Below, piece by piece: positions 1 to 33,089 of a DNA stretch of 33,089 bases (its first letter is position 1; each line of letters opens with the position of its first letter). The notes under the pieces were generated by a model, which ran no database searches, was not told the DNA's origin, and was given only the letters and a program-made list of their open reading frames with translations. The stretch spans positions 1-33,089 of the forward strand of contig JAIRVY010000076.1 of assembly GCA_031253655.1 (NCBI GenBank), written 5' to 3'. The DNA is from Bacteroidales bacterium (GTDB taxonomy: Bacteria > Bacteroidota > Bacteroidia > Bacteroidales > WCHB1-69). The translations under genes and the position numbers were made by a program.

Positions 1-2
1 TT

Positions 3-134
3 TCATCGTTTATTGGTGAGTTTAAAGAAAAATGGATTGTGTATTTAGTAGGTTCGTTTACTGTTATCTTAACTTTAACATTTGGATTATTTTTTATTAA
101 AGACAAGCCAACAATAAAAAAAACTTCTAAATAA
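3..134 (+). CDS. C-terminal fragment of an unknown membrane protein (runs off the left edge)
   Basis: An open frame enters from the left edge and ends at a TAA (132-134), giving 43 residues. It reads as a short charged stretch, one hydrophobic segment (VGSFTVILTLTFGLFF) and a lysine-rich tail (KDKPTIKKTSK). This is the usual appearance of the last transmembrane helix and cytosolic tail of an integral membrane protein. The family cannot be identified from this tail. A second small membrane ORF starts seven bases after the stop, so the two may be co-transcribed. Confidence 0.45.
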   Translation, partial: SSFIGEFKEKWIVYLVGSFTVILTLTFGLFFIKDKPTIKKTSK

Positions 135-141
135 TATTATC

Positions 142-258
142 ATGGGTGCAATAATCATGTGTTCAACATTAATAGGAATAGCATTATTTTTTTATATTTT
201 TGATAAAACAGAAGCAGGTAAGCGATTTTTTGGAGAAGATGAGGTAAAAGAGGTTTAA
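142..258 (+). CDS. Small hypothetical membrane protein, 38 residues
   Basis: ATG at 142, TAA at 256-258. The product is one hydrophobic helix (about residues 3-19) followed by a charged tail, KTEAGKRFFGEDEVKEV. It starts seven bases after the upstream membrane-protein fragment, which supports co-translation. There is no clear Shine-Dalgarno site, which is normal in Bacteroidota. A second in-frame ATG lies at 157. I do not recognise a family. It could be a real microprotein or the detached end of the preceding gene after a frameshift. Confidence 0.35.
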   Translation: MGAIIMCSTLIGIALFFYIFDKTEAGKRFFGEDEVKEV

Positions 259-270
259 AAAAATGCTGTT

Positions 271-291
271 TTGTTGCCCGTTTGTTGCCCG
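271..291. repeat. Tandem duplication of TTGTTGCCCG
   Basis: TTGTTGCCCG occurs at 271-280 and again at 282-291, separated by one T, inside the leader region before mnmA. It is GC-richer than its surroundings. No function is assigned. Confidence 0.6.
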
Positions 292-354
292 CACTTGCAA
301 AAAGCAGGCTATTTTATTTGATATTCAAATGATTAAATATAACAGTTTGAATTA

Positions 355-1455
355 ATGCAAGAAAATCTTAACTCAAGACCCAAAGTATTGTTAGCCATGA
401 GCGGAGGCGTGGACAGTTCTGTCGCGGCATTTCTCTTGCAGAGAGCAGGTTACGAAGTGGTGGGCATTACTTTGCAGATGTGGAGTTATGAAAAAACATA
501 CTCCGGCAAGGAAAGCGCAAAACCGGATAACGATTTTATTGTATCTGCACAACATCTCGCATCAAAACTAAACATTGAACATCACTTAGTTGATATTCAA
601 GATGAGTTTGAACAAACTATTATACAAAATTTTGTAGAGGAGTATTTTGCGGGGCGAACACCCAATCCGTGCGTGTTGTGCAATCCCACCATGAAATTCG
701 GTGCGCTGTTCCGGTATGCCGAAAAATTGGGTTGCGAAAAAGTAGCTACCGGTCATTATTTGCGTTTAAAAAAAGAAAACGGCAGGTTTTTTGTCTCTCG
801 AGGTAAGGATGTTGCGAAAGACCAATCGTATGTGTTGTGGAAAATGTCGCAGGCACAATTATCGCGTTGCCTTTTTCCGCTGGGCGAGTTTGCCAAAGAA
901 GAAGTGAAAGCGCATGCCCGCGCCTTTGGCATTGTATCCATTGCCGAGCAAAGAGAAAGTTACGATGTTTGCTTCATCCCCACCGGCGATTATAGAAGTT
1001 TTCTGCAAATGAAATGCCCGGCGGAGTGCGAGGCTTTGCGTGGTGGCATTATCTGCGATAAAAACGGAACATGGTTGGGCAAACATCGCGGCTACCCGTT
1101 TTATACCATCGGACAACGAAAAGGTTTGGAAGTGGCTGTGGGACACCCCATTTATGTTACCCGGTTAGATGCCGAAAAGAATAAAGTAATTTTGGGCGAA
1201 AAAGAAGATTTATTATCTCAAACGTTGTTTGTAACAGATTATAACATTGCAAAATACGAAACCCTTCCGAAGAATTTCCGTGCTTTGGTACGCATTCGAT
1301 ACAAAGATGCCGGAACTATGGCGCTCATTACCCATGAAGAAAATAATAGTTTGCGATGTGATTTTGACACGCCTGTTTCGGCGGTAACGCCCGGGCAATC
1401 GGCAGTATTCTATGATGGAGAGGATGTAGTTGGAGGTGGTGTAATAGTAAGGTAA
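355..1455 (+). CDS. mnmA: tRNA-specific 2-thiouridylase MnmA
   Basis: MnmA installs the 2-thio group on uridine 34 of Lys, Glu and Gln tRNAs, using sulfur relayed as a persulfide and ATP to adenylate the base. The 366-residue length is normal. The N-terminal ATP pyrophosphatase domain has the PP-loop SGGVDSS (residues 16-22). The first catalytic cysteine is C106 in TPNPCVLCN, next to the KFG motif, and ATGHY follows at 131-135. The second, persulfide-carrying cysteine is C206 in SYDVCFIP. The central and C-terminal domains contain HRGYPFYTIGQRKGL, a strong family signature. The start at 355 leaves only a short tail before the PP-loop. The gene appears monocistronic. Its end faces a decayed minus-strand coding trace, and no clear terminator hairpin was seen. 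Confidence 0.96.
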   Translation: MQENLNSRPKVLLAMSGGVDSSVAAFLLQRAGYEVVGITLQMWSYEKTYSGKESAKPDNDFIVSAQHLASKLNIEHHLVDIQDEFEQTIIQNFVEEYFAGRTPNPCVLCNPTMKFGALFRYAEKLGCEKVATGHYLRLKKENGRFFVSRGKDVAKDQSYVLWKMSQAQLSRCLFPLGEFAKEEVKAHARAFGIVSIAEQRESYDVCFIPTGDYRSFLQMKCPAECEALRGGIICDKNGTWLGKHRGYPFYTIGQRKGLEVAVGHPIYVTRLDAEKNKVILGEKEDLLSQTLFVTDYNIAKYETLPKNFRALVRIRYKDAGTMALITHEENNSLRCDFDTPVSAVTPGQSAVFYDGEDVVGGGVIVR

Positions 1456-1461
1456 TGTAGT

Positions 1462-1590
1462 TTACAACTTCACCACTATCTTTCGCGTCAACACTGTCCT
1501 ATCTTTCATAATCATCTCTTTTTCAGCAAATTCTACCACCTTTGAATAGTGAAATTCTGCTATAGAAGCACCGCATGAACTTCTTAAAAG
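1462..1590 (-). pseudogene. Decayed C-terminal tail resembling a T9SS-secreted protein
   Basis: Read on the minus strand, a frame ending at a TAA (1462-1464) encodes EFHYSKVVEF near its middle and finishes with RTVLTRKIVVKL. Two features resemble the ends of Bacteroidota secreted proteins: a 'YSKVVE'-like stretch, as in the common 'YYRLKQxDxDGxxxYSKIV' module, and a final 'KIVVK', typical of type A T9SS sorting domains. No plausible start codon and no upstream body of a gene remain, and the frame is closed by a stop about 50 bases beyond 1590. It therefore looks like a relic. The resemblance is judged by eye. Confidence 0.4.
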
Positions 1591-1727
1591 GATAAAATAA
1601 ACAAAAACACACCCCGAAATTTTAAAAATCGCGATTTCTTATAATAATAACAGGGCAGAAGCGTTATTTGCTTTTAATAGGGCATTAAAAGTATTATTAA
1701 AACTATTTTACACAAAATTACACTATC

Positions 1728-4700
1728 GTGATTTTCGGGAAACAAACAAAATTTTATTTCATTCCTGCTATTATTGTATTCACTTTTTACTCTGTAGTTT
1801 TGGCAATTCCTACTCCGGAAAGTTCCCCCAGACGAGATATTTCAGAAACCCCTTTTTATTCAACTTATAGTGTTGATAAACACGAAGGCGCAGGAGAACT
1901 GTTTGAGTTGCCCGCTTTGCCGCCCGATACCGGTTTAAGAGCCCCTGTTCCAAATCCGGATAACAATCCTCTGCATCAAGAGTTTTACACTCCCTTCCAT
2001 TTGAATACGCCCCCTTCGCTGAAACATGACATAGAATACAATCCCGAAACAAATACCTACACTTTTCAGAATAAAATTGGAAACACCCCTTTCGGACCTT
2101 CTTCTTCTATGGATGTGAAAGAGTATATCAGCTATGATTTGCAACAAGAGATAAAAAACTACTGGCGAGAGCGCGGGGCAGGCTATGTGTCGGGTCCGAA
2201 CCGCAGAGGCGGCGGTGGTATTATCCCCCAACTCCGTGTAGGCGGCGATGTGTTTGAATCTATTTTCGGAAGTAATGTTATTGACATCAAACCCACCGGA
2301 AACGTTGAACTGTTGTTTGGTATAAAACACAGAAGCAATAAAAACCCAAATATTACCGACAGAATGCGCAAACAAACAATGTTGGATTTCAGTTCTAAAA
2401 TTCAACTGAGTTTAACAGCGAGAATCGGAGATAAAATCAATTTCAATTTGAATTATAACACAGAATCAAATTTTGATTTTGATAACAAAATGAAACTTAA
2501 ATATGAAGGAAAAGAGGATGATATTATTCAATTGCTTGAGTTTGGGGATGTTAACTTGCCCCTAAACAGTACACTTATCACGGGAAGCCAAACGCTACTT
2601 GGATTAAAAACAGGACTTAAATTTGGTAAATTACATCTTACCATTGTTGCCTCCGAATCCACTTCCGAAAAAAAAACCATCAATGTTACCGGTGGAGCGC
2701 AAACTCAGGAGTTCTACTTCCGCGCCGATGAATATGAGGATAACAGACACTTTTTTCTTGCACAATATTTCAGAGAGAATTATAACAAAGCGTTAGACAG
2801 TTTGCCGCTGATTATGTCAAATATTGTGATTAATAAAATTGAGGTTTGGCGCACAAATATTGGCGCAGCCGTAACGGATAACAGAAATATTGTGGCTTTC
2901 ACCGATTTGGGCGAAACAAACCCTTCCAACAATAAGTTTACGTCCAATTACGGACGATATCCGAATAACAACAGCAATGATATTTTTTCCGTTGTCGACA
3001 GTTCGAAAATTAGAGATGAAAGCAATGTTACACAATATCTTAAAGGACAAAAAGGATTAATTTCAGGTACAGACTTTGAAAAAGTAGGAAGTGCGCGGTT
3101 ACTACAGCCTAACGAATATACTTTTAACTCTAAATTGGGATTTATCTCATTAAATTCGCCGCTTTATTCCGATCATGTGTTAGCGGTAGCCTTTCAATAT
3201 CAAGTAATTGGAGATCCTACGATATATCAGGTGGGAGAGTTTTCCAACGAAGTATCATCTCCGCTGTGTATTCGTGTGAAATTGTTGAGAAGTACTAACG
3301 TGGATCCGAGAGGACCACTTTGGAAATTGACGATGAGGAATGTGTACAATCTGAATGCCTACCAGATTTCTCCGGAAAAATTTAGATTGAATATACTTTT
3401 TAAAGGCGATGAAGCGGGGATTTCAAACGGATTTTTTACCAATTCTTCTAAAAAAAATATCCCGTTGATTCGTTTGATGAAGTTAGACCGGTTGAATACT
3501 CAATACGACCGTTATCCTGATGGGATTTTCGACTTTATTGACGGTGCTGATGTGAACGGTGGAACTGTGGTTTCGCGTTCGGGAAAAATATTTTTCCCAA
3601 CCATTGAACCTTTTGGTAAAGATTTAAGGGAGGCAATTTTGGAAAACGCCCCCGAAGACGCAGCATGGGCAGAAAAATATGCCTTTGACTCGCTCTATAC
3701 CATGACCAAAACGATGGCACAGCAGTTTACCGACAAAAACAAGTACTATTTAGAAGGACAGTACCGCTCAGCTTATGGTTCTGAGTTTGACCTGAACGCC
3801 TGGAATATTCCCAGAGGATCTGTAGTTGTAAACGCCAGCGGGATGAAATTGACTGAAAATGTGGACTATACCGTTAACTACAGTATGGGAAAAGTAACAA
3901 TAACCAATGAAGGTATTTTAAGGTCGGGTACACCCATTCAAATCTCTGTAGAAAGTAACAGTATGATTGGTTTTAATAAAAAACGTTTTATAGGCACCAA
4001 CGTAGAATACAAATTTAACGATAACTTTGTTGTTGGCGGTACCCTCCTTAATTTGGGCGAACGTCCTCAAACTAAAAAAGTTAACTACGGAAACGAACCC
4101 ATAAATAATACTATTTGGGGAATGAACTTTACCTATAAAACGAAACTCCCGTGGGTTACTAAATTGGTAGACCTCCTGCCTTTTCACAGTACTATCGCAG
4201 AATCCACTTTCCAAATTGAGGGAGAGTTTGCGCATTTTATCCCCGGCCATAACCGACAGATTGGAAAAAAAGGAATTACCTATATTGATGATTTTGAAGG
4301 CGCCCGTTCTACTGTTGATTTACGTCAATTTAGCTACTGGCATTTGGCTTCTACACCGCAGGACCAGCCCGACAAGTTTTCGGAAACTAAGCCGGATACC
4401 ACAGCAAATGAAAGATTTCAACTGGCATACGGATACAATAGAGCCCTCCTCTCCTGGTTTGTAATTCAGTCTCTATTTTACGAAAGGAATGCACCCGGTA
4501 ACATTAATAGAGAAGAACAATCAAGACCCTACTCACGGGCAGTTTTTGAACCTGAAATTTTTCCGAAAAGAGAGTATCAGAGCTCTGCTCAACCTACCTA
4601 TATTCCTGTGTTGAATATGGCCTTCTATCCTGAGGAGAGAGGTCCCTATAATTATGATGTTGACGGAAGTGAAGGTTTTTCAAAAGGATTAAATTCGGAT

Positions 4701-7700
4701 GGAACCCTCAAAGACCCTGCATCTCGGTGGGGGGGAATGATGCGGAAATTTGATAATACCGACTTTGAGGCAAATAACTATGAATATATTGAGTTTTGGT
4801 TAATGGACCCGTTTTTAAACAGTGATTATTCCAAAAACACAAATCACAAAGGTGGAAAACTCTATTTCAATCTGGGAGATATCTCTGAAGACATTCTTAG
4901 AGACGGAAAAAAGTTTTTTGAGGATGGTTTGCCCACAGATGGCACTGATTCTAATTGCGTTTTTACAGTTTGGGGACGTGTACCAACTATACAACAAATA
5001 GTTAACGCATTTGATAACAATGCTAACCGAAGAGAGCAGGATGTTGGATTAGATGGATTGTCCACTGAAAGAGAACGGGAGTACTTTGATAAAAATTATT
5101 TGCAACTCATTCGCGATAATAGCACGCTCGGAACCGGTTCCACAGCCTATCAGATTGCTTATTCCGACCCTTCCGCAGACGATTTTAGATACTCCAGAGG
5201 AGATTACTGGGATAACAAAGGAGCAGGAATTATTGAACGCTACAAATATTATAACAATACCGAAGGAAACTCTACCGATAATTTTAACGGAGATATACCA
5301 AATGCCAATAACACTATTTCAACCTCCACAAGTTACCCCGACAGTGAGGATATCAACAATGACAATACGATGAGCGATGATGAAAAGTATTATCAGTGGA
5401 GTATTGATATCCACCCCGATATGATGAAAGTGGGATATAATTATATCAATGATATTATGGATGCCGTTCCTAGAACATTGCCCGATGGAAGTAGCCCCGT
5501 AACTCGCTGGTATCAATTCCGTATTCCCATTAAAAATCCCGAAGAAAAAATTGGTGCCATCAATGGATTTAACTCAATTAGATTTATGCGCGTTTTTATG
5601 CGTGGTTTTGAAGAACCGATTTACTTGAGATTTGCTACTTTTGAATTGGTGCGCAACACCTGGCGCTCTTGTACCCAAGACCTTCGGGAAGAAGGAGATT
5701 ATTTGCCCGGCCAAAATGTTGAAAATACAGAGTTTTTAGTGGGTACGGTTAGTTTAGAAGAAAATGGAAACAGAATACCTATAAATTATAAAATACCCCC
5801 CGGAATTGAACGTGAACAAATTGTTGGTCAAAATACTGTCCAAAAAATAAACGAGCAATCGTTGAGTATGAAAGTGAAAAACCTAGGTGATGGTGATGCC
5901 CATGCAGTTTACAAAAATACAAACTTCGATATGAGACAGTTCCAGAAATTGGAGATGTTTGTGCACGCCGAAAAAATATTCCAAGAGGATGATGTCAGAG
6001 ATGGTGATGTTACTGTATTTATTAGATTGGGTTCCGACTTTACCCAAAACTACTATGAATATGAAGTACCTGCGAAATTTTCTCCCTGGTTTAACAACGA
6101 TACGGCATCTATTTGGCCTCGCGAAAATAGAATCGATTTCTTCCTAGATTCTTTAGTAAATATTAAACAACGTAGAAATGTAGCAGTTAGAAACGGACAC
6201 CATCTAAATATTTCGCTGCCCTACTCCGAACCTCAGAACCGGAATAGAGATGAACATAGAATCACTGTAGTGGGAATGCCAAATTTGGGAAGTGTTACAA
6301 CCATAATGATAGGAGTTAGAAATCCTAAAAAGCGAAGCATCCGAGATGATGACGATATGCTCCCCAAATCTGTAGAAGTGTGGGTAAACGAACTTCGACT
6401 AACCGGCTTTGACGACCGCTCCGGAGCAGCTGCTTTGGGAAGAATGAGACTTAATTTAGCCGACCTTGGAGATGTTGCCCTCTCAGGAACTATTACTACA
6501 CCCGGATATGGAAACTTGGAACAGTCGGTTACTCAACGACAATTAGCCACCACTTATTCAATAGATTTTGCTACCAATATTGACGGGGGAAAAATCCTAT
6601 TCCCAAAAGACTGGAATATTAAGATTCCTGTTCACTACGATCTCTCTATTCAGGGAGAAATACCTGAGTATAATCCACTTAACCCAGATATTAAACTTAA
6701 AGATGACCTAAAAACATACTACAACCAGGGAGAAAAAGATTCAATCAGAAGAATTACCAATATGCTGGTAAAACGAAACAACCTCAATCTTACCAACGTA
6801 AGAAAAGAGAGAAATTTTAATAAACCATTGAAAATGAGACCTTGGGATATTGAAAATTTAGACTTTACATACGCATATTCGGAGGTGGTGAAAAACGATG
6901 CCGATATGGAGTTTGATAACCAAAGACGCCATGAAGGTGAAATTGGATACACTTTTAACCATAATCCTAAAAATTATAAAGTAGGACAGAAAAAAGGATT
7001 GAAATCCCCGTGGCTGCAAATTATCAGAGACCTGAATATTACCCCAATGCCCAGAAGCTTTACGCTAAGAACATCGATTAAAAGAGATTTCAACGAGTTT
7101 AAGTTTCGCCCAAAAAGTCAGGGAAATATTATAATTGATACCAGTTTTGTAAAATCTTTCGATTGGATAAGAAACTATTCGTTACAATGGGATTTAACCA
7201 ATTCGTTGAAATTTAATTACGGAGCCAACGCCGGGGCGCGTTTAATGGAACCGCAGGGATTGATTGATACTAAAGAAAAGCGCGACACCATTTGGCGCTC
7301 GTTTGGACAAGGAGGTTATATGAACTTCTTTGACCAGCGTTTTGACTTAACTTATCAAATCCCCATCAATAAAATCCCGATGTTTAGTTGGATTACTTCA
7401 AATTTCAGATATGCCGGGCAATATAAATTTATGGGTGCCCCTGTCTCTGTTGCACGATTGGGAAATACCATCGACAATTCAAACCAAATACAACTTAGCG
7501 GACAGATAAATATGCAAACTTTGTATAACTACATTCCCTATTTGAAGAAAGTTAACAATCCGGCTCAGCAACAGGTAAACAAGTCAGCTCCTTCAAAACC
7601 TACAACCGAACCCGCGAAGGGAAAAAAGAACAAGGCAGAAAAAGACAGTTTGAGAACAGGACCCAATTACGGTAGAATTATTGGAGACGGAACGCTGAAA

Positions 7701-9032
7701 TTCCTGATGATGGTGCGTAATCTGAATCTAAGCTGGTCGCAGGGAAAAGGAACTGTGCTGCCGGGTTTTATGCCTATACCAGACCTGTTTGGCATTAACT
7801 TTAGTAAGAATGCCCCCGGTTTTTTGTTTGTTTTCGGCGCACAACCCGATATTGTAACAATGGCAAGTAAAGGAGATTGGGTTACAAAAGACACAATGCT
7901 GAATAATGCTTATCAGAAAAGATATAACCAATCAATCAATTTCAGAGCACAGGTAGAACCGTTTAAAGATTTTAGAATTGATGTGTTGGCTAAACGTGAT
8001 TATACTGATAATGAAACTTCCTTTCTTCGCGCTGATGAAAAGGGAAACTTAAAACCTGTCTCTACTACTTCAAACGGAAATTTCGGCATCTCGTATGTAG
8101 CTTTAGGTACAATGTTCAAAAAAAGTGATAATCTTTTTGATAACTTCAAGGCTATTCGCTTGAATATAGCGAAACGTATTGCAGATGAAAATCCAAACTC
8201 TATCGGCGTTGATTCAACACGTTTTCCAACCGGATATGGTGCACTTTCGCAAGAGGTTTTACTTTACTCATTTATGGCTGCCTATATGGGAAAAAATCTC
8301 GACAAAATGAAAGTAAACAAGCCTTTTATTACCGTACCTCTACCCAATTGGCAACTCCGCTATAACGGACTAACAAAAATTAAAGTTATGGCAAAAGTAT
8401 TCCAAAATTTCGCCATCAACCATAATTATTCCTGCACCTATTCCATCGGAAATTTCAAGGAAAATGTTTTATTTGAGGATAAAATAACAGGATATCCGGA
8501 AGCAATCGACCCATTGGGTAATTTTATCTCTAAAAATGAAATCGCACAAATATCTCTAAAAGAGGATTTTAGCCCTCTTATTGGGTTCGATATGACCTTA
8601 ACCAACAGTTTATTGATCAATGTGCAGTACAAGATGGGTAGAACGGTATCTTTAAGTTTTGTTAACAATCAAATTACCGAAATGATTTCAAACGATCTTA
8701 CCATTAGTGCAGGGTACCGTTTTAAAGATTTAAAATTAGGAATTACCATTGGCGGCTCAAAAAGGCAGATAGTTAGTGATTTGAATATTGCACTTGGCTT
8801 CTCCATGCGCGACAACACAACTACTTTGAGAAAGATTTCCGAAAATGTAACCCAAATTTCCGCAGGTATGCTCAACTTTTCTATCAATGCTACCGCCGAT
8901 TACCAGGTAAGTGCCATGATAGGACTTCAACTCTACTACAGACATCTTCTGAACAAACCCTACATTTCTACGCAATATCAGAATGGAAATATTGAGACAG
9001 GAATAAGCGTACGCGTATCCTTAACTCAATAA
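1728..9032 (+). CDS. sprA: T9SS outer-membrane translocon protein SprA
   Basis: SprA (Sov in Porphyromonas) is the giant beta-barrel through which type IX secretion cargo crosses the outer membrane. At 2434 residues it has the family's usual size. The GTG start at 1728 is chosen because an in-frame TAA at 1698-1700 closes the frame upstream, no ATG lies between, and a signal peptide follows directly (hydrophobic residues about 8-26, ending VVLA). Residues around 850 carry GITYIDDFEGARSTVDL, a diagnostic SprA motif. Much of the rest is alternating, aromatic-rich strand sequence typical of a large barrel. A Lys/Pro/Ala-rich linker lies near residues 1945-1980. The end, VRVSLTQ, resembles a terminal barrel strand. 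No other T9SS component is present in the window. Confidence 0.96.
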   Translation: MIFGKQTKFYFIPAIIVFTFYSVVLAIPTPESSPRRDISETPFYSTYSVDKHEGAGELFELPALPPDTGLRAPVPNPDNNPLHQEFYTPFHLNTPPSLKHDIEYNPETNTYTFQNKIGNTPFGPSSSMDVKEYISYDLQQEIKNYWRERGAGYVSGPNRRGGGGIIPQLRVGGDVFESIFGSNVIDIKPTGNVELLFGIKHRSNKNPNITDRMRKQTMLDFSSKIQLSLTARIGDKINFNLNYNTESNFDFDNKMKLKYEGKEDDIIQLLEFGDVNLPLNSTLITGSQTLLGLKTGLKFGKLHLTIVASESTSEKKTINVTGGAQTQEFYFRADEYEDNRHFFLAQYFRENYNKALDSLPLIMSNIVINKIEVWRTNIGAAVTDNRNIVAFTDLGETNPSNNKFTSNYGRYPNNNSNDIFSVVDSSKIRDESNVTQYLKGQKGLISGTDFEKVGSARLLQPNEYTFNSKLGFISLNSPLYSDHVLAVAFQYQVIGDPTIYQVGEFSNEVSSPLCIRVKLLRSTNVDPRGPLWKLTMRNVYNLNAYQISPEKFRLNILFKGDEAGISNGFFTNSSKKNIPLIRLMKLDRLNTQYDRYPDGIFDFIDGADVNGGTVVSRSGKIFFPTIEPFGKDLREAILENAPEDAAWAEKYAFDSLYTMTKTMAQQFTDKNKYYLEGQYRSAYGSEFDLNAWNIPRGSVVVNASGMKLTENVDYTVNYSMGKVTITNEGILRSGTPIQISVESNSMIGFNKKRFIGTNVEYKFNDNFVVGGTLLNLGERPQTKKVNYGNEPINNTIWGMNFTYKTKLPWVTKLVDLLPFHSTIAESTFQIEGEFAHFIPGHNRQIGKKGITYIDDFEGARSTVDLRQFSYWHLASTPQDQPDKFSETKPDTTANERFQLAYGYNRALLSWFVIQSLFYERNAPGNINREEQSRPYSRAVFEPEIFPKREYQSSAQPTYIPVLNMAFYPEERGPYNYDVDGSEGFSKGLNSDGTLKDPASRWGGMMRKFDNTDFEANNYEYIEFWLMDPFLNSDYSKNTNHKGGKLYFNLGDISEDILRDGKKFFEDGLPTDGTDSNCVFTVWGRVPTIQQIVNAFDNNANRREQDVGLDGLSTEREREYFDKNYLQLIRDNSTLGTGSTAYQIAYSDPSADDFRYSRGDYWDNKGAGIIERYKYYNNTEGNSTDNFNGDIPNANNTISTSTSYPDSEDINNDNTMSDDEKYYQWSIDIHPDMMKVGYNYINDIMDAVPRTLPDGSSPVTRWYQFRIPIKNPEEKIGAINGFNSIRFMRVFMRGFEEPIYLRFATFELVRNTWRSCTQDLREEGDYLPGQNVENTEFLVGTVSLEENGNRIPINYKIPPGIEREQIVGQNTVQKINEQSLSMKVKNLGDGDAHAVYKNTNFDMRQFQKLEMFVHAEKIFQEDDVRDGDVTVFIRLGSDFTQNYYEYEVPAKFSPWFNNDTASIWPRENRIDFFLDSLVNIKQRRNVAVRNGHHLNISLPYSEPQNRNRDEHRITVVGMPNLGSVTTIMIGVRNPKKRSIRDDDDMLPKSVEVWVNELRLTGFDDRSGAAALGRMRLNLADLGDVALSGTITTPGYGNLEQSVTQRQLATTYSIDFATNIDGGKILFPKDWNIKIPVHYDLSIQGEIPEYNPLNPDIKLKDDLKTYYNQGEKDSIRRITNMLVKRNNLNLTNVRKERNFNKPLKMRPWDIENLDFTYAYSEVVKNDADMEFDNQRRHEGEIGYTFNHNPKNYKVGQKKGLKSPWLQIIRDLNITPMPRSFTLRTSIKRDFNEFKFRPKSQGNIIIDTSFVKSFDWIRNYSLQWDLTNSLKFNYGANAGARLMEPQGLIDTKEKRDTIWRSFGQGGYMNFFDQRFDLTYQIPINKIPMFSWITSNFRYAGQYKFMGAPVSVARLGNTIDNSNQIQLSGQINMQTLYNYIPYLKKVNNPAQQQVNKSAPSKPTTEPAKGKKNKAEKDSLRTGPNYGRIIGDGTLKFLMMVRNLNLSWSQGKGTVLPGFMPIPDLFGINFSKNAPGFLFVFGAQPDIVTMASKGDWVTKDTMLNNAYQKRYNQSINFRAQVEPFKDFRIDVLAKRDYTDNETSFLRADEKGNLKPVSTTSNGNFGISYVALGTMFKKSDNLFDNFKAIRLNIAKRIADENPNSIGVDSTRFPTGYGALSQEVLLYSFMAAYMGKNLDKMKVNKPFITVPLPNWQLRYNGLTKIKVMAKVFQNFAINHNYSCTYSIGNFKENVLFEDKITGYPEAIDPLGNFISKNEIAQISLKEDFSPLIGFDMTLTNSLLINVQYKMGRTVSLSFVNNQITEMISNDLTISAGYRFKDLKLGITIGGSKRQIVSDLNIALGFSMRDNTTTLRKISENVTQISAGMLNFSINATADYQVSAMIGLQLYYRHLLNKPYISTQYQNGNIETGISVRVSLTQ

Positions 9033-9085
9033 ACATTAAGTATTTAACTATAAGCTCTAAATTTATTAACCTTTAACTCAATATT

Positions 9086-10339
9086 ATGAAAGACATTTTT
9101 CAACGTATCAAAGAAACACCTGGTCCCTTAGGGCAATATCAAGATTTAGCAGACGGTTATTTTATGTTTCCCAAATTGGAAGGTGAAATTCAACCTAAAA
9201 TGATGTTTAACGGCAAAGAAGTGCTTAATTGGAGTTTGAACAACTATCTTGGGCTTGCAAACCACCCCGAAGTACGCGAGGCAGATGCTAAAGCCGCCAA
9301 AGATTATGGTATGGGATACCCTATGGGCGCACGAATGATGTCGGGCGACAGTGTTCATCATAAAAGATTGGAGCAGGAACTCGCCAACTTTGTGGGTAAA
9401 GAAGCCGGATATCTGCTTAATTTCGGCTATCAAGGAATGGTTTCCATTATTGATGTATTAACCACCCGCCGCGATGTGATAGTGTATGACAGCGAATCGC
9501 ACGCCTGTATTTTGGACGGACTGCGGCTGAGTTTAGCAAAACGCTTTGTGTTTCAGCATAATGATATGGAGAGTTTTCGTAAACAGATGAATCACGCACT
9601 TCCGGCGGCAAAACAAAACGGCGGAGGAATTTTAGTCATTACCGAAGGCGTTTTTGGTATGGCAGGGGATATTGGACGTTTGGATAAAATTGTGGAAATG
9701 AAAAAAGAGTTCCCGTTCCGTTTGTTGGTGGATGATGCCCACGGATTTGGAACTATGGGAAAAACCGGAGCCGGCGTTGCGGAGCATTATAACTGCACCG
9801 ATGGCGTGGATGTTTATTTTGGAACTTTTGCCAAAAGTATGGCGGGAATTGGCGGGTTTGTAGCGTCAGAAAGAGCAATTGTGGACCACCTCCGCTATAA
9901 TATGCGCTCGCAAATCTTTGCTAAATCCCTCCCCATGCCAATGGTATTAGGAGGTTTAAAGCGTTTGGCACTCCTGAAATCGAAACCCGAACTGCGCGAA
10001 AAATTATGGATTATCGTAAATGCTCTCCAAAAAGGATTAAAAGAGAAGGGTTTTAACATAGGAAAAACAGAATCGCCTGTAACCCCGGTTTATTTTGAAG
10101 GTGGACCGGACGAAGGAACCAATGTTGTGGTTGACCTGAGAGAAAACTACGGAATATTCTGCTCAATTGTGGTATATCCTGTAGTTCCGAAAGGAGTGCT
10201 GATGCTTCGCTTAATCCCCACAGCAGTACATACTTTAGAGGATGTTGAACTTACTATTAACGTTTTCAGTGAAATAAAAGAAAAATTAGTGCAAGGCTAT
10301 TATAATAAACCTATCCCTTACAAAAACCTTAATAAATAA
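9086..10339 (+). CDS. PLP-dependent alpha-oxoamine synthase family enzyme (serine palmitoyltransferase / KBL-like)
   Basis: This fold-type I PLP enzyme of 417 residues belongs to the family that condenses an amino acid with an acyl-CoA to give an aminoketone (serine palmitoyltransferase, 2-amino-3-ketobutyrate CoA ligase, AONS, ALAS). Visible motifs are NNYLGLANHP (about 52-61), the cofactor-stacking histidine H139 in SESHA, VDDAHGFG (215-222) that binds the pyridinium nitrogen, and the Schiff-base lysine K250 in GTFAKSMAG. The substrate cannot be read from sequence. Sphingolipid synthesis is plausible, since many Bacteroidota make sphingolipids, but the active-site loop differs from the GTFSKS form I recall for Sphingobacterium SPT. 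It ends directly against the Ptb start, so the two are almost certainly co-transcribed. Confidence 0.85.
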   Translation: MKDIFQRIKETPGPLGQYQDLADGYFMFPKLEGEIQPKMMFNGKEVLNWSLNNYLGLANHPEVREADAKAAKDYGMGYPMGARMMSGDSVHHKRLEQELANFVGKEAGYLLNFGYQGMVSIIDVLTTRRDVIVYDSESHACILDGLRLSLAKRFVFQHNDMESFRKQMNHALPAAKQNGGGILVITEGVFGMAGDIGRLDKIVEMKKEFPFRLLVDDAHGFGTMGKTGAGVAEHYNCTDGVDVYFGTFAKSMAGIGGFVASERAIVDHLRYNMRSQIFAKSLPMPMVLGGLKRLALLKSKPELREKLWIIVNALQKGLKEKGFNIGKTESPVTPVYFEGGPDEGTNVVVDLRENYGIFCSIVVYPVVPKGVLMLRLIPTAVHTLEDVELTINVFSEIKEKLVQGYYNKPIPYKNLNK

Positions 10340-11236
10340 ATGATTACAAAATTATCACAAGTTATAGACTTAGTAAAATCGAAACCAAAAAAAAGATTGG
10401 TCGCTGCTTTTGCCAATGATGACCATACTATTGAAGCTGTGAATAATGCAGTGAATTTAGGAATTGTAGATGCCATTTTAGTGGGCGATGAATCCGCTAT
10501 TCAGAAAGTTTGCAAACAGTTGAGTATTGAGATTGAGAAATTTAAAATTATTCACGAACCGGATGAAATGAAGGCGGCCACCCTGAGTTGCGACCTTATA
10601 AATCAAAAAGAGGCAGATATTTTGATGAAAGGGGCGCTCTCTACCGATAAGTATATGCGCGCCATTTTGAACAAAGAGAGAGGACTTTGTCCCCCCAATG
10701 CCGTGATTACCCATATTGCGGTGGTGGAAAATCCAGCCTATCATAAATTGCTTATTGTCAGCGATTGCGCTATTATCCCGACACCGGATTTAAAACAAAA
10801 ACTGCTGATTTTACAACATATTATCAAAACAGCACACGCAATAGGTATTGAAAAACCGAAAGTGGCAATTATTACGCCTACCGAGCAGATGTCGGCAGGA
10901 ATGACGGCTTGTGTGGATGCGGCAATACTTTCCAAGATGGCAGACAGAGGCCAAATTACCGGCGCCATCATTGATGGACCAATCTCGTTAGATGTGGCAG
11001 TAGATGAAGAAGCAGCGAAAATAAAAAAAATGATAGGCGGAGTAGCAGGAGATGCTGACGGGTTGTTGTTCCCAAATATTGAAAGCGGAAATGTATTCTA
11101 CAAATGTTCTACCAAATTCAACAAAGCGGAAATAGGTGCTTTTCTTGCCGGCGCAAAGGTGCCCTGTGTACTTTCCTCACGCGGAGACAGTTCGCTCACA
11201 AAACTCTACTCTATTGCGATTGCCGCAACGCTGTAG
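10340..11236 (+). CDS. ptb: Phosphate butyryl/acetyltransferase family protein (Ptb-like)
   Basis: The 298-residue product matches the phosphate acetyl/butyryltransferase family, which interconverts acyl-CoA plus phosphate with acyl-phosphate plus CoA. Supporting stretches are DADGLLFPNIESGNVFYK near the C-terminus, ADILMKGALSTDKYMRAI (about residues 94-111), and an ending of the type CVLSSRGDSSLTKLYSIA. The length fits Ptb better than the longer Pta. The ATG immediately follows the TAA of the upstream PLP enzyme. The usual partner, a butyrate or acetate kinase, does not follow: the next gene is htpG behind its own promoter. The choice between butyryl, acetyl or another acyl group is not resolvable here. 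Confidence 0.85.
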   Translation: MITKLSQVIDLVKSKPKKRLVAAFANDDHTIEAVNNAVNLGIVDAILVGDESAIQKVCKQLSIEIEKFKIIHEPDEMKAATLSCDLINQKEADILMKGALSTDKYMRAILNKERGLCPPNAVITHIAVVENPAYHKLLIVSDCAIIPTPDLKQKLLILQHIIKTAHAIGIEKPKVAIITPTEQMSAGMTACVDAAILSKMADRGQITGAIIDGPISLDVAVDEEAAKIKKMIGGVAGDADGLLFPNIESGNVFYKCSTKFNKAEIGAFLAGAKVPCVLSSRGDSSLTKLYSIAIAATL

Positions 11237-11275
11237 GTAATGGAGATTTGAAGATTTTCTACGTCTGATTTGTTA

Positions 11276-11288
11276 CTTCTTTAAGAAG
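11276..11288. promoter_or_regulatory. 13-base dyad upstream of the htpG promoter
   Basis: CTTCTTTAAGAAG is a perfect palindrome with 6-base arms around one central T. It ends eight bases before the sigma-54-like element. It could be a regulator site for htpG or a weak terminator for ptb. No T-run follows, which disfavours the terminator reading. Confidence 0.35.
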
Positions 11289-11296
11289 AAACTTTC

Positions 11297-11312
11297 TGGC
11301 ACAATTTTTGTA
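11297..11312 (+). promoter_or_regulatory. Sigma-54-like (-24/-12) promoter of htpG
   Basis: TGGCACAATTTTTGTA matches the sigma-54 consensus TGGCAC-N5-TTGCW with one deviation, T for C at -12. The GG and GT doublets are exactly ten bases apart, as required. The element lies 35 bases before the htpG ATG, leaving a short 5' leader. Regulation of this heat-shock gene by RpoN is inferred from the match only. Confidence 0.5.
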
Positions 11313-11347
11313 AAACCGTTTGTTATTAATCATTAATCGTTAAAAAA

Positions 11348-13225
11348 ATGAAATCCGGAAAAATTAACGTAAAAACCGAAAACATCTTCCCCATTATTAA
11401 GAAATTTTTATACTCTGACCACGAAATTTTTCTTAGGGAACTGATATCAAACGCCGTAGATGCTACCCAAAAACTCAATACATTGGTAAAATCGGGCGTT
11501 GCGCAAGTGGAATTGGGAGACACTACCATTGAAGTGGTAGTGAATAAGAAAGAGAAAACCCTCCGCGTAATTGACAAGGGTATCGGAATGACTGAAGAAG
11601 AAGTGCTGAAATATATCAACCAGATAGCCTTCTCGAGCGCCGAAGAGTTTCTTGATAAATATAAAGGCGCCGATGCCTCCAGTATTATCGGACATTTCGG
11701 GCTGGGCTTCTATTCTGCGTTTATGGTGGCTAAAGAGGTGGAAATCATTACCAAATCGTATATTGAAGATGCACCCGCCGTACGCTGGAAATGCGACGGC
11801 TCTCCGCAATACAAAATGGAGCAGCATAACAAAACCGAGCGCGGTACAGAAATTATTCTGAATATTTCAGACGAAGATGGACAGTTTTTAGATGAATACA
11901 AAATTGTTGACCTACTTAATAAATATTGTCGCTTTTTGCCGGTGCCCATTCGTTGCGGAAACGAAAAATATTGGGATAAACCGGAAGGTGAAGAGAAATC
12001 GAAAGAATTGGAACGCCCTCGTATCATCAATAATATCAATCCGTTGTGGAAACAAGCCCCCAGTGGACTAACTCAGGAAGATTATCTGAAATTCTACAGA
12101 GAACTTTATCCGATGACCTTTGACGAGCCCCTGTTCCAAATCCATCTCAATGTGGATTATCCCTTTAACCTCACGGGAGTTTTATATTTCCCGAAAGTGA
12201 AAAACCAAATGGAATTTCAAAAAAATAAAGTGCAACTCTATTGCAATCAAGTGTTTATTACCGACCAACTTGAAGGAATTATCCCCGAATTTATGCAACT
12301 GCTGCACGGCGTAATAGATTCACCCGATATTCCGCTCAATGTTTCTCGTTCCTATCTGCAATCGGATGCCGCCGTGAAGAAAATATCAACCCACATTACC
12401 AAAAAAGTGGCTGATAAATTAGAAGAGATGTTTAAAACAAGTCGCGAAGATTTTGAAAAGAAGTGGGACGATATCAAAGTGTTTATTCAATACGGCTGCG
12501 TTACCGATGAGAAGTTTTACGACCGCGCTAAATCATTCTATCTGTTTAAAAACATTGAAAACAAGTATTTTACATTCGAAGAATATAAAACGTTTATCGA
12601 AACTTTACAAAGAGATAAAGAAGGTAATCTCATCTATATGTACGCTGCTGATGTGGATTCGCAGCACGTGTATATCAATGCCGCCAAAGAGCGCGGCTAC
12701 GATATTTTGCTGTTTGACGGATTTTTAGATACCCACTTTATAAATATGTTGGAGCAAAAATTTGAAAAAACGCGCTTTACTCGCGTGGATGCCGATGTAA
12801 TTGATAAATTGATACAAAAAGATGAAGTGCAGGTTTCAAAATTATCGGAAGAAGAAACAAAAAAACTGAAAGAACTTTATGATAATTCTATTGAAAAAGA
12901 GAAGTTTACAGTAACCGTTGAGTCTTTGAGCGAAGCCGACATGCCTGTAATACTTACCCGAAACGAGTTTATGCGGCGTTATCAGGATATGGAAAAACTA
13001 TCGGGACAAAAGAGTTTCTACGGCGCTTTTGAGCATTACAACTTAGTGGTAAACAGTAATCACGAGTTGGCGAGCCAATTGCTGAACGAACCTAATGCCG
13101 AAAAGCAGGCTGCCCTTACCAAACAATTAATAGATTTGGCATTATTATCACAAAATTTACTAACCGGGGAAAAATTGAGCGAGTTTGTAAAGAGAGATTT
13201 ATTATTTTTGCAACTTCAAAAATAA
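11348..13225 (+). CDS. htpG: Molecular chaperone HtpG (Hsp90)
   Basis: HtpG is the bacterial Hsp90, an ATP-driven cytosolic chaperone. At 625 residues it is complete. The GHKL ATPase domain shows FLRELISNAVDA, with catalytic E31 and Mg/ATP-binding N35 (Val replaces the usual Ser of SNASDA), then DKGIGMT (76-82) and the lid/glycine segment GHFGLGFYSAFMV (115-127). The middle domain includes VSRSYLQSDAAVKKI, close to the conserved middle-domain arginine region. The C-terminal dimerisation domain ends in FLQLQK. A sigma-54-like promoter precedes it and the YfhO-like gene starts 13 bases after its stop, so the two may form an operon. Confidence 0.97.
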   Translation: MKSGKINVKTENIFPIIKKFLYSDHEIFLRELISNAVDATQKLNTLVKSGVAQVELGDTTIEVVVNKKEKTLRVIDKGIGMTEEEVLKYINQIAFSSAEEFLDKYKGADASSIIGHFGLGFYSAFMVAKEVEIITKSYIEDAPAVRWKCDGSPQYKMEQHNKTERGTEIILNISDEDGQFLDEYKIVDLLNKYCRFLPVPIRCGNEKYWDKPEGEEKSKELERPRIINNINPLWKQAPSGLTQEDYLKFYRELYPMTFDEPLFQIHLNVDYPFNLTGVLYFPKVKNQMEFQKNKVQLYCNQVFITDQLEGIIPEFMQLLHGVIDSPDIPLNVSRSYLQSDAAVKKISTHITKKVADKLEEMFKTSREDFEKKWDDIKVFIQYGCVTDEKFYDRAKSFYLFKNIENKYFTFEEYKTFIETLQRDKEGNLIYMYAADVDSQHVYINAAKERGYDILLFDGFLDTHFINMLEQKFEKTRFTRVDADVIDKLIQKDEVQVSKLSEEETKKLKELYDNSIEKEKFTVTVESLSEADMPVILTRNEFMRRYQDMEKLSGQKSFYGAFEHYNLVVNSNHELASQLLNEPNAEKQAALTKQLIDLALLSQNLLTGEKLSEFVKRDLLFLQLQK

Positions 13226-13238
13226 TAAATACTAATTT

Positions 13239-15707
13239 ATGAATAAAGAATTATTGAAAAAACTGCTACCCTACGGAGTAGCCGTGGTGATCTTCATTTT
13301 ATTTGCCCTCATCTATTGTTCGCCGGCGCTGGAAGGAAAACTGGTTCAATCCTCAGATACTTTGGGCTGGAAAGGAATGTATCAGGAAGTAAAAAAATTT
13401 AACGAAAAAACAGGGGAGTCATCCTTTTGGACAGGCTCAATGTTTTCCGGAATGCCCACTTATCAAATCGGCGGCGGAAAAATTGCTTCTGCCTCTGCTT
13501 TATCTCCTTTAGAAAAAATAATGAGCCTGGGATTTAAAGAAACACTGAAATACATTATCCTGTACCTTTTATGCTTCTTCATTTTACTTAAATCTTTTAA
13601 AGTTAACACTTGGCTCAGTATAGTCGGGGCAATGGCAATTGCACTCTCTTCCTACTTCTTTATTATTATTGAAGCGGGGCACGTTACTAAGGCACAAACC
13701 ATTGCCTTAATGGCACCTGTAATTGCCGGTTTTTTTCTCATATTTAACAAAAAATATATATGGGGTGCAATATTTGCTATGGCTTATTGCGCCATTGGGT
13801 ATTCCAAACACCCTCAAATGGCTTATTACTTTTTTATGCTCATAGGCTGTTTGTTCGTAGCAGAACTGTTTACTCATATCAAAGAAAAGAGAATCAAAGA
13901 TTTTATTATTGCATCACTGTTGTTTGCCGCTGCGATTGCAGTGGGGATTGGAGCGAAATATACCTCTACCCTGTTGAATAGAGAATATGTGAAAGAGACG
14001 ATGCGGGGCGGGCATTCTGAATTGGAAAAAGAGAATGATAGCGAAAATAAAACGAAAGGATTAGACTTAGACTACGCCACCAGTTGGAGTTATGGAATTA
14101 ACGAAACGTTCACTTTCTTAATACCCAATTTTATGGGCGCTTCCACGAACTACAATGCAGACACAAACTCTAAAGTGTATCAAGAACTTATAAATAAAGG
14201 AGTTTCAAAAAAAAACTCAGAAGATTTTTGTAAAACTGTGCCTACCTATTGGGGAACGCAGCCCTTTACTTCAGGTCCCGTTTATATGGGAGCAATCATC
14301 TGTTTTCTGTTTATTTTGGGACTTTGTATGGTAAAAGGACCCTATAAGTGGGCGTTGCTGGGGGCTACACTTTTCTCGATATTGCTTTCGTGGGGAAAAA
14401 ACTTTATGCCCCTTACTGAACTCTTTTTTAACTATTTCCCTATGTACAACAAGTTTCGGGCGGTTTCTTCAATTTTAGTAGTTGCTGAAGTAACTATGCC
14501 GTTGTTGGGTTTCCTAGCCATTAAAACTATTATGGAAAAACAGGTAGCCAAAGAGCAAGTATTGAAAAGTATTTACATTTCTGCGGGAATTACAGCAGGT
14601 ATTTGCCTATTTTTTGCGCTGTTTGGCGGCTTATTGTACAACTTTACCTCTCCCAATGATGAATCTATTTTTGGACAGCTCCCCGAATGGTTGGGCAGCG
14701 CCATAATTGCCGAAAGAGCTTCAATGCTTCGCACAGATGCTTGGCGTTCATTAGCTTTCATCATTTTGGGTGCAGTTGCACTCTGGTTGTTTGTGAAAGA
14801 AAAAATAAAACTCCCACATCTCATCATCGCGCTTGGAATACTTATTTTAGCGGATATGTGGACGGTAGCGAAACGTTTTTTAAACAACGACAGTTTTATT
14901 TCACCGAAATATGAAACCAATTACTTTAAAAAACAACCCTGGGAAGAATATCTTTTGCAGGATACTGACCCGTATTTCAGAGTGTTCAATCTCACTACTA
15001 ATAGCTTTAATGAATCTAGAACTTCTTATCATTTTAAATCTATTGGAGGGTATCATGCGGCAAAACTGCGCAGGTATCAGGATTTGATTTCCGAACATAT
15101 TTCAAAAATGAATATGGGAGTAATTAATATGCTCAATACAAAGTATTTCATTGTAAATGATGCCAATAACAACCCTTCGCCGCGTTTCAACCCTGATGCT
15201 ATGGGTAATGCATGGTTTGTTGATTCTATTTTGATTGTAAATACACCCAATGAAGAGAGTGACGCTTTAAATGTAATTGATATAAGAACAACGGCGGTTT
15301 TAGATGCTAAATTTGAAGAATTTGTGAAAGGTTTTATGCCCGGGAGAGATTCCTCGACCACTGTTCAATTCCTCTCTTACAAGCCCAATGCGTTAGAATA
15401 CCAAATCTCATCTGAAAAGGGGGGAATTATAGTATTTTCAGAAATCTATTATCCCTACGGGTGGCACGCATTTATTGATGATCAGCCGATTGAACATTTT
15501 CGGGTAAATTATGTGTTGCGAGCACTTAATGTACCTAAAGGAGAACATCATATCAGATTTGTTTTTGAACCCGATACCCTGAAAAAGGCTGAAATGGTTT
15601 CCTGGTTATGTATTCTTGTGATATTTGGAACCATTAGCGGAGGGATTGGGTATAGTATCATAAGATGCAGAAAAAAAGATAATTGCACAGGAAGGGTTAG
15701 TTCATAA
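13239..15707 (+). CDS. YfhO-family polytopic membrane protein
   Basis: This 822-residue membrane protein has a GT-C glycosyltransferase-like layout: an N-terminal helix (about 11-29), a long first extracytoplasmic loop with an acidic residue (D40 in QSSDTLGW), roughly a dozen hydrophobic helices, and a soluble region from about residue 550 to 790. A last helix (about 788-810) is followed by a basic tail. Motifs such as AGHVTKAQT, GYSKHPQMAYYF and, near the C-terminus, SEIYYPYGWHAFIDDQP with VPKGEHHIRFVFEP are those of the YfhO family, thought to glycosylate lipid-linked polymers or envelope proteins. It starts 13 bases after htpG. The donor and acceptor are unknown. It lies next to the glycosyltransferase island, which fits an envelope-glycan role. 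Confidence 0.85.
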   Translation: MNKELLKKLLPYGVAVVIFILFALIYCSPALEGKLVQSSDTLGWKGMYQEVKKFNEKTGESSFWTGSMFSGMPTYQIGGGKIASASALSPLEKIMSLGFKETLKYIILYLLCFFILLKSFKVNTWLSIVGAMAIALSSYFFIIIEAGHVTKAQTIALMAPVIAGFFLIFNKKYIWGAIFAMAYCAIGYSKHPQMAYYFFMLIGCLFVAELFTHIKEKRIKDFIIASLLFAAAIAVGIGAKYTSTLLNREYVKETMRGGHSELEKENDSENKTKGLDLDYATSWSYGINETFTFLIPNFMGASTNYNADTNSKVYQELINKGVSKKNSEDFCKTVPTYWGTQPFTSGPVYMGAIICFLFILGLCMVKGPYKWALLGATLFSILLSWGKNFMPLTELFFNYFPMYNKFRAVSSILVVAEVTMPLLGFLAIKTIMEKQVAKEQVLKSIYISAGITAGICLFFALFGGLLYNFTSPNDESIFGQLPEWLGSAIIAERASMLRTDAWRSLAFIILGAVALWLFVKEKIKLPHLIIALGILILADMWTVAKRFLNNDSFISPKYETNYFKKQPWEEYLLQDTDPYFRVFNLTTNSFNESRTSYHFKSIGGYHAAKLRRYQDLISEHISKMNMGVINMLNTKYFIVNDANNNPSPRFNPDAMGNAWFVDSILIVNTPNEESDALNVIDIRTTAVLDAKFEEFVKGFMPGRDSSTTVQFLSYKPNALEYQISSEKGGIIVFSEIYYPYGWHAFIDDQPIEHFRVNYVLRALNVPKGEHHIRFVFEPDTLKKAEMVSWLCILVIFGTISGGIGYSIIRCRKKDNCTGRVSS

Positions 15708-15723
15708 TAATCTAAGGGCGTGT

Positions 15724-15870
15724 ATAAATCATAGAAATTATCATCACGGTAGTTTTTCTAAATGGGCGTTGTGAAAATTAAATTGTTAGCTATCCAGGTG
15801 TAATGATGGAGAGTTTGGAATATGGGTTGCTGAGGAATTGCAAAAGCTTCCAAATTTTAAGGTACTATTT
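15724..15870 (+). pseudogene. Possible decayed gene fragment before the glycosyltransferase island
   Basis: One frame reads INHRNYHHGSFSKWAL, a stop, a short garbled section with a second stop, then NDGEFGIWVAEELQKLPNF in the same frame. In another frame the middle section reads IVSYPGV. Joining them by a frameshift gives protein-like text ('SYPG..NDGEFGIWVAEEL'). The composition looks like coding sequence, but stops and a frame change rule out an intact gene. No family is assigned. Confidence 0.25.
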
Positions 15871-15880
15871 CATTTTTTTA

Positions 15881-15888
15881 TATTTTTG
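15881..15888 (+). promoter_or_regulatory. Bacteroidota -7 promoter element of the glycosyltransferase island
   Basis: TATTTTTG is an exact match to the Bacteroidota -7 box TAnnTTTG and is followed by CGG, a frequent context. It lies 35 bases before the ATG at 15924. A convincing TTTG -33 box is not visible at the expected distance, only T-rich sequence. Confidence 0.5.
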
Positions 15889-15923
15889 CGGAACACTATT
15901 GTTTCGTAAACTCAAATTCGTTC

Positions 15924-16835
15924 ATGAAATTATTATCAACAATAAAAAGGATTAGAAAAAAGGGAGACATTGCACTCAACAATGCTTGTTCCTTAGAAGA
16001 AATAATTGCTAATATTGTCCGAAAAGAATATCTGCTAAATAGCTCTCTTCATTCCACAAAAATGGGAGTTGCTAACAATCTAGAATACGCCGATCGCGTT
16101 ATTGTGTCAATAACCACCTATGGGAAAAGAATTCATGATGTACATTTAGTAATAGAAAGTCTTTTAAACCAAACTATGCCTCCCAACAAAATAATATTAT
16201 GGCTGGCTGATGATGAGTTTAAAGAAACACACAAACCTCTTCTATTAAAAAAACAAGAAGCCAGAGGGTTGGAAATAGATTTTTGTGAAGATTTGAGATC
16301 ATATAAGAAACTAATCCCAACATTAAAAAAATATCCCAATAGCGTTATTATAACAGTTGACGATGATATTTTGTATCCTTATAATATGGTTGAAAATTTA
16401 TATTCAGAATATTTAAAAAACAAAAAATGTGTTTATTGCCTACGGGCGCATTTAATGACTTTTGATGAGAATGCGAATTTGCTCCCCTATGATAAATGGA
16501 TAATGGATTATAAAGGGAGAGAAGAATCTATGTTGGTTTTCCCCACAAGTGGCGGAGGTGTATTATATCCATCAGATTGCTTTCATGAAGATATATTAAA
16601 TGATGATTTATTTAATAAATTAGCCCCTTTTGCTGATGATATTTGGTTTAAAACAATGACACTTCTTAACATGATACCCTGCAAAACTGTGGGTAGCAGT
16701 CAGTCTTTTGATTTAACAGAAAATCAGGATATTGGTTTATTTCACAAAAATGTGGTACAACATTATAATGATGTTCAAATTAAACAAACCTTTGACCATT
16801 ACAAATTATGGGATACGGTAAAATCAATATTATAA
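15924..16835 (+). CDS. GT-A fold glycosyltransferase (family not resolved)
   Basis: The 303-residue product starts its catalytic domain with RVIVSITTYGKRI (about 59-71) and has LLNQTMPPNKIILWLAD. A metal/nucleotide-sugar binding DDD sits in IITVDDDILYP (143-152). This is a nucleotide-diphospho-sugar transferase fold, related to GT2-type enzymes of polysaccharide clusters. A later acidic stretch, FADDIWFKTM, could supply the catalytic base. There is no signal peptide or membrane helix, so it should act in the cytoplasm. A-T rich codon use differs clearly from the upstream yfhO and htpG genes, suggesting acquisition by transfer. The next gene starts just after its stop. Donor and acceptor sugars are unknown. 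Confidence 0.75.
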   Translation: MKLLSTIKRIRKKGDIALNNACSLEEIIANIVRKEYLLNSSLHSTKMGVANNLEYADRVIVSITTYGKRIHDVHLVIESLLNQTMPPNKIILWLADDEFKETHKPLLLKKQEARGLEIDFCEDLRSYKKLIPTLKKYPNSVIITVDDDILYPYNMVENLYSEYLKNKKCVYCLRAHLMTFDENANLLPYDKWIMDYKGREESMLVFPTSGGGVLYPSDCFHEDILNDDLFNKLAPFADDIWFKTMTLLNMIPCKTVGSSQSFDLTENQDIGLFHKNVVQHYNDVQIKQTFDHYKLWDTVKSIL

Positions 16836-16849
16836 AAAATGTGGAAAAG

Positions 16850-17497
16850 ATGAGACGCATTATCTCGAAATTATTGGCGATTATTAAAAAAAGGAAATTT
16901 ACAACATCCGGCGATTATTGGGAAAATCGATATAAAAAAGGGGGTAATTCCGGAGCTGGTTCTTACAATAGATTAGCTGAATTTAAAGCAGAAATTATTA
17001 ATAATTTCGCACTTGAACATAATATATCATCGGTTATTGAGTTTGGGTGTGGAGATGGTAACAATCTAAAACTTTTTACCTTCGCATCCTACATAGGATA
17101 TGATGTAAGTAATACTGTATTAGATATTTGCAAGAATATTTATGAAGGTGATAAAACAAAAAAATTTATTCATGCTTCAAACTATCAAGGTGAAACTGCT
17201 GAAATCTCACTGAGTTTAGATGTAATATATCATTTAATTGAAGATGATGTTTTTGAACAATATATGAACCTCCTATTTTCTTCTTCCCATAAATTTGTGA
17301 TCATTTATTCCTCAAATACCGAATCGCTAAGTCCTGCCTCACATATAAGACACCGAAAATTTTCAGATTGGATAGAAAAAGAGCGATCTGATTTTTTTCT
17401 TTTAGAATTCGTCCCAAATAAATATCCTTTTGTAGAGGGGGATTCTAATACCTCTTTTGCTGAATTTTATATTTATGAAAAGAAAAAAGTGTGCTAA
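16850..17497 (+). CDS. Class I SAM-dependent methyltransferase
   Basis: With the start at 16850 the product has 215 residues. The upstream in-frame ATG at 16808 would add 14 residues and overlap the preceding gene by 28 bases. The later start is preferred because GGAAAAG precedes it and it avoids the overlap. SAM-binding motif I is VIEFGCGDGNN (62-72), and motif II is GYDVS (83-87). The segment GDYWENRYKKGGNSGAGSYN (21-40) is typical of methyltransferases found in capsule and O-antigen clusters. It probably methylates a glycan or a sugar intermediate made by the neighbouring transferases. It is AT-rich like its neighbours on both sides. Confidence 0.75.
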   Translation: MRRIISKLLAIIKKRKFTTSGDYWENRYKKGGNSGAGSYNRLAEFKAEIINNFALEHNISSVIEFGCGDGNNLKLFTFASYIGYDVSNTVLDICKNIYEGDKTKKFIHASNYQGETAEISLSLDVIYHLIEDDVFEQYMNLLFSSSHKFVIIYSSNTESLSPASHIRHRKFSDWIEKERSDFFLLEFVPNKYPFVEGDSNTSFAEFYIYEKKKVC

Positions 17498-17511
17498 TAA
17501 TATGCTTGTTT

Positions 17512-17595
17512 TTTTACATGAAAAAAATAAACTGAAATTTAGTAAAAGTAGTTATTATACATCAATATAACAATAATTTCGTCACGAGTTTATAA
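17512..17595 (+). other. Intergenic stretch with a faint coding trace
   Basis: Between the methyltransferase and the next glycosyltransferase, one frame reads LVKVVIIHQYNNNFVTSL (17539-17592) and is then closed by TAA. The text looks like the first strand and loop of a GT2 enzyme ('VVIxxQYNN'). It is interrupted by a stop just upstream as well. It may be a relic of a lost gene or chance in AT-rich DNA. Confidence 0.2.
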
Positions 17596-17639
17596 AATTG
17601 CTCAAAAAAAGTTACTGTTATTCAAAAAAGATAAATAAT

Positions 17640-18668
17640 ATGAATCGGCAAAATATTCAAACTCAAAAAATCTCTGTTGTTATGGCCGCCTATAATTCAG
17701 AGAAATTTATTAGTGAAGCTATTGAAAGCATTATTAATCAAACATATTATAATTGGGAATTAATAATTGTTGATGACTTTTCTACTGATGGAACGGGGAC
17801 TATAATAAACTCTTTTGATGATAATCGTATTATTTATTTGAAAAATGAAACCAACAGAGGCGCACCTTTCTCAAGAAATAAAGCAATAGAATATGCTACC
17901 GGAGAATTTTTAGCTATTTTGGATGCTGATGATTATTCTTTTCCTGAAAGATTTCAACAACAAGTCAATTTCTTAAACAAATATCCCAATATTGATATTG
18001 TTGGAAGTTATGTAAAAGAAATTAATGAAAAAGGAGAAATAATCCGGTATTGTAAATACCCAAAACGTCCTATTCAAATTATTTGTTCAACTTTTTTTGT
18101 GTGTTCCATAGTACATTCAACTGCGATGATTAGAAGAAATTTTTTCATATCTAATAATTTGTTTTATGATGAGACCTTCTCTTCTTCACAAGATTATGAA
18201 TTGTGGAGTAGAGCAGTTTGCTTAGGAAATATTTATAATATACCGAAATTTCTTTCCTGCTATAGATATTCAGAAAGTCAAATATCCTCAATAAAAAAAG
18301 AGGAACAAAAAATGAATGCACAAAGAATCACATCAACATTTATCAAAAAATTAGGGTTAGAAAAAGTTGAAAATCTGTTGAAAACACATAGTGTTTTTAT
18401 AAATCAATGTACATTTGATAAAAGCATTCAATCTGTAGATGAAATTATTAAATGGGCGGTCTTGATTTATGAAGCCAATAAAAAAACCAAATTATTCCCT
18501 GTTCGTCCTTTTGCTAACGAGTTAATATTAAGATTTCTAAAATTCAATAGGGTTAATAAATTTAGCAATACAGCAACGCTAAAAAATGTTTTACTTCTAA
18601 ATCTAAAACTCAAAAGTCTCTTTTTCCCATATTTGCAGCTTTTTTTCAGATTAACAAAAATGAGATAA
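17640..18668 (+). CDS. Family 2 glycosyltransferase
   Basis: With the ATG at 17640 the product has 342 residues. A TTG-initiated extension from 17598 would add a basic stretch unlike other family members and is rejected. The GT2 domain is classic: ISVVMAAYNSEKFI (11-24), IIVDDFSTDGT (42-52), NRGAPFSRNKAIEYATGEF (72-90) and the metal-binding DADD (95-98). SSQDYELWSRA corresponds to the acceptor-site ED/QD-W motif that holds the catalytic base. It is a cytoplasmic enzyme without membrane helices. Very AT-rich codon use groups it with the two preceding genes. The sugar specificity cannot be told. Confidence 0.85.
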   Translation: MNRQNIQTQKISVVMAAYNSEKFISEAIESIINQTYYNWELIIVDDFSTDGTGTIINSFDDNRIIYLKNETNRGAPFSRNKAIEYATGEFLAILDADDYSFPERFQQQVNFLNKYPNIDIVGSYVKEINEKGEIIRYCKYPKRPIQIICSTFFVCSIVHSTAMIRRNFFISNNLFYDETFSSSQDYELWSRAVCLGNIYNIPKFLSCYRYSESQISSIKKEEQKMNAQRITSTFIKKLGLEKVENLLKTHSVFINQCTFDKSIQSVDEIIKWAVLIYEANKKTKLFPVRPFANELILRFLKFNRVNKFSNTATLKNVLLLNLKLKSLFFPYLQLFFRLTKMR

Positions 18669-18745
18669 ACTAAAAGTTACGTCAAAAAAAATGCTCTTTA
18701 ACACCCAAATAACCACAACTCTCTTAATCTAAAAAAATATTTCCT

Positions 18746-19645
18746 ATGCTTAGTATCATCATTTGCACCTACAACAGAGAAAAATATATCTACAACCTCC
18801 TGCAAAGTTTGGCACTTAACAGTTTTCCTACCGAACTGTACGAAATTATTTTGATTAATAATAACTGTACCGACAAAACCGAAGAAGAATGCACACAGTT
18901 TAAACAAGATTATCCACAAGTAAATTTTAGATATTTCATTGAGCAAGAACAGGGACTTTCTCAAGCAAGAAATAGAGGAATTAAGGAAGCAGAAGGCGAT
19001 ATACTCATCTACGTGGATGACGATGCGCTGGTAAATAAAGAGTACCTTAGCACTTATTATGAACTGTTTAAAAGTGATAAACAAGTATTTGCCGCCGGTG
19101 GTCCCATTATTCCGCACTATGAAACTAAACCTCCAAAGTGGCTTTCGTATTTTACAAAAGAACTGCTTACGGGATATTTGTACCAGGGAAATAAAATAGA
19201 AAAATTTAAAAGAAGATACCCCGGTGGAGGGAATGCAGCCTATAAAAAAGAGGTTTTTGATAAAACCGGATTGTTTAATGTTGGCCTTGGTCGAAAAGGA
19301 AATAACCTAGTTGGCGCAGAAGAAAAAGATATTTTTGTTAGGATGACTGCCTTGGGGATGGCGTTTTATTATGTTCCAAATGCAATATTGTATCATATCA
19401 TTCCCGAAACCAAGTTAACCGATGAGTATTTCAACCGCCTTACATTTTCTATTGGATGCAGTGAAAGAATCAGAACGTTACGTATCTCAAAAATCTCTTA
19501 TTTCAAACGTCTTTTATCTGAATTGATAAAATGGATGGCTTCAATTGTGCTTTTTATCGGCTTTTGCTTAAAGTTTCAGCCCCAAAAAGGCGCCAAACTA
19601 CTTCTCTTTAGATGGAATGTAACCAAGGGATTATTATCGCCCTGA
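18746..19645 (+). CDS. Family 2 glycosyltransferase
   Basis: The 299-residue product opens directly with SIIICTYNREKYIYNLL (3-19) and continues with IILINNNCTDKT, QGLSQARNRGIKEAEGDILI and the DDD motif (91-93), all GT2 hallmarks. AEEKDIFVRM is the likely catalytic-base segment. A hydrophobic stretch near residues 264-277 may be a membrane-associated helix. Base composition is closer to the housekeeping neighbours than to the three AT-rich genes upstream, so it may be the older resident gene of this locus. It converges with pgk across 85 bases that hold only weak inverted repeats and no strong terminator. Confidence 0.85.
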   Translation: MLSIIICTYNREKYIYNLLQSLALNSFPTELYEIILINNNCTDKTEEECTQFKQDYPQVNFRYFIEQEQGLSQARNRGIKEAEGDILIYVDDDALVNKEYLSTYYELFKSDKQVFAAGGPIIPHYETKPPKWLSYFTKELLTGYLYQGNKIEKFKRRYPGGGNAAYKKEVFDKTGLFNVGLGRKGNNLVGAEEKDIFVRMTALGMAFYYVPNAILYHIIPETKLTDEYFNRLTFSIGCSERIRTLRISKISYFKRLLSELIKWMASIVLFIGFCLKFQPQKGAKLLLFRWNVTKGLLSP

Positions 19646-19730
19646 CGGTCATTCTGTCAATTATAGTCAAATAGTCGGGGAGTTAGAATAAATAATTATT
19701 ACATTTTTATTAGTAGGAATGCACAAATAA

Positions 19731-20924
19731 TTAATTTTCCTCCAATGCCTTTATTCCGGGGAGTTCAATACCTTCCAGGTATTCGAGCATTGCGCCGCCG
19801 CCGGTTGATATATAAGAAACTTCCTTTGAAAGTCCAAATTTTCCAAGTGCGGCAATAGAATCTCCTCCTCCAATTAAAGAATATGCGCCATTTTTGGTAC
19901 TTTCAGCAATCGCTTCCGCCACGGCTTTGGTTCCTCCGGCAAATTTGTCCATCTCAAAAACCCCCACCGGTCCATTCCATAGAATAGTTTTAGACTCCAG
20001 AATTACCTTTTTAAAGAGTTCAATCGATTTTTCACCGATATCCATTCCCATCCAGCCATCTGGAATATTTTGGTCTTGCGTATAATGCGTGTTGGCATCT
20101 TCGGCAAATTTGTCGGCACACAAACTATCCACCGACAAATAGATGTTTATTTTCTTTGCTTTAGCCTGTTCTAAAATCTCTTTGGCTACCGGTATCATTT
20201 CTTCTTCAAACAAAGAATCTCCGTAAGTAAATCCCATCGTGTACAGCATAGTATATCTCATTCCTCCTCCTATGATAAGATTATCTACTTTGTTTAGCAA
20301 ATTTTTCAGAATATTTATTTTTGTAGAAACTTTTGAGCCACCGATAATGGCGGTAAAGGGTGATTTTTTCTGTAAGAGTACTCTTTTCAAACTTTGTACT
20401 TCGCTGTAGAGGAGGTATCCTGCATAGGCATTACCGGGAAAGAGCCGGGCAATAGTGGCGGTAGAGGCGTGTTCGCGGTGTGCCGTTCCAAAGGCATCGT
20501 TTACATAAATATCTCCCAATTTGGCTATGGTTTTGGCAAACTCCACATCTCCTTTCTCCTCTTCTTTATGAAAACGCAGATTTTCCAGCAGCCCCACCTC
20601 TCCGACTTTCAGATTGGTTATTTTCTTCTGAATATTCGCATCCAACACATCGCCGAGAAAAGTTACCGGTTTTCCCAGTGTTTCCGAAACTGCCGGTAAA
20701 ATGTGTTTTAAAGAGAAAGTATCGTTTACTTCTCCTTTGGGTCTTCCTAAGTGAGACATCAGAATCGCGATTCCTCCGTCGTTTGTAATTTTGTTCACTG
20801 TTTCCAGCGTGCGTTTTATACGCGTAGTACTGGTAACTTGCAAGTTTTCGTCTTGCGGCACGTTGTAATCTACACGTACCAAAACTCTTTTGTTTTTTAA
20901 AGTGGCTTGGGTTATGGATTTCAT
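19731..20924 (-). CDS. pgk: Phosphoglycerate kinase
   Basis: Pgk transfers the phosphate of 1,3-bisphosphoglycerate to ADP in glycolysis. The 397-residue length is standard. The N-terminal substrate domain has VRVDYNVP (17-23, with D19 and N21) and SHLGRPKGE (57-65). The C-terminal nucleotide domain has ILWNGPVGVFE and GGGDSIAALGKFG, and STGGGAMLEYLEG lies near the end. It starts at an ATG preceded by an AT-rich leader with TTTAAAGTTTAAT-type repeats also found upstream of rfbB. The HdrA-like gene lies 55 bases upstream on the same strand. Confidence 0.97.
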   Translation of the reverse strand: MKSITQATLKNKRVLVRVDYNVPQDENLQVTSTTRIKRTLETVNKITNDGGIAILMSHLGRPKGEVNDTFSLKHILPAVSETLGKPVTFLGDVLDANIQKKITNLKVGEVGLLENLRFHKEEEKGDVEFAKTIAKLGDIYVNDAFGTAHREHASTATIARLFPGNAYAGYLLYSEVQSLKRVLLQKKSPFTAIIGGSKVSTKINILKNLLNKVDNLIIGGGMRYTMLYTMGFTYGDSLFEEEMIPVAKEILEQAKAKKINIYLSVDSLCADKFAEDANTHYTQDQNIPDGWMGMDIGEKSIELFKKVILESKTILWNGPVGVFEMDKFAGGTKAVAEAIAESTKNGAYSLIGGGDSIAALGKFGLSKEVSYISTGGGAMLEYLEGIELPGIKALEEN

Positions 20925-20960
20925 AATAATTATTAATGTTTAAAGTTTAATAGTTCAAAT

Positions 20961-20978
20961 TTCTTTTAATTATTAATT
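20961..20978. repeat. Copy of an AT-rich intergenic repeat
   Basis: TTCTTTTAATTATTAATT is identical over 18 bases to 24583-24600, and related copies flank the efflux-channel gene. It sits in the gap between the HdrA-like gene and pgk. Confidence 0.55.
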
Positions 20979-20979
20979 T

Positions 20980-21999
20980 TTATTTCTTAATCTTCAGGTA
21001 GTTATCAATTTCTACGGCGGCGGCTCGGGCATCTGCCAATACATCAGGAATACTCATTGGACGTTTGCAGGAACCCGCCACAAAAACGCCTTTCCTGCTT
21101 GTTTTTTGATCCTCCACTATTGGATTTAATGTTTTAAAAAAGCCATATTCTTCTTCACAATTACATTTATTTGCGAGAAGTGTAGTGCCTTCAGAGGGTT
21201 CCATACCCACCATCAATACTAGGATGTCAGGGGTCATTTTCAGAGGTAGTCCCATTAGTGTATCTTCCGATTTTATCTGCACTTTTCCGTCAAAGGTTTC
21301 GGCGGCTTCCGAAATTCTTCCGCGAATGAAATAGACACCATACTTTTCCTGCGCCTCGCGATAGAGCTCTTCATAGCCTTGCCCCCACATTCTTAAATCC
21401 ATATAGAAGATATAAACTTCCGTTTCCGGCGAGAGTTTTTTTAGTTCAATCGCTTGTTTTACAGCGGTAATGCAGCAAATTTTTGAGCAATAATTGTTTC
21501 CCGATTTTTCATCTCGCGAGCCCACGCATTGAAGAAAACAAATTTTTTTGGGATCCTCTCCAAAGGTGTTTTTAATACTGTTTTTCTTAAACATCTCTTC
21601 CAATTCTAACGAGGTAATAACGCCGTTATAAATGCCATAGCCGTATTCTTCTTTTCGGGTAGCATCAAATGCTCTGTAACCGGTAGCAACTAAAACGGCA
21701 TCGGCGGTGTATCTTTTTTGGTTCGAATCTGTGGCTATCAAACAGGGCTCATTGAACTCTAAATGAACGATTTCTGTGTTAAATTGTGGAACAAATCCGT
21801 TGTCTAAAAGTTGAGAATCAATAGCATCAACCAATATTTCTGCTTCCGAGAAATCGGGGAACAGCAGTTTTTTATTGCGTAAATTAGTATTCGTTTCATT
21901 TTCTTTTTCAAGAAGTGTAATATTATAACCTGCTTTTTTTAAAGTAATAGCGGCTTCAATTCCGGCAGGTCCGGCACCAATAATTAAGACTGATTTCAT
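20980..21999 (-). CDS. HdrA-like FAD-dependent oxidoreductase
   Basis: The 339-residue flavoprotein resembles the FAD core of heterodisulfide reductase subunit A. It begins with the dinucleotide-binding motif IIGAGPAGIEAA (6-17). The second half of the FAD site is AVLVATGY (101-108). The HdrA hallmark is the cysteine cluster QCVGSRD with C158, followed by YCSKICC with C171, C175 and C176, which binds a [4Fe-4S] cluster in HdrA. The polyferredoxin domains of full-length methanogen HdrA are absent, and no HdrB or HdrC partner gene is in the window. It probably passes electrons between a ferredoxin or NADH pool and an unknown partner. The role is inferred. Confidence 0.75.
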   Translation of the reverse strand: MKSVLIIGAGPAGIEAAITLKKAGYNITLLEKENETNTNLRNKKLLFPDFSEAEILVDAIDSQLLDNGFVPQFNTEIVHLEFNEPCLIATDSNQKRYTADAVLVATGYRAFDATRKEEYGYGIYNGVITSLELEEMFKKNSIKNTFGEDPKKICFLQCVGSRDEKSGNNYCSKICCITAVKQAIELKKLSPETEVYIFYMDLRMWGQGYEELYREAQEKYGVYFIRGRISEAAETFDGKVQIKSEDTLMGLPLKMTPDILVLMVGMEPSEGTTLLANKCNCEEEYGFFKTLNPIVEDQKTSRKGVFVAGSCKRPMSIPDVLADARAAAVEIDNYLKIKK

Positions 22000-22020
22000 A
22001 ATTTATTATTTATTTTTTTT

Positions 22021-22066
22021 TGCACATAGATGACTCAGATTAAACAGATTTTCACAAATTAATCAC
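22021..22066. repeat. Imperfect ~10-base phased repeats (AATCTGTGTA-like)
   Basis: On the minus strand the leader of the HdrA-like gene reads AATTTGTGAA, AATCTGTTTA, ATCTGAGTCA, TCTATGTGCA in direct succession. These are four imperfect copies of a roughly 10-base unit, close to one helical turn. I recall similar units as dispersed arrays in Bacteroidota genomes. This copy would lie within or next to the gene's promoter or leader. Confidence 0.5.
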
Positions 22067-22072
22067 TAATCA

Positions 22073-23101
22073 TTACACATTATATCTATATTCCTCGCTC
22101 ATAATTCTTTGTAACCATTTTTCGTTGTTCAGATACCAGTCCACAGTATTTTCAAATCCTTCGATAAATTTAACTGTGGGTTCCCAGTGGAGTTCGTTTT
22201 TCAGTTTGGATGCATCTATGGCGTAGCGCAAGTCGTGTCCGGCGCGGTCGGTTATAAAAGTAATTAGAGAGAGAGATGCTCCTTCTGCACGTCCAAGCTT
22301 TCTATCCATAATTTCGATTAATTTATTAATCAAATCGATATTTTTCCATTCGTTATTTCCACCAATATTGTAGGTTTCTCCGGTTTTTCCTTTATGAAAA
22401 ATCAGATCAATAGCGGCGGCATGGTCTTCTACATAGAGCCAGTCTCGCACGTTAATCCCTTTTCCATAAACAGGTAGGGCAATATTATTTTTAATATTAT
22501 GGATAAAAAGCGGAATTAATTTCTCCGGAAACTGGTTTGGTCCGTAATTATTTGAACAATTAGAGATTACGGTTGGAAGTTTGTAAGTATCGTAGTAAGC
22601 GCGTACAAAGTGGTCGGAAGAAGCTTTGGCGGCTGAATAAGGACTGTGCGGGTCGTAAGGGGTTGTTTCTGTAAAAGCGCCGGTTTCTCCCAGCGAGCCA
22701 TACACTTCATCGGTAGAGATATGATAAAAACGCTTATTTTCAACATCTTTCCAGATTTCACGCGCTACGTTTAGCAGATTAACCGTTCCTATAACGTTAG
22801 TATAAATAAACTCCATCGGGCTTTCAATCGACCTATCCACGTGCGATTCGGCGGCTAAATGAATTACTCCGTCGAATTGTTTTTCTTTGAAAAGTGCCAA
22901 CATTTTTTCTCCATCCACAATATCGTCTTTGATAAAATGGTAATTAGGTTTATTTTCAATATCTTGCAGATTATCTAAATTTCCGGCGTAAGTAAGTTTA
23001 TCCAAATTATAGATCTCATAATGCGGGTATTTATTCACAAACAAACGAACAACGTGAGAGCCAATAAACCCGGCACCGCCGGTGATTAGAAGTTTTTTCA
23101 T
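22073..23101 (-). CDS. rfbB: dTDP-glucose 4,6-dehydratase
   Basis: RmlB/RfbB converts dTDP-glucose to dTDP-4-keto-6-deoxyglucose, the second step towards dTDP-rhamnose and other deoxysugars. The 342-residue product is an extended short-chain dehydrogenase. It has NAD motif GGAGFIGS (8-15), HLAAESHVDRS (81-91), the catalytic T-D-E in STDEVYG (129-135) and the YxxxK pair Y155/K159 in PYSAAKAS. NYGPNQFPEKLIP and the RDWLYVEDH segment are diagnostic. rmlA, rmlC and rmlD are not adjacent, so the pathway must be completed elsewhere. The product may supply the glycosyltransferases of the island about 3 kb away. Confidence 0.95.
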   Translation of the reverse strand: MKKLLITGGAGFIGSHVVRLFVNKYPHYEIYNLDKLTYAGNLDNLQDIENKPNYHFIKDDIVDGEKMLALFKEKQFDGVIHLAAESHVDRSIESPMEFIYTNVIGTVNLLNVAREIWKDVENKRFYHISTDEVYGSLGETGAFTETTPYDPHSPYSAAKASSDHFVRAYYDTYKLPTVISNCSNNYGPNQFPEKLIPLFIHNIKNNIALPVYGKGINVRDWLYVEDHAAAIDLIFHKGKTGETYNIGGNNEWKNIDLINKLIEIMDRKLGRAEGASLSLITFITDRAGHDLRYAIDASKLKNELHWEPTVKFIEGFENTVDWYLNNEKWLQRIMSEEYRYNV

Positions 23102-23108
23102 AGTTTAG

Positions 23109-23195
23109 GGGATTATGAGTTTATAGGTTTAAAGTTTAATGTTTAGATTCTATAGTTCAATAGTTTAAGAACTCTTACTCTCTTACTCTCTTTTT
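23109..23195. repeat. AT-rich leader of rfbB with short direct repeats
   Basis: The gap between rfbB and thyA contains CTTACTCT twice in tandem (about 23174-23189) and TTTAAAGTTTAAT (23128-23140), which recurs exactly at 20939-20951 in front of pgk. TATAGTTCAA-like words also recur in both leaders. No gene or hairpin terminator is seen. Confidence 0.45.
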
Positions 23196-23990
23196 TCAGA
23201 CTGCTACATTCGCTTTGATAGACGGGTCGGGGTTATAGTTGTCCAAGGTAAAATCTTCAAATTGAAAATCAAAAATAGAGCTTACTTTTCTGTTAATTTT
23301 CATAGTGGGTAATGTTTTTGGAGTTCGTGTAAGTTGTAGTTTTGTCTGCTCTATGTGATTCAGGTAAAGATGCACATCGCCGAAAGTATGAATAAAGTAG
23401 CGCGGTTTCAGTTTACAAACATGCGCAACCATCAGCATCAGCAGAGCGTAAGAAGCGATATTGAACGGTACGCCGAGGAATAGGTCGGCACTGCGTTGGT
23501 ATAGTTGGCAGGAAATTTCGCCGTTATTCACATAGAATTGGAAAAGCACATGGCAGGGGGGAAGTTTCATTTTGTCCACATCGGCTACATTCCAGGTACT
23601 CACAATAAGCCGCCTCGAATCAGGATTTGTTTGTATGAGGTGAACTAAATCTGAAATTTGGTCAATGGTCCTGCCGTCTGAGGTTTGCCAACTGCGCCAT
23701 TGTTTTCCATAAATGGGACCTAAATCCCCTTTTTCATCTGCCCACTCGTCCCAAATAGTTACTTTGTTGTCGTGCAAATATCTAATATTGGTTTCCCCTT
23801 TCAAAAACCATAGCAATTCGTGAATGATAGAGCGCAGATGAAGTTTTTTTGTTGTTAACACAGGAAAGCCCTCATTTAAGTCGAATCTCATTTGGTATCC
23901 GAACACACTGATGGTCCCGGTCCCGGTACGGTCTTCTTTCAGAGCACCAACATCGAGAATATGTTGAAGTAGGTCAAGATATTGTTTCAT
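23196..23990 (-). CDS. thyA: Thymidylate synthase
   Basis: ThyA methylates dUMP to dTMP using methylene-tetrahydrofolate. With the ATG at 23990 it is 264 residues long, the same as the E. coli enzyme, and the catalytic cysteine falls at C146 in [10 protein letters not shown]. Other motifs are KEDRTGTGT (18-26), [13 protein letters not shown] (53-65), the phosphate-binding [11 protein letters not shown] (124-134), and [20 protein letters not shown]. An upstream in-frame start at 24026 is rejected because it would lie upstream of the -7 promoter box at 24016-24023. Dihydrofolate reductase, a frequent neighbour, is not in the window. Confidence 0.97.
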
Positions 23991-24015
23991 AACAATATTA
24001 ATTGTTTTCGAGGGG

Positions 24016-24023
24016 CAAAAATA
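24016..24023 (-). promoter_or_regulatory. Bacteroidota -7 promoter element of thyA
   Basis: On the minus strand TATTTTTG matches TAnnTTTG exactly and is followed by CCCC. It lies 25 bases before the thyA ATG at 23990, so transcription should start close to the gene. This supports the shorter reading frame. Confidence 0.6.
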
Positions 24024-24123
24024 CACGAATAATTAAAGAATTGACGATTGCGAAATAATTATTTATTAATAAAAACACACAATTTATTATTAACTCGCTC
24101 GTTAAAAATGCAGAATAATAAAA

Positions 24124-24486
24124 ATGAAAAACCCTGCCGTAAGAAACCTCGCAAGCATAATATTACTGTTGCTCTACATCAACAGAGGTTTTTTTATCAC
24201 GGGAACCAATGAAACAAAAAATCCTGATGGTGAAATAAATAGCGTTCTTGAGTACATAGTAGAATTGATAACCGGTGAAAGTAATGATATTGATGAAGAC
24301 GGCGATTCACAAACCGACTGCAACTCGGTAAAAATTGTGCATCACGAACTCTCACAACAGTTGGCAAAAAGTATTGATTTATTGAATTTCTCTTTAGAAA
24401 AAAACATAAAATATGTAATTCCTGACAAGGAAAATATTCCCTCCCTTAGTTTTTTTGATAAGATTGATAAACCCCCGGAAGTATAA
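24124..24486 (+). CDS. Hypothetical membrane-anchored acidic protein ahead of the efflux operon
   Basis: The 120-residue product has an N-terminal hydrophobic segment (about 9-19) after basic residues, which would act as a signal anchor or uncleaved signal. A soluble, mostly acidic region follows. Residues 55-61 read D-I-D-E-D-G-D, a DxDxDG pattern like the first half of a calcium-binding loop, and two adjacent histidines (73-74) follow. The C-terminus ends IDKPPEV. It lies 122 bases ahead of a heavy-metal efflux operon on the same strand. I have a faint memory of similar small proteins in front of such operons in Bacteroidota. Function is unknown. A periplasmic metal-sensing or metal-chaperone role is conjecture. 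Confidence 0.6.
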   Translation: MKNPAVRNLASIILLLLYINRGFFITGTNETKNPDGEINSVLEYIVELITGESNDIDEDGDSQTDCNSVKIVHHELSQQLAKSIDLLNFSLEKNIKYVIPDKENIPSLSFFDKIDKPPEV

Positions 24487-24587
24487 TTAAGAATTAAAAA
24501 TTTTTAATAAAGAGTTTGTTTTCAGAAAATTGAAACTTCTGATCATCACTCTCTTAACAATTAATTCAATCATTTTTCACTATTCTT

Positions 24588-24608
24588 TTAATTATTAATT
24601 CTTAATTT
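24588..24608. repeat. Left arm of a 21-base inverted repeat flanking the efflux channel gene
   Basis: These 21 bases, from TTAATTATTAATTC to the ATG of the channel gene, are the exact reverse complement of 25880-25900 just after that gene. Similarity extends outward with a two-base indel. A 13-base piece of the right arm also occurs near 24485, and an 18-base piece of the left side occurs at 20961. Confidence 0.65.
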
Positions 24609-25886
24609 ATGAGAATCATCAAAATAGCATTGCTATGCATATTGATATTATTATGCAAGCACAAAACATTAGCACAGAGCGCTTTAGAAATTACCGATGA
24701 GCAAGCTGAAAAACAGTTTTTAGAGAAAAATCTGCAAATTCTGGCGGAAAGATGTAATATTTCCATTGCCGATGCCGCTGTTGTTCAGGCAAAAGTATTG
24801 AACAATCCGACCATTAGTGTAGGCGACATAAATTTTTGGAACCCGAACGCCTCTACTGAGGTTGGTGTACCCGCATCCTTTGGTAATAACTTCATATTTA
24901 GTGTAGAACTTGAAAAAATTATTAAAACTGCCGGTAAAAGAAAGAGGCTTGTTAATTTAGAAAAAATGTCGAAAGAGATTGCCTTACAAGAGTTTGAAAC
25001 ATTTCTACTTAATTTGAAAACGGAACTTAGAATCATTCTGCATGAAACTGTTTACCTACAATCCTACTTGAATATTGTTAATAAACAACTTGAAATTATG
25101 GACAATTTGGTGCAGGTTTATAAAAATCAAACTGTTCTTGGCAACGTTGCAAAGCGTGAACTCATTCGGATTCAAGCTTCATTAATTGAATTAGAGTCAG
25201 AAGCAAACGAAATTCGGACAGAGTTAAACAAGCTGTATAAAACGATTAAGATTTTACTGAATTATGCGCCGGAAGAAAAAATATGGATACTGCCGGCTTC
25301 GGTTGTCTTAAAAAATCCGGACGAAATTTCGCTTCCCAATTTGTTAGATATGGCAAAAAATTCCCGTCCGGAGTATTTGTTGTCCGATTTGAATGTGAAA
25401 TATCACGAAAAACTGTTGTTGTATGAAAAAACACTACGCTCTCCTGATATTGCACTCAGCGTAAATTACGACCGGTACGGTGGCGTGTGGAAGAATTTCG
25501 TGGGGCTTGGCATTAGTCTTGATATTCCTGTATTCAACAAAAATCAAGGAAATATTAAGATGGCAAAGCATTTCTTAGAGCAAAGTAACTATTATGCAGA
25601 AGAACAGAAAAACGCAATACAACAGGAAGTCGTTGAAATCTATAATGACTATAAAATGAACTATCTGTTTTACAACAAATTAATGGAAAATGATTTTTCT
25701 GAAGATTTGGATAATATGCTGGACGTGCATTCCAGAAATTTTATGAACAAAAACATCAATATGCTTGAATATATTGATTTTATGTATGCTTATAAAACCA
25801 CAAAACAAGCGATGCTGTTGGCGAAAAAGAATTTAGACATACGTTTTACGGAACTTCAATTTAGTATTAATAATGAAATAAATTAA
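24609..25886 (+). CDS. TolC/CusC-like outer-membrane efflux protein
   Basis: The 425-residue protein begins with a signal peptide (hydrophobic residues about 4-16, cleavage likely after TLAQ). It shows the duplicated coiled-coil and strand pattern of outer-membrane factors. EKNLQILAERCNISIADAAVVQAKVLNNPTI-type text near the N-terminus is the usual first OEP repeat, and RSPDIALSVNYDRYGG followed by GLGISLDIPVFNKNQGNIK marks the second. It would form the outer-membrane duct of the tripartite pump encoded with the next two genes, 29 bases downstream. The substrate is inferred from the pump. It is flanked by a 21-base inverted repeat. Confidence 0.9.
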   Translation: MRIIKIALLCILILLCKHKTLAQSALEITDEQAEKQFLEKNLQILAERCNISIADAAVVQAKVLNNPTISVGDINFWNPNASTEVGVPASFGNNFIFSVELEKIIKTAGKRKRLVNLEKMSKEIALQEFETFLLNLKTELRIILHETVYLQSYLNIVNKQLEIMDNLVQVYKNQTVLGNVAKRELIRIQASLIELESEANEIRTELNKLYKTIKILLNYAPEEKIWILPASVVLKNPDEISLPNLLDMAKNSRPEYLLSDLNVKYHEKLLLYEKTLRSPDIALSVNYDRYGGVWKNFVGLGISLDIPVFNKNQGNIKMAKHFLEQSNYYAEEQKNAIQQEVVEIYNDYKMNYLFYNKLMENDFSEDLDNMLDVHSRNFMNKNINMLEYIDFMYAYKTTKQAMLLAKKNLDIRFTELQFSINNEIN

Positions 25887-25900
25887 GAATTAATAATTAA
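25880..25900. repeat. Right arm of the 21-base inverted repeat
   Basis: Exact reverse complement of 24588-24608. It overlaps the stop codon of the channel gene and fills most of the gap before the adaptor gene. Confidence 0.65.
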
Positions 25901-25915
25901 GAATAAAAAGAAAAA

Positions 25916-26998
25916 ATGAAAAAAACAATAATAATATTAGGAGTTTTAATTCTAATCTCTTGCAATAGCAAGAAATCGGAAAACGTAGATAAGCAGAATC
26001 TTAACAAAATCTTTCTCGAAAATATTGAAACGACGAAGGTTATTTTAACCAATCAAGTGCAGGAACTCATCTTAACCGGAAAAGTGGAGTGCGACCCCGA
26101 TAAACTGATAAGTTATGTACCGTTGATTAGTGGTGTTGTAAACAAAACTTACTTTTCGTTGGGTGATAAAGTGCAGAAAGATCAACCCTTACTTGATGTA
26201 CGGAGTACAGAATTCAGCGTGCTTCAGACGGAAAAAATATCGCTCGAAGCAGAAGAGAAAATTGCCGAAAGGGAGCTAAAAGCTACACAAGCGATGTTTG
26301 ATGCTAATATGCTCACGGAAAAAGAGTTAATGGAGGTGAGAGGAAAACTGACGCAAATACGTGCTGCCATTTCCAGAATAAAAGCGGATATGAGTGTTTA
26401 CGGGGACGATAAAGGAAATGGAATTTTCACGGTGAATGCCCAGATGAGCGGATTTGTTGTGCATAAAAAAGCATCGCAAGGAACAGCAATTTCAACAGAT
26501 TACGATGCTGTTTTTACTATTGCCGACTTAAGTACCGTTTGGATTACTGTAAATGTGTATGCCGGCAATCTGCTTTTTGTGCGAGAAGGGATGGAAGTGG
26601 AAATGACCACCCTTTCGTATCCCGATGAGATTTTTTACGGCAAAATTAACGTCTTGTCACAGGTTTTCGACCCCGAGGAAAAAGTGTTAAAAGCCAGAAT
26701 TATAATGAAAAACAACGAATTAAAGTTAAAACCCGAAATGTCTATGTTAATCAAACTGAAACGTGTAGAGACGGAGCATGCCATGCCTTTACCGGCAATC
26801 CCATCCGATGCGCTTATCTTTGATGCAAATCAATATTTTGTGGTGGTAGAAGAAACACCACAAAAGTTCTTAATTCGGAAAGTTATACTTGCAGGGCAGC
26901 ATAATAAAGTTTCTTACATATCATCGGGATTATGTGATGGGGAAACCATTGTAGTAAAAAATCAGCTATTAATTTACTCAGGATTAAAGGAGGAATAG
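25916..26998 (+). CDS. RND efflux periplasmic adaptor lipoprotein (CusB/CzcB type)
   Basis: This 360-residue membrane-fusion protein has an N-terminal lipoprotein signal with lipobox LISC and acylated C16. It follows the usual order: a first barrel/lipoyl half (ISYVPLISGVVNKTYFSLGDKVQKDQPLLDV-type text about residues 60-93), an alpha-helical hairpin (about 100-150, with REL, KEL and heptad-like spacing), the second lipoyl half (MSGFVVHKKASQG), and beta-barrel segments such as FTIADLSTVWITVNVY. It links the outer channel to the inner pump. A palindrome-like segment at 26765-26792 is read as VETEHAMPLP. The pump gene starts three bases after its stop. Confidence 0.9.
   Translation: MKKTIIILGVLILISCNSKKSENVDKQNLNKIFLENIETTKVILTNQVQELILTGKVECDPDKLISYVPLISGVVNKTYFSLGDKVQKDQPLLDVRSTEFSVLQTEKISLEAEEKIAERELKATQAMFDANMLTEKELMEVRGKLTQIRAAISRIKADMSVYGDDKGNGIFTVNAQMSGFVVHKKASQGTAISTDYDAVFTIADLSTVWITVNVYAGNLLFVREGMEVEMTTLSYPDEIFYGKINVLSQVFDPEEKVLKARIIMKNNELKLKPEMSMLIKLKRVETEHAMPLPAIPSDALIFDANQYFVVVEETPQKFLIRKVILAGQHNKVSYISSGLCDGETIVVKNQLLIYSGLKEE
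26765..26792. repeat. Degenerate palindrome inside the adaptor gene
   Basis: The segment starts GTAGAGACGG, has GCATGCCATGC in its centre (a perfect 5-base-arm palindrome around one C) and ends TTTAC. It resembles a GTAGAGAC...GTCTCTAC palindrome class I recall from Bacteroidota genomes, with about five mismatches. It is read in frame as part of the adaptor, with no obvious extra residues. Confidence 0.3.
26988..26993 (+). promoter_or_regulatory. Shine-Dalgarno site of the pump gene
   Basis: AGGAGG lies eight bases before the pump ATG at 27002, inside the last codons of the adaptor gene. Such a strong site is unusual in this window and fixes the pump start, pointing to efficient coupled translation. 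Confidence 0.55.
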
Positions 26999-27001
26999 GC
27001 T

Positions 27002-30000
27002 ATGTATAAGTTTGTTGAAAACATTATTGGTTTTTCGTTAAAAAACCACGTATTAATCCTTTTTTTTACAGGAATTTTGATTGTGGTGGGGGTCGTTAGT
27101 TACATTCACACGCCAATTGAAGCGTATCCCGATGTTACCAACACAAGAGTGCGTATCATCACACAGTGGCACGGACGCAGTGCCGAAGAAGTGGAAAAGT
27201 TTGTTACACTGCCCATTATGCGAGTAATGAATACCATCCCCAGAAAATCGGATGTGCGTTCTACGTCGCTGTTTGGACTGTCAGTGGTAACAGTGATTTT
27301 TGAAGATGACGTGGACGATTTCTTTGCACAGCAATACGCTTCCAACCGTATGCAGGATTTAGATTTGCCCGAAGGAGCCGATGCTTCCATTGAGCCGCCA
27401 TCGGGGGCTACCGGCGAAATTTATCGTTACGTGTTGCAAAGCGATTTGCCCATCAGAGAACAAGCCGCCATTAACGAATGGGTGGTGGAACGGGAGTTGC
27501 TCTCTGTTCCCGGAGTAGCCAGCATAGCCTCCTTCGGCGGTGAGGAAAAGATTTACGAAATAAAAGTAAATCCAATTGAATTGTATAATTATAATTTGTC
27601 GCCGTTGGAAGTGTTTGAAGCTGTATCGAAAAGCAATATAAATGTGGGAGGTGATATTATTCAGGAAGGAACCCAGGCGTTTGTAGTTCGCGGGCTCGGG
27701 TTGCTGGAAAGTATCTTCGACATAGAAAATATCCTCATTGAAGTGAAGGGCGGTACCCCCATCCGCGTAAAACAAGTGGCGGAAGTGAGCGTTTGTTCAC
27801 GACCCAGATTAGGGCAAGTGGGGCTTGACGACCGAGATGATGTGGTGCAAGGGATTGTGATCATGTTAAGAGGACAGAACCCTGGAGAGGTAATTAAGAA
27901 TATAAAATTAAAAATTGAAGAATTAAATGCACGGATTTTACCCGAAGATGTTAAAATTGAGTCTTTTTTAGATAGAACAACGTTGGTAAACACAACCGTA
28001 AAAACTGTTACAAAAAACTTGTTGGAAGGAATTATCTTAGTTTCCATTGTGGTATTTATTTTTCTGTTCAACTGGCGCACTTCACTCATCGTGGCATCGG
28101 TCATCCCTTTATCATTCTTATTCGCAATAATGATGTTGCGCATTCAAGGTTTGCCGGCGAATCTGATTTCGATGGGTGCGTTGGATTTCGGACTTTTGCT
28201 GGAAGGAACTTTAGTCATAGTGGAGATTATTTATGTTGAGATGGAAAAACGCTCGCGAGAGCTAGGGGCACAGTTTAATAAAATGAGCAAGGGCGGGCTG
28301 ATAAAAAAGAGTGCCGGAAGCGTTGCCTCCCAAATCTTTTTCGCACAGATTATCTTGGTGGTGGCGTTATTTCCCATTTTCTCTTTTCAAAAAGTGGAAG
28401 GAAAGATGTTTTCACCCCTGGCTTTCACATTGGGATATGCCTTGTCGGGTTCGTTAATTTTGGCTTTAACTTACGTCCCTGTAATGTGTAAGTTGATGTT
28501 AAAAAAACAGATAAAAGAAAAAACAAACCATATCAGTGATTTTTTTACAACGAGTTTATATAATTTATTCTTGTTTTGCACAAAATATAAAAAACAGACA
28601 CTGATTGGTTTTTGTATTTTACTGACAATTTGCATTGTACGTTTCAGTTTTTGGGGCACGGAGTTTATACCCAGTATGAATGAGGGAGCCATTTATATCC
28701 GCGCTACATTGCCTAACAGTGTGAATTTGGATGAGTCGGTGCGCATTACCAAAGAGATGAAGCAGAAACTTCTCAATTTTGAGGAAGTGAAATTTATACT
28801 TTCCCAAACCGGCCGCCCCAACGACGGAACCGACCCCACCGGTTTTTTTAATATAGAATTTCATGCTGAACTAAAGCCGGAAACGGAATGGAATCGAAAA
28901 ATAAAAAAAAATGATTTATTAAAACAGATGCAGGATACCTTGGATATTTATCCGGGTATTATTTTTGCCTTTAGTCAACCCATCCAGGATAATGTAGAAG
29001 AGTATGTGGCTGGTGTAAAAAGTTCATTGGTGATTAAGATTTTTGGCGATGATCTGCAGGAATTGGAGGATTTAGCCGACCAAACCGCAAGCATTATTAA
29101 AGAGGTTCGTGGCGTGGAAGATGTGAACGTGTTTCGCAGTATCGGGTTGCCGGAACTGCAAATTCAGTTGGAAGAATCGCGGATGGCACGTTATGCCGTA
29201 TCTATGGCTGATGCACAGACGGTTATTGAAATGGCAATCGGTGGAAAATCTGCCACCAAATTCTATGAAGGGGAGCGCACTTTCGACGTACAAATTCGTT
29301 TTCAAAAAGAGTTTCGCGATACCCCTGACAAAATTGGCAATATCCTGATTCCAACTATGGATGGCAAACAGGTTCCCTTAAAGGAAATTGCTGATATCAA
29401 ACGCATTACCGGTCCAACATTTATTTATCGGGATGGTAGTAGCCGTTATGTAGGAATCGGGTTCAGTATTCGGGGCAGAGATTTGGGTTCCACCATAGCC
29501 GAAGCGCAGGCATTGGTAGAGAGACGTGCCACGTCTCAACAAGAATGCGCCACGGCTCCGCAATCCGCAATAAAAATGGTTTGGGCGGGCGAATTTGAGA
29601 GCCAGCAGCGGGCGACGGCGCGGTTAAAAGTGATTGTTCCGGCGGCACTTTTGCTCATTCTGTTTTTGTTGTATATGAATTTCGGCACGGTAAAAGACAC
29701 ACTCATAGCGGCGAGCGCCATGCCTTACGCCATTATCGGTGGATTTTTATCGCTTTGGATAACAGGTACTTCCTTTGGAATCTCCGCCGGAATTGGGTTT
29801 ATTATTCTGTTTGGAATAGTGTCTATCAATAGCATTCTGTTGGTTACAAAGATGAAAAATGCTTGGCGAAAAACAAAAGAGGTAAAATCCGCAATTAATG
29901 ACTCTGTAAGGCAACTAATCAGGCCTATTTTAATGCTTGCTCTTATGGGTTCTGTGGGTTTATTGCCTGCGGCACTCTCTACCGGTATGGGCTCTGAGAT

Positions 30001-30109
30001 ACAGAAACCGTTAGCCATCATGATTGTGGGAGGAATTATTATTTGTATGTTGTTGTCGTTTATGGTGTTGCCGCAAGTGTTTTTTTGGGTGTACCGGAAA
30101 AAAGCGTAA
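27002..30109 (+). CDS. CusA/CzcA-family heavy-metal efflux RND transporter
   Basis: The 1035-residue proton-driven inner-membrane pump exports metal cations through the tripartite complex. The first helix (about 17-33) is followed by TPIEAYPDVTNTRVRI, and LPEGADASIEPPSGATGEIYRYVL is a family signature. Transmembrane helix 4 reads ALDFGLLLEGTLVIVE, where D395, E401 and E408 align with D402, D408 and E415 of CzcA, so the central Asp is Glu here. The second periplasmic half starts with FIPSMNEGAIYIRA (about 557-570). The TDPTGFFN loop lacks the methionines that bind copper in CusA, which favours divalent cations, though this is inference. Residues 840-856 contain an extra repeat-derived stretch, RRATSQQECATAPQ. 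It converges tightly on the downstream PLP-enzyme gene. Confidence 0.92.
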   Translation: MYKFVENIIGFSLKNHVLILFFTGILIVVGVVSYIHTPIEAYPDVTNTRVRIITQWHGRSAEEVEKFVTLPIMRVMNTIPRKSDVRSTSLFGLSVVTVIFEDDVDDFFAQQYASNRMQDLDLPEGADASIEPPSGATGEIYRYVLQSDLPIREQAAINEWVVERELLSVPGVASIASFGGEEKIYEIKVNPIELYNYNLSPLEVFEAVSKSNINVGGDIIQEGTQAFVVRGLGLLESIFDIENILIEVKGGTPIRVKQVAEVSVCSRPRLGQVGLDDRDDVVQGIVIMLRGQNPGEVIKNIKLKIEELNARILPEDVKIESFLDRTTLVNTTVKTVTKNLLEGIILVSIVVFIFLFNWRTSLIVASVIPLSFLFAIMMLRIQGLPANLISMGALDFGLLLEGTLVIVEIIYVEMEKRSRELGAQFNKMSKGGLIKKSAGSVASQIFFAQIILVVALFPIFSFQKVEGKMFSPLAFTLGYALSGSLILALTYVPVMCKLMLKKQIKEKTNHISDFFTTSLYNLFLFCTKYKKQTLIGFCILLTICIVRFSFWGTEFIPSMNEGAIYIRATLPNSVNLDESVRITKEMKQKLLNFEEVKFILSQTGRPNDGTDPTGFFNIEFHAELKPETEWNRKIKKNDLLKQMQDTLDIYPGIIFAFSQPIQDNVEEYVAGVKSSLVIKIFGDDLQELEDLADQTASIIKEVRGVEDVNVFRSIGLPELQIQLEESRMARYAVSMADAQTVIEMAIGGKSATKFYEGERTFDVQIRFQKEFRDTPDKIGNILIPTMDGKQVPLKEIADIKRITGPTFIYRDGSSRYVGIGFSIRGRDLGSTIAEAQALVERRATSQQECATAPQSAIKMVWAGEFESQQRATARLKVIVPAALLLILFLLYMNFGTVKDTLIAASAMPYAIIGGFLSLWITGTSFGISAGIGFIILFGIVSINSILLVTKMKNAWRKTKEVKSAINDSVRQLIRPILMLALMGSVGLLPAALSTGMGSEIQKPLAIMIVGGIIICMLLSFMVLPQVFFWVYRKKA
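29521..29537. repeat. Perfect 17-base palindrome inside the RND pump gene
   Basis: GAGACGTGCCACGTCTC has 8-base arms around a single C. It is read in frame (E-R-R-A-T-S) at the point where the pump has about eight residues more than I expect for CzcA-type proteins. It could form a strong hairpin in the mRNA. Confidence 0.7.
29558..29571. repeat. 7-base tandem duplication CCGCAAT x2 in the RND pump gene
   Basis: CCGCAAT is repeated head to tail immediately downstream of the palindrome. Together they look like a small inserted repeat unit tolerated in the reading frame. Confidence 0.5.
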
Positions 30110-30122
30110 AAAAATATTTTAC
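30106..30122. terminator. Weak AT-rich hairpin between convergent genes
   Basis: GTAAAA (30106-30111) pairs with TTTTAC (30117-30122) around a five-base loop, exactly where the pump gene and the threonine-synthase-like gene converge. With only one G-C pair at the base, it would be a weak bidirectional terminator at best. Confidence 0.25.
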
Positions 30123-31339
30123 CCCATTACTTCACCTTCAAACTCCTTCGCCCTTGCCACGCCTTCGCCGGTGTTAATGAGCACGGTGTCGCCGTTATTA
30201 ATCTGTTTTTCCTGCAAGGCTTTGTAAAATCCTGATAAACAAACAATAGACGCGGGTCCTAAAACCAGGTTTTTTTCTTTGTAAACCTTCGCTGCTAGGT
30301 CAGTTAAGTTTTCTTCTTTTACTCTTACAAAACTGCCTCCACTTTTTTTAACAATGGGTGCAACAACAGGATACATCGCAGGATTTCCGGTGGACAAAAT
30401 AGATACGGAAGTCTGCGGATTATTAATAATAGGATACCGAGTTTCCCAACCATCAGGGAAATTATCTTCCACTGCTTCTTCCCAACCCTGAACCATCGGG
30501 TCGCAAGTGTCTTGCTGTACCAAAACCATCCGCGGCAGATTAATATATGGGTAAAGAGGTTCAAGTTCACGAACCCCTTTGTCGATGGCAATCGGTCCTG
30601 TTCCACCGCTAACAGCCTGAATATACACATCAGGCATTTCTCCCAACTGACGAAGAAACTCAAATACCATCGTTTTTTTAGCTTCTACACGAATGGGGTC
30701 AATGTTGCCTGAAGAAATCAATATCTTATTTTGTTGGTGAAATTGTGCAGCCATCTTTTTGGCAAAGGCATAATCTCCATCTACAATCCGTACATCTTGA
30801 TGATACGAATGCATCTCATTTACAGAATCTTGCGTGATACAATCGGGAACAAATACCGTGAGTTTTATCCCTGCAAGAGACAAATATTTACTGTACGCCG
30901 TAGCGGTGTTTCCAGTTGAGGCGATGGTATATTGCGTAATGTTATGTTCCTTAAACAGCGAAGCCGCCAAAGAAGCCGCCACATCTTTAAAAGTGTTTGT
31001 TCCACCGTTCAAATCATTTCGATACACATATACATAGCAATTTATTCCAAACTCTTTTCTTGCATAATCACGCAGAAACTCCCATCTTTCCATCGGAGCA
31101 GCTCCCTCTTTGCAGGAAACCACATTTTTTCTGTCGTTAAGTGGAAGATAATCAAAATAGTACCAGAAATCTTCAGGATTACCCCGCAGCAAATCCGGAA
31201 AATTGTTATAATCCGAATGATACCAAACTTCCGAATATTTGGTTTTGCACTTTACACACTCTTGATTTGCCGAAAACCACGCCGGAAAATCAAGTGTCTC
31301 ATACCCGCATTTCACACATTTTAAATAATATTTCATCAT
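30119..31339 (-). CDS. thrC: Threonine-synthase-like PLP-dependent enzyme
   Basis: The 406-residue fold-type II PLP enzyme has an N-terminal zinc-ribbon pair C8xxC11 and C28xxC31, as in many archaeal and bacterial threonine synthases. The Schiff-base lysine is K118 in GGTNTFKDVAAS, the phosphate-binding loop is STGNTATAYS (141-150), and SGGTGP (244-249) is the glycine loop. Threonine synthase makes threonine from O-phosphohomoserine. The lysine motif differs from the usual PTGSFKDRG (DVA instead of DRG), so the true substrate may differ. No thrA or thrB gene is adjacent. A second ATG is three bases downstream of the chosen start. It ends ten bases from the convergent pump gene. Confidence 0.75.
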   Translation of the reverse strand: MMKYYLKCVKCGYETLDFPAWFSANQECVKCKTKYSEVWYHSDYNNFPDLLRGNPEDFWYYFDYLPLNDRKNVVSCKEGAAPMERWEFLRDYARKEFGINCYVYVYRNDLNGGTNTFKDVAASLAASLFKEHNITQYTIASTGNTATAYSKYLSLAGIKLTVFVPDCITQDSVNEMHSYHQDVRIVDGDYAFAKKMAAQFHQQNKILISSGNIDPIRVEAKKTMVFEFLRQLGEMPDVYIQAVSGGTGPIAIDKGVRELEPLYPYINLPRMVLVQQDTCDPMVQGWEEAVEDNFPDGWETRYPIINNPQTSVSILSTGNPAMYPVVAPIVKKSGGSFVRVKEENLTDLAAKVYKEKNLVLGPASIVCLSGFYKALQEKQINNGDTVLINTGEGVARAKEFEGEVMG

Positions 31340-31419
31340 TAATAATCTACTGGGGTTAAGTTTTATTAAAAGAGGTTTTAATGTATTAGATATTAATTCT
31401 TAAATCTTTAAATCTTAAA

Positions 31420-32883
31420 TTATCTGTGGTCAAACCAGTCATCTTTAGCATTTCCGCCGAAGTAATTTTCGGGTTCTGTAATCTCAAAATTAAAGTTGGG
31501 AGTTCTTCGCTGGGTAACTTTAATTTTCCAAAACGGGTCTTGAAATTCGCCGCGTTTGTCCGAATGAAGAAGTTCATAATCATTGGAAACTAAGTCCGTA
31601 TTCCAAAAAATAAATTTAACGCTCGATTGATTTTCTAAATAGTAGTAGTGCCAAATTTCGTAAGGATATGAATGTGAATCGTAGGGAGACTCCCAAATAC
31701 TGTTCGGAGGACCATATTGCAAAAAAACCCTGCCTCTGTCGGTGCGGTAGCCTTGTTTGAGTTTGCAACCAAACTCTCTATTCACGTGTTTTACCTGAGC
31801 CAAATAATCTGCCCAGGCTTTTTCCGGATTATTCGCGTCTCTCTTCAACCAAAAGGCGTAGAAAAACCTTCTCAAACTCTCTTCCGAAACACTACTGAGG
31901 TTTGTCAAGTAGAAGTCCTTTTCTATAGGAGAGGATATGGGGTAAAGAAATCTTACGTATTCGAGAAGTTGTACGGTATCTCTAATATTATCTACAAAGG
32001 TATTCTGAATGTTAATCGCGTTATAATCGCTAATATTGAAGGCAATTTTTGGGTTGCTTCTTTGGAAAAAATATGAATTTGTTGCCAACAAAATAGAATC
32101 TTTACTATACACTTCCAGCACTAAATTGTAATTTCCCGATGGCAGTTTATATATTCCGATTTCACCGAAAGTAACTACAACAGGTTTCGCTTTTAAACGG
32201 GTTGTATAAATCGCTTCGGGATAGGGCATTAACTTATTTTCAAAACCTGTAATATAACTTTTTATGATAATCTGTTCATCTCCCACTAATCCATTCGTGT
32301 TATAAATCTCGCAAGAATAAAGAAGGGAATAAATCTCATCGTGCAGATAACCATAAAACAGTGGTTTTAAAGAAAATCCATATTTATCGAAAATTTCTCC
32401 GGTGAGTTCTCTGCTAATTTCTTTATACAGAGAGATATCAGAAATACAAACTTCGTGTTTTGGAAAATCAATAGTTACCACGTCCACATAACTAACAGGT
32501 TTTGAATCAGAAAACATATCCTGTAAAGAAAACTCCAAGATATATTCTCCGTTAGGTAATTGAAAATTTTTGATTTCACCAAAATTGGGTTTTGTGTCTC
32601 TGTCAGGATCTTCAAAAACTTCACTCATCAATATAAAATCCATTACATTAACCACCGAATCTTCTTGAAATGCTTTTACGGTGATACGCACTTCAGCTTG
32701 GTATTTTCCATCTTCAGTAGGTAAATAGGTAATAGTTTTGCCATTAATAAAGGACGAAATTTCTAAATAAGACTCTCCTGATGGTGAATAATAGGACTTA
32801 TAATCAATCAGTGCACTTAGTTTTTGAGCAAAAGTTGAAGTTGTTAAAACCAAAAACAAGGTAAAAAACAATAATTTTTTCAT
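31420..32883 (-). CDS. Secreted GWxTD-domain protein
   Basis: With the ATG at 32883 the product has 487 residues and starts with a clear signal peptide (KKLLFFTLFLVLTTSTFA, cleaved near residue 20). Several beta-rich domains follow. The C-terminal GWxTD module reads QGYRTDRGRVFLQYGPP, with the motif at residues 378-382, where Tyr replaces the signature Trp. SYPYEIWHYYYLE and a conserved FIFWN strand follow. GWxTD proteins are common, mostly uncharacterised envelope proteins of Bacteroidota. The longer reading frame from 32919 is rejected because it would begin right at the predicted transcription start. It shares its strand with the PLP-enzyme gene but is 80 bases upstream of it, separated by an AT-rich gap. 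Confidence 0.85.
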   Translation of the reverse strand: MKKLLFFTLFLVLTTSTFAQKLSALIDYKSYYSPSGESYLEISSFINGKTITYLPTEDGKYQAEVRITVKAFQEDSVVNVMDFILMSEVFEDPDRDTKPNFGEIKNFQLPNGEYILEFSLQDMFSDSKPVSYVDVVTIDFPKHEVCISDISLYKEISRELTGEIFDKYGFSLKPLFYGYLHDEIYSLLYSCEIYNTNGLVGDEQIIIKSYITGFENKLMPYPEAIYTTRLKAKPVVVTFGEIGIYKLPSGNYNLVLEVYSKDSILLATNSYFFQRSNPKIAFNISDYNAINIQNTFVDNIRDTVQLLEYVRFLYPISSPIEKDFYLTNLSSVSEESLRRFFYAFWLKRDANNPEKAWADYLAQVKHVNREFGCKLKQGYRTDRGRVFLQYGPPNSIWESPYDSHSYPYEIWHYYYLENQSSVKFIFWNTDLVSNDYELLHSDKRGEFQDPFWKIKVTQRRTPNFNFEITEPENYFGGNAKDDWFDHR

Positions 32884-32924
32884 AGTTTCATTATTTGCTG
32901 AGTAAATATTTTTTAACAAGGGGA

Positions 32925-32955
32925 CAAATATAGAAATAAATTTAGATAGGACAAA
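32925..32955 (-). promoter_or_regulatory. Bacteroidota -33/-7 promoter of the GWxTD gene
   Basis: On the minus strand TTTG (32952-32955), 19 bases, then TATATTTG (32925-32932) match the -33 TTTG and -7 TAnnTTTG elements with proper spacing. The -7 box lies 41 bases before the ATG at 32883. The TTTG is itself part of a second TATTTTTG (32952-32959), which might be an alternative, more distal -7 box. Confidence 0.65.
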
Positions 32956-32959
32956 AATA

Positions 32960-33089
32960 GAGGCGTTTATTGGTTAAAAATTAGTTTGAGGCGTTATTTT
33001 TTATTTTGGTGTTTTACAAAAATGTTTATTTGTCGCAAAATTAATTGAAGCTGACTAAAGGAGGTTATGTTTACATTCTCACAAACAAA
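32960..33089. other. Right-edge intergenic region
   Basis: This AT-rich stretch upstream of the GWxTD promoter shows no complete gene. At 33059-33069, AGGAGG is followed after two bases by ATG and seven open codons to the edge (MFTFSQT). It might be the start of a plus-strand gene, but the spacing is too short for a normal ribosome-binding site. Confidence 0.3.

Follow-up and report, generated by a model that had tools for sequence, protein, structure and literature searches.

The window (the whole stretch of DNA considered here, 33,089 nucleotides from a Bacteroidales bacterium) holds two neighbouring genes which code for an RND heavy-metal pump and a membrane-fusion adaptor (Table 1). The pump ORF matches the Pfam family ACR_tran with 742.9 bits over residues 8–1029 and profile positions 1–1019 of 1021, i.e. 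over nearly the full length, as is characteristic of CusA/CzcA-type RND pumps. Its best solved relative is ZneA (E 1.7e-211), and both ZneA and CusA align across it almost end to end. The pump gene contains a perfect 17-base palindrome and a 7-bp tandem duplication. Both had been described in the original prediction, and both are present and read through within the 1035-aa ORF, as was proposed there. When up to three mismatches are allowed, the palindrome remains the sole site of its kind in the window. Elsewhere in the window, positions 1728–9032 form an open reading frame of 2434 codons.

Table 1. Position of the features discussed in the text, in window coordinates.
Feature	Position	Strand	Basis
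Membrane-fusion adaptor gene, CusB/HlyD type, 360 aa, adjoins pump gene	25916–26998	+	ORF, Pfam HlyD_D23 (124.9 bits)
Second palindrome copy, in frame in adaptor gene	26763–26794	+	R1, ungapped profile
RND heavy-metal pump gene, CusA/CzcA type, 1035 aa	27002–30109	+	ORF, Pfam, solved relatives
Loop EAQ..MVW of the pump, residues 834–861, 28 aa	29501–29584	+	Homologue comparison, AlphaFold model
Decayed palindrome copy (3 nt of the left arm missing)	29514–29542	+	Covariance model R1, alignment
Perfect 17-base palindromic core, 8-bp arms and one central base	29521–29537	+	Sequence
Tail: second, diverged right half-arm 21 nt 3' of the first	29543–29563	+	Repeat spacing
7-bp tandem duplication	29557–29571	+	TRF, period 7, 100% match
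Other period-7 tandem repeats	11325–11343, 20933–20991, 23118–23168, 24588–24607, 25881–25904, 27892–27927, 31393–31420		TRF

A dispersed palindromic repeat

The bare symmetry of the 17-base palindrome does not exceed chance: the window has 7 perfect inverted repeats with arms of at least 8 and loops of 0–4 bases, compared with 6.5 on average over 30 dinucleotide shuffles, and for those with a G+C content above 50% the same test gives 1 observed against 0.37 expected. What sets the palindrome apart from chance is that it belongs to a genome-wide repeat family and coincides with an insertion that none of the 83 other sequences compared has. The original prediction had called for a search of the genome for other copies. 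Taken literally, such a search is misleading since the window copy is decayed. The assembly (91% complete) holds no second exact copy of the 17-mer, and four other places match it with 2 mismatches. The near matches have a common right arm, and their flanks extend to a symmetrical palindrome of about 32 bp (canonical form GTAGAGACG...CGTCTCTAC), which starts with TTGTAGAGACG and ends with CGTCTCTACAA. Relative to this longer palindrome the window copy is truncated, so the missing exact copy does not refute a repeat origin; the copies that do exist are those of the dispersed family.

A covariance model (R1) was built from 16 aligned copies, leaving out the window copy, with a structure of 14 pairs given by hand. 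The consensus of the 16 copies starts with TTGTAG and ends with CTACAA, which are mutually complementary. Searched against both strands of the window genome at E ≤ 10, R1 gives at least 117 matches at at least 64 distinct places, a count based on the best 150 of 321 first-look candidates; the weakest of the 64 listed places scores 12.7 bits. The pump copy scores 19.4 bits (E 0.039 genome-wide), and is aligned without three bases of the left arm. A pattern search, in which arms were counted singly, gives 110 matches as opposed to 43 in reversed controls. An ungapped profile was run over the window together with 28 loci, of which one includes a training copy; it finds 31 matches at 8 bits or more, with none in the reversed sequence, and 31 against 3 at 6 bits. 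Five copies of the palindrome follow each other with a 50-bp period at G000:C54:16598-16829 (L149), outside any long reading frame.

The tail is 80% identical to the right half-arm over 15 nt, at a spacing of 21 nt, and two arms with the identical 21-nt spacing are also found in contig C167 of the same genome (G000:C167). The predicted RNA fold also pairs the tail with host codons upstream, and this partial complementarity makes its origin ambiguous.

Loop insertions in the pump and its adaptor

The stretch from EAQ to MVW was compared in 84 sequences, i.e. that of the window, those of 80 loci from genome contigs and those of G002, G011 and G005; G011 and locus L088 are apparently one contig and probably stand for a single comparison. 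The loop is 28 residues long here, while it has 20 residues in 81 of the 83 others, 21 in one and 18 in G005, which belongs to the same genus. The gain of 8 residues is thus private to the window genome within this set, and the alignment around residues 840–856 that the original prediction had suggested bears out its estimate of about eight additional residues. In an AlphaFold model of the pump (mean pLDDT 78.3, pTM 0.65), a helix that ends at residue 848 and a strand that starts at residue 858 flank the added residues, and residues 845–855 are one of six stretches of the pump with a pLDDT below 50. The insertion is predicted to occupy a surface loop of the metal pump. We take the site to be part of the periplasmic porter domain, directly before a membrane helix, by analogy with AcrB and CusA.

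The repeat is carried by both neighbouring genes. R1 scores the adaptor copy with 16.8 bits (E 0.31 genome-wide, and 0.0051 over the window and L148), and this copy is the best ungapped profile match of the window (25.1 bits, compared with at most 7.6 in the reversed window). Over the stretch corresponding to the copy, the adaptor is longer than most of its 85 relatives, by three residues in 44 comparisons, two in 30 and one in 3; it shows no gain relative to 5 relatives and has fewer residues than 3.

Copies in other protein-coding genes

Out of the 64 listed places, 41 lie within stop-free frames of at least 150 codons, and 31 are at least 40 codons away from both frame ends. The proportion in such frames is 26 of 42 for the listed places scoring 25 bits or more, and 7 of 15 for those at 40 bits or more. 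Within the 41 frames, the match starts in phase 1 in 18 cases and in phase 2 in 23; phase 0, in which a canonical copy reads TAG, does not occur. The genes with in-frame copies include alaS, argS, aroC, fumC, uvrA and murC. Thirty element-bearing ORFs were scanned with Pfam (28 of the 39 listed, among which argS occurs twice, and two from the window), and 26 of them have a family assigned at E ≤ 1e-5; the hosts include shikimate dehydrogenase, chorismate synthase, EPSP synthase, fumarase, UvrA, MurC, DnaG, FtsW/RodA, RibD, AlaRS and ArgRS.

A net gain in length is seen at most of the copies tested. The best solved relatives of FumC and UvrA each have a gap of 9 residues opposite the copy (for UvrA, the relative gains one residue nearby), that of MurC a gap of about 5 and that of a phosphosugar mutase a gap of 3, while HemW has no net gain over its best solved relative at this position. 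AlaRS is longer than 26 of 29 relatives from the family or order (by four residues in 15 comparisons, five in 5 and two in 6), and shorter than three genomes of the same genus (by 11, 15 and 20 residues). ArgRS, which carries two copies in tandem, is longer than 28 of 29 relatives (by four residues in 12, five in 9, six in 4, and seven, eight and twelve in one each) and shorter by three than the remaining one. The result for AroC is mixed: a gain of three or four residues over 9 of 29 others, and a loop shorter by 3 to 45 residues than in the other 20. Since most of the net gains fall short of what a full 32-bp copy would add, loop residues must also have been lost or replaced. The tandem palindromes in argS (G000:C166:16975-17048; L025, L167) encode two similar peptides, the starts of which are 14 residues apart. 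As alaS, argS and aroC each have a single match in the window genome and are thus apparently single-copy, the decorated copies are probably the ones at work in the cell.

Genes do not appear to be targets of choice: of random 32-mers drawn from these loci, 85% (2996 of 3540) fall in frames of 150 codons or more, as against 64% of the repeats (41 of the 64 listed). A preference of the repeat for genes is thereby ruled out, and the frame-keeping copies are what survives. Several of the copies near ORF starts may lie upstream of the true start codon, a caution also given in PMC3733652.

Occupancy of the loops in related genomes

Within the family, R1 matches 53 of the 59 genomes searched at E ≤ 0.01, and it matches 31 of 99 genomes drawn from the phylum at E ≤ 1e-4, the window genome being included in both sets. 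For G005, 40 distinct places were listed; loci were available for 17 of these, and 9 of the 17 fall in frames of 150 codons or more. R1 has no match at E ≤ 1 in any of three cusA loci (G002, G011 and G005).

In the other species of the genus, the corresponding loops of the three enzymes AroC, AlaRS and ArgRS mostly contain other fillers. By eye, 7-bp tandem repeats are seen in the AlaRS loop of G001 and G003 and in the ArgRS loop of G001, G003 and G005. The AroC loop of G005 (G005:C75, L213) includes a CGTC-type palindrome and is 45 residues longer than that of the window genome. With up to three mismatches, the pattern of this palindrome has 10 matches in G005 and 5 in G001, and none in the window genome, G002, G003 or G004. 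G001 has the same palindrome as the window genome at the same place of aroC (G001:C233, L200:1947-1978; R1 18.0 bits, E 0.0033 over 60.7 kb), which rules out fillers that always differ between congeners and means that the copy either predates the species or arrived a second time at one site.

Exact repeats with a 7-bp lag number 9 in 176.5 kb of non-overlapping loci of the window genome (180 kb with overlaps) and 5 in 45 kb of G005, compared with none in 849 kb of other genomes, although the rates are biased upward because the loci were chosen around palindromes; at the same threshold the window itself has none. Period 7 is the commonest in the TRF list of the window (9 of 23 entries, the duplication in the pump gene among them). 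The period-7 tandem repeats of the window are mostly A+T-rich and mostly situated between ORFs. In three tRNA synthetase genes, L266 (argS of G015), L231 (alaS of G003) and L246 (alaS of G023), the matched stretch contains one stop codon, which may reflect a sequencing error, a pseudogene or recoding.

From the three enzymes, we tentatively suggest, with rather more doubt than confidence, that permissive surface loops of single-copy housekeeping proteins are shared landing places in this genus, where unrelated repeats (7-bp tandem repeats, CGTC-type palindromes and the symmetrical palindrome with GTAG...CTAC) would be gained and lost in frame between species and be a main source of the variation in loop length of conserved enzymes. 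The aroC copy in G001 indicates that the occupancy is not always different between congeners.

Origin of the insertion

The eight additional residues of the pump are very probably encoded by a decayed repeat copy, its tail and the 7-bp duplication, as part of a process by which proteins are extended in permissive loops. The best reading of the data is that repeat DNA decorates such loops with the frame kept, in a near-neutral manner which resembles that of the Rickettsia palindromic elements. The original prediction had proposed a mobile palindrome extending a protein in frame: the extension is borne out by the indel, by the repeat family and by the in-frame copies elsewhere, while the mobility is suggested by the scatter of the copies and their differing occupancy. 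That the pump is essential, as the original prediction took it to be, is a supposition, although alaS, argS and aroC, apparently single-copy, carry copies too.

In the mechanism we propose, copies of a hairpin-forming repeat would enter the DNA at many sites, both genic and intergenic, and those which fall in frame and in tolerant, loose loops would persist and then decay, so that the proteins would gain a few residues with little effect; the added peptide would be close to neutral. The copies may spread because the hairpin is the substrate of a transposition-like or strand-transfer process. Entry by means of a single-strand transposase is conceivable, as is fold-back copying, given that the region pairs with codons upstream. 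The window genome (assembly 91% complete) has one Y1_Tnp match. R1 gives no match at E ≤ 10 in the 3172 bases around this gene, and no inverted repeats of at least 12 nt at a distance of up to 60 nt are present in the 1173 bases which hold it. We do not claim a RAYT as the driver, as the sole Y1 transposase found has no copy of the repeat in the surrounding 3.2 kb; another RAYT/Y1 gene could be missing, since the assembly is 91% complete.

The pairing with upstream codons could also point to a local origin, in which fold-back template switching, together with replication slippage by 7 bp, would have built the palindrome and the duplication within a permissive loop without the arrival of any repeat copy. 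The region does pair with itself beyond the palindromic core (inverted pair I2, 74% over 19 nt, in addition to the RNA fold), and the genus is rich in exact 7-bp-lag repeats, albeit in the biased set of loci and with none in the window at the threshold used. We nevertheless consider this unlikely, because the palindrome matches a family of at least 64 places in its sequence, beyond mere symmetry, and because the neighbouring adaptor gene has another copy. The same match with R1, together with the position of the palindrome inside the private 8-residue insertion, largely refutes an ordinary G+C-rich palindrome that arose in a fast-evolving loop and is unrelated to the repeats of the genome. Palindromes of this size are expected in 33 kb and the loop of the relatives varies between 18 and 21 residues, yet such a coincidence is hardly credible.

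It is also quite improbable that the insertion is kept for a function, whether as an mRNA hairpin which slows or attenuates translation or as a longer loop which alters the assembly of the pump. Both neighbouring pump genes have copies, and the RNA of positions 29495–29585 is predicted to fold better than all but one of 200 shuffles (z −2.79). A stable predicted fold is however what any strong palindrome would tend to give, the element is present in dozens of unrelated frames, and the loop is poorly ordered in the AlphaFold model. A scan of the window with Rfam at gathering thresholds returned no known structured RNA family. A family in which 53 of 59 genomes match the repeat, together with a genus in which the fillers of the same loops are partly different, constitutes a natural experiment on the entry of repeats into coding sequence, on which loops are tolerant and on short gains in proteins; and an unusual loop insertion in an assembly from this group is not necessarily an error.

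Comparison with known systems

Short palindromes scattered in the genome are known from the REPIN/RAYT systems, and REPs are usually extragenic. The repeat of the window genome shares the scattered short palindromes with REPIN/RAYT systems, but no linkage to a RAYT was found for it. Palindromes in protein-coding genes were reportedly described as Rickettsia palindromic elements (RPEs) by Ogata et al. in 2000 and 2002. RPEs measure about 150 bp and are inserted in frame with a conserved peptide, according to the consulted part of PMC10969869, and Rickettsia is the best-known source of palindromic repeats in frame, while other phyla provide REP examples (PMC3733652). Bacteroidota genomes are among those for which REPs were counted, as far as the accessible text of PMC12306157 goes. 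In titles and openings of abstracts on palindromic or REP elements in Bacteroidetes/Bacteroidales, or on protein-coding palindromes, the element is not reported.

Two types of tagged REPs are relevant for comparison. As described in the consulted sections of Di Nocera et al. 2013 (PMC3733652), GTAG REPs are palindromes of 20–40 bp with an unpaired terminal GTAG and a stem of 5–13 bp, are associated with RAYTs and also occur inside genes, while the CGTC-tagged REPs include RPE-4 and RPE-6 of R. conorii, and Bacteroidetes are named among the phyla with CGTC repeats. The window-genome repeat resembles the former, as there described, in being a short palindrome with a terminal GTAG and intragenic copies. 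Its GTAG is however paired with the CTAC at the other end, the 14 pairs of the structure given by hand to R1 are marginally above the range for the stem, and no copy lies around the sole Y1_Tnp gene. It shares in-frame intragenic copies with the CGTC-tagged REPs, of which a palindrome is present in the aroC loop of the congener G005, but it has a different sequence, and the G005 pattern is absent from the window genome at up to three mismatches.

The closest parallel is with the RPEs, which are likewise dispersed palindromes found in frame in protein genes that are unrelated and probably functional; here, in-frame copies account for 41 of the 64 listed places, and 26 of the 30 ORFs scanned belong to a Pfam family. 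Going by the partial published description of RPEs, the differences lie in the size of the element (about 32 bp instead of about 150 bp), in its being read in two frames instead of as a conserved peptide, and in its hosts, probably Bacteroidales as opposed to Rickettsia. The repeat thus falls outside the definition of GTAG REPs by its pairing, by the missing transposase link and, marginally, by its stem length, and it works like RPEs and intragenic REPs.
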